64,000 bases of DNA from Bdellovibrionales bacterium Ga0074139 (lineage in GTDB: Bacteria > Bdellovibrionota > Bdellovibrionia > Bdellovibrionales > Bdellovibrionaceae). The translations under genes and the position numbers were made by a program. The DNA is taken from assembly GCA_001464795.1 (NCBI GenBank), contig LNEB01000011.1, forward strand, positions 1 to 64,000, in the 5' to 3' direction. The first letter of the stretch is position 1, and the number at the start of each line of letters is the position of its first letter. Below the pieces are notes generated by a model, which worked only from the letters and a program-made list of their open reading frames with translations, searched no databases and was not told the origin of the DNA. This document shows, piece after piece, positions 1 to 64,000 of this stretch.

Positions 1-4
1 ATAA

Positions 5-346
5 ATGTCTTTAAATTTAAATGAGATTGGTGAATTTCAATTCGAAAACTTAATCAAAAACCGGATTCCCTTCGTGTTGATTAATTTGACCTCTAGTTTA
101 CCGACTTTATTTGCACAAAGTTTTTATCAAAAACATGTGGAATCCATTGAAATCCGCACTCAAGAATCAGAAGTTTTGAATCAGTTAAAAGAAAGAAATC
201 ACCCCCTGCATGAAGCTATTCTTATCATTTGTGAGGACGGTCAAAGGTCAAAAAGCTTAGTGGCTTTGTTGGAATCCAATGGATACTTGAATGTATTTTT
301 TATGGCTGGTGGAATGGGCTCACTAGCTGCAAATGCAATGCGTTGA
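5..346 (+). CDS. Rhodanese-like domain protein
   Basis: Small single-domain protein of 113 aa. The C-terminal half has the rhodanese signature: CEDGQRS (about residues 76-82) matches the active-site CxxGxRS loop that carries the persulfide cysteine, followed by a GY.NV..MAGGM stretch typical of the family's last strand and helix. Rhodaneses move sulfane sulfur or act as thiol sensors; the substrate cannot be told here. An in-frame TAA at 2-4 precedes the ATG, so the gene starts in the window. It lies 39 nt before valS on the same strand and may be co-transcribed with it. The family call is fairly firm, the role unknown. Confidence 0.75.
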   Translation: MSLNLNEIGEFQFENLIKNRIPFVLINLTSSLPTLFAQSFYQKHVESIEIRTQESEVLNQLKERNHPLHEAILIICEDGQRSKSLVALLESNGYLNVFFMAGGMGSLAANAMR

Positions 347-385
347 TCCGAGAGTTCCCGCAGCTGTCGTGCTAACTTAATTTCC

Positions 386-3070
386 ATGAGCAATACTTTA
401 TCAGACCGCTACAATCCGCAAGAAGTTGAAACTCGAACCTACGCTTGGTGGGAATCTTCCGGCTACTTTAAAGCCCACGATTTATCAACTAAGCCTCCAT
501 TCAGCATTATTTTACCGCCACCTAACGTCACTGGATTTTTACACCTCGGGCATGCACTTGATCACACCATTCAAGATCTACTGATTCGTTGGAAGCGCAT
601 GAGTGGATTCAATGCGATGTGGTTGCCAGGTACCGATCACGCAGGCATCGCCACCCAGTCAGTGGTGGAAAAAGAATTGAAAAAAAATGAGGGAGTGACT
701 CGTCACCAATTAGGACGAAATGCTTTTGTAGAAAAAGTTTGGGACTGGAAGCATCAGTACGGTGACCGTATTTATTCGCAAATGAAAAAGTTAGGAGATT
801 CCTGTGATTGGGAAAGATCCACTTTCACTTTAGACGAAGGTGTCTCTCAAGCGGTTCGAAAAGTTTTTGCTAATCTTCATAAAAAAGGTTGGATCTACCG
901 CGGACAAAGACTTGTGAATTGGTCCACACCACTGGAATCAGCCATTTCTGATCTCGAGGTCGAGCATCAACAAATCAAAGGGACTTTATTTCATATTGAT
1001 TACCCTTTAGAAAATGGCTCTGGAAATTTAACAGTTGCTACGACCCGACCTGAAACTTTACTGGGTGACACGGCCGTGTGTGTGAATCCTGAGGATGAAC
1101 GCTACAAACATCTTATCGGGCAAAATGTAATTTTACCTTTATTAAACAAAAAAATAAAAATTATTGCAGACACCTATGTGGATATTCAATTCGGCTCAGG
1201 AGTTGTTAAAATAACTCCTGCTCATGATTTTAACGATTATAAAATTGGTAAAACTCATCATCTCGAGTTCATCAATATCTTAGAAAAAAATGGAACCTTG
1301 AATGAAAATGCAGGTCCTTACAAAGGGCTCAAAGTTCAAGAGGCCAGAAAAAGAGTCATTGAAGACTTAAAAAATTTAAACCTGTTAGTTAAAGAAGAAC
1401 CTCACATGCAGTCTGTGGGACATTGCTCTAGAACAGGTGCTGTCGTCGAGCCCTTCTTAAGCGAACAATGGTTTATGAAAATGGACAAACTCGCCATCCC
1501 TGCAAGACGAGTTGTAGAATCAGGAACTTTACGATTCGAACCTGAATCATGGACAAAAGTTTATTTGCACTGGATGAATATTATTGAAGACTGGTGTATT
1601 TCCAGGCAGCTTTGGTGGGGACATCAAATTCCTGCTTGGCACTGTCAAAAGTGTGCTCATATTACTGTTACAGAATCGGGAGTTCCCCAGAACTGCAGTC
1701 AGTGTGGATCCACTGATTTGAAACAAGATGAAGATGTTTTAGATACATGGTTCAGTTCTGCTTTATGGCCCTTTTCCACAATGGGTTGGCCTAAGGACAC
1801 AGAAACTCAAAAAACATTTTATCCTACATCTTACTTAGTTACAGGCCATGATATTATTTTCTTCTGGGTCGCACGGATGATTTTAATGGGCCTTGAATTC
1901 AAAGGCGATATTCCTTTTAGAACTGTTTATATCCACGGCCTGGTTCGGGATTCTCAAGGTCGCAAGATGAGCAAATCCCTTGGCAACTCTGTGGATCCCG
2001 TGGAAATGATCGACAAATACGGAGCTGATGCTCTTCGCTTTTCATTTTTAGCCCATTTAAATAACGGAAAAGATTTTAAATTTTCTGAGCAAAGACTGGA
2101 AGGCTACCGAAACTTTATGAACAAGGTTTGGAATGCCACTCGATTTTCTTTATCTCATCTTCATGATTTCAAGGTTCCTGCCAATGGAACTCAGGCACTT
2201 CCAAAAAAATCGGATCTGTCTGTTTATGATAAGTGGATTTTATCGGCCTTAAAAGATGTGGAAAAGAAAGTGGAAGAATCCCTAGAGGCTGAACGCTTCA
2301 GTGACGCGGCTCAAGCCATTTATCACTTCGTATGGTATCAATTTTGTGACTGGTATATTGAATTCACGAAGCCTTTGTTCCAAGGGCCACCGTCACCTGA
2401 GCGTGAAGCCACACAATTGGTGCTGGCTCAGGTTTTAAATAGAATCGTAAGATTGATGCACCCTTTTTCACCATTCATTTCAGAAGAGATTTATCAAAAG
2501 CTTCCCATCAGAAATGAAGCTTGCATCATCGATCAGTACCCGACTGTGGCAAAAGATTATGAACTTCTCGAGTGCGGATCTGAAGAAGCAGCAAAGGAAG
2601 TGGAAATAGTTAAGGAAGTCATCACAGCCATCAGAAATATCCGTGGAGAAAATCGAATTTCCCCTGCTATTCAGTTACCAGTGAAACTGATTATTCAAGA
2701 TGATAAGTCTCAGAAGATTCTAAGTGAAAACAAGTCCACTCTGATTTCATTAGCTAGACTGAGTGATGTTTCCATTGAAACAGAGGGTCACTTTGCCAAG
2801 TGTGCTGTGACACCTGTTCAGTTTAAAGACCTTCAGGTCAAGGTTGTCATTCCATTAGAAGGCTTAGTGGATTTCAATGAAGAAATTAAACGCATACAAA
2901 AAACCATTGAAAAGCTGAATAAAGATATCTTTGGTCTGAATTCCAGATTAACAAATGAAAAGTTTGTTAAAAATGCAGACGAAGATGTCGTGGCTTTAGA
3001 CAGAGAATTATTGGAAAAGTCGAAAGTTCAATTGACTCAGTTGCAAGAAGCGCTTGTTCGCTTTCAGTGA
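386..3070 (+). CDS. valS: Valine--tRNA ligase
   Basis: Class I aminoacyl-tRNA synthetase charging tRNA-Val in the cytoplasm; 894 aa, usual for bacterial ValRS. Visible landmarks: the HIGH-type motif HLGH in PPPNVTGFLHLGHAL (near residue 50), the editing-domain stretch TTRPETLLGDTAV, the zinc-ribbon-like CQKC...CSQCGS region, the KMSKS loop (GRKMSKSLGNSVDP) and the C-terminal coiled-coil arm that packs on the tRNA. A 12-bp-stem hairpin follows the stop codon. No frameshift or missing motif noticed. Confidence 0.98.
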   Translation: MSNTLSDRYNPQEVETRTYAWWESSGYFKAHDLSTKPPFSIILPPPNVTGFLHLGHALDHTIQDLLIRWKRMSGFNAMWLPGTDHAGIATQSVVEKELKKNEGVTRHQLGRNAFVEKVWDWKHQYGDRIYSQMKKLGDSCDWERSTFTLDEGVSQAVRKVFANLHKKGWIYRGQRLVNWSTPLESAISDLEVEHQQIKGTLFHIDYPLENGSGNLTVATTRPETLLGDTAVCVNPEDERYKHLIGQNVILPLLNKKIKIIADTYVDIQFGSGVVKITPAHDFNDYKIGKTHHLEFINILEKNGTLNENAGPYKGLKVQEARKRVIEDLKNLNLLVKEEPHMQSVGHCSRTGAVVEPFLSEQWFMKMDKLAIPARRVVESGTLRFEPESWTKVYLHWMNIIEDWCISRQLWWGHQIPAWHCQKCAHITVTESGVPQNCSQCGSTDLKQDEDVLDTWFSSALWPFSTMGWPKDTETQKTFYPTSYLVTGHDIIFFWVARMILMGLEFKGDIPFRTVYIHGLVRDSQGRKMSKSLGNSVDPVEMIDKYGADALRFSFLAHLNNGKDFKFSEQRLEGYRNFMNKVWNATRFSLSHLHDFKVPANGTQALPKKSDLSVYDKWILSALKDVEKKVEESLEAERFSDAAQAIYHFVWYQFCDWYIEFTKPLFQGPPSPEREATQLVLAQVLNRIVRLMHPFSPFISEEIYQKLPIRNEACIIDQYPTVAKDYELLECGSEEAAKEVEIVKEVITAIRNIRGENRISPAIQLPVKLIIQDDKSQKILSENKSTLISLARLSDVSIETEGHFAKCAVTPVQFKDLQVKVVIPLEGLVDFNEEIKRIQKTIEKLNKDIFGLNSRLTNEKFVKNADEDVVALDRELLEKSKVQLTQLQEALVRFQ

Positions 3071-3075
3071 TGATT

Positions 3076-3107
3076 ATCAACCGGTTAATATTTTATAACC
3101 GGTTGAT
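3076..3107. terminator. Bidirectional terminator hairpin between valS and the protease gene
   Basis: Perfect 12-bp stem ATCAACCGGTTA / TAACCGGTTGAT with an 8-nt AT loop, followed by ATTTT on the plus side. It serves two convergent genes. The TAA stop of the minus-strand protease (3095-3093) lies in the loop, so one arm encodes the last residues of that protein. Confidence 0.8.
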
Positions 3108-3905
3108 ATTTTGCTCGATCCAAAAGTGAAATTGATCCACTTTTAAAAAGACTGATGCTAAAATACAGTTAATTCGACCAATACCAAAAACACGGTTACT
3201 AACCCCTGCTACATAAAGTTGATTATTAATACTAACATAAGCAGGCCCACCTGAATCACCCTGGCAAATGCCTTTACCAATGCTGGTGCTGCGAAACTCT
3301 GTATCGGAATACTTGGCATCCGATACACTTAATTCCACCTGCCTTAATGTACCAGTTCCATTATTGGGATCATTGCCGTAGCGGTCATTTCGTCCAAAAC
3401 CAGCCACCAATAAGGGAGTCCCATTTTGTAGAATACGCGGATCCTTTAGAATTTCCACCGGTGCAAATCCAGGTGGCAAATCACCGTCAAACTTAATCAA
3501 GGCGATATCATAAGCATCCTTATCCAATTCAGCGCTATATTTCTCGTGAGTGATAGCAGACACACCTACTCGGTAGGCATTGTTCTGATTCAAGTTCAAT
3601 AGATCAGTACCAAAATAAAGTATAAAATTTACTTTTCCTTTTGAGGCTAGAACACAATGAGCCGCCGTTAAAACAACATTTTTACGAATCAAAGTCCCAG
3701 TACAAACTCCAAGAGCCTGACCAGTCCTATCGTCCACCATGATGATTCCTACGACTGACTTAAAACGAGAATCACCGCTACGGACTTCAGATCCTCCGAT
3801 GATATTTTGGCCTGGATCATCTGTAAAGTTACTGGGTTTGTTTGAATCAGAACCGCCACAAGCCACCATTAGAGACGATAAAATTAATAAACTTAGTTTT
3901 TTCAT
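3093..3905 (-). CDS. Trypsin-like serine protease, lipoprotein
   Basis: Secreted S1-family endopeptidase of 270 aa. The chymotrypsin triad is visible: His in LTAAHC, Asp in DIALIKF and Ser in GDSGGPAY. The N-terminus is a lipoprotein signal, MKKLSLLILSSLMVACGG with lipobox LMVAC, so the protein is probably anchored in a membrane. I chose the ATG at 3905 because it begins this classic signal; an upstream ATG at 3923 would add six residues. The IIGG-like motif after the propeptide (NIIGGSEV) marks the activation cleavage site. A role in degrading prey or extracellular protein is inference. Confidence 0.9.
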   Translation of the reverse strand: MKKLSLLILSSLMVACGGSDSNKPSNFTDDPGQNIIGGSEVRSGDSRFKSVVGIIMVDDRTGQALGVCTGTLIRKNVVLTAAHCVLASKGKVNFILYFGTDLLNLNQNNAYRVGVSAITHEKYSAELDKDAYDIALIKFDGDLPPGFAPVEILKDPRILQNGTPLLVAGFGRNDRYGNDPNNGTGTLRQVELSVSDAKYSDTEFRSTSIGKGICQGDSGGPAYVSINNQLYVAGVSNRVFGIGRINCILASVFLKVDQFHFWIEQNINRL

Positions 3906-3984
3906 AGCCAGAGCCTTTATCACTTTTCTTCGAACTGATAAAGCACATATCGTCAGTCGGTAATAAGTTTGCTACACTGTAAAA

Positions 3985-4533
3985 ATGACTCAAATTCAAA
4001 CGGAAAAGCAAAGCTCAGAAACTTCTGATTTTTTGCTCGAATTTTACTTAAAGGGTTTAGATGATTTAGAAACCCACTGCGATGATATCATCGCTAAAAC
4101 CTCGTGCTTTGAAACAAGATTAAAAGCTATGATTCATCATCGAATTGAAATACTGGGTCAACACCGTGAACACGCCATTCATTTTACTTCTCTTGCCATT
4201 GATCCTAGAAGCTCGGCTTCAACCATCAACAACTCGGATTCTATTATAAAAAGACGTACTTTAAAAATTTTGAATAAGTTGATTGAAGGAAGTAATTTTT
4301 GTAGCCACCAAGAATTGGCCCCATTTGTTCCCACACTTATCTGGTATTATATGGGTTTTATTATCTATTTTTGGATTCATGATACTTCTAATCAACAAAC
4401 GAAAACGACCCATCTCATTAATTCTTTAACACCTTTGGTTCTGAAACCAATTTTCATGAGCCGTTTTTCGTTTGCTGCAGCAGCCGTAAGACCTGTCATA
4501 CAGCTGCTGCAATCGTTTATTAAAATTAATTGA
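3985..4533 (+). CDS. TetR-like ligand-binding domain protein lacking the HTH
   Basis: 182 aa. The C-terminal half (LIWYYMGFIIYFWIHDTSNQQTKTTHLI and onward) resembles the ligand-binding helices of TetR-family regulators, where a W..D.S....T segment precedes the last helices. The N-terminus starts directly at the helix that normally follows the DNA-binding domain, and no helix-turn-helix is visible in the protein or in the short upstream region shared with the divergent protease. It could be a sensor-only derivative or a decayed regulator. Its end overlaps that of the convergent Hsp20 gene by 8 bp. Family call is moderate. Confidence 0.5.
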   Translation: MTQIQTEKQSSETSDFLLEFYLKGLDDLETHCDDIIAKTSCFETRLKAMIHHRIEILGQHREHAIHFTSLAIDPRSSASTINNSDSIIKRRTLKILNKLIEGSNFCSHQELAPFVPTLIWYYMGFIIYFWIHDTSNQQTKTTHLINSLTPLVLKPIFMSRFSFAAAAVRPVIQLLQSFIKIN

Positions 4534-4948
4534 TTTTAATTCCATCACTTGTTTTTTGATTGCCCAGAAGCCTATCAAAAAAACCAGTTTTTCCCGATTG
4601 TATTTCAATCGCACGTGGCTTTTCAGACTCATGCTTGGGCAGCAGTACTTCCAGTACTCCATCTTCAAAATGAGCTTCAATTCTTGTCAGGTCAACAGTT
4701 TCGGGAAGAGCGAAGGATCTGTTATAGTACCGCGAATGCCGCTCAGTTTTGGTTTCTCCTGTGATGTGAATCTGATTACTAAGTGTTTCCACTTTTAAAT
4801 CCGATTTTTTAATCCCTGGAATATCAACTGATAACATAAAATGCTGTTCATACTCCTGCAGATTAGGTCTTACTGATTCGAAAACATCATCCATATCACG
4901 AATTATTTGAAATGGATTTCTTTGACTGTAAAATACTAAGTTTCTCAT
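4526..4948 (-). CDS. Small heat shock protein (Hsp20/alpha-crystallin family)
   Basis: ATP-independent holdase chaperone, 140 aa. The alpha-crystallin domain spans about residues 35-125: SVDIPGIKKSDLKVE, then ITGETKTE and the strand FEDGVLEVLLPK with the family's GVL motif. A short IXI-like IEI follows at the C-terminus. I chose the ATG at 4948, 9 nt after AGGAGG (4958-4963); a TTG at 4957 abuts that motif and has no spacing. It is the last gene of an operon with the HPF-like gene (1-nt gap) and probably shares the promoter near 5463-5492. Confidence 0.92.
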   Translation of the reverse strand: MRNLVFYSQRNPFQIIRDMDDVFESVRPNLQEYEQHFMLSVDIPGIKKSDLKVETLSNQIHITGETKTERHSRYYNRSFALPETVDLTRIEAHFEDGVLEVLLPKHESEKPRAIEIQSGKTGFFDRLLGNQKTSDGIKIN

Positions 4949-4949
4949 T

Positions 4950-5300
4950 TTAAACAACCTCCTGTTTGTGATCTAAATGTGAATCGATTTCTAACCTTGT
5001 CAAGCCTCGCTTGAAACGATTATTTTTCCATTTTTCAATTCTTCTTCGTGCTTGTATCAATAAATTGTGACCCAGTTCTTTCATGTTCGTAGCAGATGAA
5101 GAAATAAAAAACCGTATCCCCTTGGAATGCACATGCAAACTGGCTTTGACTTTATTTTTCTCATTAGCAAATTGAGCTTTCACAGTGGATCCATAGGGAG
5201 CTTCTTCATAAATTTCAGAAACAATCACTTTTAAGTAATCCTTCGTTTCTTCATTTGGATGAACCCCACGATACTGGATACGTACGTCTTCTTTGACCAC
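4950..5300 (-). CDS. HPF/RaiA-like ribosome-associated protein
   Basis: 116 aa, starting with GTG at 5300 five nucleotides after GGAGG. The fold pattern resembles the S30EA/HPF family: an N-terminal strand (VRIQYRGVHPNEETKDYLK), a helix, strands with many Lys residues (KNKVKASLHVHSKGIRFFISS), then a helix and a basic tail (RRRIEKWKNNRFKRG). Known members bind the 30S subunit and silence ribosomes under stress. Sequence identity to canonical HPF is low by eye, so the call is tentative. Pairing with Hsp20 one nucleotide downstream supports a stress role. Confidence 0.55.
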   Translation of the reverse strand: MVKEDVRIQYRGVHPNEETKDYLKVIVSEIYEEAPYGSTVKAQFANEKNKVKASLHVHSKGIRFFISSSATNMKELGHNLLIQARRRIEKWKNNRFKRGLTRLEIDSHLDHKQEVV

Positions 5301-5357
5301 GAGTGCCTCCTTGTTCGATTTTGTTGATAGGACGATAAATAATTTCAGCTAATAAAT

Positions 5358-5432
5358 TTATAAGCTTGGAGGGTGATCAGATTGACCAAACAATAGAGGA
5401 TGGCCAATTCTAAAAAACAAAAAGTTTTTCAT
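5358..5432 (-). CDS. Putative 24-aa leader peptide of the stress operon
   Basis: Short ORF encoding MKNFLFFRIGHPLLFGQSDH and four more residues. An ideal Shine-Dalgarno (AAGGAG, 6-7 nt before the ATG) lies just downstream of a strong promoter candidate, which makes translation likely although the peptide resembles nothing I know. It ends 57 nt upstream of the HPF-like gene's GTG. It could be a leader peptide controlling the operon or a small membrane-active peptide (hydrophobic N-terminal half). It is too short for usual gene finders. Confidence 0.4.
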   Translation of the reverse strand: MKNFLFFRIGHPLLFGQSDHPPSL

Positions 5433-5462
5433 AAAAGTCTCCTTTCTAAGTTGTTGTTAATT

Positions 5463-5492
5463 TTAATATGAGTCGTGAAATCACGATGTCAA
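5463..5492 (-). promoter_or_regulatory. Sigma-70-type promoter with palindromic operator
   Basis: Read on the minus strand: TTGACA (5492-5487), then the 14-bp perfect palindrome TCGTGATTTCACGA (5486-5473), then TATTAA (5468-5463). Spacing is 18 nt to TATTAA or 17 nt to ATATTA. The -35 is consensus. The palindrome fills the spacer, a classic repressor site. It is not CIRCE (HrcA). It drives the leader ORF, the HPF-like gene and hsp20. Confidence 0.65.
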
Positions 5493-5510
5493 GTCAGTCA
5501 AAAATAGATA

Positions 5511-6263
5511 TTATTGAATACACTGACAGCTGATGGACTCGACATTCATCTGGGTGCATTTAAAACTTTTGCTACCCCGATTCACTTCTAGACTGAGTAA
5601 ATAATTGTTAACTTGATGAGCTACAATTTCTTCACCATTTTGAAAGTAAACACGTTCAAATTTTTCTCGTGTTAAAACTTGCTGTCCCGCTTCCAAGGAC
5701 GCAATTAATGCTTCTGATGGTTCGGTGGCTTGTTCATCAGGAATGCTAATGGGCTTTGTGATTCCCGACTCATCGATGGAGGTATATTTTAATTTTCGTT
5801 GGACTTGGATTTCATTATCAAAATCCATCTCGACACGAATTCTTCTTTTGTCACCATCCGTGTGCAGAAGTTCGATTTGCATCCAATCTTCTGTGGTAAT
5901 TACAGATTCCCCCCATTCCCCACGGATGGAATCAATGACTGTTTGTAATGTGGGCTCTAGCTCTTGGCCGGGCACACTATTTTGAGTTTCCAAACACTCG
6001 CCTAAAGATTTTAAATTTTCAGCAAACTTTTTTTGAATTTCTAAAGAAGGTAAATGGGGTTCCTGCTGGGCCACTGGTAACTCAGGAGACTCATCGATGA
6101 TAGGAAAAGAATTGGGTTTTTCTGATGGTAAGGGAAACTCGTCTTCCACACTTACTTCAGTGAGGTCATTTGTTTCTTGCTCGCTTGAGACGGGGCTTAA
6201 CCAATAAAGAATTAAGCCCACAACCAAAACAAGACTAAAAATAACAAGAGAGGATTTTTTCAC
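5511..6263 (-). CDS. Hypothetical exported or membrane-anchored protein
   Basis: 250 aa, GTG start. One hydrophobic N-terminal segment (SSLVIFSLVLVVGLILYWL) is a signal anchor, followed by an acidic Pro-rich stretch (about residues 28-75) and a probable globular domain. Three cysteines cluster at the C-terminus (CTQ...SCQC), suggesting periplasmic disulfides. No family recognised. It starts 10 nt after the stop of the upstream oxygenase gene and is likely co-transcribed with it. Confidence 0.7.
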   Translation of the reverse strand: MKKSSLVIFSLVLVVGLILYWLSPVSSEQETNDLTEVSVEDEFPLPSEKPNSFPIIDESPELPVAQQEPHLPSLEIQKKFAENLKSLGECLETQNSVPGQELEPTLQTVIDSIRGEWGESVITTEDWMQIELLHTDGDKRRIRVEMDFDNEIQVQRKLKYTSIDESGITKPISIPDEQATEPSEALIASLEAGQQVLTREKFERVYFQNGEEIVAHQVNNYLLSLEVNRGSKSFKCTQMNVESISCQCIQ

Positions 6264-6273
6264 TCTCTTTGTT

Positions 6274-7248
6274 CTACTTGATAAGACCTATCTCTCGCAA
6301 TCTTTGCATTAAAAAATCTCCAGCTTTGATGGCTGGGTATTTTTTTCCAGATCCTACACAAGACGGTAAACAATCCAAATCCACGTCAGATTGGGGATGC
6401 ATGAAAAAAGGCATGCTATATCGAGATTTACTTTTGCCTTCAGAAGTGTTCACCACCTGATGAGTTGTTGAAGGTAGTACACCGTTTGTTAATCGGGCCA
6501 GCATATCACCAACATCTACGATCAATGTTCCAGGTTCGCCGTTGACATCCAACCAAGTTCCATCCCGGTCCTTCAGTTGAAGACCCGCTGCACTGGCCGC
6601 TGGTAATAGTGTTATAAAGTTGATGTCTTCATGGGGGGCAGCTCGAAGGCAGCGAGGATCTACACCTTCAGCGATCGGTGGATAATGAAGAAGTCTAAGA
6701 ATGGAATTTCCTTCTTGAACCCGTGTTTTAAAATAATCTTTCTCAAGACCTAATGGGCCTGTTAAGGCTTCAAGCATATTTTGTCCTGCACGGTCGAGAC
6801 TTTCGAAAAGTTCACTGAACACAGTTTTGAATTCAGGATATTCAGAAGGCCAAATATTTTTTGGATAATGAGCAGACATGGAATGATCATCAGAAACCTC
6901 ACGACCCACGTGCCAGAATTCTTTTAAATCCATAACGGGTGAATCCTTCGCGTGCTCTTGACCAAATGGTGTGTAACCACGTTGGCCACCACCAGCTGAA
7001 GAGATGTAGGATTTTTTAACGGACTCAGGTAGTGCATAAAACTTTTGTAACAAATCGTAGGCCCGAGCTTGTAGATCGATGGACACACCATGATCTTTTA
7101 AAATGATGAAACCGTAATCTTTAAGGCCGATCCAAAGTTGATCGATAAAGTTTTGTTTTTGTTCAATGGTACCAGCTGTATAATGAGACAGGCTTAATGT
7201 TGGAACCTGACGTGGTATTTGTGTTGATCGTTCTGTAGCTAATTCCAT
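6274..7248 (-). CDS. Isopenicillin N synthase-like 2-oxoglutarate/Fe(II) oxygenase
   Basis: 324-aa cytoplasmic non-haem iron oxygenase. The N-terminal DIOX_N domain is seen in GFIILKDHGVS. The catalytic jelly roll holds the iron triad: HED (from APHEDINFITLL) and the distal His in STTHQVV, with the RYSMPFF motif whose Arg and Ser bind 2-oxoglutarate. The substrate is unknown; relatives act on amino-acid derivatives and small metabolites. A strong Shine-Dalgarno (GGAGGGG) precedes the ATG. It is first in a two-gene unit with the anchored hypothetical protein downstream. Confidence 0.88.
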   Translation of the reverse strand: MELATERSTQIPRQVPTLSLSHYTAGTIEQKQNFIDQLWIGLKDYGFIILKDHGVSIDLQARAYDLLQKFYALPESVKKSYISSAGGGQRGYTPFGQEHAKDSPVMDLKEFWHVGREVSDDHSMSAHYPKNIWPSEYPEFKTVFSELFESLDRAGQNMLEALTGPLGLEKDYFKTRVQEGNSILRLLHYPPIAEGVDPRCLRAAPHEDINFITLLPAASAAGLQLKDRDGTWLDVNGEPGTLIVDVGDMLARLTNGVLPSTTHQVVNTSEGKSKSRYSMPFFMHPQSDVDLDCLPSCVGSGKKYPAIKAGDFLMQRLREIGLIK

Positions 7249-7309
7249 GTTTCCCCTCCGAAAATAGATAAGTTAGGTTGTACTTACATTCGGCCAAAAG
7301 AGTCCATCA

Positions 7310-8026
7310 TCATTCTTGAAACTCATCATTCTTGAAATGAATATCAAAAATTTCTACAATTTGCGGGCTGGGATAGCGAAACTGCAGATCGCCTTCAAAA
7401 AGACGCATTGCATGATTTTGCCTGTAGGGGGACTCTTCACCCTCAAAACCCTTGTAAACCTCGGGACGTGGATCAAAACACAGTGTTTCACGGATAAGGG
7501 CTTCGATATTAGGTCTTTGCAACTTCCACTTCGCCAGTTTTTCATGACAGGTAATTTGCACTGCAAAGACTTTTGTTGGCGGACTTTGTGCCCACCCACT
7601 TTTTGCCTCAGGTATGCTTTCTGCGTATTGAAGGTAGGGCTTTAAATCCACAACAGGTGTGCCCTCAATTAAATCAATTCCCGAAACCCAAACGCCTTCA
7701 TTGGTGATGGAGTCAATTTTAACTAAGGAAAGTCCCAGGGGATTCGCCCGATGGGGACTGCGAGTAGAAAACACGCCCACTTTTTCCTGCCCTAACCTTG
7801 GCGGATGAACTTTTGCGTGGAACCTGGAACCAACTGAGTTTTTATGAAACAAAAAGATCACCCAGAGGTGGGAAAACTCTTCAAGTCCTTGCAAAGAATC
7901 TTGAGGTTGGAACTCGGGTTTTAAACGAATGAAAGCTTGAGAGCTTGGGACCAGACCGGGTTGCCTGGGAGTTGCAAATTTATCGATGTAGCAGGATTCG
8001 ACAAAGCCTATGACGTTTAAGTTCAT
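7310..8026 (-). CDS. trmO: tRNA t6A37 N6-methyltransferase TrmO-like
   Basis: 238 aa, like E. coli TrmO (YaeB). The family core is clear: EEFSHLWVIFLFH, then HPPRLGQEKVGVFSTRSPHRANPLGLSLVKI and GIDLIEGTPVVDLKPYL. TrmO uses S-adenosylmethionine to methylate threonylcarbamoyladenosine at tRNA position 37. The C-terminal extension (KWKLQRPNIEALIRETL...) also matches TrmO. A 15-bp sequence near the stop codon (7310-7340) is tandemly repeated, so the last residues may have changed recently. It is separated from the Crp/Fnr gene by about 50 bp. Confidence 0.88.
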   Translation of the reverse strand: MNLNVIGFVESCYIDKFATPRQPGLVPSSQAFIRLKPEFQPQDSLQGLEEFSHLWVIFLFHKNSVGSRFHAKVHPPRLGQEKVGVFSTRSPHRANPLGLSLVKIDSITNEGVWVSGIDLIEGTPVVDLKPYLQYAESIPEAKSGWAQSPPTKVFAVQITCHEKLAKWKLQRPNIEALIRETLCFDPRPEVYKGFEGEESPYRQNHAMRLFEGDLQFRYPSPQIVEIFDIHFKNDEFQE

Positions 8027-8074
8027 AGGCTTTCTGGTACTTCAAAGCACAATCACTGGCAAGGGCTTGCCGGT

Positions 8075-8794
8075 TTACGAAAGCCCTTGGGAAAAGTTTC
8101 CTGATTTGGCCATCAATCCTGCTTTATTTTTGATGATGATTTCTTTGCCGTTGAGCTCGATCAAACCCTCATTCTTAAACTCTGTGAGATGTCTAGAAAG
8201 AGATTCATTGATCGTACTTGCCATTTGCGCCAACTCGTTTCGAGTGAGCTTCAAATTCAAAGAAATTCCATTTTCAGTTGGTAAACCAAATTTTTCAGAC
8301 ATTAATACAAGCTGGTAAGCGATACGCTCTTCGACGCTTGCAAGATAATGAAGCTGGCTTGTGTTTTCAAAGCTAGTGATATCACCGACAGCTTGCTGGA
8401 GTACCATTTTTACAATGGGATTTGCTGCACGAAGAGCCATCAACAGACGATCTTTCGAATACAGCCATACCGTTGTTGATTTCACTGCTTTTGCTGAACC
8501 TTTAGTGATTCCACCGCGTACAAGGGCTTTGTAGCCGAAGTACTCGCCGGCACCCACAAGTTTCGTTACATACTCTGATGATGTGGTCCGTCCACGAGAT
8601 TGTTTACGACTCATCATGATTTTTACACAGCCCGATTGCATATAATAAAGACCGCGAGGCTCTTCGCCTTCTTTAAAAATAACATCACCATCTTTGAAGT
8701 GAATAATTTCGTAAGGAAGTTCACCTTGTTGAGTAACATTTTGTCCAAGTCCGAAGTTATTGATTCCGCCGTTGAGAAGAGTTGCGTTGTCCAT
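8075..8794 (-). CDS. Crp/Fnr-family transcriptional regulator
   Basis: 239 aa. N-terminal cyclic-nucleotide-binding beta-roll (IIHFKDGDVIFKEGEEPRGLYYMQSGCVKI), dimerisation helix, then a C-terminal winged helix (LTRNELAQMASTINESLSRHLTEFKNEGLIEL) for DNA binding. Only one Cys is present, so it is not an Fe-S FNR-type oxygen sensor; the ligand is unknown. Good Shine-Dalgarno (AAAGGAG). A palindrome upstream (8834-8853, arms TGTTTA/TAAACA) might be an autoregulatory site. Confidence 0.92.
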   Translation of the reverse strand: MDNATLLNGGINNFGLGQNVTQQGELPYEIIHFKDGDVIFKEGEEPRGLYYMQSGCVKIMMSRKQSRGRTTSSEYVTKLVGAGEYFGYKALVRGGITKGSAKAVKSTTVWLYSKDRLLMALRAANPIVKMVLQQAVGDITSFENTSQLHYLASVEERIAYQLVLMSEKFGLPTENGISLNLKLTRNELAQMASTINESLSRHLTEFKNEGLIELNGKEIIIKNKAGLMAKSGNFSQGLS

Positions 8795-8833
8795 TTTGAT
8801 ACTCCTTTAAGACTGTCGTAAATCATTGTTTAA

Positions 8834-8853
8834 TGTTTACTAAACTATAAACA
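8834..8853. promoter_or_regulatory. Palindrome in the crp/nuclease divergent intergenic region
   Basis: TGTTTA and TAAACA arms separated by 8 nt in an AT-rich 150-bp region between the Crp/Fnr gene and the divergent nuclease gene. A TATAGT -10-like box for the regulator overlaps it on the minus strand. It could be an operator; the AT richness makes chance plausible. Confidence 0.3.
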
Positions 8854-8944
8854 TAATTTCTGTGCTTTTCATCATAATAATTGCGATTAAACATCGTGTT
8901 AATTAGCAATTTACATTTACTCCCCGCCATGGTTACCTTGGGAA

Positions 8945-9994
8945 ATGAAAAACATCATACTTATCAATGTCTTAATAGGTTTCTTAGGCTCAATTGTTCT
9001 AGCTTGGGGAGGTCGCGGTCATGACTCAATTTGCGAAACAGCAAGCTTTTTGGTCCAGGAACCAGGGCTCAAGAGCTTTTTAAAAAGCCGTCCCCACATC
9101 ATGGGGCACCTATGTAATATCCCAGACACTCAATGGAGATCCATTGATTCCAAGCTTCGAGCCTCTGGGGACCCGACTCATTACATTGATCCCGAAGTCA
9201 TAGGCCTGATTCCTAAAACCATGCCTCTGGATTTAAAAAAATTAAATGCCGATTTTAACGGAAAACAAAATCAATTTGATCCCAGCAAAAAAATATTCAA
9301 TCTCACTCGCGAAATGGGAAGTTCCTGGTGGCGAGTGGATCAATTTATGAATGAAGTAGCAAAACTTAAAATGAGTTTTACTTCTGCCACTCCCCCTCAG
9401 AACAAATCAGAAGAACAAGATATAAAACTTGGCTTCAACCAATCCACTTACCAGTTTATGGTTTTAATCGGAATCATGGGTCACTTTGTGGGTGATGCCT
9501 CCATGCCCTATCACAACACCACGGATTATGATGGTTGGAAAAGTGGTCACGGCGGCATTCATTCTTATTATGAAGATCTGGTGGTCGCAGAATTAAGTGG
9601 AGATTTACAAAAGCAAATTTTAGAGGCCAGCAAAAAGTATAAGAAAGCAGAATTTATAAATAAAAAATTTTCCACTTTAGAAAAAATGCGATCTTTTAGT
9701 CAAACGGCCTTTGATGAAATCAAACTGATTGAAAAATTGGATCCTGTTATTAAAAAATCCGAAATGAAAACTGAAAAAGGGATGAGTTTAAAAACCGCAG
9801 CAGAAAGAAAAGCTCCCGCTGAAGCGGCAAAGAAAATGCAAAAAATGATGGTTGATCAGATGGCCAGGTCAGCTGTGCTTCTGGCTCATTTGTGGGATCA
9901 GGCTTACTTGTCTGCAGGCCAACCTGATTTATCAAAATACAAATCCTATCAGTATCCAAACACTGTGGATTTTATTGCTCCCGATTACGAATAA
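8945..9994 (+). CDS. Secreted S1/P1-type zinc nuclease
   Basis: 349 aa. The signal peptide ends before WGGRGH, so the mature protein would start with the Trp whose amino group binds zinc in this family. Further metal-ligand motifs are visible: HLCNIPDTQW, THYIDP, GHFVGDASMPYHNTTDYDG and HSYYEDL. S1/P1 enzymes cleave single-stranded nucleic acids or remove 3'-phosphates outside the cytoplasm. The central Lys-rich segment (residues 220-305) is longer than in plant homologues. Degradation of prey nucleic acid is an inference. No clear Shine-Dalgarno was seen. Confidence 0.82.
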   Translation: MKNIILINVLIGFLGSIVLAWGGRGHDSICETASFLVQEPGLKSFLKSRPHIMGHLCNIPDTQWRSIDSKLRASGDPTHYIDPEVIGLIPKTMPLDLKKLNADFNGKQNQFDPSKKIFNLTREMGSSWWRVDQFMNEVAKLKMSFTSATPPQNKSEEQDIKLGFNQSTYQFMVLIGIMGHFVGDASMPYHNTTDYDGWKSGHGGIHSYYEDLVVAELSGDLQKQILEASKKYKKAEFINKKFSTLEKMRSFSQTAFDEIKLIEKLDPVIKKSEMKTEKGMSLKTAAERKAPAEAAKKMQKMMVDQMARSAVLLAHLWDQAYLSAGQPDLSKYKSYQYPNTVDFIAPDYE

Positions 9995-9997
9995 AAT

Positions 9998-11254
9998 TTA
10001 AGAATAATGGGGAAGCTTCAAAGTGAAGCAGGTTTTTTCATAATTGCGATTTAAATAAAGATCCCCGTCGTGGGATCTTGCAAGACCTAAGGAAATACTT
10101 AATCCAAGGCCTGTTCCTTTACCAATTTTTTTTGTGGTGAAAAAAGGTTGCATAATTTTAGCTTCAATTTCTGGAGAAATTCCAGGGCCTGAATCAATGA
10201 TAGTAAAATAGATCATATTTTCATCGGGGTCTTTGAACAAAGACAGCTCAATTTCACCTGTTGGACCTGATTCCAAACAGGCATCCGCCGCGTTGTTAAT
10301 GAGGTTAACAAAAATTTGCATTATTTCATAACGCCGACAACTGCACAAAAGTTCATAAACAGGGGCTTCATAAATCAAACGAATGCCTTGCGATTTTAAC
10401 TTTTCATGGAAGTGATCCAAGGATTCAGCCAAAATGTTAACAATATCCTGTGGTGTTTTCGCTTCTTTATTTTCAGATCTTGAAAAATTAAGAAGACCAC
10501 TGACAATCAAAGAAATTCTTTTCGCAGCCGACATGGATCTTATTAGATAATGATCCATCCGGCTGGGATCTTTTTCTGAATCGTTATTTTCGTGCACAGA
10601 CTTTTCAATCATGTTTAAGTTGGAAATCAGAATCATCAAAGGATTGTTGATTTCATGGGCCACACCAGCTGACATCTCTCCTAGGGCCGACATTTTTGAA
10701 TTTTGCACAAGCCCCTTTGTCAGCTGAATCACTTGATCTCGGTATTGAAAATGAGTTCTAACCGCCACACCTAAAACAAACAAAGTGACAAAATTAACGG
10801 CATGAAAGTGCAGTAATTCGATTCCTGAAAGAGGGCTGTAAAAACTAGTAATAAGAGGTGCAAAAAAACTGATTAAAAACAATGCAACAGTGTCAGGCCA
10901 TGAAAGAGTCGTTACACCTAAAATGGCAATAAGTACGAAATAAGACCAGCGATGAAACAAAGACCAATCATTTAAAATAAGTAGCATCAGATAAAGTGCA
11001 AAGAACAAAACAATGACAAGATTTAAAAACCAACGAGTCCAATTAAAATTGATCTGTGGAATAAAGGAAACAATTAAACCAATAACAGATACAACTACTA
11101 TTAGAAATCGTCCTGTCAACCAATCGTGATGACCCGGAGAGACCTCTTTCATAAAAAAATAAAAAGTAAAACTAGATAGTGCACCAGCAATCAAAAGCAA
11201 CCGAGCTTTGAATAAATTTTGCCGATCAATAAGATCCTGGAACGCGTTAATCAT
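9998..11254 (-). CDS. Membrane sensor histidine kinase
   Basis: 418 aa. About six hydrophobic segments in residues 15-170 form a membrane sensor with no large periplasmic loop. Then come the dimerisation/phosphoacceptor domain (MSALGEMSAGVAHEINNPLMIL, His in the H-box) and the HATPase domain with N box (IFVNLINNAADACLE), G1 (DSGPGISPE) and G2 (GKGTGLGLSI). It phosphorylates an unknown partner regulator; no response regulator is adjacent. It diverges from the DUF481 gene. Confidence 0.93.
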   Translation of the reverse strand: MINAFQDLIDRQNLFKARLLLIAGALSSFTFYFFMKEVSPGHHDWLTGRFLIVVVSVIGLIVSFIPQINFNWTRWFLNLVIVLFFALYLMLLILNDWSLFHRWSYFVLIAILGVTTLSWPDTVALFLISFFAPLITSFYSPLSGIELLHFHAVNFVTLFVLGVAVRTHFQYRDQVIQLTKGLVQNSKMSALGEMSAGVAHEINNPLMILISNLNMIEKSVHENNDSEKDPSRMDHYLIRSMSAAKRISLIVSGLLNFSRSENKEAKTPQDIVNILAESLDHFHEKLKSQGIRLIYEAPVYELLCSCRRYEIMQIFVNLINNAADACLESGPTGEIELSLFKDPDENMIYFTIIDSGPGISPEIEAKIMQPFFTTKKIGKGTGLGLSISLGLARSHDGDLYLNRNYEKTCFTLKLPHYS

Positions 11255-11329
11255 TTCAGACTATTATTCAGCAATTGTATAAATTCACAACTACATTTAT
11301 TGTCCCTTCTTATTAAACAGGAGGACTTT

Positions 11330-12052
11330 TTGAAATTCATTCTTACAACTGCACTGACCCTTTTTGCTTGGTCACAAGCATTTGCACAAACTGAAAACTT
11401 GAACGCTTGGAAAAACGAATCTGAAGCTTCTGTGATTCAAATTTCTGGTAACTCAGAATCAGAAAGCTACTCGGCGAAACAAAAAACATCCTACACTTGG
11501 GATAAAAATATCTTCACAGCTTCAGGCAAATACATTCAAACAGAAGCAGGCGGACTTGAATCTGCTAGAAATTGGGAAGCCTTGGCTGCTTACGAAAGAA
11601 CCATTACCGAAATGCTAGCTGGTACAGCCTCTCATGGTGCTAAAAGTGATAAATTCGGTGGCTACGTTCAACGTGACAGTACAGATTTGGGATTAAAATA
11701 TTACATCGTAAAAAACGACGTTAGAACTTACTTCTTCGGCGCGGCCTACGGTGCGGCTCGAAATATTAAAGATGAAACAGGTCAGGAAAAGTACACAACC
11801 AACGGAAAAGCAAACTTTGAATTAACTGAGCAGTTGAACGAATCTGTGAAATTAGGTTTCAAAGTGAATTACACATCCAACTTAGAAGACGGGGATTTTT
11901 ACTTTGTTGAATACGAACCCTCGATCAGTGTTTCTATGACGAAGGTTCTATCTTTGAAGGTCTCTCAAAATACCAAGTACCAGAACAAGCCAGCACCTGG
12001 TTTGAAAAAAGAAGACCGTGCACTCACAACTGCTATCGTAGCTAGTTTCTAA
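11330..12052 (+). CDS. DUF481-family outer-membrane protein
   Basis: 240 aa with TTG start at 11330, placed 5 nt after AGGAGG and opening a clean signal peptide (KFILTTALTLFAWSQAFA before QTE). The mature part alternates beta strands as in the YdiY/DUF481 barrels (ENLNAWKNESEASVIQISGNSES; FGGYVQRDSTDLGLKYY; DFYFVEYEPSISVSM) and ends in Phe, a beta-barrel assembly signal. The family's function is not well established; a salt- or acid-induced pore is one suggestion. Earlier in-frame starts overlap the divergent kinase gene and are unlikely. Confidence 0.8.
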   Translation: MKFILTTALTLFAWSQAFAQTENLNAWKNESEASVIQISGNSESESYSAKQKTSYTWDKNIFTASGKYIQTEAGGLESARNWEALAAYERTITEMLAGTASHGAKSDKFGGYVQRDSTDLGLKYYIVKNDVRTYFFGAAYGAARNIKDETGQEKYTTNGKANFELTEQLNESVKLGFKVNYTSNLEDGDFYFVEYEPSISVSMTKVLSLKVSQNTKYQNKPAPGLKKEDRALTTAIVASF

Positions 12053-12084
12053 TTGGTGCAGGTCTTGTTTCTTGCTACAAACAG

Positions 12085-12855
12085 TTAGAACAACTGACCT
12101 TCAATAGATAAATAAACGAGTAATGAATTATCACCTGGATTTGTTGTGACTCCCATAGGGTAAGCAAGTCCAGGTACAAACTGCCAATCACCCACATCAT
12201 AGGCGTAACGAATACTAGGGCTGATCACAGTGCTTGATCCCCAAACAGCTTGCTTCGCACCGGTCGTTTCTTGCTCTTCACTACCAGCAAACTCCAACAT
12301 GAAATTCAGATTATTCGAAAATAAATAAACATTACTGACAGCCCAAAAATATTTGCTGTTATCAGCTTTTGCACCCGCCGTGTTTTTCGCATCAGGGGCA
12401 ATTCCAGCACCTAGGTTCCAGTGCTGCACCCACTTATCGGTAATATTCACCGATGTGATCAATGAGGCCTCATAGCCAGTTGTTGAGTTGCCAAAGCCCT
12501 TTTTGTAATCACCAGTGCCCGTTTGCAAACTGATACGGCCTGTGGTGACCAAAGTGTCATTGCGAAAGAATTCTTGTCGGTAGTTAAACTTAATATCACC
12601 CACACCCTGCTCATCTTTGGCAGCATCGATGTTGGAATAAGGGATTTCATACGAAAATTGATGTTTTTCGCTTCCCAGGGGGATTTCGTTAATAAATGTA
12701 TAACTCCAATCATCACCATCATCAGGCTTCTGATAAACATTAATAAACTGCACGACTCCAGGCTCTTGATTGTAAGCCTCCTCGACAAGAAATGAGTTAT
12801 CAGCAATTTGCGCTTGAGAAGTTAAAGCAGCAGTCAGTAACGAAAGTAATAGCAT
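12085..12855 (-). CDS. Outer-membrane beta-barrel protein, transporter-like
   Basis: 256 aa with signal peptide MLLLSLLTAALTSQAQ and a terminal Phe (SIEGQLF). Repeated amphipathic strands (NEIPLGSEKHQFSYEIPYS; VGDIKFNYRQEFF; TGRISLQTGTGDYKKGFGN) resemble the MetA-pathway/phenol-type outer-membrane transporter group. Substrate unknown. Its mRNA leader contains two mutually exclusive inverted repeats, one covering the AGGGAG ribosome binding site, so translation is probably regulated. It lies downstream of the OMP gene that ends at 13041, beyond a strong terminator. Confidence 0.75.
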   Translation of the reverse strand: MLLLSLLTAALTSQAQIADNSFLVEEAYNQEPGVVQFINVYQKPDDGDDWSYTFINEIPLGSEKHQFSYEIPYSNIDAAKDEQGVGDIKFNYRQEFFRNDTLVTTGRISLQTGTGDYKKGFGNSTTGYEASLITSVNITDKWVQHWNLGAGIAPDAKNTAGAKADNSKYFWAVSNVYLFSNNLNFMLEFAGSEEQETTGAKQAVWGSSTVISPSIRYAYDVGDWQFVPGLAYPMGVTTNPGDNSLLVYLSIEGQLF

Positions 12856-12865
12856 GGTGTGATCT

Positions 12866-12938
12866 CCCTTTTGATGCCTGGTCCTAGGATATAGGAAAAC
12901 GGGGGGGCATCAATAGGGTTTAAGATCAAGGACCAGGC
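12866..12938 (-). promoter_or_regulatory. Candidate riboswitch-like leader with alternative hairpins
   Basis: In the minus-strand RNA upstream of the 12855 start, CCCTATTGATGCC (12918-12906) pairs with GGCATCAAAAGGG (12878-12866), 12 of 13 positions, and covers the AGGG of the Shine-Dalgarno. A second, perfect 10-bp helix GCCTGGTCCT (12938-12929) / AGGACCAGGC (12885-12876) uses the same GGC at 12878-12876, so the two folds exclude each other. This is the sequestor/antisequestor layout of translational riboswitches or thermosensors. No known riboswitch class was recognised. Confidence 0.5.
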
Positions 12939-12980
12939 CTCTATTACATTAATTTTTATTTAGATGGGGATTTGAAAAAC

Positions 12981-13013
12981 AAAAACCCCCAAGCTTTCGC
13001 ATTGGGGGTTTTT
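12981..13013 (-). terminator. Strong intrinsic terminator of the OMP gene
   Basis: Perfect 12-bp stem AAAAACCCCCAA / TTGGGGGTTTTT with a 9-nt loop, 28 nt beyond the stop of the minus-strand OMP gene. On the minus strand the 3' arm ends in a T run. The A/T flanks would also let it work in reverse. Confidence 0.88.
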
Positions 13014-13040
13014 AGTAGATTCGTTATTTAAGACTTCGAA

Positions 13041-14225
13041 TTAGAAGTTATAAGTAACAGAAGCTTGACCGAAGATGTCTCCACCACTGTCAGTACCAAA
13101 GTTTCCATCAGTTCCAGTAGAAACTACTGTATCGATAGTTGCTTTACCCCATTTGAAGCCAGCACCTAATGCAGTAACAGTTCCATCAGCAACAGATGTA
13201 GAGCTTGAACCTTTAGACTTAGTTGAGCTTAATAGTGACAATGGTTGCTTCACAGACGCACGTAAAGTCATCCAAGAAGTCGCATCTGCTTCAACACCAA
13301 TGATAAGTGGAACATTCGTAGATTCAACTTTTGTGTTTGCTTCGTCATCTTCAGTCGTAGTCATAACAACTTCAGCACCGTAAAAGAAATCAACGCCATC
13401 TTTTTTGTGTGAATTGATAACACCAACATTTAAGATGTTCTTAGTAGCATCAACGATTTTACCACCACCAGTAGTTTTAACTTCGCCAGTGCGCATATCG
13501 TATCCACCGTAAAAATACATAGTGTCCATTAAATAACCACCAGAAGCTTTTAAACTACCAGTTGAGTTTACTTCCAAAGTAGAACCAGCAGAAATACCTA
13601 ATTGAGATGCAGCAGTGTTAGTTGTAGAAATTGCCGTTGTCTTAGTCTCTCCCATCAAACCAACTCTTAATTGAGCATCCCATACTCCGTTGTTAGCACC
13701 GAGCAAAAGACCCGCGATATTCTGTTCAACTTGACCAGAGTAAGCTGTGAAGTTTTGCGCAGTTTTGTAATCATTTCCTAGGTAAAATAAACCGGCACCC
13801 CAGCTGATATCGCCAGCTTTTGATGCATAAGTTAATTGAAGCGGATTTGACTGTGCATGGCCAGCTGTCAATGCTGTAGCAAGTGCCGATCTATCAGCAT
13901 TCAGATTTGTGTTGTTGCTTACAGCAGTAGTAATGTCAGAAACGAATTCTTGATAAGTTGTTGAACTTTTTCCTAGGTAAAGTGACCAAGCTGAATCTCC
14001 CATTTTGCGGATAAAACCAGCTTCTGCTTCTGTAGTAGCACCTGAATTACCACCGAACTCAACTGTAGCTGCTTCATAGTTTAAAGCTTGATCTGGTTCT
14101 TGTATGAATACCTCTTGAATGTCTACGATATGCTCAGAGTTTCCAAGAGCGTTCAAACGCGCCTTAGAAGCTTGTGCAGATACTGCTGCAAAAACTACAG
14201 CTGCGATCAACAAATGCTTTTTCAT
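13041..14225 (-). CDS. Outer-membrane beta-barrel protein, probable major OMP
   Basis: 394 aa. Signal peptide MKKHLLIAAVVFAAVSAQA, then SKARLNALGNSEHIVDIQEVF, a start often seen in predatory and myxobacterial barrel proteins, and a long Gly/Ser/Thr-rich beta-strand region ending in ASVTYNF with terminal Phe. Few rare residues, its own strong terminator and a long upstream region suggest high expression. Possibly a porin; no exact family can be assigned. A perfect palindrome (14246-14260) lies in its 5' leader. Confidence 0.75.
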   Translation of the reverse strand: MKKHLLIAAVVFAAVSAQASKARLNALGNSEHIVDIQEVFIQEPDQALNYEAATVEFGGNSGATTEAEAGFIRKMGDSAWSLYLGKSSTTYQEFVSDITTAVSNNTNLNADRSALATALTAGHAQSNPLQLTYASKAGDISWGAGLFYLGNDYKTAQNFTAYSGQVEQNIAGLLLGANNGVWDAQLRVGLMGETKTTAISTTNTAASQLGISAGSTLEVNSTGSLKASGGYLMDTMYFYGGYDMRTGEVKTTGGGKIVDATKNILNVGVINSHKKDGVDFFYGAEVVMTTTEDDEANTKVESTNVPLIIGVEADATSWMTLRASVKQPLSLLSSTKSKGSSSTSVADGTVTALGAGFKWGKATIDTVVSTGTDGNFGTDSGGDIFGQASVTYNF

Positions 14226-14796
14226 GTATAGTCCCTTTCGTTAATGGATATTAAATATCCGTAATCTTCGGCCCTACCCCGACACCATGCCGAGCTCGAG
14301 CCATAATTATTTTTTATCTCTTACACAGACAATGGTAATAATGCGGATGTACCAGTTCAAGTCATTTCGAACAGCTAAACGTTCGGAATTGTTCGGTGTG
14401 GACGATTCTTATGTTTCATTTTTTTAAATTTTTGAGCATTGCTGATTTTTTACTCTGTTGTTTTTTTTCGACTCTTTGTGATTACTTTTTAAGCATAATC
14501 AAATCCTTGTTTTGTTTTTCGGAATCAAAGAAATGTTGTTCAAAACAAGAACTGGCGCAGGTTTGCAAGGTTTTATTAAATTTGAATTTAGAGTTTTTAC
14601 TACTAGTTTAATTTTGAGGTTTATGTGGGCAAGTTGATGTGGTTTTTAAATTTTTTTAACAACATTGATGTGCTTAATTTTTCACAGGAGGTTGGTCTAG
14701 ATTTTCGTGACGCACGCGCTATGTCATGGTTTTTGATCGAGATGAAATGAAAATGCTGGACCTTTGTCGCAGGAATTTTTTGTTAAGTATCAGTCT
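14226..14796. other. 571-bp AT-rich region without a convincing gene
   Basis: It separates the OMP gene from the HTH gene, both on the minus strand. Near the OMP start it holds the palindrome GGATATTAAATATCC (14246-14260) and a cluster of GTTCGG/CGAAC half-sites (14367-14396). The middle (14400-14640) is very T-rich on the plus strand, so A-rich on the strand transcribed toward the OMP gene. Possible minus-strand promoter boxes TTGAAC...TACCAT lie around 14330-14365. I see no tRNA and no ORF with a coding look. Confidence 0.6.
14246..14260. promoter_or_regulatory. Perfect palindrome in the OMP leader
   Basis: GGATATT-A-AATATCC, 20 nt upstream of the OMP start codon and just before its AAAGGGA ribosome binding site. 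It could be an operator or a short mRNA hairpin. No regulator is implicated. Confidence 0.4.
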
Positions 14797-15099
14797 TTAA
14801 CTGACTTTGTAGCGTACATTTGGGTCTAGCTTTTGGTAAAGCTTCATCAATCGATCGGTGGAAAATCCATCTAGGCGATTTCGAAGAATTTTGCTTACTT
14901 TGGGCTCATCAATTCCAAGAAATTCAGCTAACTGCACTTGGGTTAGGTTTTTTTCAAGAAAAAATCCAACTATTTTCTGCTGAATTTCATGGCGAAAATG
15001 CTCGAGCGGACCTGAGTTCTTATCAAAAGTTAAGGCTCCCTCTACATTTGCTAGTTTCTTTAGAACCCGATTGATCTCTTTTCTTGATGGAAATCCCAT
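14797..15099 (-). CDS. HTH (XRE/HTH_37-type) regulator, antitoxin-like
   Basis: 100 aa. Residues about 35-95 carry an XRE helix-turn-helix of the HigA-like type (HEIQQKIVGFFLEKNLTQVQLAEFLGIDEPKVSKIL, then RNRLDGFSTDRLMKLYQKLDP). Such proteins usually act as antitoxin and autorepressor of a toxin operon. Its ATG lies 2 nt after the stop of the 54-aa ORF, whose last codons contain its AGGAGA ribosome binding site, so translation is coupled. No RelE/HigB fold is visible in the partner, so the toxin-antitoxin reading is inference. Confidence 0.8.
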   Translation of the reverse strand: MGFPSRKEINRVLKKLANVEGALTFDKNSGPLEHFRHEIQQKIVGFFLEKNLTQVQLAEFLGIDEPKVSKILRNRLDGFSTDRLMKLYQKLDPNVRYKVS

Positions 15100-15101
15100 T
15101 T

Positions 15102-15266
15102 TTATCTCCTGTAAGATTTCTTATTCTGTAACTGCCTAACCAAATCCAAAATCAAATCATCGTTAATCGTGTCCCCGTGCTTTGTCTCATGGTGAGCATC
15201 AATCAACACTCGGCTGCAAAACACACCATTCACAATCAGCTGCATTTTATATTCACGAAGACCCAT
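15102..15266 (-). CDS. Small protein coupled to the HTH gene, possible toxin
   Basis: 54 aa from the ATG at 15266; a TTG at 15299 would add 11 residues but lies inside the palindrome. The sequence (YKMQLIVNGVFCSRVLID, then AHHETKHGDTINDDLIL) has strand-like and helix-like parts with a His-rich AHHETKH motif. I do not recognise a family. The order small ORF then HTH, overlapping expression signals, and a palindrome 18 nt upstream fit a toxin-antitoxin operon; it could equally be another small partner. Confidence 0.55.
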   Translation of the reverse strand: MGLREYKMQLIVNGVFCSRVLIDAHHETKHGDTINDDLILDLVRQLQNKKSYRR

Positions 15267-15283
15267 CTTAATTCCACCCAATC

Positions 15284-15299
15284 TTGCCAGATCTGGCAA
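15284..15299. repeat. 16-bp perfect palindrome between RAYT gene and two-gene pair
   Basis: TTGCCAGATCTGGCAA, between the RAYT stop codon (15303) and the small ORF start (15266). It may be an operator for the HTH protein, a REP-like target of the transposase, or a hairpin terminator; no T run follows. Confidence 0.6.
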
Positions 15300-15302
15300 C
15301 TT

Positions 15303-15863
15303 TTAATAGAGCTCGAAGAAGCTCATTTGCCGCTCGTCCTCGAGGGCATTGATCCAGCGAAGGCGGCGGTAGGGGTCATGGATAATTTCAAAGGGATCGA
15401 CAAAAGGATTGCGAAGGCTGGGTTGGGTTCGGTTCAAAATTAATCCAAGACTAGAGAATGCATAGTCTTCGGCACGATTACACATTCTAGCTTCCACAGG
15501 ATTTCGGTAAATGTATTTGTAGGCCATTTTAAAATGTTCGAAATGTTCTAAGGGTTCACAGGGAAGTGGTCTTTGAAAAAGTGAACGTTTGATTTCCAGC
15601 TGTTTTTTCCACTGCTCTTCAAGATCTAAAACCAATGAGTGTTCGTTGTAGGAATCGGTACTAAAAAGCAGGTGGATGTGATTGGACATCAAAACCCCCG
15701 CGTGCCAAGTCAACCCCGGATCTTCCCGTCGCTTTTGCACAAGATCCAGAGTTGTTAAAAAATCAATCCAGTGCCGACTGAGGTTATAATCGTACCATTT
15801 TGGGTGGACAATTTTTGTAGTGAAATGAAAGTATCTTTGTCTTTTAAATTTTTGCTGTTTCAT
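15303..15863 (-). CDS. REP-associated tyrosine transposase (RAYT), Y1 HUH family
   Basis: 186 aa. The HUH motif appears as NHIHLLFS and the catalytic Tyr lies in KMAYKYIYRNPVEARMC, matching the IS200-like Y1 fold. RAYTs nick single-stranded DNA at palindromic REP sequences and are usually domesticated single-copy genes. A second, different RAYT occurs at 27874. The ORF is intact. A perfect 16-bp palindrome lies 4 nt after its stop codon, and a two-gene HTH module follows on the same strand. Confidence 0.88.
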   Translation of the reverse strand: MKQQKFKRQRYFHFTTKIVHPKWYDYNLSRHWIDFLTTLDLVQKRREDPGLTWHAGVLMSNHIHLLFSTDSYNEHSLVLDLEEQWKKQLEIKRSLFQRPLPCEPLEHFEHFKMAYKYIYRNPVEARMCNRAEDYAFSSLGLILNRTQPSLRNPFVDPFEIIHDPYRRLRWINALEDERQMSFFELY

Positions 15864-15909
15864 GTTAATCGCGTGACAGCAAGGGCGGAACCAGCTCAGA
15901 ATCTAATCA

Positions 15910-18072
15910 ATGAATAAGAAAAAGTATTTACAGGGCACAATCAAGCGACATCCGGACGGATTTGGTTTTTTTATCCCCGATCAAAAAGATCATCCTGACG
16001 TCTACATTCCTAAGCACAGCATGAAAAGCGTCATGAGCCTGGATAAAGTTATGGTGGAAGTAGAGCCCGAGCGTGGTACCGATCGCTTTCGCGGCGAAGT
16101 GCTTCGCGTAACAGCCAGATCAACAAAAAAAGTTTTAGGGATTTTATCGGCCTTCAATGAAAAAAATGGTGTCGTCCGGGATGAATCCAACGGCTGGGGT
16201 GAAGACCTCAAAATTATGTGGGCCGATGCCAAAGATGCAAAGCCCGGTCAGATGGTGGAAGTGGAAATCACTTCTTACCCGGATGAAAAAGGCTTTTGGG
16301 GCCGTGTTGTTGAAGTGATCAAAAATCATCTCGATCCTATTAGTGATATCAAGCGTGTGATCGTGACTCAGCAACTGCCCCATGAGTGGCCTGAAAGTGT
16401 GGTTCGTGAAGCCGCTCAATTTCAGCATGTTCTAAGTGATGCGGAATTAGAAACTGAGCTTAAACGTCGCCGTGATCTAAGGATGAAAAATTTAATCACC
16501 ATCGATGGTAAAACGGCTAAAGATTTTGATGATGCTGTTTTAGTTGAAAAAAATGAGACTGGTTTTCTGTGTACAGTTGCGATTGCAGATGTGTCCCATT
16601 ATGTACGCGTTGGTTCAGAAATTGATAAAGAAGCTTATAATCGTGGAACTTCCGTTTATTTTCCTAATTATGTAATCCCCATGCTACCAGAAGTTTTATC
16701 CAACGGCTTGTGTTCTTTAAATCCCCATATCCCAAGACTTTGCTTGGTCGCTGAAATTCAATTTGATTTTAATGGTGAAAAAAAATCCCATCAATTCTTT
16801 GAAGCCGTTATGGAATCCAAAGCTCGAGTGACTTACGGAGAAGCCCAAGAGGTGATTGATGGAATTCAAAGCACTTTTCCAGAGCCTGTGAAAGAAACCA
16901 TACTACGCTGTGCAGATCTGGCAAAAATACTAATGGCCAAAAGATTTCGTGAAGGTTCTTTGGATTTAGAAATTCCTGAAACTGAACTTGAAATTGATTC
17001 CACAGGAAATCCAGTGGATGTGGTTCGCAGTGAAAGATTATTTTCTCACCGCTTGATTGAAGAGCTTATGCTTTCAGCCAACGTGGCTGTAGCAGAATTT
17101 TTCATGAAAAAAGAGATACCTGCCATTTATAGAATTCACGAAGCCCCGTTTGAAGATGCTTTAGCGATTTTACAGCAGTACATGACGAACTTCGGTGGTC
17201 GCACAGAGCTTAAAGGTGGCATGCTACAAAAAAAGCTGACCAAAGCTTTGGAGGAATTCCACGGCAAACCCTCATCAAATTTAATTAATTTATTAACTCT
17301 AAGATCCATGAAGCAAGCTCAGTACTCGCCTCACAACAAAGGCCATTTTGGTTTGGGTTTTGAAAATTACACTCATTTTACTTCTCCCATTCGCAGATAC
17401 CCAGATTTGATAGTGCACCGATTATTAAAAAATCTAGTAGTAAAAAACAGTTCCTACCGACTGATGAGCTTAGAAGATTTAGAATCTGCAGGAACTATGC
17501 TCAGTGCCTGTGAACAAAGATCGGCTAAGTCTGAAAGGCAAATCAAAGCCATTAAAAAAGCCCGGTTTATGGAAAAATTTATTGGTGAAGAATTTGATGG
17601 AATGATTTCTGGAGTTACCAAGTTTGGCGTGTTTGTCTTACTACGTCAGTACGATGTGGATGGGTTGATCCGAATTGGTGATTTAGCTAAAGAGCCCTTG
17701 GAATATGATGAAGACAATTTGCGTCTTGTGGCCCGCAGAAGTGGTCTTAGCTACACCATTGGTGATACATTAAAAATTAAAGTGACGGAAACCAATGCAG
17801 AGCTGGGGCAAATTAACTTTGAATTGGCTCAAGAGCAAAAAGACAAAAATTTGGTTCTAGAAAATCAGCCCAAAAGCAAAGCCCAAATGGCTGAAGACCG
17901 CGAGCGAATGATCGCCCGAGGAGAGCGTGAAGGGCAAAAAAAGAGCTTTAAGAAAAATAAATCAAAGTTTATGTCAGGTAAAAAATCTTCGAAAGGAAAA
18001 GGGAAAAAGGGATCCAATGGCTCTCAATCAAAAAAGAAATCCTCTTCGAAAAACCCTCCAAAACGCCGCTAG
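15910..18072 (+). CDS. rnr: Ribonuclease R
   Basis: 720 aa, 3'-to-5' exoribonuclease of the RNB family. Order of domains: cold-shock OB folds (TIKRHPDGFGFFIPD near residue 10), RNB catalytic centre (TIDGKTAKDFDDAV and IADVSHYV, with the Mg-binding Asp residues), an S1 domain (FDGMISGVTKFGVFVLL) and a Lys/Ser-rich tail (residues 675-720). It degrades structured RNA in mRNA and rRNA turnover. The tail coding region overlaps the start of the ubiB-like gene by 56 bp. Confidence 0.96.
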   Translation: MNKKKYLQGTIKRHPDGFGFFIPDQKDHPDVYIPKHSMKSVMSLDKVMVEVEPERGTDRFRGEVLRVTARSTKKVLGILSAFNEKNGVVRDESNGWGEDLKIMWADAKDAKPGQMVEVEITSYPDEKGFWGRVVEVIKNHLDPISDIKRVIVTQQLPHEWPESVVREAAQFQHVLSDAELETELKRRRDLRMKNLITIDGKTAKDFDDAVLVEKNETGFLCTVAIADVSHYVRVGSEIDKEAYNRGTSVYFPNYVIPMLPEVLSNGLCSLNPHIPRLCLVAEIQFDFNGEKKSHQFFEAVMESKARVTYGEAQEVIDGIQSTFPEPVKETILRCADLAKILMAKRFREGSLDLEIPETELEIDSTGNPVDVVRSERLFSHRLIEELMLSANVAVAEFFMKKEIPAIYRIHEAPFEDALAILQQYMTNFGGRTELKGGMLQKKLTKALEEFHGKPSSNLINLLTLRSMKQAQYSPHNKGHFGLGFENYTHFTSPIRRYPDLIVHRLLKNLVVKNSSYRLMSLEDLESAGTMLSACEQRSAKSERQIKAIKKARFMEKFIGEEFDGMISGVTKFGVFVLLRQYDVDGLIRIGDLAKEPLEYDEDNLRLVARRSGLSYTIGDTLKIKVTETNAELGQINFELAQEQKDKNLVLENQPKSKAQMAEDRERMIARGEREGQKKSFKKNKSKFMSGKKSSKGKGKKGSNGSQSKKKSSSKNPPKRR

Positions 18073-19690
18073 ACTTCGAGTCATCGTCAGCGTTTTTGCA
18101 AAACACGGGTTTCATAATATTGCCCAGCGAATCAAGCTGGGTCGATTTCTTGTCGAGCGTCTATCAGGCTCGGACACCGATTTGTATTCAGCCCCTCAGC
18201 GTATGCGCATGGCTTTTGAGCAACTGGGTCCCACCTTTGTTAAATTAGGCCAAGTTCTAGCGACTCGTCCTGATCTTGTTCCACCCGAGTACGTGGAAGA
18301 ATTTTCTCATTTGCATGATCGAGTGGCTCCACTACCTTACGATATTATCCAAAAAATTCTTTTTGATCAGTACGGTGAAAATTTCAGTTCTCAATTTCAA
18401 GAAATTTTACCTGAGCCTTTAGGTTCAGCCAGTATCGCACAAGTTCACAGAGCACGCCTGACTTCAGGCGAAGATGTGGTCATCAAAATCCAGCGACCAG
18501 GAATTATAAAAATTATTGCTGATGACTTAAGTGTACTTTATTTTTTGGCCGAGCTATTAGAAAAGTACGTTCCCGAAACTAGACCTTTCAGTCCGGTTAC
18601 TATCGTGGATGAATTTTTTAAAACTTTAGAGCTGGAAACAGATTTCATTGTTGAAGCTAACAACATCAGAAGATTTCAACAAAATTTCAAAAAAGATTCT
18701 GATATTATAATTCCAAAAGTCTATTTGGATTTAAGCACTGAAAAAATTCTTGTGATGGAGGCTCTTAAAGGTCAGCCTTTAAGCCATGCCAATGCCCTGC
18801 TGCAAGAGGGCTTGGACACTGAAAAGATTATTAAAAAAGCTTTGCAAGTTTATTTAAAAATGGTCTTCATTGATGGACTGTTTCATGGCGATTTACATGC
18901 GGGAAATTTGTTTATTTATTCAGAAAATAAAATTGGTTTGATTGATTTTGGTGTTGTTGGACGATTGAATCAAAAAACTCAGACCGCCGTGGCCAGTATG
19001 CTGATCGCACTTGGTAAAGAAGATTACGAACGCTTGGCTTATGAATACGTTGATATGGCTCCATTCACAGACCGTGTGAATGTGGATTTATTTGCAAAAG
19101 ACTTAACAGAATTGATTGCCCCTTACTTTGGACTGACTTTAAAAAACGTGAACATGGGTCGGCTTCTGATGAGCTCCGCTTCGGTAGCCGCTAAGCACGG
19201 ACTTATAGTACCCACAGAGCTCATGATGTTTTTTAAATCTTTAGTGGCCATTGAGGGTGTGGGAAGAAAGATCCGACCCGAGTATGACTTCCTATCCACT
19301 GCCATCGAATTTTCCAGTGAAATTGTACGTGAACAATTCCAGCCTATAAAACTAGCCGATCACTTATCGCAAGTCACAAGGGAAACAAAAGCATTGATCA
19401 ATCAACTGCCAAGGCAGTCTTCAATGCTGCTTAAAAAGCTGAATAGCCCAGGGCACGCTTTTCAATGGAACTTGCAGAACATGAACGAGCTTCTGCGGTC
19501 ATTGGAAAATTCATTTAGCTTACTGACATTGGGAATTGTGATTGCAGCCCTTTTAATCAGTGCCTCAATTATTGCTCAGCCACTGGCTCAGTCCTCTTTG
19601 CACCAGCTTCCCGTTTTAAGTTTGATTTTATTTACATTTGCAGGACTTTTGGGTTGCTTAGGTTTTTACCATTATATTAGAAAACCATAA
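18017..19690 (+). CDS. UbiB/ABC1 (AarF) family atypical kinase
   Basis: 557 aa. Shows the KxGQ motif (FVKLGQVLATRPDLVP), the Ala-rich loop (LGSASIAQVHRA), the catalytic segment FHGDLHAGNLF and DFG (LIDFGVVG), and two C-terminal membrane helices. Relatives are needed for ubiquinone or other isoprenoid lipid synthesis and act as ATPases at the membrane. I chose the ATG at 18017 after AAGGGA because the family's conserved part begins soon after. No other quinone genes are adjacent. Confidence 0.9.
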   Translation: MALNQKRNPLRKTLQNAARLRVIVSVFAKHGFHNIAQRIKLGRFLVERLSGSDTDLYSAPQRMRMAFEQLGPTFVKLGQVLATRPDLVPPEYVEEFSHLHDRVAPLPYDIIQKILFDQYGENFSSQFQEILPEPLGSASIAQVHRARLTSGEDVVIKIQRPGIIKIIADDLSVLYFLAELLEKYVPETRPFSPVTIVDEFFKTLELETDFIVEANNIRRFQQNFKKDSDIIIPKVYLDLSTEKILVMEALKGQPLSHANALLQEGLDTEKIIKKALQVYLKMVFIDGLFHGDLHAGNLFIYSENKIGLIDFGVVGRLNQKTQTAVASMLIALGKEDYERLAYEYVDMAPFTDRVNVDLFAKDLTELIAPYFGLTLKNVNMGRLLMSSASVAAKHGLIVPTELMMFFKSLVAIEGVGRKIRPEYDFLSTAIEFSSEIVREQFQPIKLADHLSQVTRETKALINQLPRQSSMLLKKLNSPGHAFQWNLQNMNELLRSLENSFSLLTLGIVIAALLISASIIAQPLAQSSLHQLPVLSLILFTFAGLLGCLGFYHYIRKP

Positions 19691-19706
19691 GGGAGATTAA
19701 AAACTT

Positions 19707-20480
19707 ATGCATGCCATTCACTATGAACTGAGCGTATTAGCAAAAGCGATTCACCATAAAAATCTTTCTGCTGCCGCTTTACACGTGGGCCTAAGCCAAC
19801 CTCAATTATCTCGAATTATTGCCAAGCTTGAGGATGAGCTAAAAGTGATTTTACTTGATCGATCAGCTAAAAGAAAATCAGGATGGACCCCGCTGGCCTT
19901 ACAAATTTCTGAAATTTTTGAAAGAACGCAAATTCGATTAGAGGGTGAGCTGAATACAGTTTCCAACAATCAGATGATGGCAGAGCTACGGATTGGCACT
20001 CTTGAAGGCCTTGCTAGTTTTGCCACAAAGATAACTCAACTGTGCTTTGATAAAATTAAAATCAAAAAAATAAATCTAGATGTTTACGATCTATCAGAAC
20101 TTGAATCTCATTTTCTGTCTGGTGATTTGGACATCATATTTTCTTCAAAATCTCCAGGAAGACAAAAATACAAACATTTATTAGAGATTGGTTATCAAAG
20201 ACTCGAGCTCACCCAATCCCAATCAGGACTTGGTGTTTACAGTACTTTTGAGTTTAATAGGCTTAATGAAAAAGAAAAGCACAATTTTCAGAAGGTATTA
20301 GTCTCCAATTCGCTTATGATTCGTAAGGACTGGCTAGAACGAATTGGCGGTACGGGCTACTTGCCTTCTGAAGCAAAAAAGGGGAAATTAAAGGATCAGG
20401 AACCTGTATTGTTAATTGGCAGCGAATTATTAAGCCCGCAAGTTTGGACTGAAATACAAAAATTGATGGATCATATATGA
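19707..20480 (+). CDS. LysR-type transcriptional regulator, atypical effector domain
   Basis: 257 aa, somewhat short for LysR proteins (about 300). The N-terminal HTH is clear: AKAIHHKNLSAAALHVGLSQPQLSRIIAKLEDEL followed by the linker helix. The C-terminal half is shortened, with a periplasmic-binding-like stretch (LESHFLSGDLDIIFSSKS). Good ribosome binding site (GGGAG). The stop overlaps the next gene's ATG by 4 nt (ATGA), so the two regulators are made together. Confidence 0.8.
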   Translation: MHAIHYELSVLAKAIHHKNLSAAALHVGLSQPQLSRIIAKLEDELKVILLDRSAKRKSGWTPLALQISEIFERTQIRLEGELNTVSNNQMMAELRIGTLEGLASFATKITQLCFDKIKIKKINLDVYDLSELESHFLSGDLDIIFSSKSPGRQKYKHLLEIGYQRLELTQSQSGLGVYSTFEFNRLNEKEKHNFQKVLVSNSLMIRKDWLERIGGTGYLPSEAKKGKLKDQEPVLLIGSELLSPQVWTEIQKLMDHI

Positions 20481-20953
20481 AAACGCAATGTGGACCCGAG
20501 CTTATGGCTCTTGCTAAAGAAATAGGAAACTTCATTCAGTACTGGGGATTTAAAAAAATTCACGGCCAGATCTGGACATTGGTTTTTCTATCCAAACAAC
20601 CTTTGAACTCGACGATCATCACAAAAAAATTAAATGTATCAAAAGCCTTAGTCAGCCTCGCCATCAAAGATCTTCTTTTTTATAAAGTGATTGAAGTGGT
20701 CGAGAAAAAAAACAAAGAGATCTACTTTAGATCTAATCCAGACATCTACAGCGTGATTCAACATGTTTTAAAAACTCGTGAAACAGTTATGCTAGAAAAA
20801 ATAATGAAAACACACGAGGATTTCAAATCAACTAACCCCTGTGCGGCTGAGTTTAAAATTGATTCTGATAAAATTGAAGAACTGGGATTTATGATTATGG
20901 CTGCACAAGGGACTTTACAAAATTTAATCAGTAACGATTTAGAAAAAACTTAA
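20477..20953 (+). CDS. GbsR/MarR-like winged-helix regulator
   Basis: 158 aa. The N-terminal winged helix resembles GbsR-type MarR relatives (EIGNFIQYWGFKKIHGQIWTLVFL, recognition part NVSKALVSLAIKDLLFYKVIE, wing KEIYFRSNP). GbsR regulators often control osmoprotectant uptake or synthesis; no such genes are nearby. Translationally coupled to the LysR-type gene and followed after 18 nt by a CBS protein. Confidence 0.75.
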   Translation: MKTQCGPELMALAKEIGNFIQYWGFKKIHGQIWTLVFLSKQPLNSTIITKKLNVSKALVSLAIKDLLFYKVIEVVEKKNKEIYFRSNPDIYSVIQHVLKTRETVMLEKIMKTHEDFKSTNPCAAEFKIDSDKIEELGFMIMAAQGTLQNLISNDLEKT

Positions 20954-20971
20954 ATTTAAAAAAGAGGTCTC

Positions 20972-21442
20972 ATGACTGCCACCATCCAGAAAATTATGTC
21001 AAAAAAACTAATCACTGTGAAATCTGGAACCTTACTGGTGGATGCCCAATTGTTGATGAAAGAAAAAAGAATTCGTCACCTGCCAGTCGTGGACTCTACA
21101 ACTCATGAAATTATTGGTATGCTTTCTGACCGTTTTCAAATTTTATCAAATCTTGTTTCTGGCCTTGAAGTAGATGCTGTCATGACAAGCCCCATTGTCG
21201 CTGTTTCTCATAATACACCATTAAGAAAGACCTTATTTCAATTTTTAGAAAATAAAATCTCTGCTGTTTTGATTACTGATGAAAAAAATGAGGCCGTGGG
21301 TATTATTACAACTGACGACGTTATTTGGCACCTGGCCCATTTAATTAAAGACAAGGATTCTGAAGAATTTCATTTTCTGACAGCAGAAAGTAAAATTACT
21401 ATCGGAGAACTTGCTAATCAAATGGCCCATTCTGGTATTTAA
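20972..21442 (+). CDS. CBS-domain pair protein
   Basis: 156 aa made almost entirely of two CBS repeats (IMSKKLITVKSGTLLVDAQLLMKEKRIRHLPVVD and VMTSPIVAVSHNTPLRKTLFQFLENKISAVLI). CBS pairs bind adenosyl nucleotides and tune a partner's activity. Third gene of the LysR/GbsR unit with its own AGAGG. It ends immediately next to the convergent 783-aa gene's stop. Confidence 0.9.
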   Translation: MTATIQKIMSKKLITVKSGTLLVDAQLLMKEKRIRHLPVVDSTTHEIIGMLSDRFQILSNLVSGLEVDAVMTSPIVAVSHNTPLRKTLFQFLENKISAVLITDEKNEAVGIITTDDVIWHLAHLIKDKDSEEFHFLTAESKITIGELANQMAHSGI

Positions 21443-23794
21443 TTAATTTACTAATTGCAAAGTCTGAATGTAATCCTGTGGGATTTTCACTTTAAAGTTG
21501 GATCTTTTTTCATAAATCCGGTTCTTTAAAATAAAACTTCGATACAAACAGGCCCGCTTTTCCAGTGGTTCATTAAACATTTTTCGGCTGTAGGGAACTG
21601 TCTTAATTCCTAAAACGGATTCAGCCACCAAACCATCGCACTCATCATTGAAAAACTTTAAAGACCGCGTGGATCCCAAAAAGTAAAAGCATAGTTTTGT
21701 TTTTAAGGCTTTGGCTTGTTTACCACCCTCGCCGCCCACTCGCCCCTCGAGACGATCAAATTCTGCAAAAATTCTAACCATGGCATTGGAAAATAATCCG
21801 ATGAAGGGATCTATGGTTTTCACCATGATCAATTGAGCATTAGACGCGGACTCTTGCATTTCTTGAAGTGAAGACGCTTGGTAGTACTTTCTAAGTTCTT
21901 GGATCACGTCGTTAGCTGCCAGTAGTGGAAGTCTTGTTTCATCATCCACCTGATCAGGGTCTCTAACTAATCTTTCGAGATCTGTTCGGACCAGTCTTTC
22001 AATACGGTCGCCGATGAAAGAGGTTCCAAATTTAAGATCAGCCACTTCAAAGATCACTTCTTTGGCTAACTGTGTGGTGGTTTCCTTTTTAGCAACCATC
22101 TGAATTTGCTTGAGAACCTCTTCTGCCACATTGATGACTTGATCGCGCAAATCAAGTTCTGGAGCTAAGTCTTCGCGGCCTTGTTTTTCTTTTAAGAAAA
22201 CTAATAGATTTTCCAAGGCACTTTGCGCTGTTACAGGGTTCGAAATCGCATAATTCTTTTTCATAGCCTCATCAAAGATCAAGGTCAGATCTTGACCTAG
22301 TGCTAATCTTTTTTCGATATCGAACTCTTCCCGCTTTTGATTGTAAAGAATTGCGAATTGGTTGCGAATGGTATCTAGGTTAATCAGCTCACCACCTGAA
22401 ATTCCATTATCCCTTAATGTATCTAAGGTGATCGAAGAAAAGGAAAGACCTTGAATTTTGCTTTGCAAAGATTGTTGCTGAGATTTTGATAAACCAATCA
22501 GCATATATGGAATGTAGTAAACATCCCCTGCACACAAAGGATTTTCATCAGAAGGAGCACCCGTTGCTGTGATGCAAAGCCTGCTTAATGTGTTGAGTGC
22601 AAGACTTCTGATGTAGCCAAAGCGAATATTAATGTTTGTGGATTGGTCATAGCGTAATTTTGTATCACGAAAAAATCCATCAAAGATTCGTTGTGAATTA
22701 ATCAGGTTCACTTCTTTAAGTTCTATGCTGGCTTGTTTTTCAGCATCTTCGATGGTTCCAGAACCGCCACCAGATTTCACTTTTTGTAGCCACGCTAATA
22801 AAACGGGAACTTCTTTTTCAATCAGGCCCACACCACGCCAAACAGGATCTTTTTTGGGATCATAGAAGCTAGCACCCACTTTCGTGACTGCATTGAGTGT
22901 GTCTTGAGCCGAGCAATAAACATCATTCATTTTTTCCATGGCGCAAGTGATGGCTGTTGATCCCAAAGCTAAATCAAACTGCACCATTTTTTTGGCTTTT
23001 GATAATCTTTCAAAAAAATCCACAATGGTTGATAAAATTCCAAGGCCTGCCGTTAATAAAACAGCTCGTTCCGATGAAACAGTTGTAATAGCAGCACTTG
23101 CACCTAAGGTGGATCCCACACCTGCCACTTGCTGAAGTAAACTAGGTTGACCCACCCAGCAAGATTCATTGGCGATAATTTGATTCACTGCTTGTTGAGT
23201 TGAACCTAATAAAAGTTTAAGAGCTTGAGCTTTTCGAATTTGATGATCATTCAAAGCTGTGTCTTTGGCCTCGCTCATGGTTCCTGCAATTTCAATTCTG
23301 ACAGAATAAAGTTCACGTCTTAAATTTGAAATTTCTGTGGTGTCTGTGGTTTGTGTGAGCAGCGTTGTGATTTCTTCTTTTTTTCTTTGCAAAGAATTCA
23401 GCTGCTGATCCAGTTGACTGACGAAAGAGTCATTAATTTCTGGAATTAAGCTTTGTGCCTGGAGGGTTGAAGAATCTAATGAGGTCACAAGGCCTGCAAG
23501 ACTTTTACAGTTAGGATCATTTTCTGCTGATCTGATAGCAGAGGAGAGACCTCTGACAACAGCTATGGCATCAGCTGAAGGTCCTTTAGTCAGTGAGCAA
23601 CCGTTAGAGAAGGTTTCAAGAAGTTTTATGATTTGCGTGGATTCACCATCAGTGAGTTCGGAGTCTTTACCTAAATTAAAAAGAGCCCAGGCATTTGAAG
23701 TTCCAAATGACACAAGGAGAACTAGAACCCCCCGCACAAAAGGATTCAAAGCCAATTGGAATGGGGTCTTCAAAGCACCTAAGCTCTTTTTCAT
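21443..23794 (-). CDS. Large secreted Cys-containing helical protein, unknown
   Basis: 783 aa, no family recognised. A long signal peptide (Arg in PFVRGVLVLLVSFGTSNAWA) is followed by mostly helical sequence with paired cysteines near the N-terminus (NGCSL...NDPNCKS), a hydrophobic Ala/Leu stretch between two more (ESCWVG...AITCAM) and a Cys-rich C-terminal part. Length and layout recall the 786-aa protein at 32609, suggesting a paralogous family. Its ribosome binding site lies in a hairpin directly after flagellin, so expression may depend on that hairpin. Confidence 0.7.
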   Translation of the reverse strand: MKKSLGALKTPFQLALNPFVRGVLVLLVSFGTSNAWALFNLGKDSELTDGESTQIIKLLETFSNGCSLTKGPSADAIAVVRGLSSAIRSAENDPNCKSLAGLVTSLDSSTLQAQSLIPEINDSFVSQLDQQLNSLQRKKEEITTLLTQTTDTTEISNLRRELYSVRIEIAGTMSEAKDTALNDHQIRKAQALKLLLGSTQQAVNQIIANESCWVGQPSLLQQVAGVGSTLGASAAITTVSSERAVLLTAGLGILSTIVDFFERLSKAKKMVQFDLALGSTAITCAMEKMNDVYCSAQDTLNAVTKVGASFYDPKKDPVWRGVGLIEKEVPVLLAWLQKVKSGGGSGTIEDAEKQASIELKEVNLINSQRIFDGFFRDTKLRYDQSTNINIRFGYIRSLALNTLSRLCITATGAPSDENPLCAGDVYYIPYMLIGLSKSQQQSLQSKIQGLSFSSITLDTLRDNGISGGELINLDTIRNQFAILYNQKREEFDIEKRLALGQDLTLIFDEAMKKNYAISNPVTAQSALENLLVFLKEKQGREDLAPELDLRDQVINVAEEVLKQIQMVAKKETTTQLAKEVIFEVADLKFGTSFIGDRIERLVRTDLERLVRDPDQVDDETRLPLLAANDVIQELRKYYQASSLQEMQESASNAQLIMVKTIDPFIGLFSNAMVRIFAEFDRLEGRVGGEGGKQAKALKTKLCFYFLGSTRSLKFFNDECDGLVAESVLGIKTVPYSRKMFNEPLEKRACLYRSFILKNRIYEKRSNFKVKIPQDYIQTLQLVN

Positions 23795-23798
23795 AAAA

Positions 23799-23828
23799 GT
23801 TTCCTTTGTCGTTGATTACAAAGGAAAC
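23799..23828 (-). terminator. Hairpin after flagellin that hides the next gene's RBS
   Basis: Perfect 11-bp stem GTTTCCTTTGT / ACAAAGGAAAC with an 8-nt loop, then TTTT on the minus strand. It lies between flagellin and the 783-aa gene. Its 3' arm holds AAAGGA, the only Shine-Dalgarno for the ATG at 23794. It may end the flagellin mRNA, block translation of the next gene, or both. Confidence 0.65.
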
Positions 23829-23868
23829 GATATCGAGATTAAAATCGGTTTCAATAAAATAATTCGTA

Positions 23869-24702
23869 TTAGCCTAACAATTTAAGAGCTAACTGATTCT
23901 GCTGATTGGCTTGACCCAAAACAGACACACCTGCTTGCATTAAAATGTTATTGCGAATCATCTCGGATGTTTCAGCAGCCACATCAGTGTCTCGGATTCG
24001 AGAATTGGCAGCTGACATGTTCTCATCGTAAATCAGCAAGTTACTGCTGGTTGACTGGAGACGATTCTGCATAGCTCCAAAATTGGCTCGGATCGAATTC
24101 ACACTGATCATCGCATTATCAATAGTGTTCAATGATACTTGCGCAGCCTCTTTTGTCTCAAGACTCTCAGCCATTAGGCCTAAAGCTTCAAGAGTGGAAT
24201 TGGCGGCACCTGCATTAAACGAAATTCTATCTTTAAATGCATCGTTATTTGTTCCAACCTGAATATCAAGAATACCACCGGTACCATTGAGTAGATCGTA
24301 ACCATTATAATTAGTTGATTCGGTCACACGTTGAATCTCGGACTTGAGCTGTTGATACTCCACATCAAGAAACTGTCTTTCAGTGTCTCCAATGGTATCA
24401 GAAGCGGCTTGTACACCCAACTCTCTGAGACGTATGAGCATGTTTGAAACTTCGTTCAAACTTCCCTCAGCAATTTGTACCAATGAAATACCGTCGTTGG
24501 CATTTCTGTTGGCTTGTCTGAGTCCTCGGATTTGACCTTTGAGGTTTTCCGAGATGGCGAGACCAGCGGCATCATCTGCAGCTTGGTTAATTCTAAAACC
24601 CGAAGCGAGTCGAGCCATAGACCTGTTCTGATTGATATTCGTCATATACAGGTTTTTCTGTGCGTTGATTGCGGCAACATTCGTCGATATACGAAGTCCC
24701 AT
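23869..24702 (-). CDS. fliC: Flagellin
   Basis: 277 aa with both conserved ends: N-terminal D0/D1 (MGLRISTNVAAINAQKNL, then SGFRINQAADDAAGLAISENL) and the C-terminal helix (NSRIRDTDVAAETSEMIRNNILMQAGVSVLGQANQQNQLALKLLG). The short central part means the variable D2/D3 region is missing, as in the small flagellins of Bdellovibrio. It is exported by the flagellar type III system and polymerises into the filament. A sigma-28-like promoter lies at 24819-24848. A close paralogue starts at 27668. Confidence 0.96.
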   Translation of the reverse strand: MGLRISTNVAAINAQKNLYMTNINQNRSMARLASGFRINQAADDAAGLAISENLKGQIRGLRQANRNANDGISLVQIAEGSLNEVSNMLIRLRELGVQAASDTIGDTERQFLDVEYQQLKSEIQRVTESTNYNGYDLLNGTGGILDIQVGTNNDAFKDRISFNAGAANSTLEALGLMAESLETKEAAQVSLNTIDNAMISVNSIRANFGAMQNRLQSTSSNLLIYDENMSAANSRIRDTDVAAETSEMIRNNILMQAGVSVLGQANQQNQLALKLLG

Positions 24703-24705
24703 ACT

Positions 24706-24735
24706 ATCCTCCTTGTTTCAAGCGCATCCTCCTTG
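24706..24735 (-). promoter_or_regulatory. Duplicated ribosome binding site with a mini leader ORF
   Basis: CAAGGAGGAT occurs twice, 20 nt apart, ahead of the flagellin ATG (24702). The upstream copy is spaced 6 nt from a TTG that opens TTG-AAA-CAA-GGA-GGA-TAG, a five-codon ORF ending 2 nt before the flagellin start. The second copy serves flagellin itself. Confidence 0.45.
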
Positions 24736-24818
24736 ATTTGCGGCCTTCCCAATTGGCCAACAACTCCGATCCATGGAGTTGGATTAATGAAAACTTCTTT
24801 CAAAGCTTTCATGAGTCA

Positions 24819-24848
24819 GATCGGGACAATTATTTTTGAACTCGAGTC
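24819..24848 (-). promoter_or_regulatory. Sigma-28-like flagellin promoter
   Basis: Minus strand GACTCGAGTT, 14 nt, then CCGATC. The same pair of boxes with 13-nt spacing precedes the other flagellin (27760-27788). CCGAT matches the sigma-28 -10 core; the -35 matches loosely (TCGAGTT against TAAAGTTT). The implied leader is about 110 nt. Confidence 0.5.
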
Positions 24849-24872
24849 TAGTTTTTAAAAAAGTGATGATTT

Positions 24873-24905
24873 TTTATTCAGGACTGAAAAACTTTATGCA
24901 GGACT
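24873..24905. repeat. Short direct repeat upstream of flagellin
   Basis: TTTATTCAGGACT and TTTATGCAGGACT, one mismatch, period 20 bp, between the small anchored-protein gene and the flagellin promoter. Possible tandem regulator site. Confidence 0.35.
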
Positions 24906-24912
24906 TTAGTGA

Positions 24913-25386
24913 TTAATGAGACTCAAAAATAAAAATTTCGCCTGTTACACGGTAAATTTCAACAGCAGAAATTTCTAGGGCTCCGTTAGCACCAAATAAT
25001 TTTATTTTTTCCAATGCCCACTCGGGTGGAAGCTCATTGAATATACCAATTTTCTGTATGCCTTCATAATTATTCATTAAATCATGGGGCCAAAGTTGAT
25101 AAAAACCATCATCACACAAAGCCGTCTGTACCACCCGACTGGGCTCACCAGAGTAGGCGACACCTTCTGATTTTAAGGTGACTTCCAAACTGGACCAATC
25201 ATCACAATTCACATCAATTAAAAGTTCACTTTCAGTTGGATTGATTTTCCATTGGATAGCTTTGATAACTTGAACTTTATCAATCATGATACTAGCCGGA
25301 TTTCGATTTGAATTTTTATTAAAAAAAATCAAATAAGATGAAACAACCAGACAACATAAAGTAATAGCAATGACTAATTTTTTCAT
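24913..25386 (-). CDS. Small membrane-anchored hypothetical protein
   Basis: 157 aa from the ATG at 25386, whose ATGA overlaps the stop of the protease gene before it. N-terminal anchor MKKLVIAITLCCLVVSSYLIFF, then a soluble domain with Cys in VNCDDWS and LCDDGFYQLW. No family recognised. The domain looks beta-rich. As third gene of the ankyrin/protease operon it may assist the protease or be its partner; that is guesswork from position. Confidence 0.65.
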   Translation of the reverse strand: MKKLVIAITLCCLVVSSYLIFFNKNSNRNPASIMIDKVQVIKAIQWKINPTESELLIDVNCDDWSSLEVTLKSEGVAYSGEPSRVVQTALCDDGFYQLWPHDLMNNYEGIQKIGIFNELPPEWALEKIKLFGANGALEISAVEIYRVTGEIFIFESH

Positions 25387-26003
25387 TTGTACACACAACC
25401 TAAACTGTCTAAATCCACTGGACTGGCTAGATTTCGAATTTGTAAAAACCCAAGAGATAAATACATTAAGCTTTCCACTCGAGGAATGTGCCTCATCCCC
25501 AAAGCGTGACCAAATTCATGAATCATTAGGCTTTCCAAATGAATTTTAAAACCATTCGATGGCAGCTCTTTAAAAAAATCATGGCTGGCAGCATTGATTA
25601 AAATATCCGAATCAATAATTTTATTTTGGCTCCACCTGGTCATAGTCATGGCCTGTTGATTTTTTGCTAATATCGTCGGGTCCTTGATCCAGTATATAAT
25701 ATTCTTTCGATCAAGCTGCGACTTTTTTGAACTCACCGCTTCGGTTGCTATTTTAATTAATCCGGGTTTCCACTTCTCTGCTGATCTTTTTATTTCATCT
25801 CGGTAGTCGAAAGGCACATTATCTTCGAAGTAAAACTGGACCTGAGTCTGAGGAAGCCATGATATCAATCGACCTTTCGAGTCGATGTTATAAAAACAAG
25901 AACTTTTTTCAGCGGATGCCAGATCCGTAAATCCCTCTTGAATTTTAAACTGTGGTCCACAACCAACTAAGAAAACTAAATAAAGAATTCTCAGTTTTAG
26001 CAT
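25383..26003 (-). CDS. Matrixin-like zinc metalloprotease, lipoprotein
   Basis: 206 aa. Lipobox LVFLVGC at the start, then a catalytic metzincin site HEFGHALGMRHIPRVESLMY: three zinc His in HExxHxxGxxH plus a Met-turn (SLMY) close after it. The short spacing to the Met-turn is typical of matrixin-like bacterial enzymes (Peptidase M10/M10A-like). It would be lipid-anchored outside the cytoplasm. The gene overlaps the ankyrin gene by 7 nt upstream and the small anchored-protein gene by 4 nt downstream. Confidence 0.85.
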   Translation of the reverse strand: MLKLRILYLVFLVGCGPQFKIQEGFTDLASAEKSSCFYNIDSKGRLISWLPQTQVQFYFEDNVPFDYRDEIKRSAEKWKPGLIKIATEAVSSKKSQLDRKNIIYWIKDPTILAKNQQAMTMTRWSQNKIIDSDILINAASHDFFKELPSNGFKIHLESLMIHEFGHALGMRHIPRVESLMYLSLGFLQIRNLASPVDLDSLGCVYK

Positions 26004-26644
26004 GGCTTCGCCTTCAACAAAAGACTTTCACCCTCTGGCCACTGAACTTCTTTTACAAAATCCAGCGGCGTTTGCTTGTAGGCATCAAAGATATTTGTAC
26101 AAGCCCCTTTTTTTAAAATTTCTTCTAAAATCCTTTTGTCTTTTCTACGAATGGCAAAATACAAGGCCGTCCAGCCATCTTCTGCCGGATCATTAATGGC
26201 CTCTTGGTCTTGAGTCAAAATTTGCACCATCTCGAAACTTCCAAATTGAATGGCTTGCATCAGAGATGTAATCCCATCAGGCCTTTGACTGCGAACTTGA
26301 GCTTTATTTTTCATCAACTGTTTAGCTGCTAAAAGTTGGTTTCTTGAAACTGCATAATGAAGTGCAGTATCCCCTTGAAGGTCCACTTCGTTCACATTGA
26401 TTTTTTGTTGAAATAAAACTTCTTGGATTTCCGTTTTTCCTAATGCAGAGGCTAGCATTAAAGGAGTCGTACCATCTTGAGAACGATGCTGAAGACAATC
26501 TTGAATATTTTGTGTGAAATTATGAACTTGATTTTGTCCAATGAAACGAAAGCAGTAGGATCCGGATTGACCGGAATTTTTTTTGGGTGCTGTTTGACAA
26601 GCGCCAAGCACAAAGAAAAGAAAGATCAATAAAACATTATGCAC
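25997..26644 (-). CDS. Ankyrin-repeat lipoprotein
   Basis: 215 aa, GTG start. Lipobox FVLGAC at the N-terminus, then about four ankyrin repeats (DGTTPLMLASALGKTEIQEVL, QGDTALHYAVSRNQLLAAKQL, DGITSLMQAIQFGSFEMVQIL, DGWTALYFAIRRKDKRILEEIL). Ankyrin domains bind proteins, and lipid-anchored periplasmic ones often act as inhibitors or immunity-type partners. Being first in an operon with a secreted protease, it could bind or restrain that protease; this is inference. Confidence 0.88.
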   Translation of the reverse strand: MHNVLLIFLFFVLGACQTAPKKNSGQSGSYCFRFIGQNQVHNFTQNIQDCLQHRSQDGTTPLMLASALGKTEIQEVLFQQKINVNEVDLQGDTALHYAVSRNQLLAAKQLMKNKAQVRSQRPDGITSLMQAIQFGSFEMVQILTQDQEAINDPAEDGWTALYFAIRRKDKRILEEILKKGACTNIFDAYKQTPLDFVKEVQWPEGESLLLKAKPC

Positions 26645-26690
26645 TTCAGTTCAGAGTAACATGTTTTGTTCTTCAGAACCAAATCCATCA

Positions 26691-26708
26691 CCCCCACTTT
26701 CGTGGGGG
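26691..26708 (-). terminator. Stem-loop downstream of the second flagellin
   Basis: CCCCCAC-GAAA-GTGGGGG on the minus strand: a 7-bp GC stem closed by a GAAA tetraloop, about 115 nt past the flagellin stop and before the ankyrin operon. There is no clear T run, so it may stabilise the mRNA end rather than terminate it. Confidence 0.45.
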
Positions 26709-26822
26709 AATGGCCGCAGGAAACTATTTAACAGGTCAGGGTACAAGCCCAAAGTGGAGCTTGATCAAACTCGGGGGGTGATCGAAATCATTACCCGAAA
26801 GGCTTTCGAACGATCATTATGA

Positions 26823-27668
26823 TCATCCGAAAGATTTGTTCAAGAGTCCAAGGGCGACGTTAGCTTGTTGATTCGCTTGTGCAAGTACTGAAGTACCAGC
26901 TTGTAATAAGATATTATTTCTCATCATTTCGCTTGTTTCTTCAGCCACATCCACGTCACGGATCCTAGAATTTGCAGCTGACATGTTTTCCATGCTCACT
27001 GATAAATTCGAAACTGTAGATTGCAATCGATTTTGGATAGCACCAAAGTCGGCTCGCATAGCAGAGACTGATACGATGGCATTATCGATAGAGGCTAATG
27101 CATTTTGTGCAGAAGCTTTATCAGCCACACTTGAAAGATTCACACCTAGTGCCGCTGAATTTGCGTCAGCTTTAGAAGCATCAAATGAGATTCGGTCAAT
27201 TTCTGGGTTATTTCTTGTTCCTACTTGGAAATCGAGGATCGAACCCACACCAGCTAAAAGTTGAGTTCCGTTGAACTCGGTTCCTTCAGCCACACGGTCA
27301 ATCTCTGATACCAACTGATCATATTCCACATTTAAGAATTGTCTTTCAACGGGTCCGATCGTGTCAGAAGCCGCTTGTACTGCAAGCTCTCTGAGTCGGA
27401 TGAGAATGGATGAAATTTCGTTCATCGATCCCTCTGCCACTTGCACCAACGAGATACCATCTTGGGCATTTCGTGAAGCTTGTTTTAGACCGCGGATTTG
27501 GGCTTTTAAGTTTTCAGAGATCGCCAAGCCTGCAGCGTCATCTCCGGCTCGATTAATACGGTAGCCCGAAGCGAGCTTCTCCATACTTTTATCGAGACCA
27601 ATCTTCGTCCCCCACAGAACCTTCTGTGCGTTAAGCGAAGCTGTGTTTGTGTTAATACGTAATCCCAT
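26823..27668 (-). CDS. fliC: Flagellin
   Basis: 281 aa, close paralogue of the flagellin at 23869. N-terminal D0/D1 (MGLRINTNTASLNAQKVLW, then SGYRINRAGDDAAGLAISENL) and C-terminal helix (NSRIRDVDVAEETSEMMRNNILLQAGTSVLAQANQQANVALGLLN). Same small central region. It has its own sigma-28-like promoter (27760-27788), a leader with two adjacent stem-loops and a strong GGAGGAGG ribosome binding site. The two copies flank the ankyrin/protease operon. Confidence 0.96.
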   Translation of the reverse strand: MGLRINTNTASLNAQKVLWGTKIGLDKSMEKLASGYRINRAGDDAAGLAISENLKAQIRGLKQASRNAQDGISLVQVAEGSMNEISSILIRLRELAVQAASDTIGPVERQFLNVEYDQLVSEIDRVAEGTEFNGTQLLAGVGSILDFQVGTRNNPEIDRISFDASKADANSAALGVNLSSVADKASAQNALASIDNAIVSVSAMRADFGAIQNRLQSTVSNLSVSMENMSAANSRIRDVDVAEETSEMMRNNILLQAGTSVLAQANQQANVALGLLNKSFG

Positions 27669-27689
27669 CTTTTCCTCCTCCGTGAAGAT

Positions 27690-27732
27690 CTCAGTTTCGT
27701 TCCTTGAAACTGAGGGAATCTTTATGATTCCC
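27690..27732 (-). promoter_or_regulatory. Tandem stem-loops in the flagellin 5' leader
   Basis: Minus strand: GGGAATC-ATAAA-GATTCCC (27732-27714) directly followed by CTCAGTTTC-AAGGAAC-GAAACTGAG (27714-27690). Both are perfect and sit between promoter and ribosome binding site. They could stabilise the mRNA 5' end, which suits an abundant transcript. Confidence 0.6.
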
Positions 27733-27759
27733 TAGGCTGGGTACTGGCCTTACAAGACT

Positions 27760-27788
27760 GATCGGCTCATTGTGGTACAACTTGAGTC
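27760..27788 (-). promoter_or_regulatory. Sigma-28-like flagellin promoter
   Basis: Minus strand GACTCAAGTT, 13 nt, then CCGATC. In the enteric alignment this reads TCAAGTTG-N11-GCCGATCA, which matches the sigma-28 consensus TAAAGTTT-N11-GCCGATAA at 13 of 16 positions. About 85-90 nt before the ATG. Confidence 0.7.
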
Positions 27789-27817
27789 TCAAAATGAAAA
27801 TCTGGACTTAATCCCAG

Positions 27818-27839
27818 ATGTGACAGGTACGTAATTCGT
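27818..27839 (+). repeat. Left inverted repeat of a RAYT-bearing element
   Basis: ATGTGACAGGTAC, 4 nt, TTCGT. The reverse complement occurs at 29252-29273 with the same 4-nt gap, so 18 of 22 positions match. It bounds the RAYT gene on its upstream side, just beyond the flagellin promoter. Confidence 0.65.
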
Positions 27840-27873
27840 GACGGCGTGTTATTTGCTCTATGAAAAAATCACT

Positions 27874-28518
27874 ATGCCCAGATCAAGAAATACAAAATCA
27901 ACTGATTATCCTTACCATGTTGTCGCCCGCACAAATGACCAACTCCCCTTTCCGTGTTCACTGCGAGAAGCATGGAATATTTATTCTGATGCGCTTTGGT
28001 TTTACTCTCACGCTTGCCGCGTCCGAGTTCTGGCTTTTGTGATGATGAAAAATCATTTTCATTTAATTATTTCCACACCCGAAGGAAATTTAAGTGATTT
28101 CATGAAACTATTTATGAAAAAAACAAGCGACGAAATCCGGAATTTATCGATGCAGAAAAATCATTTGTACGGCGCTCGGTACTATCCAAGCCTGATACAA
28201 CATGAGCATTACTATCGCTGTGTGATGAAATATGTTTATCAAAATCCTGTCAGGGCCAGAGTTTGCAAATCTGTTTTGGACTACCCATTCTCGACTTTAA
28301 CGACATTACTTGGGCAGCAAAAAAATAATATTCCGGTCTACGATGACTTCGGACTCCTTGATAATATAGAGACATCTATTAAATGGCTCAATCAAAGCTG
28401 GAATCAGATTGCTGCCGAGCAAATTAAAAAAGGCTTACGTGTACAGACCTTTAAACCGGGCCCGACAAAGGGAGGGTATCTGGATCCGGAACTATATATT
28501 GAGGAAAATGTTCATTAA
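27874..28518 (+). CDS. REP-associated tyrosine transposase (RAYT), Y1 HUH family
   Basis: 214 aa from the ATG at 27874 (MPRSRNTKSTDYPYHVVART); earlier starts have no ribosome binding site. HUH motif NHFHLIIS in VMMKNHFHLIIS and catalytic Tyr in CVMKYVYQNPVRARVC. It acts on single-stranded DNA at palindromic REP-like sites. Only distantly similar to the RAYT at 15303, so they are separate lineages. Inverted repeats lie outside it at 27818 and 29252, enclosing this gene and the next one. Confidence 0.88.
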   Translation: MPRSRNTKSTDYPYHVVARTNDQLPFPCSLREAWNIYSDALWFYSHACRVRVLAFVMMKNHFHLIISTPEGNLSDFMKLFMKKTSDEIRNLSMQKNHLYGARYYPSLIQHEHYYRCVMKYVYQNPVRARVCKSVLDYPFSTLTTLLGQQKNNIPVYDDFGLLDNIETSIKWLNQSWNQIAAEQIKKGLRVQTFKPGPTKGGYLDPELYIEENVH

Positions 28519-28527
28519 TATTAAGAG

Positions 28528-29220
28528 ATGACGTTTGTTTTGGCTGTGTTGTTCATTTTAAGTCTAGGTAATGAGTCTTATGCTTTTTGGAGTTTTGGGC
28601 CCAAAAAAGTTTATCCTCAAAATGTATGTGGTTCTATAGGTGACTCTAAAATCAAGGAAAGATGCATGGCTAGTTTTTTCAACACTAAAAATAAGACAAG
28701 CGAAAAACAAAAGCTTCTGCCACTTTGCTTAAATCTTTCTGATAAAATAAATAAGTTAGCTGAGAATCTTAAAAAGGACCATTGGGGATATGTTGTCGAT
28801 TGCCTCGATCAAATTGGCAAAATTAAAGAGTCTGATTTTCCAGATCAACAAATCAAATTTTGTCATACTTTAATCAGCAAAAGTCGTAGTGCAGAATTTT
28901 CACTTCCCTGTTTAGAAAAATTCAATCCCAACATTCTTGAGATTTGTAACCTGCCACTAATAAAAGGTTCTTACAAATTTACTGCGGATTGTTTAAAGGC
29001 CACTCAGGGTTATGAATTAGACCCATCTCAAGTGGCTTTACAAGTGGCAGACTTAAAAAGATGCACTGAAGCCGATAAAAGCCAACAAATGAATGCCGCT
29101 AGTTGGGAGACTTTTGCTGGTTGCTTACAAAATAAACTCGAGGCGATCGAAGGCAATCCAGTTCGATCTCGGTATAACCCGGATGCACCATCAAGCATCA
29201 CCGGCGGCGCACAAAAGTAG
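28528..29220 (+). CDS. Cys-rich secreted hypothetical protein
   Basis: 230 aa with a signal peptide (MTFVLAVLFILSLGNESYA). About eleven cysteines occur at spaced intervals (VCGSIG, RCMAS, LCLNLS, DCLDQI, FCHTL, PCLEKF, ICNLP, DCLKAT, RCTEA, GCLQNK), often before a Leu, suggesting small disulfide-tied helical repeats. No family recognised. It lies 9 nt after the RAYT stop, inside the same pair of inverted repeats, so it may be a passenger gene. The ribosome binding site is weak. Confidence 0.65.
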   Translation: MTFVLAVLFILSLGNESYAFWSFGPKKVYPQNVCGSIGDSKIKERCMASFFNTKNKTSEKQKLLPLCLNLSDKINKLAENLKKDHWGYVVDCLDQIGKIKESDFPDQQIKFCHTLISKSRSAEFSLPCLEKFNPNILEICNLPLIKGSYKFTADCLKATQGYELDPSQVALQVADLKRCTEADKSQQMNAASWETFAGCLQNKLEAIEGNPVRSRYNPDAPSSITGGAQK

Positions 29221-29238
29221 TCTCAATTCCAAGCCTTG

Positions 29239-30582
29239 ATGACGCTTCATGACGAACCTTGTACCTGTCACATGAAATTTGTACCCATGGTTATGGAAAT
29301 ACGCGATCCGGTTCATGGCTCAATTTACTATTCCAACTCCGAAGTGGCCGTCCTCGATACGCCTGAATACCAAAGACTCAGATCCATCAAACAACTTGGG
29401 TTTTCTGAGTTCAGCTTTCCTGGTGCTACCCATAACAGATACCTTCATTCCATCGGTGTGGGTCACTTGGCGATGTTAGCTTTTGATTCCATTTTTCGGG
29501 CTTATCCTTTTTCAAAAAATTCGACCAAATTAAGGCTAAGACAAACATTTCGTTTAGCGGCCCTTTTGCATGACGTGGGTCACGGTCCCTTAAGCCATAC
29601 CACTGAAGAAGTGATGCCTCCGCTGTCAGAACTGAATGTAAAAGCCTACGGTGCTAATCAAGCGAACCGCCAAGCGAATCACGAAGATTACACCATCAAG
29701 TATGTCACTGAATCTTCCATCGCAGAAACCATCAAAAATCAATTCAACGATATTACGCCTTATCATGTGGCGTGTTTGATTGATAAAAATCTTCCTGAAA
29801 ATGATGATTTTTTTATTGATCAAGGAATTGATTTCCGGCCTTTGCTGTCACAGCTTGTGAGTTCTGAACTCGATGTGGACCGCATGGATTATCTCGAACG
29901 AGATTCTTATTTCTGCGGAACCAACTACGGAAAAATTGATGCCGAGTGGTTGATTCAGAATATGACTCTGCATATTTCCAATCAAAAAGCTTATTTAGCC
30001 CTGAACCGTCGTGCTTTGTATTCCTTTGATGATTTTCTTATTTCTCGTCATCACATGCACTTGATGGTTTATTTTCATCACAAAAGTATTATTTACGAAG
30101 AAATGCTTCACAGATATTTGACTTCAAAAGAGTGCAGCTTCTTTCTACCTTCAAAAATTGAAGACTACACGCTTTACAACGACTACAAACTTTACGAACA
30201 TTTGGCTTCTGTGAAAAATGAGTGGGCTCAAAGAATTGCGGCTCGAAAGCCTTATAAAGTTTTAATTGAAATGCATAATGTGGCAGATTCAAAAAGACCT
30301 GAAACTTTAAAAGCTGAGCTTGAAAAAAACGGCATACATACGATTTGGGCTTCATCCCACGTTAGACTCAGTAAATACCATTCAACGGCCGAGCAAAAAT
30401 CTTTTCCCATGTTTGTTGTGGATCAATACGACCCTTGGGTGGAACCCACTCAAGTGGAACGAACCACAGAAATTTTTCAAAAATACGAAGGCACCCGCGT
30501 GATTGATCGTATTTATGTATCCCCTGAATCTTATGCAAGTGGTGAGAAAATTCTTAAAGACCTAAGAGGCTTGCAACCATGA
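29239..30582 (+). CDS. HD-superfamily phosphohydrolase (dGTPase-like)
   Basis: About 447 aa. Core motifs: RDPVHGSIYY, QRLRSIKQLGFSEFSFPGATHNRYLHSIGVGH (first His), LLHDVGHGPLSH (HD pair) and ELDVDRMDYLERD (last Asp), as in YwfO/dNTPase-like proteins. It likely hydrolyses nucleotides, substrate unknown. The start is uncertain: ATG at 29239, 29272, 29287 and 29293 are all in frame without a good ribosome binding site, and conserved sequence begins at MEIRDPVHG (29293). The right inverted repeat lies across the first candidates. The stop overlaps purD by 4 nt. Confidence 0.85.
   Translation: MTLHDEPCTCHMKFVPMVMEIRDPVHGSIYYSNSEVAVLDTPEYQRLRSIKQLGFSEFSFPGATHNRYLHSIGVGHLAMLAFDSIFRAYPFSKNSTKLRLRQTFRLAALLHDVGHGPLSHTTEEVMPPLSELNVKAYGANQANRQANHEDYTIKYVTESSIAETIKNQFNDITPYHVACLIDKNLPENDDFFIDQGIDFRPLLSQLVSSELDVDRMDYLERDSYFCGTNYGKIDAEWLIQNMTLHISNQKAYLALNRRALYSFDDFLISRHHMHLMVYFHHKSIIYEEMLHRYLTSKECSFFLPSKIEDYTLYNDYKLYEHLASVKNEWAQRIAARKPYKVLIEMHNVADSKRPETLKAELEKNGIHTIWASSHVRLSKYHSTAEQKSFPMFVVDQYDPWVEPTQVERTTEIFQKYEGTRVIDRIYVSPESYASGEKILKDLRGLQP
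29252..29273 (-). repeat. Right inverted repeat of the RAYT-bearing element
   Basis: ACGAA, 4 nt, GTACCTGTCACAT: the reverse complement of 27818-27839. It lies over the possible start region of the HD phosphohydrolase gene. Confidence 0.65.
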
Positions 30583-31841
30583 AGATCCTTGTGATCGGAT
30601 CTGGGCGCCGTGAGCATGCATTGGTTAAATCATTTAAATTATCTCCGCTGGTCAGTGAAATTCATGTGATTCCAGGATCTGATGGAATGGCTCAAGAAGC
30701 TCTTTGCCACCCAGAAATCAGTTGGAAAAACTTTGAATCCATCAAGCATTTTTGCCTTCAGTTTAATATCGATTTTGTGATGATTGGCCCAGAAGATCCC
30801 CTCGTTGCAGGACTTACTGATTATCTTAGACAACACGGCATTCATGCAGTGGGTCCCGATATTGAGGCTGCTCAATTGGAAGGATCAAAAATAACATCTA
30901 AACAGTTTATGATTGATGCCAAGATCTCCACTGCATTTTCCAAAGTGGTTCAAAGCATTCAAGATATCAAAACGCATTTACCCCTGTTTACTCCACCTTA
31001 TGTTTTAAAAGCAGACGGACTTTGTGCGGGTAAAGGTGTTTTTATTTGTGATACAGAAGCTGAGCTTATCAATGCCGCTGAGCTATTATTTGAAAAAAAG
31101 ATTTTCCAAAAAGCAGGAGAAAAAGCTCTACTTGAGCAATTCACAAAGGGCTTTGAAATAAGTCTTATCCTTTTAACAAACGGATCTGACTACCACATTC
31201 TTCCATTGGCTCAGGATCACAAAAGACTGATGGATAATCAAAAAGGCCCCAACACAGGCGGTATGGGCACAGTCGCCCCAGTTGAACTTGAGCCCTCAGT
31301 TATGAAGATCTTAATCGAGCAAGTTGTAGAACCCTCGATATCTCAAATTCGAAAACAACAAATGACTTACCGTGGGCTTTTATTCATAGGTCTTATGATG
31401 ACCGAAGAAGGTCCTTCCGTTCTTGAATACAATACTCGCTTTGGTGATCCTGAAACTCAAGTTCTACTTCCACTGATAGAATCCGACACGGCTGATCTTT
31501 TTTATCATCTTGCAAAAGGTGAGCTTAAAAAAATTCATTACAAAAAAGCCAGTGCTGCCTGTGTGGTGAAATCAGCTTTAGGTTATCCAGACACTCCCCG
31601 AACAGGCGATAAAATCACTGGTCTACCGATCGAAGATTCAGCCACCGGCTGGGTCATTTTCTCTGCTGTAAAAAAAGAAGATCAACAGTATTTTACAAAT
31701 GGTGGCCGAGTTTTAAGTGCTGTTGGTGTGGGAGCTAATTTGAGTGAGGCCTTAAAAGAGGCCTACAGAATTGCCAACCAAGTAAGTTGGTCAGACTGTC
31801 ACCAGCGAAGTGACATCGGTGCCGCTCAGTTAAAAAACTGA
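30579..31841 (+). CDS. purD: Phosphoribosylamine--glycine ligase
   Basis: 420 aa; second step of purine biosynthesis, joining glycine to 5-phosphoribosylamine with ATP. Seen: N-terminal GSGRREHALV, GPEDPLVAGLTDYL, ATP-grasp loop LKADGLCAGKGVFI, NTGGMGTVAPV and FGDPETQVLLPLIESD. Full length. Its ATGA start overlaps the HD gene stop, so both are probably one operon. No other pur genes are in the window. Confidence 0.97.
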   Translation: MKILVIGSGRREHALVKSFKLSPLVSEIHVIPGSDGMAQEALCHPEISWKNFESIKHFCLQFNIDFVMIGPEDPLVAGLTDYLRQHGIHAVGPDIEAAQLEGSKITSKQFMIDAKISTAFSKVVQSIQDIKTHLPLFTPPYVLKADGLCAGKGVFICDTEAELINAAELLFEKKIFQKAGEKALLEQFTKGFEISLILLTNGSDYHILPLAQDHKRLMDNQKGPNTGGMGTVAPVELEPSVMKILIEQVVEPSISQIRKQQMTYRGLLFIGLMMTEEGPSVLEYNTRFGDPETQVLLPLIESDTADLFYHLAKGELKKIHYKKASAACVVKSALGYPDTPRTGDKITGLPIEDSATGWVIFSAVKKEDQQYFTNGGRVLSAVGVGANLSEALKEAYRIANQVSWSDCHQRSDIGAAQLKN

Positions 31842-31847
31842 AACATT

Positions 31848-32417
31848 TTAAAATGACCACTTCATTCCAACAGAACTTAAATTTTCTGATTTTGATGAGC
31901 TGTGATTTACGTAGAGATCTTTATCTTTCATAATTTTTTCTCGAAGTTCGACAGCTGACACTTGATCTTTTAAATTATACGTGACCGAGGCATCCACATA
32001 ACCTTTGTAATCCACTTTTGAAGTGGCCTGCAAAGCTTGAACTTGAAAATTCACTTTGTGTTGAACCTGGCTTGGATCATTGCCACCAATTTTAACTTCT
32101 GCTTTCATGGCACTTTCGACTTTTTGAGCCGCTTGCACGACACTTAGTTTTTGCATGGTCCCTGACTTCATCCAGACTTGGAAAGCACGATCACCGATTC
32201 GTTTAAGATTTTTTTCATCTGATTCGTTTTGATCGATTTGAGATGGAAGTATTTTATTAAAATCTCGGCTGGTGAACAATGGGTCCTCGAGTTTCATTTT
32301 AGGGATTCGAGTGATTTTATACCCTTTGTAGGACTTGCGTTTCGATGACTTTTTCTTAGCCGCTTCAGCAGTAAAAGACAGGGTTAAAATAAGAGTTAAT
32401 AAAAACTTAATTATCAT
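31848..32417 (-). CDS. Exported hypothetical protein with terminal Phe
   Basis: 189 aa from the ATG at 32417, which opens a signal peptide (MIIKFLLTLILTLSFTAEA); upstream in-frame starts add an unlikely hydrophobic leader. A basic KKKSSKRKSYKG stretch follows, then mixed sequence (EVKIGGNDPSQVQHKVNFQVQALQ) with strand-like repeats ending NLSSVGMKWSF. The end resembles an outer-membrane barrel signal, but the protein is small. No family recognised. Confidence 0.65.
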   Translation of the reverse strand: MIIKFLLTLILTLSFTAEAAKKKSSKRKSYKGYKITRIPKMKLEDPLFTSRDFNKILPSQIDQNESDEKNLKRIGDRAFQVWMKSGTMQKLSVVQAAQKVESAMKAEVKIGGNDPSQVQHKVNFQVQALQATSKVDYKGYVDASVTYNLKDQVSAVELREKIMKDKDLYVNHSSSKSENLSSVGMKWSF

Positions 32418-32608
32418 GGCGACCAACACCACTACAATTCTACGGCCAAACCCAATGAACCAGGTCCAAATCAATTGAGTCTGGCAGCCAAAGGATTCGT
32501 CTTCAGGAATCACTGTCAAACTTTGGGTCACTCCATGTTATTTTTTCAATACTCAGGAAATGCCACGAAACAAAAATCGGTATGCATTAATATAGCGTTT
32601 TAAATAAC

Positions 32609-34969
32609 TTGAATGAGGTCATTTCTGTGAAAAAAAATGCAATGTTTATCGCTTTTATTTTTACTCTTCAATCCACATTGTCTTCATTATCCTATGGTCA
32701 AATCACAACAAACTCGGACCTTTTTCCGCTTCAGCCCATTACAAATCCAACCACTGGTGAAGGTGGAGGCGGCGAAGAGCCCATTATTATTGATGAAACA
32801 GAACCGGGACTTGATTTTAATAACGGAGGCGGTGGAAACAACTTTTTTCCTGTTAATCCCTTCCCTAACCCAGGCAGACCCGGCGGTGGATTTGGTTACG
32901 ACAGTAACAACGGAAACAACTATGCGGGATCGCCAGTCACGGGTAATTCCATTCGTACAGCTGTCGTTCCTGGTCAGTACAGCTGTCCCCTGTTTGAAAA
33001 CAACTCTTATCAAGATCTCAATTTTGCCATCGCAAGTCTTACGAATGCCATACAAAATGTGGCTGATGAATGCCAAAGCTCACAACCTTCCATAGCAGGG
33101 ATCCAACAAACAAACGAAGAAGTACGAGCAGCCGTTCAAACTTTGCAAGGATTCGTAGCTGAGCCTCAAACGGGCTATGCCAATACAAAAGGTTTGCAAG
33201 AAAGTGTTACGAAAGTTGTAACAGGAATTGACCGATTGACTGATGTTTTCAGAAATTCTACCTCGTTAACAAAAGCCTGTGGAAGAAAAGATCTTTCATG
33301 GGGTAAAGTAGCTCTAGAGCTTAATAATGTTGTGAACTCAGCCTCTCCTTTTTTACTATTATTACTGGCCTCCAACCCAGCTCTTGCATTGACTGTTAAA
33401 GGCACCATCATGGGAACAATCGTTGCCAGCAATGCTGTCACAGCGATGTCAGAAGTGATTGCAGCAAATACAATTGATATGACAATTCCTGAAAACAGAA
33501 ACGCTGTTTTACAAAATACATGTCAATTTACGAAAGTGGCTAGAAAAGTAAAATACATCCAACTTGCACAAACTAGAAAATTTGATGTTCTTAACCGAGA
33601 GCTCAATGAAAATATCAACACCCTGGCTACCCAGTTACAAGTTGTTGGTGGATTGAACAGCTTTGATAGCAATCTTTATAACACACGCGGTACGATTCGA
33701 AATAACATTGGAGCCATTCAAGCCCGGGTACGAGCAGACAAAGAAGCTGTCGATGAAATTTATCAACGAATTCAAACTGCCAACAATGATCCTTATTTAA
33801 CTTGCTACGAAGGTAAAGTATTAGCTGATCTTGTCTCTACCAATGATAATTCATTCCCAGATTCTGTTAGTAATGGAATTTTAGATGCCTATGATCAGAA
33901 TAATTATTTAAAAAATATCGACTTAACTGACTTTGAATTAGGTTTTGGTGGTCGCCGTGACAGCCAAGACGAAGCGGACCGTATTTTGAAAGCAAAAGTT
34001 CTATCGCTGATTGGTCGCTACCAACAACTTAAAGTGGCAACATCCAGCTTCCCATCACCGCCAACCACTGAAACTGTGGCGGCCTGTGCTGCTACTACGA
34101 TGGCATTCATTGGTCAGATTCGAGTGATGATCAACGAAACAACAAAAATTATGGTCAATGACTTGGATAAGTTTGAAAATGAACTTTCTCAGGATCCTGA
34201 GTACATCAAATGGAAAGAGCGATTCGAAAAAATTTCTGTCGAGCGTGAGAACACAAGCCGAATGGCCCGAGTCCTTCGTGAACTTACAAGCGGTGGTGGT
34301 GCCAGTTACAACCGTTCTGAGTTTAACGAAGCGGCTAATCGATTAAAAAGAAGTTTAATGGGCGAAAGAAACCTCTACTTTGTTTTCAAAGGAAATTCTC
34401 CGGTGTTTGCTTGGCTTGATTACAAATACACCGAGTATGCTCGTGCAAAAGGCCGCTTCGATCAGTCCATGCAAGATATTTTCAACAAAGCTCTTTATAT
34501 TACAAGAACGGGCCGCGGAATTTACCCTAAAGGATCTTCACTGCAGCAAAACAAACAGATTTTAGAAGATTTAAAATTAGTCGACAGTTTAAAAATAATA
34601 AACAAGCAAACCATTCCTGCTGGCTCAAAACAGCACGAACATGTTTGTATTGATTTAGAAAAGGCTGTTAAGGATTACTCTGAATCACTGGATCACTTAA
34701 GTGCTACATCATTTATGTGTGATATGGTTTATGAACATCTGGATAATTCTGCTGATGCTCGAATTAAACAATTTTGTCAGGGCAATATCAACTACACGGG
34801 TCAACAATCACAAAAGCAAAAATCTGTTCTTGAGCGTGCGACCATGGCTTTTGACGCAAAACCCAGTGCGAAATCACTCAGCCCTAATCAAAAGTACGAT
34901 TTGTTAACAAAGAAAATGGTCGAAATCGGTTGCAGACTTCCAACAGCCGCTGAAGTCGGCGGATTGTAA
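32609..34969 (+). CDS. Large secreted Cys-containing helical protein, unknown
   Basis: 786 aa. Signal peptide (MFIAFIFTLQSTLSSLSYGQ after a short lead) followed by a Gly/Asn/Pro-rich low-complexity linker (about residues 50-110), then a long mainly helical domain. Cysteine layout is like the 783-aa protein at 21443: YSCPLF...DECQSSQ near the start, then KACGRK, a Leu/Ala-rich hydrophobic stretch, and NTCQFTK. No enzyme motif seen. It may be surface or periplasmic; a two-member family is inferred. Confidence 0.7.
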   Translation: MNEVISVKKNAMFIAFIFTLQSTLSSLSYGQITTNSDLFPLQPITNPTTGEGGGGEEPIIIDETEPGLDFNNGGGGNNFFPVNPFPNPGRPGGGFGYDSNNGNNYAGSPVTGNSIRTAVVPGQYSCPLFENNSYQDLNFAIASLTNAIQNVADECQSSQPSIAGIQQTNEEVRAAVQTLQGFVAEPQTGYANTKGLQESVTKVVTGIDRLTDVFRNSTSLTKACGRKDLSWGKVALELNNVVNSASPFLLLLLASNPALALTVKGTIMGTIVASNAVTAMSEVIAANTIDMTIPENRNAVLQNTCQFTKVARKVKYIQLAQTRKFDVLNRELNENINTLATQLQVVGGLNSFDSNLYNTRGTIRNNIGAIQARVRADKEAVDEIYQRIQTANNDPYLTCYEGKVLADLVSTNDNSFPDSVSNGILDAYDQNNYLKNIDLTDFELGFGGRRDSQDEADRILKAKVLSLIGRYQQLKVATSSFPSPPTTETVAACAATTMAFIGQIRVMINETTKIMVNDLDKFENELSQDPEYIKWKERFEKISVERENTSRMARVLRELTSGGGASYNRSEFNEAANRLKRSLMGERNLYFVFKGNSPVFAWLDYKYTEYARAKGRFDQSMQDIFNKALYITRTGRGIYPKGSSLQQNKQILEDLKLVDSLKIINKQTIPAGSKQHEHVCIDLEKAVKDYSESLDHLSATSFMCDMVYEHLDNSADARIKQFCQGNINYTGQQSQKQKSVLERATMAFDAKPSAKSLSPNQKYDLLTKKMVEIGCRLPTAAEVGGL

Positions 34970-34970
34970 A

Positions 34971-35975
34971 CTATTCGTCTAGAATATAATTGATGGGATC
35001 CACAGGGGTCCCGTTGATTCTTACCTCATAGTGAAGATGAGGACCTGTCGATCTTCCTGTATTACCCACTGATGCAATCACATCATATTTTGAAACTTTT
35101 TGCCCAAGGCTGACATAGATTTGCGAATTATGTGCAAACCGTGTGGTCACACCATAACCATGATCGATACTAACAAGTTTTCCGTAGGTTTCATCGTAGG
35201 AGGCAAAAATAATCATCCCATCAGCAGGTGCGTAAACAGGAGAGCCCGGAGCGGCAGCGATATCAAGCCCCGCATGCATTTGCATTTTATTGGTAAAGGG
35301 ATTCAATCGGTAACCAAATTTCGAAGTTAACCATCCTCTGGCCGGTTTAATATTGGGAGTCGCGTTGAGCAGTGATTGTCTTTCACTTAAACTTTCCCAT
35401 AGCTCGATCACACTTTGTTCTTTGAGTTGTGTTTCTCGAACAGCTTTATCGATTCGAATCACAAGAGTGGAGTAATCTTGGCTTGAGCTTTGTTCTGCGA
35501 TATTACCTTTAACCTCATCAACAGGTTTAGGCTTAGGGAAAAGTTGATCCTGTTCGGCCATGGAATCATTGCTTAAGCGCTGATCCATGGGCTCATACTC
35601 TTCAATGGCTTGACCGGGAGCAGGCTTAGTTCCAATGGTCAACTGAGTCACACGGTCTTCTGTTTCAATATTCGTGATCAATCTTAATTTATTTGTGAAT
35701 GTTTTTACTCGCTCGAGTGAGTTTTCTAGCGAACCTAATTTTCCTTCAATTCTTTCAAACTGAATTTTTAATTGGGCATTTTCAGCTTCTAATTTTTTAT
35801 TTTCTAAAGCTTCTACCATTAGGCCGAAGTAATCCACCAGGCCCGCAACAAAAATAAGAACCACCAACCCAGAAATAAAAAAACTGATTCTTAGTGTGGC
35901 TAAAGGAAATGATAATTTTTTTGAAGCTCCAGATTCATGATTAACAAAATAAAGTGTGATATTTTTCTTATCCAT
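34971..35975 (-). CDS. M23 family metallopeptidase, membrane-anchored
   Basis: 334 aa. One N-terminal membrane helix (LRISFFISGLVVLIFVAGLVDYF), then a coiled coil (residues 55-100) and a C-terminal LytM domain: GYRLNPFTNKMQMHAGLD with HxxxD, and HLHYEVRING with the second zinc His. Such enzymes cut peptidoglycan cross-bridges or, if anchored, help control other hydrolases. The zinc His and Asp are present, so it is probably active. It starts where the PP2C gene stops (TAATG). Confidence 0.92.
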   Translation of the reverse strand: MDKKNITLYFVNHESGASKKLSFPLATLRISFFISGLVVLIFVAGLVDYFGLMVEALENKKLEAENAQLKIQFERIEGKLGSLENSLERVKTFTNKLRLITNIETEDRVTQLTIGTKPAPGQAIEEYEPMDQRLSNDSMAEQDQLFPKPKPVDEVKGNIAEQSSSQDYSTLVIRIDKAVRETQLKEQSVIELWESLSERQSLLNATPNIKPARGWLTSKFGYRLNPFTNKMQMHAGLDIAAAPGSPVYAPADGMIIFASYDETYGKLVSIDHGYGVTTRFAHNSQIYVSLGQKVSKYDVIASVGNTGRSTGPHLHYEVRINGTPVDPINYILDE

Positions 35976-36703
35976 TAATTATCCGAAAAATTAAGTAGTA
36001 AAACAGTGACGTTATCATCACCACCATTAGCCAGTGCCGCTTGCACCAATGCTATGGCCACTTCTTGCAGTGGTTTGTCTTTAAAAATTTCGCAAATTTT
36101 TTGATCTGGAACCATTCCTGTTAGGCCGTCAGAACAAAGTAAATAAGCTTCACCAGCAAAGATCTCACGGTCAATGATGTCCGGGTGAACCAATCTTTCA
36201 TAACCCACCGAGCGAGTGATCACATTTTTCCCTACGAAATTGGCCATTTGATCGGGTCTTAAAAGACCTGTGCGAATTTGTTCGTTCATCAAAGAATGAT
36301 CTTCAGTGACCTGCCACAATTTTTGATCACGGTACAAATAACAGCGAGAATCACCCACGTTAGAAATATAGATTCTTTGTTTGTCGACCAAACAGGAAAC
36401 CATGGTGGTTCCCATGCCTGTGAGCTCTGGGCTTTCAGTGGCTGCTTTATCAAAAATTCGAATGGAAGCTTGTTCGTAGGCTTTAAATAATTTTTCACGA
36501 GTGGAAGTAGAATCGGCTTTATGCAGTTTCACTTCTGCTTCCAGAGTTTGAACAGCAATACTAGAAGCCACTTCGCCACCGCTGTGTCCACCCATGCCAT
36601 CTGCTACGACATAAAGTCCGTGGGATTCGTTCACAAGATAGGAATCTTGATTCGATTCACGTTTATTGCCTTTATCTGAGACAGCCCAATGTTGAATTTT
36701 CAT
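35975..36703 (-). CDS. PP2C-type serine/threonine phosphatase
   Basis: 242 aa from the ATG at 36703 (MKIQHWAVSDKGNKRESNQDSYL); an upstream start adds a 26-residue tail unlike the family. Metal-binding motifs are intact: ADGMGGHSGGEVAS, SDGLTGMVPD and NGGDDNVTVLLL. It removes phosphate from Ser/Thr and usually works opposite a Hanks-type kinase, none of which is in the window. Its stop overlaps the M23 gene start, suggesting a shared mRNA. Confidence 0.93.
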   Translation of the reverse strand: MKIQHWAVSDKGNKRESNQDSYLVNESHGLYVVADGMGGHSGGEVASSIAVQTLEAEVKLHKADSTSTREKLFKAYEQASIRIFDKAATESPELTGMGTTMVSCLVDKQRIYISNVGDSRCYLYRDQKLWQVTEDHSLMNEQIRTGLLRPDQMANFVGKNVITRSVGYERLVHPDIIDREIFAGEAYLLCSDGLTGMVPDQKICEIFKDKPLQEVAIALVQAALANGGDDNVTVLLLNFSDN

Positions 36704-36811
36704 CTCGAATATTGTCTCGACACTCGGTGCATTGGTCAAACTAGACTTTCGTACCGTTCGATTTTTTAAATTCAATATCAAATTCTATGTTCATCAGGCC
36801 GATAAGAACCC

Positions 36812-37693
36812 ATGTCATTTAAGGGAAATCGCTTTATTCAGTTTGTTGTTGTTTCCTTGGTGCTTCACCTGAGCATTGTGCTTTTCTCACTGATTCCCAT
36901 CAATCCTCAATTGGCTACTAACGAGAATATAACCATAGAGTTGATTGAACCAGTCGCAGCAACTGCAGGTCCACAGACAAATAAGAAAAATAAAAAAATA
37001 GAAACTTTAGAGAAGCAAATTGTGGAACAAGACCTTAAGCCCAGTCTTGATGAAGCCCCAGAAACTCGTTTTTTAAGTGCACAAAATCAAAAAGTAGAAA
37101 AACAAACCGTTTCAAAGAATCGTGCTGAATTTCAAAATAGTAAAAAACTGGCCCCTCCAGGCAAAGATTCGAACAGTAAAAAAATCAGTCTCAGTTCTTT
37201 GGCACCCAAACTAGGAAGTAAAAACGCCTTTGACCCAAGTGCGATGAAACAAGAGGACCTGCAACCCACTGATTCGGCAGAGGCCGCTGCCGCAGGTGGA
37301 AGTGCTACTCAAGATTATCTAAAAGATGTGGATCAGGGTTTAGAGACTTTATTAAATGCTCGTGAATTTAAATACTACTCTTACTACAACAGAATTCGCC
37401 GTCAGTTATCTCAGCATTGGGAACCTAAAGTTCGAGTTAAAATGTCACAAATGTTTAAACAAGGTCGATTCCTAGCGGCTGCCACCGACCGAGTCACAAA
37501 ATTAATTGTTGTCCTTGATCAAAAAGGAAACTTGGTTAACGTCCAGATGGTCAAAGACTCGGGTGTGACCGATTTAGATGATGCCGCCATTGAAGCCTTT
37601 CAATCGGCAGCCCCCTTTCCCAATCCTCCCCAAGGGATCATCGAGCAAGACGGAACTGTTAAAATTCGCTGGGATTTCGTCCTCGAAACTTAA
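36812..37693 (+). CDS. TonB-like energy transducer
   Basis: 293 aa. N-terminal membrane anchor (FIQFVVVSLVLHLSIVLFSLIPI), a long charged Lys/Gln-rich periplasmic spacer, then a C-terminal domain (KLIVVLDQKGNLVNVQMVKDSGVTDLDDAAIEAFQSAAPFPNPPQ) of the TonB/TolA_bind type. It would couple proton motive force to outer-membrane machines or gliding-type transport. No ExbB/ExbD is adjacent. It starts divergently from the PP2C gene. Confidence 0.85.
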   Translation: MSFKGNRFIQFVVVSLVLHLSIVLFSLIPINPQLATNENITIELIEPVAATAGPQTNKKNKKIETLEKQIVEQDLKPSLDEAPETRFLSAQNQKVEKQTVSKNRAEFQNSKKLAPPGKDSNSKKISLSSLAPKLGSKNAFDPSAMKQEDLQPTDSAEAAAAGGSATQDYLKDVDQGLETLLNAREFKYYSYYNRIRRQLSQHWEPKVRVKMSQMFKQGRFLAAATDRVTKLIVVLDQKGNLVNVQMVKDSGVTDLDDAAIEAFQSAAPFPNPPQGIIEQDGTVKIRWDFVLET

Positions 37694-37715
37694 AAAAATG
37701 TAAAAATAGGAAGTC

Positions 37716-37756
37716 TCCTGAGTGGAAGCTCTAGACGCGCCGTTTAACCACTAGGA
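37716..37756 (+). promoter_or_regulatory. Imperfect inverted repeat in the E1 gene leader
   Basis: TCCTGAGTGG pairs with CCACTAGGA with one bulged base across a 22-nt loop, 33 nt before the E1 start. Could be an operator or leader hairpin; the loop is long. Confidence 0.3.
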
Positions 37757-37788
37757 TCAAGCCTCACTTGCCACTAAACCGGAGTACT

Positions 37789-39333
37789 ATGAAAAACAAT
37801 TCAAAAACCGCCACTTCTCTTCCTTTAGCGACTCTCAATTCCATAGCAAAACGCGCTCATTATTTAGCCACTCAAATGATTTTTCAGGCCAATCACCGCG
37901 ATGATAAACAAAAAGGTGATCCCAAAATCGGAGGTCACGCATCGGCTTCAGCATCAGCGTTGCATATTTTAGGAGCTCTTCATTTAGTTGTAAAAACAGG
38001 CTTTGATCACATCGCAAATAAACCCCATGCCTCACCTGCTGATCATTCTTACAACTACTTAATGGATTTATTTTTAAAACCGGATCTCAGCCGAATGTCA
38101 CAACAGGATTGTGATACGGCCATGATGGGACTAAGAAAATTTTCGCAAAATGGTGAACCCGTTTTTCAAAGTTATCACTCAGCTTATGATCCCGATCATC
38201 ACAATTTTTTTCCATCAGGCACTGTGGGAATTCCACCAGTTCAAGCGGGATATATGGCTTTGGCTTACCGTTACGCAAAAGAACACGGGTATGAAGTTCC
38301 AGATGCTCACTTCTGGGCCGTCAGTGGAGACTCTGAATTTCGTGAAGGCAGTATGTTTGAAGCCACACCTGACTTTGCCGAGCGAGAAATCGGAAATTTG
38401 ACTTGGATTGTGGATTATAACCGTCAATCGCTGGATGGTCACCGGATCACCAATGAACATATTTGGGGTGGCACTGATGCTCACCGAATTGAAAACACAA
38501 TGGCTGCTAATGGTTGGGAAGTGATTCAACTTCGCCACGGCTCAAAACGTAAAGCTTTGTTTGCGAAACCGGGCGGCGATGTTTTTCAAAAGTTCTTAGA
38601 AAAAGAATTGAAAGATTACGAGCTGCAAGCCTTACTTTTAGTCAAAGACGTTAAAGCTTTAAAAGCAGGAATCGTTAAAGAACATCCTAACATGAAAAAA
38701 TTCATGGACGCTGTTGATGATCAAGAACTCATGGAAGCTTTTTATGATTTTGGTGGTCACGATTTTGTTGAAGTTGTGAATGCTTTAGAACAATCCAAGA
38801 AATCCACAAGAAGACCCACAATCATTATCGCTCACACATTAAAAGGCTGGGGCCTTCGCATGGCAGCTGCTCCTGGCAATCACTCAGCGCTATTAACTGA
38901 AGAAGAAATGGAAGAGCTCCGTAAGAAGCAAAAAATTTCCGACGGAAAATTGTTCGAACGTTTCCAAAGCTCTAGCGAAGAAGCCCAATTTCTAAAAACT
39001 CGCGGCGATCAACTTCTCAATGATATCAAAGCTCAGCACGCGTTAAAGAAAAAAAACCAAGACTTCTTTACGAAGCAGCTCACTCAGTTTGGTGATATTC
39101 CAGGGACTCTAGATATCAACACAAAAATGACCAGCTATCCCCACACTCAGTGGATGCTCGGCCAATTAACAGCCAAATTGACACGAATTTCGAATACTTC
39201 ACTGGATGAATCCAAACTCAGTAAAGGTCAAAAAGCTTTACCACCATCTGAAAAGCCTTGGAAAATTCCAGGAGAGCTTCTGATGTCCATGGCTCCTGAC
39301 GTGGGGACATCGAGCCCCCATAGTCACCGATAA
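37789..39333 (+). CDS. E1 fragment, ThDP-binding domain
   Basis: Readable part as sequenced, 514 aa from the ATG at 37789 (CGGAG before it). It has the ThDP motif GDSEFREGSMFEA...NLTWIVDYNRQSLDG and the family stretch GGHDFVEVVNALEQSKKSTRR with IIIAHTLKGWGL. It ends with a few out-of-frame residues (PHSHR) after the C run. Confidence 0.8.
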   Translation: MKNNSKTATSLPLATLNSIAKRAHYLATQMIFQANHRDDKQKGDPKIGGHASASASALHILGALHLVVKTGFDHIANKPHASPADHSYNYLMDLFLKPDLSRMSQQDCDTAMMGLRKFSQNGEPVFQSYHSAYDPDHHNFFPSGTVGIPPVQAGYMALAYRYAKEHGYEVPDAHFWAVSGDSEFREGSMFEATPDFAEREIGNLTWIVDYNRQSLDGHRITNEHIWGGTDAHRIENTMAANGWEVIQLRHGSKRKALFAKPGGDVFQKFLEKELKDYELQALLLVKDVKALKAGIVKEHPNMKKFMDAVDDQELMEAFYDFGGHDFVEVVNALEQSKKSTRRPTIIIAHTLKGWGLRMAAAPGNHSALLTEEEMEELRKKQKISDGKLFERFQSSSEEAQFLKTRGDQLLNDIKAQHALKKKNQDFFTKQLTQFGDIPGTLDINTKMTSYPHTQWMLGQLTAKLTRISNTSLDESKLSKGQKALPPSEKPWKIPGELLMSMAPDVGTSSPHSHR

Positions 39334-40480
39334 AGAAACAGAGCTTGGAGTGAAAGACAATAAACTTCCTGATTTGGTGCCTGGTGAAGAAGCCAATGAT
39401 CGCTACCTCAGGTTTGAAATTGCAGAATGTAACGTCATGAGCTGCGTGGGATCTTTTGGTCGTATCCGTGACACCCTTGGCATTCCCATCATGCCGCTGA
39501 TGACGGTTTATGATTTCTTTATCAAGCGTGCACTGGATCAGTATTTTTATAACTTGTACTGGAAAAGTTCCTACATTTGTGTGGGCACTCCATCGGGTGT
39601 GACTTTATCTCCTGAAGGTGCACAGCATGGTTGGAAATCAGATTTTCAAATTCCCAATCAAATCACTTGGGAGCCCTTTTTCTGCCAAGAATTGGATTGG
39701 ATTTTTTGTGAGTCCATCAAGCGTCATGTGTTGAATGATAATGCAGGAAGAAACGGAGTTCTGATTCGCGGTGTGACCCGTGGAGCTGAACAAAAAGACA
39801 TGATGACTTATCTTAAAATGCAAAGACGTTTTAAAGATATGTCTTCTGATACTGCTATTTGCCGATCAAGTTTTACATTAGACGGTGCCACATCTGAGGA
39901 ACAAATCCCAACGATTCCTGAAAGTGAAATCTTAGAAACCATTCGTCATGAAGTCTTATCAGGTGCTTATTACCTCATCGATTACCGCGGCTACACAGGC
40001 TACGAACCCGGTGAAAATGTGGTGCATCTATTTTCTATGGGATCACCAACAACTGAAGCCATCAAAGCTTCAGAGGAATTATTAGCTCGCGGAATTTATG
40101 CGAACGTCATTGTTGTGACTTCGCCTGATCTAGTTTGTGGAATTTTAGCCCATGAAAATGATTATGCTTATTTGAAAACAGGTTTACAGATCAACTCTCA
40201 ACTCTACATTCGCACTCCTGAAAATATGCAAGCTGAAGAGCTTGTAACCATTTCTGGAAAACGAATTCCTATTGTTAGCGTTCATGACGGTGAAGCAGGC
40301 CTTCTGGATAACTTAGGATCCATCATTGGCGTTAAACAAATTTCCTGTGCTGTTCGCAAGCATTCAAAAGTGGGAAGACCTCTGACAGCCTTGTCGAGGC
40401 CTGTGGAAAAGCCCTTGCAGAAACGGCTTTGGAAAAAACTGTGGTGCCAGGATCTGAAGTCACAGCCGCACAAAGCCTAA
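39318..40480 (+). CDS. E1 fragment, pyrimidine-binding and C-terminal region
   Basis: Middle part in the second frame; an independent start could be GTG at 39350. It carries the transketolase-like central domain (RFEIAECNVMSCVGSFGR, PSGVTLSPEGAQHGW) and C-terminal GKRIPIVSVHDGEAGLLDNLGSIIG. The last 30 residues (TALSRPVEKPLQKRLW...) are out of frame and not family-like. Confidence 0.7.
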
Positions 40481-40541
40481 ACCCCTCTACGCAGACTTGG
40501 ACAGAGCTTTGGCCAGTGGGAACGAATCCAACTAAGCATTA

Positions 40542-41270
40542 GTGAATGAAATTTTAAGCTACCCTCATTATTCCAACAGTCAGCCCCGGTTTTATTATGC
40601 AAAAAATAAAAAACCGGGATCGGCTGTTGTGGTGTTCGTACATTTTTATGGTGGGCACCAAAGAATTTTAAAACGCCATATTCAAATGGTGAACGATTTT
40701 GGTTTTGATGCTTTTGCTTTTAATATGCCTAGCCGCAAGGATCTGAATATTAAATTATTTGAAATCAATCGCTTTGGTCTGAAACATCTTTATTCAAAAA
40801 TGATCACATATTTTTTAGATCAGATTCCAGGCCAAAAAATTATTTTCTCTTTTTCTAATCCGTCGGCATCGGCCATTGAAGCCATCACGGACCGATTGAA
40901 TAGAAATGATATTCAGGCTTTCATCTGTGACTCGGGTCCCAGTGGAAAATTTATGAAATCAGCTTGGAACTTAGCCATTCAGCAGCAACAAAATCCCTGG
41001 CTGATGGTGTTCTTTTCATTTTTTTGGTCTTTGTTTTTTCATAGGGATCTTAAAAAACAACTTAAAAAATGGCCCGAAGGATTTCCTGTCTTATCCATCA
41101 GACCCCTAGATGATGTTGTCATTCCACCAGATCACATTGAGGAAGTTTTTAAAGGCACTTCACATCTTCGCATTCAAGTGTACTTGCCAAAAGCAGGGCA
41201 TTTAAATGCATTAAAATTGAATCCTATTGAATACACTGCACAAATCGAAAACTTTTTATCAACTATTTAA
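40542..41270 (+). CDS. Alpha/beta-hydrolase-fold protein
   Basis: 242 aa, GTG start overlapping the E1 TAG by one base. Hydrolase-like features: VVVFVHFYGGHQRILKRH (oxyanion-side HFYGG), a nucleophile-elbow candidate in IFSFSNPSASA, an acid in RPLDDVVIPPDH and a His in PKAGHLNAL. The elbow lacks the usual GxSxG, so it may be a TMEM53/DUF829-type or inactive member. Substrate unknown. Its stop overlaps the convergent S9 peptidase gene by 8 bp. Confidence 0.65.
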   Translation: MNEILSYPHYSNSQPRFYYAKNKKPGSAVVVFVHFYGGHQRILKRHIQMVNDFGFDAFAFNMPSRKDLNIKLFEINRFGLKHLYSKMITYFLDQIPGQKIIFSFSNPSASAIEAITDRLNRNDIQAFICDSGPSGKFMKSAWNLAIQQQQNPWLMVFFSFFWSLFFHRDLKKQLKKWPEGFPVLSIRPLDDVVIPPDHIEEVFKGTSHLRIQVYLPKAGHLNALKLNPIEYTAQIENFLSTI

Positions 41271-43293
41271 GGTGCTCATGGAAAAAAGTGTACTGTAATG
41301 ATAGCCGGTAAGCCTGCTGCTTAAGGTCTGCAGCTCTGCCATGACCGCCTTCTATGTTTTCATGGTAATAAAAGGGAATTTCCATCTGCTTCATCCGTGC
41401 CGCCATCTTGCGAGCGTGGCCTGGATGAACTCGGTCATCTCGGGTGGAAGTGGTAATGAAAAAGGCAGGATATTTCACACCTTTTTTTAAATTCTGATAC
41501 GGAGAGTACTTCGAAATATATTCCCAATCCTTCGGGTCATCAGGATTTCCATACTCGGCCATCCATGAATGGCCTGCTGGCAGCAGATGGTAGCGCTTCA
41601 TATCGAGCAAGGGAACCTCACAAACAATCGCTTTATACAAATCAGGTCTTTGCGTGAGTGCCACACCAGCAAGTAAACCACCATTGCTTCCACCAATAAG
41701 ACCCACTCGATCGGAAGTCGTAAGAGTTTTTTTAAATAGATCTTCAGTGACAGCAAATAAATCATCGTAAGCATTTTGTCTTTTTTCTTTTAAAGCAGCT
41801 GCATGCCAAATAGGTCCAAACTCTCCTCCACCACGAATGTTGGCGATCACGTACTGGCCACCCTTTTCAAGCCACAGTTTTCCATCAATCGAATCATAGA
41901 ATGGAACCATGGAAATTTCAAAACCACCGTAAGCATTAATAATGGTGGGAGCTGGGCCTTTTGAAAATTTTGAACGAATTAAAAAGTAAGGGATCTGAGT
42001 GCCATCTTTACTAGTGGCAAAAAGCTGTTCTACTTTTAAATTAGAGCTATCAAATTGCGCCGGCATTTTTTTAATTTCAGTCACTTGATTTTTTTCCCAC
42101 TGATAGTACGTAGGTGGAGTCAAGGGGCTATCAAATTGTAACACGACTTCAGATCCATATTTATTAATGGCGACTAAATAAGTATTACCAATTTCATGTA
42201 CGGGGGCTGGCTTTCCATTCAGCAAAACTTTTGGGACAACATTATCAATAACTGATAAATACATTTCATTTTTCGTAAAACTGACACCTTCAAAGAACAC
42301 CTTATCCGTGGGTGTAAAGACAGCCTCTAAATTTTGCCAATCACCGACAGGTGCTTTTAGCAAACTTCCAGCAACAAATTTCTTTCCATCCACTACCAAG
42401 TCTTTTCGATTCGTAATATAAATTTCATTTTTCCAAAAACCATAAATATAAACATCTTTGGAGTAAGGAAGTTTTTCTAGATTTTTAGAATTTTTAAAGT
42501 AAAAAGATTCTGACTCATAAAAATTAATGGATCTATGAATGATCACATGGCTGCCATCAGGTCCAGAAATTGTGTAGTTATAAACCGAGTTATCCGAATC
42601 TTCGGCTTTATAAATAATCTCTGCATTGGCCAGATCTGTCCCGCGCTTCCAAAGCCTCACTTGCAAGGCATAGCCTGAGGCTGAAACGGGCTCTCCTGGT
42701 AAATTGGTTGATACTAAAAGAGTATCTTGATCAATCCAGTTCCCCCCACCTTTACTGATGGGAATAAAAAAACCATCTTTTACAAACTGCTTAGTGCCAA
42801 CATCAAATTCTCGGGTTTCTGCCGCATCACGGCCCGCATCGCTAAGCCTTAAAAGACATCTGGAACTTTCAGGAGTGTGAAAATCACAACCCTGGTAAAC
42901 CCAACTTTTATTTTCTTTTTTATTCAGTTCATCAATATCAATTAAAATTTCCCATTCAGGCGTCGTGGATTTGTAGTTTTCAAAAGTTGTTCTTCTAAAA
43001 ACTCCGCGGGGGTTTTTTTGATCTGTCCAAAAATTATAAACATACTGACCGTGGAAGCGAATGGAAGGAATTCGGCTTTTGTTATCTAAAATTTTAAAAG
43101 CTTCGTCTTCATATTTTTTTTGGTCAGGGTTTTTCACAAAATGTTTTTTCGAAACTTCGTTGGTGGAATTGACCCATTCCATGGCTTCCTTACCATCCAC
43201 ATTTTCTAACCATTGGTGTTCATCTTTCATGGCCGAAGCACATCCCATTTGAATTACTGTTGTCATAAGTATTATTTTTCCCTTGCTAATCAT
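41263..43293 (-). CDS. Prolyl oligopeptidase family (S9) lipoprotein
   Basis: 676 aa from the ATG at 43293, which opens a lipoprotein signal (MISKGKIILMTTVIQMGCAS); upstream in-frame ATGs give a poor leader. An N-terminal seven-bladed propeller (HQWLENVDGKEAMEWV and FHGQYVYNFWTD) leads to the C-terminal hydrolase: nucleophile Ser in GGSNGGLLAG, Asp in STRDDRVHP and His in EGGHGRAADL. It cleaves proline-containing oligopeptides, here probably in the periplasm. It fits peptide use together with the Opp transporter. Confidence 0.92.
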   Translation of the reverse strand: MISKGKIILMTTVIQMGCASAMKDEHQWLENVDGKEAMEWVNSTNEVSKKHFVKNPDQKKYEDEAFKILDNKSRIPSIRFHGQYVYNFWTDQKNPRGVFRRTTFENYKSTTPEWEILIDIDELNKKENKSWVYQGCDFHTPESSRCLLRLSDAGRDAAETREFDVGTKQFVKDGFFIPISKGGGNWIDQDTLLVSTNLPGEPVSASGYALQVRLWKRGTDLANAEIIYKAEDSDNSVYNYTISGPDGSHVIIHRSINFYESESFYFKNSKNLEKLPYSKDVYIYGFWKNEIYITNRKDLVVDGKKFVAGSLLKAPVGDWQNLEAVFTPTDKVFFEGVSFTKNEMYLSVIDNVVPKVLLNGKPAPVHEIGNTYLVAINKYGSEVVLQFDSPLTPPTYYQWEKNQVTEIKKMPAQFDSSNLKVEQLFATSKDGTQIPYFLIRSKFSKGPAPTIINAYGGFEISMVPFYDSIDGKLWLEKGGQYVIANIRGGGEFGPIWHAAALKEKRQNAYDDLFAVTEDLFKKTLTTSDRVGLIGGSNGGLLAGVALTQRPDLYKAIVCEVPLLDMKRYHLLPAGHSWMAEYGNPDDPKDWEYISKYSPYQNLKKGVKYPAFFITTSTRDDRVHPGHARKMAARMKQMEIPFYYHENIEGGHGRAADLKQQAYRLSLQYTFFHEHLK

Positions 43294-43441
43294 GCCCAGT
43301 ATCTTTTCACAGTGCTTACATGCTAGCCAAGTTAAAACTGCCTTACAAATTACGTCATTTGTCTCAAATTGAGACCCCAAATATAAATCAAAGCCCGTTC
43401 ACATGGCACTCAGGATGCTTAATAACAGGTAAGAGGTATTT

Positions 43442-43957
43442 ATGAGCTCAACTCGAATGCAAGCCCTAGTTATCATTGTTCTTATTCAGATGGTATCTTT
43501 GATCAGCTGGTCAGCCACTCAGGAAAAGCCCATGATAAAACCAATGAGCTTCATACTCAACAATGTTCTAAATGCCGATCTGCAAAGTTCTAATCAACTG
43601 GAAAATGAAGCCGTGCCGATGAAAAATTATCAGTTGTTTGTTTATGTTGGTGCCAATTGCCAAGCCTGCCAAATTTATACAACTGAGTTGCAAAAACTAG
43701 CACTCGAAAAAGCCAAACATCTGAACGTGGTGGTGGTTTACGATCACAGCTCAAAAGCCAGCTTGAATCAAAAAGATTATTTCAACCAATCCTCAACCTA
43801 TGAGTATTTTGACCACGCAGGATATATGTACCACTATCTTTTTAATAAGCCTCAGTATTTAAGCTATGTTTTTACGGGCCCCAAGCACACCATTATTTCT
43901 GATGGTCAATTATCAAAACTTGAGGACATCGAAACATTGAAATCTGCTATCAATTAA
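43442..43957 (+). CDS. Thioredoxin-fold protein with CxxC, exported
   Basis: 171 aa. N-terminal signal or anchor (ALVIIVLIQMVSLISW), then a thioredoxin-like fold with a CQAC active site in FVYVGANCQACQIYTTELQ followed by VVVVYDH. Probably a periplasmic thiol-disulfide protein. The rest (HAGYMYHYLFNKPQYLSYVF) is not family-like by eye. It has a usable ribosome binding site (AAGAGG). Confidence 0.65.
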   Translation: MSSTRMQALVIIVLIQMVSLISWSATQEKPMIKPMSFILNNVLNADLQSSNQLENEAVPMKNYQLFVYVGANCQACQIYTTELQKLALEKAKHLNVVVVYDHSSKASLNQKDYFNQSSTYEYFDHAGYMYHYLFNKPQYLSYVFTGPKHTIISDGQLSKLEDIETLKSAIN

Positions 43958-44628
43958 TTTTTTTGCGCTAGCAGAAAACCTTCAACAGTGGGCACAAAGC
44001 AAGCTCGCCAGGCTGGGGATTCTAAAAGTCTTTTATTAAATTCTTGCATCACATGAATCTGTTTTTTTGAAAAAGGATGCTCGAAATCCAGCTCACTGAC
44101 AGCACCAGATAAAAACACATTGTCAGCTAGCAAGTAGCCGCCAGATTTTAAGTTTTTTTCTGACCAAATTAAATAGTCCAGATAGGCCGCTTTGTTACCA
44201 TCAATAAAAATAAAATCAAAGGGACTTTCTGCTTCGGCCATTGCTAAGGTTTCACGAGCATCACCCAGAAGTGGTTTGACCTGCTTGTTTCGTTCACTGG
44301 CAAATTGCTGAAGTAGGGGTTTGGCTTTTTCCATATGTTGCGGATTTTTTTCTAAAGTCCAAAGGGTGCCCTTCGGTTTTAGTCCATCCAAAATGTAAAT
44401 TCCTGATAGTCCTGTGAGTGTTCCGATCTCGAGGGCTTTATCCGCTTGCGACAATTGGACACACCATCTTAGAAAATGAGCCTCTGACTTAGCTAAAGAA
44501 ATTCCACCTAAGTTCAAAGAGTCTGCTGCTTTACGGCACTGAGTCTCGTAGGGTTCTAAGCTAGGCAAAGTTTGCTGAAGATAAATTTCTTGAGGAGTCA
44601 GTTCTTTCGATCGCATGGGTAGACTCAT
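43954..44628 (-). CDS. SAM-dependent O-methyltransferase (CCoAOMT-like)
   Basis: 224 aa. Class I methyltransferase: SAM motif I in ALEIGTLTGLSGIYIL, acidic motif II LWTLEKNPQHMEKA, and FDFIFIDGNKAAYLDYLIW with LADNVFLSGAV as in caffeoyl-CoA O-methyltransferase relatives. Substrate unknown. The gene converges on the thioredoxin-like gene with a 4-bp overlap. Confidence 0.9.
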   Translation of the reverse strand: MSLPMRSKELTPQEIYLQQTLPSLEPYETQCRKAADSLNLGGISLAKSEAHFLRWCVQLSQADKALEIGTLTGLSGIYILDGLKPKGTLWTLEKNPQHMEKAKPLLQQFASERNKQVKPLLGDARETLAMAEAESPFDFIFIDGNKAAYLDYLIWSEKNLKSGGYLLADNVFLSGAVSELDFEHPFSKKQIHVMQEFNKRLLESPAWRACFVPTVEGFLLAQKN

Positions 44629-44695
44629 TTAGTCATTTTGTGCATGGACTTGCAAGCCATTTCCCTTTATAAAATGAAGGCTCCGAGGTGATGAT

Positions 44696-45685
44696 TTGTC
44701 CGATTTATTAGAAGTCAAAAATTTAAAAACTCGCTTCAAAACTGATGACGGAACTTTTTACGCCGTTGATGATGTCAGTTTTTCTGTAAAACCGGGTCGT
44801 TCTTTAGGAATCGTTGGTGAATCGGGTTGTGGAAAATCTGTGACCTCACTGTCCATTATGCGATTGATTCAATCTCCAGGGCTTATTGAATCTGGTGAAA
44901 TTTTATTTAATGGAAAAAATCTTCTTAAATTATCCGATGAAGAAATGCGAAAAATTCGTGGCAATGAAATGGCTATGATTTTTCAAGAGCCCATGACCTC
45001 TTTAAATCCTGTGTATACAGTGGGCAATCAAATCGATGAAGCCATTGCCATTCATCAACCAAAACTTTCTGGTGCTGAAGTCAAACAGCGCACAGTGGAA
45101 ATGCTAAAAAAAGTGGGAATTCCCGCTCCTGAAAAGCGTTATGATGAATACCCCCACCAACTTTCTGGAGGCATGAGACAACGGGTGATGATTGCCATGG
45201 CCATGTCTTGCAATCCTCAATTACTTATTGCCGATGAACCCACCACTGCACTTGATGTTACCATTCAAGCACAAATTTTAGATTTGATTCGTAACTTGCA
45301 AAAAGATTTTAATATGGGTCTTATTTTGATCACCCATGATTTGGGTGTGGTGGCTGAAATGTGTCACGACGTGGTTGTCATGTACGCTGGCCGGGTGATT
45401 GAACAGGGCACAGTGGAAGAAATCTTTTATCGCCCCAAACATCCCTACACTCGTGGATTGCTCGATTCCATTCCTCACTTTGAAACAGGGCAAAAGCTGC
45501 AAAGTCTTAAAACAATTCCAGGCCTTGTTCCTAGTCTTTTGAATTTACCAAAGGGTTGTCGATTTGTAGATCGTTGTCAGTATTCCCAATCTGACTGCCA
45601 ATCCGTGGACCCAAGACTTGAAAACCTTCGGGGTCATCACAAAGTTGCGTGCCATCATCCACTTGAACAAACGAGCGCAACATGA
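44696..45685 (+). CDS. Oligopeptide ABC transporter ATPase (OppD/DppD-type)
   Basis: 329 aa, TTG start after GAGGTG. Walker [10 protein letters not shown]-loop [10 protein letters not shown], signature LSGGMRQR, Walker [13 protein letters not shown] and the H-loop are intact, plus the C-terminal oligopeptide-binding Cys motif ([13 protein letters not shown]). Overlaps the OppF-type ATPase by 4 nt (ATGA). The matching permeases and binding protein are probably those at 58193-61896, 12 kb away. Confidence 0.96.
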
Positions 45686-46647
45686 GCGATGTCATTTTAA
45701 AAGTTGAAGACATTTACAAAAGTTTCCCCATTTACGGAGGACTTTTACAAAAAGAAGTAGCCTCTGTTAAAGCTGTCCAAGGTGTTTCATTTGATTTACG
45801 AAAAGGTCAAACCCTAGGCCTGGTGGGCGAATCCGGTTGTGGTAAATCCACTTTAGGTCGTTGTTTAGTTAGACTTCATGATGCGACTTCAGGAAAAATC
45901 ACCTTCAAAGGCCAAGATATTACCCATGTCAAAGGCGAGCAACTTCGTGAGCTTAGAAAAAAAATTCAAATTATTTTTCAAGATCCTTATGCATCTTTGA
46001 ATCCTCGAATGACCATAGGATCCATCCTTGAAGAACCATTAATTATTCATAATCTTTTTGATTCCCATGAAGCTCGCTTGAAGCGTGTGCATGAGCTGGT
46101 AGATACCGTGGGCCTTCGCCGCGAACATTTGAATCGATATCCCCATGAATTTTCCGGTGGACAACGTCAGCGCGTGGGAATCGCACGTGCTTTAGCTGTT
46201 AACCCAGAGCTTATCATTTGTGATGAACCTGTCAGTGCTCTTGATGTTTCCATCCAAGCTCAAGTGATTAATTTATTGATGGAACTGCAAAAGAATCTAG
46301 GTCTCACTTATATTTTTATTGCCCATGATTTAAAAGTCGTCGAGCACGTTTCTCACCAAGTGGCCGTGATGTACTTGGGTAAAATTGTGGAACTTGCCGA
46401 AAGTGAAGAACTTTATAAAAATCCTCAGCATCCTTATACCAAAGCGCTTTTGTCTGCGATCCCCACTCCTGATCCAAAACCTAAGGCTCAGCGAACGATT
46501 TTAACGGGGGATGTCCCAAGCCCCATGAATCCGCCTTCAGGCTGCCATTTCCATCCTCGCTGTCCTATCGCAGATCAGAATTGCCAGAAGCAAATTCCAG
46601 AACTCAAAATGGTTTCTGGTCATGCGGTCTCCTGCCTTAAAGTCTAG
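45682..46647 (+). CDS. Oligopeptide ABC transporter ATPase (OppF/DppF-type)
   Basis: 321 aa, partner ATPase of the gene before it. [47 protein letters not shown] and the C-terminal Cys pattern ([11 protein letters not shown]) are present. The two ATPases form the heterodimer that drives peptide import. Confidence 0.97.
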
Positions 46648-46665
46648 TTCGTTGGGGTCACTATT

Positions 46666-46693
46666 ATGATTCGGACTTTTAGTGCCGAATCAT
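46666..46693. promoter_or_regulatory. Perfect 9-bp inverted repeat before the PilZ gene
   Basis: ATGATTCGG / CCGAATCAT with a 10-nt spacer, 5 nt before the first possible PilZ ATG and 19 nt past the OppF-type stop. It could end the opp mRNA (no T run) or control PilZ translation. Confidence 0.5.
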
Positions 46694-46698
46694 TCTAA

Positions 46699-47436
46699 AT
46701 GGAACTTACAGGCAAAATGTGGATCTTTTTTAACGTTAAATCTCAAGTCAAAACAGATCCCATGCCAGCAGCTAAAGCCTATGATTATTTGCATAGAATC
46801 GATCCTCAAGATCACAAATTTTATTTGGGTTGGACTCCAGGTTGGAAACAGTGGCTGACCTGTAAAGAGATCTTAAAAAATTACACTCACCTTTTTATAA
46901 TTCCTCCTTCAACGCAAGGACTGGATATGGAGAACACTAAATCTTCATTAACAGGGACAGGCTCTGAACATACCTACACCGAAATTCAGCTTAACCAAAT
47001 TCAACCCCTTGAGGATGAGTTCAGACCGGAATTGGTCAATTGGGAAAAAACGCCAGCACTGCCGACACTTAAAAAAGAAAGTGATCAACGAAAATATAAA
47101 AGATTTCCTCATAGGATTGAAATCGTGATCATGACCAAACAAGGCAAATCTTTTAGATCATCTTCAGCCAATATTTCTTTGGGTGGAGTTCTACTTCGTG
47201 AACCCGTGCCCGCTGATATTTTGAAAGAAGCCATGGATGTGGTAATCGTGAATCCATTTCCAGATAACACAACACCAAGCCATCTACTGATGAAGGGGCA
47301 AGTTGTTGGTGATATTAAAGACAAAAGAAGACTGATGTTTTATGATCTTAGTGACGAAGTTCAAAAAAAACTTTTTAATATTTTAGACAAATATAAAACC
47401 AACTATCAGGCTTATAAAAGCAAAAAAGTTGCTTAA
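46699..47436 (+). CDS. PilZ-domain protein with N-terminal GYF_2-like domain
   Basis: 245 aa. The C-terminal PilZ domain has the c-di-GMP-binding residues: RKYKR followed by SANISLGGVLLREP (the (D/N)xSxxG motif). The N-terminus (MWIFFNVKSQVKTDPMPAAKAYDYL...GWTPGWKQWLTCKEI) resembles a GYF_2 domain. It probably binds c-di-GMP, for example from the receiver-GGDEF protein at 51541. The start may be ATG 46717 (MWIFF) because no Shine-Dalgarno is seen before 46699. Confidence 0.85.
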   Translation: MELTGKMWIFFNVKSQVKTDPMPAAKAYDYLHRIDPQDHKFYLGWTPGWKQWLTCKEILKNYTHLFIIPPSTQGLDMENTKSSLTGTGSEHTYTEIQLNQIQPLEDEFRPELVNWEKTPALPTLKKESDQRKYKRFPHRIEIVIMTKQGKSFRSSSANISLGGVLLREPVPADILKEAMDVVIVNPFPDNTTPSHLLMKGQVVGDIKDKRRLMFYDLSDEVQKKLFNILDKYKTNYQAYKSKKVA

Positions 47437-47930
47437 TTCTGATCAGAAATTTTTAACAAGGCTTGAATAGTTTTTCTTAATTTTGCAACTTCAAATGGTT
47501 TTTTTAAAAAATCATCAGCCCCAATATCAAAGGCTTTTTTAATGTCAGCTTCCGTGGCTTGCCCTGAAACAAATAACAATGGAATTTCTTTTAAAGTTTT
47601 ATGCTGCTTAAGCATTTCGGCTAGTTCAAATCCATCGATCCAAGGAAGTCCGACATCCATTAAAATCAAATCGATTTGGCTGTCATCCAAAAGATTGGTC
47701 AGTTCGGTCGCATCTTTGGCCATTCTTAAAACATAACCTTCAGGTTCTAGCATACGAATCAATGCGGCTTGCATGGAATCATCGTCTTCAATGATTAATA
47801 AAGTTTTAGGATCCATTTTTGTTTTCAGATCTCGAAATTGATCTAATGATACAACAGATTCAGACGTGATTCGTTGCTTCGCTAATTTTTCAATTTTTTG
47901 AATAAGTTCCAGTGTGCCAATTTTTTTCAT
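47433..47930 (-). CDS. Single-domain response regulator
   Basis: 165 aa: a 40-residue N-terminal helix region and a receiver domain (LLIIEDDDS, phospho-acceptor Asp in LILMDVGLPWIDG, Thr/Ser in LLFVSGQ, Lys in FLKKPFEV). No output domain, so it likely works by protein contacts. It lies 2 nt downstream of trxB and is probably co-transcribed with it. Its end overlaps the PilZ gene by 4 bp. Confidence 0.92.
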   Translation of the reverse strand: MKKIGTLELIQKIEKLAKQRITSESVVSLDQFRDLKTKMDPKTLLIIEDDDSMQAALIRMLEPEGYVLRMAKDATELTNLLDDSQIDLILMDVGLPWIDGFELAEMLKQHKTLKEIPLLFVSGQATEADIKKAFDIGADDFLKKPFEVAKLRKTIQALLKISDQN

Positions 47931-47932
47931 GT

Positions 47933-48880
47933 TTATCCGTGAAGTTCTGCTTCTTTGTTTTCAATCCATCTTTCAGCATCAATGGCTGCCATGCAACCTG
48001 TCCCTGCCGCTGTGATCGCTTGTCGATACGTTGGGTCTTGAACGTCACCAGCTGCAAATACACCAGGAATTTTAGTGAACGTAGTACCTGGCTTAGTCAC
48101 TAAGTAACCCGCCTCATTCATATCAAGAAGACTATTAAAAATCTTAGTATTAGGAGTGTGCCCGATGGCGATAAACAAACCCTGCATGGCTTTTTCTGTT
48201 TTAGCACCTGTCACAGTATCATTTAATATGACACCCGTGACTTCTTTGCCGTTACCTTTAACTTCTAAAACTTCAGAGTTCCAAATCACTTCAATTTTTG
48301 GATTTTTTAAAACTCGGTCCTGCATAATTTTAGAGGCTCTGAAAGAGTCCCTTCGGTGAATCAAATAAACTTTTTTAGCAAAGCGAGTTAAAAATGTAGC
48401 TTCTTCCATGGCAGTATCACCACCGCCCACAACACCCACTTCCACATCTTTAAAAAAAGCACCGTCACAAGTCGCACACGCTGAAACACCTTTGCTCATG
48501 TATTGTTTTTCAGAAGGGAGACCCAAAAGTTTTGCACTTGCACCAGTTGAAATAATGATGGTTTTTGCTTGGTATTCTGTATCGCGAATCCAAACCTTAA
48601 AAGGCCAAACATTGAAATCCACTTTTGTTACATTACGAGTGATAAAACGAGTGCCAAATCTTTCTGCTTGTTTTCGCATAACAGAAATTAAATCAGGACC
48701 TGTAATTCCGTGCTCAAAGCCAGGAAAATTTTCAACTTCCGTTGTGATCATCAACTGACCACCCGCTTCTTCGCCTTCAATCATAAGGGGATTCAGTCTT
48801 GCGCGAGCGGCGTAAACAGCAGCCGTTAAACCCGCAGGGCCAGAGCCAATAATAATAGTATTTTCGATTTTGCTTTCCAT
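47933..48880 (-). CDS. trxB: Thioredoxin reductase
   Basis: 315 aa, NADPH-dependent flavoprotein that reduces thioredoxin. FAD-binding GSGPAGLTAAVYAARA at the N-terminus, NADPH-binding VGVVGGGDTAMEEA, the redox pair in SACATCDG and the C-terminal FAD motif VFAAGDVQDPTYRQAITAAGTGCMAAI are all present. Ribosome binding site CGGAG. Full length. Confidence 0.97.
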   Translation of the reverse strand: MESKIENTIIIGSGPAGLTAAVYAARARLNPLMIEGEEAGGQLMITTEVENFPGFEHGITGPDLISVMRKQAERFGTRFITRNVTKVDFNVWPFKVWIRDTEYQAKTIIISTGASAKLLGLPSEKQYMSKGVSACATCDGAFFKDVEVGVVGGGDTAMEEATFLTRFAKKVYLIHRRDSFRASKIMQDRVLKNPKIEVIWNSEVLEVKGNGKEVTGVILNDTVTGAKTEKAMQGLFIAIGHTPNTKIFNSLLDMNEAGYLVTKPGTTFTKIPGVFAAGDVQDPTYRQAITAAGTGCMAAIDAERWIENKEAELHG

Positions 48881-48932
48881 AGATGAAATTCTCCGAATTG
48901 TGTTGTGAGTCTATGCTAAATAGCCCCGAGGT

Positions 48933-49571
48933 TCAATCAAAGCTCTGGCAAGAATGCCTTCTAGCAGAATCACTTATGCTGTGAATCATCTGCCCCGCTA
49001 TAGCCTTGGGATCTTTAGCTTTTCCTGAATTTCGAGGCTCACTTCCTAGCGGTAATAAATCAGTCTGCATATAGCCTGGACTTAAAAGCCTGAGGTCCAA
49101 AAATTGTGAGCTTGTTTCTTTTTGCAAAGAGGAAACAAGACCTTTTAGAGCATGTTTAGCTGCACAATAGGCTGCAGCTCCGGGATCTGCTTGATCTTCA
49201 GCAATAGCTGATCCCACCAAACAAATCTGCAGCAACTGAGGTGGCGGATTTTTTAAAAGCGAGTGCAATAAAAAGGCGGGGAATTCAAAACTGACTTTCA
49301 AAGCCCATGCATGATCTTTCCAAGAAAATTTTTGAAAATCACCATAAGGACCACCGGCTGCACAGTAGATAATCCGGGTGGGTTGTAATTCAATTATTTT
49401 TTTTAAGATTTCATCCCAGGTTTCAGGCTTTGCAAAATCAGCCTGTATTTCACTTTTCCTTGAAAGACTTTTTGCAAAAATGTTTTGGGACTCTAAAATT
49501 TCAATGAGAGCTTTTCCAAGACCTCGGCTTCCACCTAAGACAAGAACTCTTTCATTTTTACTGAATTTCAT
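48933..49571 (-). CDS. Short-chain dehydrogenase/reductase
   Basis: 212 aa. NAD(P)-binding VLVLGGSRGLGKALIE (TGxxxGxG-like), YCAAGGPYGDF (NAG-like), the Ser in CLVGSAIAE and the YxxxK pair in AAYCAAKHALKGL. Substrate unknown. The divergent ferredoxin gene starts only 14 bp away, so their promoters must overlap each other's coding region. Confidence 0.9.
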   Translation of the reverse strand: MKFSKNERVLVLGGSRGLGKALIEILESQNIFAKSLSRKSEIQADFAKPETWDEILKKIIELQPTRIIYCAAGGPYGDFQKFSWKDHAWALKVSFEFPAFLLHSLLKNPPPQLLQICLVGSAIAEDQADPGAAAYCAAKHALKGLVSSLQKETSSQFLDLRLLSPGYMQTDLLPLGSEPRNSGKAKDPKAIAGQMIHSISDSARRHSCQSFD

Positions 49572-49585
49572 TTTAAGATGCTTAT

Positions 49586-49873
49586 ATGCCTGTGATTAGT
49601 TTTGTCAAAAACAAACCATCGATTGAAGTTCCAGCTGGAGTCAACCTCATGGAGGCTTTACTGGCTCATCAAATACCTGTGGCTTCAAGCTGTAAAGGCG
49701 ACGGTATTTGCGGAAAGTGCCGAATGCGAATTCAAGCTGGCAGTGAAAATCTTGAGCCCCCAACCCAGCTAGAAACTGACACTTTAGCTAGAAATCAAGT
49801 GCCTCCAGGGCTTCGCTTGAGTTGCCAAATTGATATCAATTTTGATTTACAAGTGGATACTGATTATTGGTAA
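49586..49873 (+). CDS. 2Fe-2S ferredoxin
   Basis: 95 aa plant-type ferredoxin domain. The cluster motif Cx5CxxC is in SSCKGDGICGKCRM with the fourth Cys in RLSCQID. Strands VISFVKNKPSIEVPAGVNLMEALL match the beta-grasp fold. An electron carrier; its partner cannot be read from the neighbours. Its stop abuts the convergent trmB stop. Confidence 0.93.
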   Translation: MPVISFVKNKPSIEVPAGVNLMEALLAHQIPVASSCKGDGICGKCRMRIQAGSENLEPPTQLETDTLARNQVPPGLRLSCQIDINFDLQVDTDYW

Positions 49874-50566
49874 TTACTTTTTGTAAAGTCTGACAAAATT
49901 GGTCTTAATTCCCTTTGCAGTAAATAACTTTTCAAAGCCTGTGACAAAATTTTGAGTTTTCATTTCCGATTGATGCAAATCATAGGTTTGAAAAATGATC
50001 TCGTATTTTGTTTTTTTAATTTCTTCCAATGACCAATCAAACAATTCCAGACTGTCCGTTTTAAAATTTAAAAAAGAGTTGGGTTTTTGTAAATCATAAA
50101 TCATGTCTAAAAACCAAGAGTTGGTTAGGCGATTTTTTGGTTTTTTAGGACTTGTCCAAGGATCTGGGAAATGAATAAAAACATTATTGATTTCTTGAGA
50201 TTCAAAAAGCTGATCTAAATTAAAAGCGTGAAACCTAGCTATAGCTGCATTGGTGCATCCCACTTTACGTGCACGGCGGATGGATTGAACAAGGGGTTTA
50301 TATTTCAGTTCTAAACCCACCAAGCCCCGTTTTGAATTTTGACTGGCTTGATAGGCAAAGAAGACTCCGTTACCGGTGCCGATTTCTAAATCAACAGCGG
50401 CATCAGTTGGAAGCGATAAAATTTTTCGCCACAGGCCTTTGTTGTTAAGAGCTCGAATTTCATCAAAAGCAAAATCTTTGTACTCGCCGTTCAGGGCTAA
50501 TGTGTAAGCATTTTGATTAGGTAAATTTTCAGTGACATTAATTTGCGGGCGAAGGGGTCGATCCAT
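49874..50566 (-). CDS. trmB: tRNA (guanine-N7-)-methyltransferase
   Basis: 230 aa. SAM-binding LEIGTGNGVFFAYQASQN, conserved LVGLELKYKPLVQSI and the catalytic NVFIHFPDPWTSPKKPKNRL. It methylates G46 of tRNAs. It sits downstream of the CDF gene (11-nt gap) in one unit with the receiver-GGDEF gene. Confidence 0.93.
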   Translation of the reverse strand: MDRPLRPQINVTENLPNQNAYTLALNGEYKDFAFDEIRALNNKGLWRKILSLPTDAAVDLEIGTGNGVFFAYQASQNSKRGLVGLELKYKPLVQSIRRARKVGCTNAAIARFHAFNLDQLFESQEINNVFIHFPDPWTSPKKPKNRLTNSWFLDMIYDLQKPNSFLNFKTDSLELFDWSLEEIKKTKYEIIFQTYDLHQSEMKTQNFVTGFEKLFTAKGIKTNFVRLYKK

Positions 50567-50577
50567 GTGGAATAGGT

Positions 50578-51540
50578 TTATTCGATTTTCTTTTTCTCGC
50601 CAACCAATTCCTCGGGTGTGAAACTTTTTCGTCTGACGAATTCACTGCTTCTGACAGGACAATTCGGCAAATCACAATTAGGACAGTCTTCTGGGGCACA
50701 GGGATCCACGTGGAATGCCAGCTCGCCATCAAATTTATAAGCTTTCACCATATCGGATTCTAAGCGATCCATAAAAATGTGGGCCTGGGAAACATCCCAG
50801 AATCGAGGCAGAACCAAGTGAGCATCCACATGGTGAAAATGCCCCGAGCGAATAAAACGAACCTGATGTAAATCGATGAGGCCAGGTTGATGGGCCAATT
50901 GAAAAGCTCTGGAAATCTCTTTTAGAATGTGGGGATCCAATTCGTCGGTCAGACCCGAAAATGAATCCCGCAAAATTTGATACCCTTCATGAAATAAATA
51001 AACGGCTAAGCAGGCTGAAATAACAGGATCCAACCACATCCAACCGGTCCACTTCACAACCCCAAGGGCTAACAGCACGGCGCCCGTTGTCCAAACATCA
51101 CTTAATATATGGGCCGAGCTGGCTTTTAACATGGCTGAGTTTTTAGCCTCTGAAGTTTTCTTCAGATAAAAAGCCAAGGCCAAGTTGAGCACTGTTGCTA
51201 AGATGACGGCCACCAAAGCCATATCAGGGAACTGCACCACTTGCTTCGACGTAAAAGCTTTAAAAGCCTCAAGCAAAATGGCAAAGCCTGCGAAAATAAT
51301 AAGGCCACCTTCGACGGCAGCCGATAAAAATTCGGCCTTTCCATGACCGTAGGGATGATCTTCATCTTTTGGTTTTGAAACAAACTTCATCACCATTAAA
51401 GACAGGGCAGCAGCTGCCACATTCACTAAAGTTTCTAAAGCATCGGATAATAAGGCTGAGGAATTACTAGAAAGAGCGGCTGATAATTTCAGAGCAAATA
51501 CCAAAAGGCTGACAACTAAATAAATGCAGCTTGCTAACAT
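50578..51540 (-). CDS. Cation diffusion facilitator (CDF) metal exporter
   Basis: 320 aa. Several membrane helices, metal-site motifs SSALLSDALETLVNV and SSAHILSDVWTTGA, the DEDHPYGHGKAEF loop, and a C-terminal cytoplasmic domain (HFHHVDAHLVLP) with a Cys-rich tail (CAPEDCPNCDLPNCPV) that could bind metal. It exports Zn, Fe or similar cations by proton antiport. Its ATG follows the GGDEF gene's TAA directly. Confidence 0.93.
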   Translation of the reverse strand: MLASCIYLVVSLLVFALKLSAALSSNSSALLSDALETLVNVAAAALSLMVMKFVSKPKDEDHPYGHGKAEFLSAAVEGGLIIFAGFAILLEAFKAFTSKQVVQFPDMALVAVILATVLNLALAFYLKKTSEAKNSAMLKASSAHILSDVWTTGAVLLALGVVKWTGWMWLDPVISACLAVYLFHEGYQILRDSFSGLTDELDPHILKEISRAFQLAHQPGLIDLHQVRFIRSGHFHHVDAHLVLPRFWDVSQAHIFMDRLESDMVKAYKFDGELAFHVDPCAPEDCPNCDLPNCPVRSSEFVRRKSFTPEELVGEKKKIE

Positions 51541-52500
51541 TTAAGCCGCTTTCTTTTTATCTTGCTCGATTTGATCAAAAAAACTAACGCGGTTACGGCC
51601 TGTTCGTTTCGCATGATAAAGGGCATTGTCAGCTCGGCGCACAAGTTCTTTTGCACTGATGGATTCTCCTGGTTTTGTTATAGCAAAACCAATTGAAGCT
51701 GTCAGTTTAATAGAGTCAGTCCCATTGCGAAATATTGTTTTTTCAATGGTCTTACGAAGTCTTTCACAAAAAAGCACAGCTCCCTCGTGATTGACTTCAG
51801 TCAGTACCATTAAAAATTCGTCCCCACCATAACGAGCAGGAATGTCCACATTACGAGTGCATTCTTTAACAATCTTTCCCACTTCTGAAATCACAAACGA
51901 GCCAAATAAATGATCATGACCATCATTCACACTTTTGAAACAATCCATGTCCATCATGATCACACAAATTCCGCGCTGGAAGCGCTTTCCACGCTCGATC
52001 TCAAACTCAAGCTTCTGATAAAGAGATCGCATGTTGAACAGTCCCGTCAAATCATCCGTGTCGACCAGTTCTTTCAGTCGCTCGTTGACCAGAATCAATT
52101 GCTGAGACAAATCCCGAATTCGAAGCTGGGTACGAATTCGTGCCAAAAGTTCTAAGGGCACAAAGGGTTTCACAATGTAATCATCAGCTCCTGAATCAAG
52201 ACCTGAAATAATCGAGTCTGTCTGACTGTCATCAGAGATCATTAAAATTGAAGTGTGAGGAAGCTTTCGCTTGAACATTTTCAAAGTTTTTAATGCTTCC
52301 TCATTGATGGGAGTATCCATAATTACAATATGAGGCTGCCAAGTGCGTGCGACCTTTAAAGCTGACTTCAGTGAAGTATCACTTTTAGTATCGTAGCCTT
52401 CCCAACGAAGTGGCTCGAGTAATATATCAAGGCTTTGTTCATCTTGGTCGATCACCAAAATGCGACGGTTGCCTGAATTCAATTTTTTTTGCCACTTCAT
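51541..52500 (-). CDS. Receiver-GGDEF diguanylate cyclase
   Basis: 319 aa. An N-terminal receiver (RRILVIDQDEQSLD, Asp in IVIMDTPI, Lys in YIVKPFVP) and a C-terminal GGDEF domain (DTDDLTGLFNMRSLYQKL, active site ARYGGDEFLMV). RNVD five residues before GGDEF is a product-inhibition I-site. It makes c-di-GMP when phosphorylated. Divergent from leuS. First gene of the unit with the CDF and trmB genes. Confidence 0.95.
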   Translation of the reverse strand: MKWQKKLNSGNRRILVIDQDEQSLDILLEPLRWEGYDTKSDTSLKSALKVARTWQPHIVIMDTPINEEALKTLKMFKRKLPHTSILMISDDSQTDSIISGLDSGADDYIVKPFVPLELLARIRTQLRIRDLSQQLILVNERLKELVDTDDLTGLFNMRSLYQKLEFEIERGKRFQRGICVIMMDMDCFKSVNDGHDHLFGSFVISEVGKIVKECTRNVDIPARYGGDEFLMVLTEVNHEGAVLFCERLRKTIEKTIFRNGTDSIKLTASIGFAITKPGESISAKELVRRADNALYHAKRTGRNRVSFFDQIEQDKKKAA

Positions 52501-52613
52501 GTACAGAAGATCGACAAATCAGAGCCTTTTCTTGAGTCTGGTCGAGTCGAAAGATGGACTTTTTATTAGGCTCAGATGTATTCTTATTTCACATTTTCTA
52601 AGGAGCCAGGACC

Positions 52614-55010
52614 ATGGGGCAGTCACAGCAAGAAGTTGAAAGTAAATGGCGAAAAAAATGGGCAGAACATGCTTGTTTCAAAGCTGAGGACAATTCAAAA
52701 AAACCAAAATACTACGCACTGGACATGTTTCCCTATCCTTCAGGTTCCGGACTGCATGTGGGTCACATGGCCTCTTATATGCCAGCGGATGTGATCTCTC
52801 GGTACAAGCGTTGCCGAGGTTTTAATGTTTTACACCCCATGGGCTACGATGCTTTTGGATTACCTGCTGAACAATTCGCCATTCAAACGGGAATTCATCC
52901 TGCGATCACCACTGAAAAGGCTATTCACAGCTACCGCAATACATTGCAAAATTTTGGTTTCAGCTTTGACTGGAGCCGTGAAATTTCCACCTGTGATTCT
53001 CAGTATTACAAATGGACGCAGTTTATTTTTACTAAACTTTGGGAAAAAGGTTTAGCTTACCAAAAAGAAGTTCCTGTGAATTGGTGCCCTGAGCTTCGCA
53101 CGGTTTTAGCCAATGAAGAAGTCGTCGACGGAAAAAGTGAGCGCGGTGGACACCCCGTGATCCGCATGCCAATGAAACAATGGATGCTGAAAATTACCGA
53201 TTATGCCGAAAGACTTTTGCAGGATCTCGAAAAAATTGATTGGCCTGAGAGAACAAAAGAGGGCCAAAAAAATTGGATTGGAAAATCTGAAGGGGCTTTA
53301 GTTACTTTTCAAGTCTCTGGTCACCAAGACAATTTTCAAGTTTTCACAACACGGCCTGACACTTTATTTGGTGTCACTTTTATGGTGCTGGCCCCCGAGC
53401 ATCCTTTAGTTAAAAAAATTTCCACAACTCCACACATGTCTGAAGTTGAAAAATACATCGATCAATCATCCAGAAAATTAGAAGTGGAAAGAAAAGCCGC
53501 TGTGGAAAAGTCAGGGGTTTTCACAGGAGCCTTTGCTGTGCATCCTTTGACGGGCGAAAAAATTCCTGTTTGGATTTCTGACTATGTTTTGATGGAATAC
53601 GGCACCGGTGCCATCATGGCGGTTCCAGGTCATGACGCCCGTGACTTTGAATTTGCACAAAAATTTTCTTTGCCAGTCAAACGAGTTTTGGAATCTGCAG
53701 AGCCTTTGCCATTTGAAGGAGAAGGTAAACTTTGCCACTCACAATTCTTAGATGGGTTAAGTAAAACTCAAGCCATCGAAAAAATGATCCAGCACTTAAC
53801 AGAAAAAAAATGCGGTGAAAAATTAGTGCAATATAAATTACGGGATTGGCTTTTCAGTCGTCAGCGCTACTGGGGAGAACCTTTCCCAGTTGTCCATCAT
53901 CCATCAAAAGGTATTCAAACTTTACCTGTTTCCGAACTTCCAGTGGTTTTACCAGAAGTCGCGGACTATCAACCATCTGCTGAAGGTGAAGCACCACTAG
54001 CTCGCAACAAAGCTTGGGTGGAATATCAATTTCCCGATGGAACCAAGGGGATCAGAGAAACAGACACCATGCCTGGATCGGCGGGTTCTAGTTGGTATTT
54101 TTTAAGATTCACCGATCCCCATAATCCCAATGAACCTTTTAGTTTCGAAGCCCAAAAATACTGGATGCCTGTCGATCTTTATGTGGGTGGCCCTGAACAC
54201 ACTGTGGGTCATTTACTTTACGCTAGGTTCTGGCAAAAAGTTTTATTCGATGCGGGCCTTGTTTCCCACCCTGAACCTTTTCAGAAATTGGCTCATCAAG
54301 GAATGATTCTAGGTGCTGACGGCGAAAAAATGTCAAAGTCCAGAGGGAACGTAATTCCCGCCGATGAAGTTCGTGAAAAAATGGGAGCCGACGCTTTAAG
54401 AACTTTTATTTGTTTCATGGGTCCTCTTGATAAGGATAAACCTTGGTCACCCACTGGAATTGAAGGTGTGAAAAGATTTTTGGACCGCTTAGAAAGATTG
54501 GTTATAAACCCGGATGGGACATTGAAAGCCAATGATGAGCCTTTGCCACCCGAGGTTGAAAAAACTTTGCATAAAACAATCAAAAAAGTGACAGAAGACA
54601 TTGAATCCATGGGTTTCAATACGGCGGTCTCGGCACAAATGATTCTGGTCAACGAACTTTATAAGCACAATTGCTTCTCTAAAAAAGCTTTGTTACCGCT
54701 CATACAATTGTTGATGCCTTTCGCACCGCACTTAGCTGAAGAGCTATGGGAAAAAATGCAAGGTCAAGGCTTTGTCTCATTGGCACCTTGGCCCACATTT
54801 AAGCCAGAGCTTTGTGTGGACGACGTGATTACCCTAGGCGTACAAGTGAACGGGAAAATGCGGGGAACCATTGAATTGGCTCCTGATGCGGCTGAAGAGG
54901 TCGCTTTGCAGGTCGCTTTTTCGGTCACAACTGTGCAGAATGCACTAAATGGACAAAAACCAAAAAAAGTGATTTACAAAGCCGGAAAAATACTGAATCT
55001 CATCGTGTAA
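52614..55010 (+). CDS. leuS: Leucine--tRNA ligase
   Basis: 798 aa class I synthetase. HIGH motif in FPYPSGSGLHVGHMASY, editing domain (TTRPDTLFGVTFMVLAPEHPL), zinc/leucine-specific regions and KMSKS (GEKMSKSRGNVIPADEV). Strong AAGGAG before the ATG. A 7-bp hairpin at 55004-55026 covers the stop codon. It begins a likely leuS-speA-MFS unit. Confidence 0.97.
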   Translation: MGQSQQEVESKWRKKWAEHACFKAEDNSKKPKYYALDMFPYPSGSGLHVGHMASYMPADVISRYKRCRGFNVLHPMGYDAFGLPAEQFAIQTGIHPAITTEKAIHSYRNTLQNFGFSFDWSREISTCDSQYYKWTQFIFTKLWEKGLAYQKEVPVNWCPELRTVLANEEVVDGKSERGGHPVIRMPMKQWMLKITDYAERLLQDLEKIDWPERTKEGQKNWIGKSEGALVTFQVSGHQDNFQVFTTRPDTLFGVTFMVLAPEHPLVKKISTTPHMSEVEKYIDQSSRKLEVERKAAVEKSGVFTGAFAVHPLTGEKIPVWISDYVLMEYGTGAIMAVPGHDARDFEFAQKFSLPVKRVLESAEPLPFEGEGKLCHSQFLDGLSKTQAIEKMIQHLTEKKCGEKLVQYKLRDWLFSRQRYWGEPFPVVHHPSKGIQTLPVSELPVVLPEVADYQPSAEGEAPLARNKAWVEYQFPDGTKGIRETDTMPGSAGSSWYFLRFTDPHNPNEPFSFEAQKYWMPVDLYVGGPEHTVGHLLYARFWQKVLFDAGLVSHPEPFQKLAHQGMILGADGEKMSKSRGNVIPADEVREKMGADALRTFICFMGPLDKDKPWSPTGIEGVKRFLDRLERLVINPDGTLKANDEPLPPEVEKTLHKTIKKVTEDIESMGFNTAVSAQMILVNELYKHNCFSKKALLPLIQLLMPFAPHLAEELWEKMQGQGFVSLAPWPTFKPELCVDDVITLGVQVNGKMRGTIELAPDAAEEVALQVAFSVTTVQNALNGQKPKKVIYKAGKILNLIV

Positions 55011-55026
55011 GAAAGTTTTTTACACG
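55004..55026 (+). terminator. Weak hairpin over the leuS stop
   Basis: CGTGTAA / TTACACG, 7 bp, 9-nt loop. It contains the leuS TAA and lies upstream of the speA ribosome binding site (GAGGG). A partial terminator or coupling element; no following T run. Confidence 0.35.
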
Positions 55027-55043
55027 GTGAGGGTTTTATAAAA

Positions 55044-56954
55044 ATGGCAGAATCTTGGAACTCAGAAAAAAGTGCAGCTTTGTACGGTATCAACAATTGG
55101 GGAACCGGATATTTTCGAGTCAACCAAGCCGGCCACGTACAAGTGACTCCCGCTGGTGCGAACGGCAGCTCTTTGGATCTTTTTGAACTGACTCAAGATC
55201 TCATGGAGCGTGGAATCCGCGTCCCTATCATGATTCGCTTTCCTGATATTATTAAATCCCGTGTGGAACTGATGTCCAATTGCTTTCAAAAGGCTTTCAA
55301 AGACCACAATTACAAAGGTCAGTACCAAGGTGTTTATCCCATCAAAGTGAATCAACAACGGCACTTGGTGGAAGAAATTGTTTATTACGGAAAAAATTTA
55401 CGCCTCGGTCTTGAATGTGGATCCAAGCCTGAACTTCTTGTGGTTCTGGCTTTGATGAACAATCAAGATGCTTTGGTGATTTGTAATGGCTTTAAAGATG
55501 CCGAATATATCGAAACTGCCATCTTGGCACAAAAATTAGGTCGTAACACCATCATCGTTATGGACCGTAAAGATGAACTGCCACTGATCATTCAAGCCGC
55601 TAAGAAATTTAATGTTAGACCCAAAATTGGTTTCCGCGCGAAGCTGAATACTCAAGGCGCTGGTAAGTGGGTGGATTCATCCGGAGCCCGCTCGAAATTT
55701 GGACTCACGACTGTAGAAATCGTTGAAGGTCTTGAGCTTTTGAAAAAAGAAAACATGCTGGATTGCCTCGAGCTTCTTCATTATCATATCGGCTCTCAGG
55801 TCCCTTCTATCACTTCTATTAAATCTTCACTTAAAGAAGCCGCCCGTTTTTACGTAGAGCTTATTAAATCCGGTGCGCAATTGAAGTACATCGATGTGGG
55901 TGGTGGCCTGGGTGTGGACTACGACGGAACCGGAAGGTCTGATTCCTCTGTCAATTACTCTGAGCAAGAGTACGCCAATGACGTGGTCTCTACTTTACAA
56001 GTGATGTGTGATGAAAAAGGTGTTCCTCATCCTCATATCGTGACTGAATGTGGACGAGCACTTGTGGCCCATCACTCAGTATTGATTTGTAATGTGACAG
56101 GACGAAATGATTTAAGAAGACCTGAACCGCCAAAGCCTGCTGAAAAAACAGATCCATCTATCATGCAGGATTTACAGTATATTTTTGAAAAAATTAATAA
56201 AGATAACATCAATGAATGTTTCAATGACTTGATCCAAGCGAAAAATGAAACTCTTAACCTATTTGTTTACGGTGTGCTAAGCCTGCAACAACGAGCTTGG
56301 TGTGAAAGCATGCACTTCGCTGTTGCAACAAAAATGCTAGCACTGGCTAAAACTCTTCCTGATTGCGAAGACATTGTGAAAGCCGTATCAGAAGAATTAT
56401 GTGACACTTACTTCTGCAATTTTTCTGTGTTCCAATCTGTTCCCGATTCATGGGCTGTGGGCCAACTTTTCCCCGTGATGCCTATTCATAGACTGAACGA
56501 AATGCCCGACCACGAAGCCACCCTTGCTGATCTGACCTGTGACTCTGATGGAAAAATTGAAAAATTCATTGATACTGAATCCGGTGAATATAAAAAAACT
56601 ATCAGTATTCACGAATACAAAGAAGGAACACCTTATTACCTGGGTGTGTTTTTAACTGGTGCTTACCAGGAAATCTTAGGTGATTTGCATAATCTTTTTG
56701 GTGACACCGATGCTGTTCACGTCTCTATGACAGAGGCTGGCTACACAATCGATCATTATGTTCCAGGAGATACGGTCACTGAAGTTCTTAGCTACGTCCA
56801 GTACGGCCGAGCCGAACTTGTTGATAGCGTGCGCCAAGCTGCTGAGGAAAGTATTCAAAAAGGAACCATCACTAAGAATGAAGCGAAGCTTTTGATTCGT
56901 CATTACGAAGATGGACTTTCTGGATACACTTACCTCGAAGATTCTGAATTTTAA
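55044..56954 (+). CDS. speA: Biosynthetic arginine decarboxylase
   Basis: 636 aa, like SpeA of other bacteria. It turns arginine into agmatine with PLP: the Schiff-base Lys lies in YPIKVNQQRHLVEE, and the group-IV barrel shows ECGSKPELL, LHYHIGSQ and DVGGGLGVDYDGT. C-terminal beta domain complete. An agmatinase-family enzyme at 62025 would give putrescine. Only 3 nt separate it from the MFS gene. Confidence 0.97.
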   Translation: MAESWNSEKSAALYGINNWGTGYFRVNQAGHVQVTPAGANGSSLDLFELTQDLMERGIRVPIMIRFPDIIKSRVELMSNCFQKAFKDHNYKGQYQGVYPIKVNQQRHLVEEIVYYGKNLRLGLECGSKPELLVVLALMNNQDALVICNGFKDAEYIETAILAQKLGRNTIIVMDRKDELPLIIQAAKKFNVRPKIGFRAKLNTQGAGKWVDSSGARSKFGLTTVEIVEGLELLKKENMLDCLELLHYHIGSQVPSITSIKSSLKEAARFYVELIKSGAQLKYIDVGGGLGVDYDGTGRSDSSVNYSEQEYANDVVSTLQVMCDEKGVPHPHIVTECGRALVAHHSVLICNVTGRNDLRRPEPPKPAEKTDPSIMQDLQYIFEKINKDNINECFNDLIQAKNETLNLFVYGVLSLQQRAWCESMHFAVATKMLALAKTLPDCEDIVKAVSEELCDTYFCNFSVFQSVPDSWAVGQLFPVMPIHRLNEMPDHEATLADLTCDSDGKIEKFIDTESGEYKKTISIHEYKEGTPYYLGVFLTGAYQEILGDLHNLFGDTDAVHVSMTEAGYTIDHYVPGDTVTEVLSYVQYGRAELVDSVRQAAEESIQKGTITKNEAKLLIRHYEDGLSGYTYLEDSEF

Positions 56955-56957
56955 AAA

Positions 56958-58196
56958 ATGCTGATTAAAAAAGAAGATCGAAAAATTCTTTTTAACCTCA
57001 CCGTCATCGTTGTGGCCCTTGGCTACTTTGTGGATATTTTTGATCTCACATTGTTCAATATGGTCAGACGGCAAAGTCTGATCGACATCGGAATCCCTGA
57101 ATCAGAACTGGTCAGCCGTGGACTTTTTTTACTGAATACACAAATGATTGGCATGCTAATCGGGGGAATCTTCTGGGGACAACTAGGAGACCGCAAAGGG
57201 CGCATGTCTTCTTTGTTTGCCTCTATTATTTTGTACTCTGTTGCAAACCTTTTAAACGCATTCGTTACAGATTTTGAACAGTATGTGGTTTTAAGATTTA
57301 TCGCAGGCGTGGGTTTAGCTGGTGAGCTCGGTGTGGGTATTACTTTAGTTGCTGAACTTCTACCAAAAGAAAAACGAGGCCTTGGAACTGCCTTTGTGGC
57401 CACCATCGGAGTTCTAGGCGCTGTTTTGGGTGGAATCTTTGTGGAAATCTTTTCTTGGAGAACTTGCTACATCATTGGTGGCTGCATGGGACTTTTTCTT
57501 TTGCTGCTCAGGGTTTCCGTTAAAGAATCAGAACTTTTTCATCAGGTGCAAACTCAAACTCATGTTCGTAAAGGGAATTTCTTTGATTTATTTAAATCGA
57601 AATCTTTAATTCAAAGATTTGTGACCTGCACATTAATCGGAGTGCCCATTTGGTATGTGGCAGGCATTCTTATGCCCTTTGCCCCCGAATTAGGAAAAGA
57701 TTTAGGTGTCACTGATCTTTTACTGTCCTCTCGGGCCATTGCCATTTCCTATTTAGGATTGGCCCTTGGAGATTTTTTAAGTGGTGTTCTTAGTCAGTGG
57801 TTGAGAAGTCGTAAAAAAGCTCTTTATTGTTTTCAATTGGCTTGCCTCGCTTTGGTCATCGTTCTTTTGCTTACAGCTGGTGGTAAAAGCCATTACTACT
57901 TCTACACTTTAAGTTTCCTTATCGGAGTTGGTGCGGGTTTCTGGGCATTGTTTGTCACAGTAGCAGCTGAAAATTTTGGAACAAATTTAAGATCTACTGC
58001 TGCCACATCCATTCCCAATTTTGTGAGGGCAGGTGTATTTCCCATGAGTTTGATGCTGACTCCGCTACGTGATTATTTTCCTTACTGGCAAGCCACCTTA
58101 ATAGTCGGTGTTGTGGCTTTCGCTATTGCTATTATTGGAACTTACTTTTTAAAAGAAACTTTTGGTGAATCACTGGATTACACTGAAAAAACTTAA
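56958..58196 (+). CDS. MFS transporter
   Basis: 412 aa with about 12 membrane helices. MFS motif A in GQLGDRKGRMSSL and the conserved RFIAGVGLAGELGVGITLVAEL resemble the metabolite:H+ symporter group. Substrate unknown; tight linkage to speA makes arginine, agmatine or polyamine transport an attractive guess. The end overlaps the convergent permease gene by 4 bp. Confidence 0.9.
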   Translation: MLIKKEDRKILFNLTVIVVALGYFVDIFDLTLFNMVRRQSLIDIGIPESELVSRGLFLLNTQMIGMLIGGIFWGQLGDRKGRMSSLFASIILYSVANLLNAFVTDFEQYVVLRFIAGVGLAGELGVGITLVAELLPKEKRGLGTAFVATIGVLGAVLGGIFVEIFSWRTCYIIGGCMGLFLLLLRVSVKESELFHQVQTQTHVRKGNFFDLFKSKSLIQRFVTCTLIGVPIWYVAGILMPFAPELGKDLGVTDLLLSSRAIAISYLGLALGDFLSGVLSQWLRSRKKALYCFQLACLALVIVLLLTAGGKSHYYFYTLSFLIGVGAGFWALFVTVAAENFGTNLRSTAATSIPNFVRAGVFPMSLMLTPLRDYFPYWQATLIVGVVAFAIAIIGTYFLKETFGESLDYTEKT

Positions 58197-59221
58197 ACGA
58201 CCTTTGAATCAAAAGCGTCTCGAATTGCAAGACCGATATTAATTAATAACGTCAGTGTTAAAACAACAGCACCGAGTGAAGACCACACCAACCATTCAGA
58301 AGTTGTGAAATACTTCTGAGCCTGGCTCATGAGTTCTCCCCAACTGGGTGTGGGTGGACGAAGTCCTAAGCCCAAATAATCCATGATGGAAAGATAATAA
58401 ACATTGGATGCGATCGTAAACGGCGCAAAAGTAATAATCGGCGTCAGCGCGTTCGGCATGATGTGTTTCAGAATAATCCTAGAATGGCTGGCACCCAAGG
58501 CCCTGGCAGCTTCCACGTACTCACGGTTTCGAAGCTGAAGAAACTGACCTCTCATATACTGGGAAATTCCCGTCCAACCAAAAGTCACAGTGATCAAAAT
58601 TAAAACTGGCAGTCCTGGAGCAAATATAGAAATCAAAGTGATGGTCACAAATAAAACGGGAGTGTTTTGCACCACTTCCACTAGTCGCATACCTATTAAA
58701 TCTAATTTACCACCCCAGTAACCCATGTTCGCACCAATGAAGCAGCCTAAAATATACGAGAGTATCCAAGCTCCCATGGCGTAGGCCAGAGTGTAGCGAA
58801 GTCCGTAAAGGAGTCTTGCAAATACATCACGGCCACTGTCATCAGTTCCAAAAATATTTTCTTTTGATGGTGGAGCAGGATAGCTATCTAGACTTGAGTT
58901 TGTTTCTAAAGGGCCCCATTGAATGACGGGCCAAACAGCCCAATCTCCTTCAGCCAGTTTTAAAGATCGATAGTCCATGACAAAAATATCGTCCCTGTTG
59001 AATTCTGTGGGATGATAGTCAGCCAAAATGGGAGCGTAAAACTTTCCCTGATAATACATAAAGTGAGGCTTACTGTTCGCCCACCATTCTGCCGTTAAAC
59101 TTAAAACGAAAAGTGCCATCAAGGCCCAGACTGAAATGACAGCCACTTTATCTTTCTTAAACTTTTTATAGCGTTTAAGAGTTAACTCATTGGTGATGCG
59201 AGATTCCAACCATCCACTCAT
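58193..59221 (-). CDS. Oligopeptide ABC transporter permease (OppC/YejE-type)
   Basis: 342 aa. N-terminal membrane helix, extracytoplasmic loop, then the permease core with EAA motif (YVEAARALGASHSRIILKHIMPNALTPI). The insertion loop with DDSGRDVFARLL and LLYGLRYTL resembles OppC/YejE. Overlaps the OppB-type gene by 4 nt. It would form the pore for di- or oligopeptides. Confidence 0.94.
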   Translation of the reverse strand: MSGWLESRITNELTLKRYKKFKKDKVAVISVWALMALFVLSLTAEWWANSKPHFMYYQGKFYAPILADYHPTEFNRDDIFVMDYRSLKLAEGDWAVWPVIQWGPLETNSSLDSYPAPPSKENIFGTDDSGRDVFARLLYGLRYTLAYAMGAWILSYILGCFIGANMGYWGGKLDLIGMRLVEVVQNTPVLFVTITLISIFAPGLPVLILITVTFGWTGISQYMRGQFLQLRNREYVEAARALGASHSRIILKHIMPNALTPIITFAPFTIASNVYYLSIMDYLGLGLRPPTPSWGELMSQAQKYFTTSEWLVWSSLGAVVLTLTLLINIGLAIRDAFDSKVV

Positions 59222-60243
59222 TTGAAGTTGATCCTTGGATCCACCAGCACGTAAATAAGATCACTGATCAAATTTCCTAGCATCAGTGCAGAACTGGAAA
59301 GAAAAATCATTCCCATCACAACGTTGTAGTCCCTAGAAAGAATGGAAGAGTAACTGAGTAAACCGATGCCATCCAAATTAAAGATTGTTTCAACAATCAA
59401 AGAGCCCGTTAAGAAGACTCCTAAAAATCCGCCAAGACCTGTGGCCACAGGAATTAAAGCATTACGTAGGGCATGCTTAAAAACCACTGCGCGTTCATGA
59501 AGGCCTTTGGCACGCGCCGTTCTGATGTAATCAGATTTAATAATATCGAGCATCGAATTTCGGGTTAATAAAGTGAGCTCTGTGAAGCCACCAATCATAT
59601 AGCAAATCAACGGCAGCACAAAGTGGTGGGCACGGTCAGCGAATTTTCCAATGAAGGAAAGATCGGCGTAATTATCAGAGTAAAGTCCTCCGATGGGAAA
59701 CCAGCTAAGATAACTACTACCTGCAAACACCACGATCAAAAAAATTCCTAAAACTAAGGGTGGTATTGAATACGCAAAATACAGCAGTAATCCCGAGATA
59801 CGGTCAAAGGCTTGACCGGCTGTTAAAGCTTTTTTTACGCCCAAAGGAATACAAACAAGATAAGTCAAAATAAGAGAGACAATTCCAAATTGTAAGGAAA
59901 CTGGAAACTTACTGCTGATGACTTCAATCACCGGTTCGCCGTAGGTAAAGCTTTCACCGAAATCAAGTCGGCTAATATTTTTAAGCCAAATCCAATAACG
60001 CTCAGCCACCGGCTTATCAAAACCGTACTGAGCTTTGAGTGCTTCGATGACTTCTTCGTTTACTCCTGAAGTTTTACTACCACTGTCGGCTGCACTATCA
60101 CCACCAGAGCCAAAACGAATTTGCTGAAGCTTTTGTTCAACAGGTCCACCGGGTGCAAGATTAATAATCACAAAGCACATCAGTGTGATTCCGATAAAAG
60201 TCGGAATCATCAGGATTATTCTACGAAGAAAATAGGATATCAA
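59218..60243 (-). CDS. Oligopeptide ABC transporter permease (OppB/YejB-type)
   Basis: 341 aa. First helix ILMIPTFIGITLMCFVIINLAPGGPVEQ, the loop GSGGDSAADSGSKTSG and the EAA loop (YIRTARAKGLHERAVVFKHALRNALIPV). Five more helices. Partner of the OppC-type gene. The Gly/Ser loop and GPVEQKLQQI resemble YejB, suggesting larger peptides such as microcin C or similar. Confidence 0.93.
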   Translation of the reverse strand: MISYFLRRIILMIPTFIGITLMCFVIINLAPGGPVEQKLQQIRFGSGGDSAADSGSKTSGVNEEVIEALKAQYGFDKPVAERYWIWLKNISRLDFGESFTYGEPVIEVISSKFPVSLQFGIVSLILTYLVCIPLGVKKALTAGQAFDRISGLLLYFAYSIPPLVLGIFLIVVFAGSSYLSWFPIGGLYSDNYADLSFIGKFADRAHHFVLPLICYMIGGFTELTLLTRNSMLDIIKSDYIRTARAKGLHERAVVFKHALRNALIPVATGLGGFLGVFLTGSLIVETIFNLDGIGLLSYSSILSRDYNVVMGMIFLSSSALMLGNLISDLIYVLVDPRINFK

Positions 60244-60264
60244 AGTGGACTGCCTCTCGAGTGA

Positions 60265-61896
60265 TTACTTTTGCTGTTTCCACCAAAAGTTGTTTCCTAA
60301 GCCGTAACGAAGAGTATCGCCTGGCAAACCAATGGTGCTCGAGTGTGCATAGAAAGAATATTTAGAGTTAAATAAAAAGACATAAGGTGCATCGTCTGCG
60401 ATGATTTCATAAACTTTTTGCAAAGTTTGTACGCGCTTTGGCTTATCTAAAGTTAATCTAGCTTCATCGATCAGTTTATCAACTTGAGCATTTTTATAGT
60501 TAATGAAGTTGGATCCGCCTACGACGGCTGAGCTTGAGTGCCAAATTTGCTTAGGATCCCAATCGATATCGTTGGCACCCCAGGCCAGTGCTGCCGCATC
60601 AAAATTTCCTTCATCAAGAAGCTTAAGAAATGAATTCCATTCCAAAAACTTCAATTCCATATTGATGCCGGCTTTTTTCAAATCCTGCTGATACAGAGTC
60701 CAATACTTTTCTGTGTCTTTATTAGGATAAATCAGCGTGAATTTGAATGGAACTTTTTGGCCATTCACTTCTTTGTCCAATGTTCCATCTTTATTGGAAT
60801 CCGACCATCCAGATGCAGTCAGTAATTCTAAAGCCTTTTTAGTATCGAACAGAAATGGTTTCACTCTTGGTGAAGCAAATTCACTGCGGTTAAAAACAGG
60901 TCCCGTTGCAAGTTCAGAAAAGCCGTACATGAATTTTTTGTTGATTTCTTCTCTGTGCATCAGGTGAGCAAGTGCGACACGAACATTTTTATCCGTAAAC
61001 AAATCTTTTCTAAAGTTCCAGCCAATAAAAGCATAGGATTTCGGAGAATCATTTTCGATTTTCTTTTTCAGTAATGTTTTATCCCACGGCGCACCCGAGG
61101 TTTTTTTAACAAAAGATTCAGCCCTGAGTTCGATCATATCGAGCTCACCTTTTTTAGCACGCTCGATTTCGATGTTTTCATCTTTATAAAAACGGAAATC
61201 GATGGTTTCAAAGTTGTAAGCACCTTTGAAATAAGGATCTTGACCAGCCGCCCAATTCGCGTTTCTTTTTAAAATAATTTTTTGGCCACGATCAAATTTT
61301 TCAACTTTGTAAGGACCAGAGCCCACAAGTGTACGAGTCATTTTTCGAGATTTTTCTACGTCTGCATACACATGCTTAGGAATAATTGTCATGGCCGCAA
61401 CCACATCAAAATTTTTGTAGTACTTTTCCTTAGCTGTCACTTTCACAGTCAAAGCATCAACCACTTCCACTTTTTCAATGCTTTGATAAAAAGGAATCAA
61501 ATGAGCCGCTTGGTATTTGGGTTCAAAAATTGCGTCAAAAGAAAACTTCACGTCATCAGCTGTGACAGGTTTTCCGTCATGCCAAGTGGCGTTTTTTCTT
61601 AAAGTAAAAGTAAACGTCTTTCCATCTTTCGCAATATCATACTTTTCAGCAAGTCTAGGAACCCATTGCCAATCTGTAATTTTGCGATCCAGAAGTGTGT
61701 CCATTGTGAGATCATGCACTCGGCCTGCAAATACATCTGTAGACATAATGGGATGAATGGTTGGAGGCTCACCACCAATACTGCGAATAAAAGTTCCACC
61801 CTTGGGAGCTTCTTGATTGGGATCAGCAAACTTCGGAATGGCTGCAGTTACAAACTGAGAGGCTACAAAAACCAATGTAAGAATCGCGTATTTCAT
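60265..61896 (-). CDS. Oligopeptide-binding protein of the ABC transporter (SBP_bac_5)
   Basis: 543 aa from the ATG at 61896, after AAGGAG, opening signal MKYAILTLVFVASQFVTA. Family 5 binding motif PKGGTFIRSIGGEPPTIHPIM and DGKTFTFTLRKNATWHDGKPVTADDVKFSFDA. It captures peptides in the periplasm for the OppBC permeases just downstream. No ATPases are in this unit; those at 44696-46647 may serve it. Confidence 0.94.
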   Translation of the reverse strand: MKYAILTLVFVASQFVTAAIPKFADPNQEAPKGGTFIRSIGGEPPTIHPIMSTDVFAGRVHDLTMDTLLDRKITDWQWVPRLAEKYDIAKDGKTFTFTLRKNATWHDGKPVTADDVKFSFDAIFEPKYQAAHLIPFYQSIEKVEVVDALTVKVTAKEKYYKNFDVVAAMTIIPKHVYADVEKSRKMTRTLVGSGPYKVEKFDRGQKIILKRNANWAAGQDPYFKGAYNFETIDFRFYKDENIEIERAKKGELDMIELRAESFVKKTSGAPWDKTLLKKKIENDSPKSYAFIGWNFRKDLFTDKNVRVALAHLMHREEINKKFMYGFSELATGPVFNRSEFASPRVKPFLFDTKKALELLTASGWSDSNKDGTLDKEVNGQKVPFKFTLIYPNKDTEKYWTLYQQDLKKAGINMELKFLEWNSFLKLLDEGNFDAAALAWGANDIDWDPKQIWHSSSAVVGGSNFINYKNAQVDKLIDEARLTLDKPKRVQTLQKVYEIIADDAPYVFLFNSKYSFYAHSSTIGLPGDTLRYGLGNNFWWKQQK

Positions 61897-62024
61897 GATG
61901 AAGTTCTCCTTCGAAATTGAGGTCCCACCTAAATTCGTAGATACCACAACATTATGCAAGTTTATCAACCACTTGACACCAAGCACTAGCTCGCTTGATA
62001 AGTAGTTTTAAAGGTGAGGTCATT

Positions 62025-63071
62025 ATGTCTTTTGATGCAACTACAACGGTCTCTGCAGAGTTTGGAATTTTTGGCATTCCGCTGACCGAAGAGCAAAGCC
62101 GAGTCATCCTTTTACCAGTGCCTTGGGAAGTCACAACATCCTATGGTTCGGGCGCCTCGTGGGGACCTTCATTAATTCGCGAAGCCAGTGCCCAGATCGA
62201 CCTTTATGACTTAGAATTGGGTAAGTCTTACGAACAGGGCTATCACATGCTTCCCCATCCTGTTGAAATTAAAAACCTCAATGACAAAATGAAACTGAAA
62301 GCCCAAGAGCTCATCGAACTTGTTACAAATCAAAGTTCAGATCAAGCCCGAATGGATCAACTCCGGGCCGAAGTGAATCAGGCCAGTCACACTTTAAATG
62401 AATGGGTTTATGCTCAATCCACAAGAATTTTAGAAAACGGAAAGTTACTGGGCCTTGTCGGAGGTGATCACTCCTCACCTTACGGTGCCATTCGTGCTGT
62501 GTGCGAAAAAAACTCCAGCGACATTGGAATTTTACATATCGATGCCCATTCAGACACTCGAAAAGCCTATCATGGCTTCACTCATTCCCATGCATCTATC
62601 ATGTACAATGTGATGACAGCTCCATGGAAACCAAAAAAATTAGTGCAAATTGGAATTCGTGATTTCTGCGAAGAAGAATACGAATTTATTAAATCACGAA
62701 ATGATATTAAGACATTTTTTGACCTGGATTTAAAACGTAGACTTATGAACGGTGAAGCTTGGGCCCGCGTGGTTCAAGACATCATTAAAGAATTGCCAGA
62801 AAAAGTTTATATTTCATTTGATATAGATGGTTTGGATCCGGCCTTTTGCCCTCATACCGGAACTCCTGTATCAGGTGGATATTCAACAGATCAGATTCAT
62901 TATTTGCTTTATGAACTGGGTTCCAGTGGTAAAAAAATCGTGGGTTTTGATTTAAATGAAGTTTCAACTGGTGGGGTCACGCCCGATCAGGCAGACCCAT
63001 GGGATGGAAATGTGGGGGCCAGAATGTTGTTCAAACTTTGTGGCTGGAGTGTCTTAACTAATAAAGTCTAA
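62025..63071 (+). CDS. speB: Agmatinase/arginase family ureohydrolase
   Basis: 348 aa from the ATG at 62025 (GGTGAGG before it). Binuclear Mn site: GGDHSS, DAHSD (IDAHSDTRKAYHGF) and SFDIDGLDP; the last DLNEVSTGG is the family's second acid region. Longer than E. coli SpeB (306 aa) because of an insertion near residues 80-130. With speA in the window, agmatine to putrescine is the likely reaction; arginase or formiminoglutamase activity cannot be excluded from sequence. Confidence 0.85.
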   Translation: MSFDATTTVSAEFGIFGIPLTEEQSRVILLPVPWEVTTSYGSGASWGPSLIREASAQIDLYDLELGKSYEQGYHMLPHPVEIKNLNDKMKLKAQELIELVTNQSSDQARMDQLRAEVNQASHTLNEWVYAQSTRILENGKLLGLVGGDHSSPYGAIRAVCEKNSSDIGILHIDAHSDTRKAYHGFTHSHASIMYNVMTAPWKPKKLVQIGIRDFCEEEYEFIKSRNDIKTFFDLDLKRRLMNGEAWARVVQDIIKELPEKVYISFDIDGLDPAFCPHTGTPVSGGYSTDQIHYLLYELGSSGKKIVGFDLNEVSTGGVTPDQADPWDGNVGARMLFKLCGWSVLTNKV

Positions 63072-63448
63072 ACGCCCTTAGCAAATCTGCGATTCACAGA
63101 CTCACGCAGTTCGGCACCTTCAATGCTCAGACGTGTCCACGGGATCGCCTTCAAGCGGTCCGCTTCGATGACTTCTTCCGTTTCTTCACAAAAGCCGAAG
63201 CTTCCATTTTCAATTCTAGCTAAAGCGCTTTCGATTTCCATCAACTGGTTGCGCAAACGATCAGTCATGTTTAAAAATTCTTGTTCGGCTAGGACACGAA
63301 CGGTTTGATCCGCTTCATCGCCACCACGATCGTCATTGTCAAAATTGGATTTAGCTTCTTTTACTCGGTTCAGAAGCTCCATTTTAGATTGCAAGAGCTT
63401 AGACTTGCACTCTTTCACTAGCTTTTCAGAAACTTTATCTTGAGCCAT
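63068..63448 (-). CDS. DksA/TraR-like protein with degraded zinc finger
   Basis: 126 aa. Coiled-coil shape of DksA with acidic tip GDEADQT (two Asp of the usual DxxDxA kept, Ala replaced by Thr) and a zinc-finger remnant (FGFCEETEEVIEADRLKAIPWTRLSIEGAE). Only one of four Cys remains, so zinc is probably not bound. DksA-type proteins bind the RNA polymerase secondary channel and assist ppGpp. It may work without zinc, as do Cys-poor DksA relatives. Its end overlaps the ureohydrolase gene by 4 bp. Confidence 0.75.
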   Translation of the reverse strand: MAQDKVSEKLVKECKSKLLQSKMELLNRVKEAKSNFDNDDRGGDEADQTVRVLAEQEFLNMTDRLRNQLMEIESALARIENGSFGFCEETEEVIEADRLKAIPWTRLSIEGAELRESVNRRFAKGV

Positions 63449-63473
63449 TATTCCCCCTCAAACATTTCGATTT

Positions 63474-63509
63474 GCAGTTCCCCATTAGCAAGTGCCAATT
63501 TGGAACTGC
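63474..63509. repeat. Inverted repeat upstream of the DksA-like gene
   Basis: GCAGTTCC / GGAACTGC, 8 bp perfect, 20-nt spacer, about 26 nt upstream of the DksA-like start. Possible operator; the rest of 63510-63670 is AT-rich with no clear gene. Confidence 0.35.
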
Positions 63510-63670
63510 TCCATTAAGAAGGAGTTGTGAAATTTTTGCAAGAGAAAATCTTAAATCGCCTTAAAATGATACAAACTATTGAAAATATTGAGTTTTAATC
63601 TAATTACGCATGATGCAAAAATGCATCAAAATCAAAATCTGACGAGTTCTTAACTTGGATAATTGAATAA

Positions 63671-63997
63671 TTACTTTAGACAGCTTTTGAGGCGTTTAAT
63701 GAGATCAGCGGTCGAGGCATCAAGATTGTCAGCGGTCTCAAAAGCCTTCTGGGCGCGCTTTCTGTAGGCTTCTGCTGACTTTTCCATGGCAACCAAGGCT
63801 TTGGTCGGGACTGTTTTTTTATAGATCGACAGCTCAAACGAGAGATCTGAAAGTTGATCAGCAAAAACGTCGTGATTTCTTGCAAGCGAGGTCACAATTT
63901 GATTTTGAGCCGTTCTGAGAAGCTCGAGCTCTTGGTAGACTTGTGAGCATCTTGGCTGAGCCCCAAAAGTATAGACCGGTATAGATACTAGACCCAT
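63671..63997 (-). CDS. Exported hypothetical protein, cut by window edge
   Basis: At least 108 aa. The visible N-terminus (MGLVSIPVYTFGAQPRCSQ) looks like the end of a signal peptide, and the frame is open to the edge, so the true start is likely outside. The rest is helical and Lys/Ala-rich (ALVAMEKSAEAYRKRAQKAFETADNLDAST) with Cys at each end (PRC, KSCLK). No family recognised. Confidence 0.6.
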   Translation of the reverse strand: MGLVSIPVYTFGAQPRCSQVYQELELLRTAQNQIVTSLARNHDVFADQLSDLSFELSIYKKTVPTKALVAMEKSAEAYRKRAQKAFETADNLDASTADLIKRLKSCLK

Positions 63998-64000
63998 GAA

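Follow-up and report, generated by a model that had tools for sequence, protein, structure and literature searches.

A beta-barrel gene and its leader

The window, a 64,000-nt stretch of a Bdellovibrionales contig, carries on its minus strand the gene for a putative outer-membrane beta-barrel protein, preceded by a PopA-type porin gene. A terminator separates the porin transcript from the leader of the beta-barrel gene, which is our subject here. The features of the locus are as follows:

13041-14225, terminator on the minus strand: PopA-type porin gene, upstream (NF053618 PopA match)
12980-13014, minus strand: intrinsic terminator of the porin gene (-21.7 kcal/mol, z -6.06), with a CCCCCAA/TTGGGGG stem and a T tract
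12943-12948, minus strand: possible -10 element TGTAAT, 5/6 to TATAAT, read from the sequence
12884-12910, minus strand: mini-ORF AUG-CCC-CCC-CGU-UUU-CCU-AUA-UCC-UAG (MPPRFPIS), read from the sequence
12864-12869, minus strand: Shine-Dalgarno (SD) AGGGAG, read from the sequence
12085-12855, minus strand: outer-membrane beta-barrel protein, 256 aa, ORF intact

Searches of Pfam, NCBIfam and PDB sequences with the gene product returned no match. Its AlphaFold2 model is a confident beta-barrel (pLDDT 89.6), to which Foldseek finds FapF closest (E 5.6e-10), followed by NanC and a COG4313 channel; the predicted fold thus supports the earlier description of the product as an outer-membrane protein. 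Homologues occur in Bdellovibrionota, Holophagaceae, Aromatoleum, Verrucomicrobia and others, and the protein carries a conserved motif, DNSF(L/I)VEEAYNQE. In the start regions of the Holophagaceae homologues (L048-L062), a short common stretch, about CTTGAATGGAG...ATGAG with the peptide MR(L/F)(S/N)I..., precedes the signal peptide; it may represent a conserved leader, or else the start may have been set wrongly.

On its other side, the beta-barrel gene converges with a DUF481 gene (window 11219-12052), with 32 bp between the stops. Near the locus lies an ORF resembling REP-associated tyrosine transposases, below the NCBIfam cut-off (window 15303-15863), a close relative of which adjoins the beta-barrel gene in the same-genus genome G002 (L045 3805-4383). 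In that genome the PopA and beta-barrel genes are divergent (L045 2245-2982), not tandem as here, which means that one of the two species has a rearranged locus.

Given the strong terminator just upstream, the leader should have a private promoter between the terminator and the start of the leader structure described below. A scan found no full sigma-70 promoter match, and reading the sequence revealed no FliA promoter motif. Since the scan gave no full match, we only infer the -10 assignment of TGTAAT (12948-12943), the best hexamer of this kind in an otherwise weak promoter, which would set the transcript start near 12940-12935, at the 5' arm of helix H1 described below.

Two overlapping helices and a longer hairpin

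The leader structure comprises two helices, H1 and H2, and extensions of the second:

12929-12938, minus strand: H1 5' arm, GCCUGGUCCU, same site read as GCCTGGTCCT
12876-12885, minus strand: H1 3' arm, AGGACCAGGC
12906-12918, minus strand: H2 5' arm (anti-SD), CCCUAUUGAUGCC, same site read as CCCTATTGATGCC
12866-12878, minus strand: H2 3' arm, GGCAUCAAAAGGG, read as GGCATCAAAAGGG, holding AGGG of the SD and the GGC common with H1
12923-12928, minus strand: H2 extension 5' arm UGAUCU, set off from H2 by a 4-nt bulge UAAA (12922-12919)
12860-12865, minus strand: H2 extension 3' arm AGAUCA, pairing with 12928-12923
12932-12939, minus strand: outer extension 5' arms GGC (12939-12937) and UGGU (12935-12932), overlapping the H1 5' arm
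12851-12858, minus strand: outer extension 3' arms ACCA (12858-12855, with the A of AUG) and GCU (12853-12851)

The original prediction described a perfect 10-bp helix and a 12-pair helix, and direct reading of the minus strand yields both: all 10 pairs form between 12938-12929 and 12885-12876 in H1, and 12 of 13 between 12918-12906 and 12878-12866 in H2 (mismatch 12914/12870). The GGC common to the two (12878-12876) and the pairing of H2 over AGGG of the SD (12869-12866) were likewise read correctly. What had been missed is the extent of the stable fold, which runs past H2 into a 25-pair interrupted hairpin enclosing both SD and AUG, with UGGU paired to ACCA and GGC to GCU in its outer part. 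The actual alternative to H1 is therefore a hairpin longer than earlier described, and because its outer arms occupy bases of the H1 5' arm, the conflict between the two folds is wider than the common GGC. The claim that only one helix can form holds for the full-length hairpins, which are mutually exclusive and non-random; H1 and H2 as first described clash at 3 nt only, and nine H2 pairs (12918-12909 with 12875-12866) are in principle compatible with H1 as a pseudoknot, so that a route of strand exchange between the folds exists.

The chance expectation was taken from 358 kb of the same genome (the window and further stretches), in which 231 leaders were sampled with a simple gene caller of our own, so a few leader starts will be wrong. 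The score required two strong helices with 3 nt or more in common, one of them lying over the SD. The leader ranks first of the 231 on this dual-helix score (-23.1, the runner-up reaching -15.7), a rank that is descriptive and no blind test, as the score was set after the finding had been seen. None of 2000 dinucleotide shuffles reached it. Regardless of genes, the pair is the strongest of overlapping inverted repeats in the 358 kb; the runner-up (-20.0) is next to an integrase gene, and the third scores -16.4. RNAfold, the check proposed for the leader, gave -36.2 kcal/mol (z -2.96); the fold energy alone is less remarkable (14th of 231 by z, in the top 6%).

At L126 (G000:C8) 11743-11811, a single arm complements two downstream arms, as GCCGTTACTGACCACC-N17-GGTGGTCAGTAAC-N10-CAGTAACGGC. 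This arrangement precedes a 148-aa ORF, behind which come excisionase-like and integrase ORFs, and it may be an att, oriT or regulatory site belonging to an integrated element.

Relatives and the origin of the repeats

The nearest homologues of the beta-barrel protein are 57-60% identical to it, among them those of G002 and of G032, the latter with PopA, terminator and beta-barrel gene in the same order. Neither helix pair is present in the 49 other homologous leaders scored, including both of these; the best other switch score (-16.6) comes from Geothrix, in a leader with an uncertain start call, and scores of 0 to -11.8 were obtained for the closest relatives. A BLAST search of 141 genomes in the order yielded no homologous leader, comparison by DNA with 60 relatives gave chance matches of 15-28 nt only, and the sole counterpart elsewhere in the element's own genome was one 15-nt chance match. 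Covariance models of either fold (R1 and R2) detected no leader homologue in the family (66 genomes searched). Their only other match (R1, L135, E 0.003 per genome) falls within a glnE-like ORF, in antisense orientation, and an unfiltered model search of the homologous loci produced weak matches only, away from the leaders. At the gathering cut-off Rfam had no match in the window, and its weak matches in the leader region fall far below that cut-off, a result on which we reject a known RNA class and which agrees with the original prediction, which had recognized none.

Conservation in relatives, named beforehand as the refuting test, is thus absent at the homologous genes, the nearest of which share only ~60% protein identity, a divergence that places covariation beyond measurement. 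As far as such comparisons reach, the absence argues against a widespread riboswitch and not against a young element.

Restriction to one species also fits a neutral origin, in which short-range replication template switching left two inverted repeats that have no selected switching function. Template switching is documented as a source of RNA hairpins (PMC8794818), and 12885-12860 can be read as three upstream blocks copied in reverse-complement form, in the order 12938-12929, 12918-12906 and 12928-12923, the jump being marked by a GGC microhomology. In all, 25 of its 26 bases find an upstream partner in few blocks, and only 6 of 2000 shuffles attain the self-complementary coverage. This history would need two jumps, however, and no ancestral sequence shows the event (the leader of syntenic G032 is shorter, lacks the helices and is too diverged for reconstructing it). 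Also against it, the overlap of the helices falls exactly on SD and AUG, and the pair is the strongest of the 358 kb. We regard a purely neutral origin as less likely than not, yet as the most serious rival of the reading preferred below. Template-switch origin and regulatory function are in any case compatible, since one concerns origin and the other function.

Folding order and possible control of translation

Computed energies favour the long hairpin. In transcripts of 91-101 nt the minimum-free-energy (MFE) hairpin over SD and AUG has -34.1 kcal/mol versus about -21 for H1, and enforcing H1 makes the ensemble 12.0 kcal/mol weaker at 30 °C. The order of formation is the reverse: because transcription finishes both H1 arms 10 nt ahead of the H2 arm that carries the SD, H1 is predicted to fold first, and in a length series of folds it is best for 3' ends at 12876-12870, with H2 overtaking at 12866. 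By prediction, the growing RNA thus adopts an early fold and only later a more stable one that hides the SD, the order expected of translational control by delayed folding. On a direct nested path that ignores pseudoknot strand exchange, the barrier from H1 to the full hairpin is ~20 kcal/mol, an upper-side figure since the model bars pseudoknots. The original prediction that H1 frees the SD stands in part, as the computed ensemble with H1 has the SD 0.33 unpaired at 30 °C. Opening the footprint of the ribosome-binding site (RBS) takes 16.0 kcal/mol, where the median leader takes 10.9; this cost ranks 38th of 231, so that other leaders cost more.

These figures bear on the two regulators first envisaged. 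An RNA thermometer, in which the SD hairpin would melt as temperature rises, is suggested by the position of the SD in a hairpin, but the computed unpaired probability of the SD is 0.003 at 30 °C, 0.006 at 42 °C and 0.03 at 70 °C, and about 0.03 or less across 5-70 °C. The computed series speaks against a thermometer, to which we give virtually no credence. For a translational riboswitch that would bind a ligand through an aptamer in the 43-nt loop closed by H1, the anti-SD/anti-anti-SD layout is suggestive. Against it, the H1 loop has little structure, neither Rfam nor sequence and model searches of the family or order supplied a match or a conserved aptamer or leader, and a ligand would have to pay ~12 kcal/mol at equilibrium, a gap large enough to argue against equilibrium switching. 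We consider such a riboswitch very unlikely. Among other candidates, transcription attenuation was rejected, as neither H1 nor H2 is followed by a T tract, and the arms appear too far apart for a DNA operator.

Control could instead come from a ribosome or from a factor acting in trans. The mini-ORF begins inside the H2 5' arm and its stop overlaps the H1 3' arm, so a ribosome on this proline-rich stretch (12910-12884) could hold the H2 5' arm open, as in leader-peptide attenuation. The mini-ORF lacks an SD and is probably untranslated, its 8 codons could arise by chance, and no homologous leader offers a comparison; we view this mode of control as exceedingly unlikely. A protein such as CsrA, or an sRNA, might also bind the leader and use the hairpins as a platform. 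CsrA is encoded in the genome, and GGA motifs at 12884-12882 and 12867-12865 are spaced by ~17 nt, with the latter falling in the SD, a spacing and overlap that resemble CsrA targets. Both motifs are nevertheless paired in the MFE structure, GGA is common as a motif and no sRNA was identified, and control by a trans-acting factor therefore seems improbable to us.

The reading we prefer, at a probability of roughly 0.4, is a species-specific control in which the long hairpin represses translation in cis and the metastable H1, formed early, postpones this repression. The RNA would begin at the 5' edge of H1, if the putative -10 element sets its start, and H1 would fold first. While H1 lasts, the RBS of the nascent mRNA would be at least partly open and ribosomes could load; rearrangement into the 25-pair hairpin, more stable by ~12 kcal/mol, would then hide SD and AUG and lower translation of the beta-barrel protein. 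Expression would be confined to nascent mRNA, or else increased by whatever factor preserves H1. Cases in which a transient fold of the leader times translation have been described (PMC6733600). The stricter proposal of a purely kinetic on-then-off timer on an outer-membrane protein message, working without ligand, antisense RNA or protein, we think unlikely.

If the element works, a predatory lineage with few described cis-regulatory RNAs would provide, in one of its surface proteins, a simple natural case of translation governed by folding order and not by a ligand. If neutral, it would be a clean example of riboswitch-like geometry arising from replication errors, and a caution for motif searches in single genomes.

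Among known systems, the leader of the MS2 maturation gene (PMC6733600) is similar in that its start region is open in a transient fold before a more stable inhibitory fold forms, a sequence of events proposed here from energies and order only; MS2, however, has a phage RNA cloverleaf with no sequence relation to our leader, for which the kinetics are predicted. The hok and aapA3 type I toxin mRNAs (PMC6733600) also pass from an early metastable hairpin to a stable SD-hiding fold, but they use long-range 5'-3' pairing and antisense RNA where the present pairing is local and the gene encodes a beta-barrel outer-membrane protein, and the early fold of type I toxin leaders has the opposite sign (PMC6733600). 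Translational riboswitches of the anti-SD/anti-anti-SD kind share mutually exclusive helices over the SD and differ in having a conserved aptamer, a ligand and homologues. The merRNA of Bdellovibrio, which contains a c-di-GMP riboswitch (PMC3627812), is a structured RNA from the same bacterial group; unlike the leader described here, it is non-coding and has no regulated ORF, and Rfam detects no c-di-GMP match in this window.
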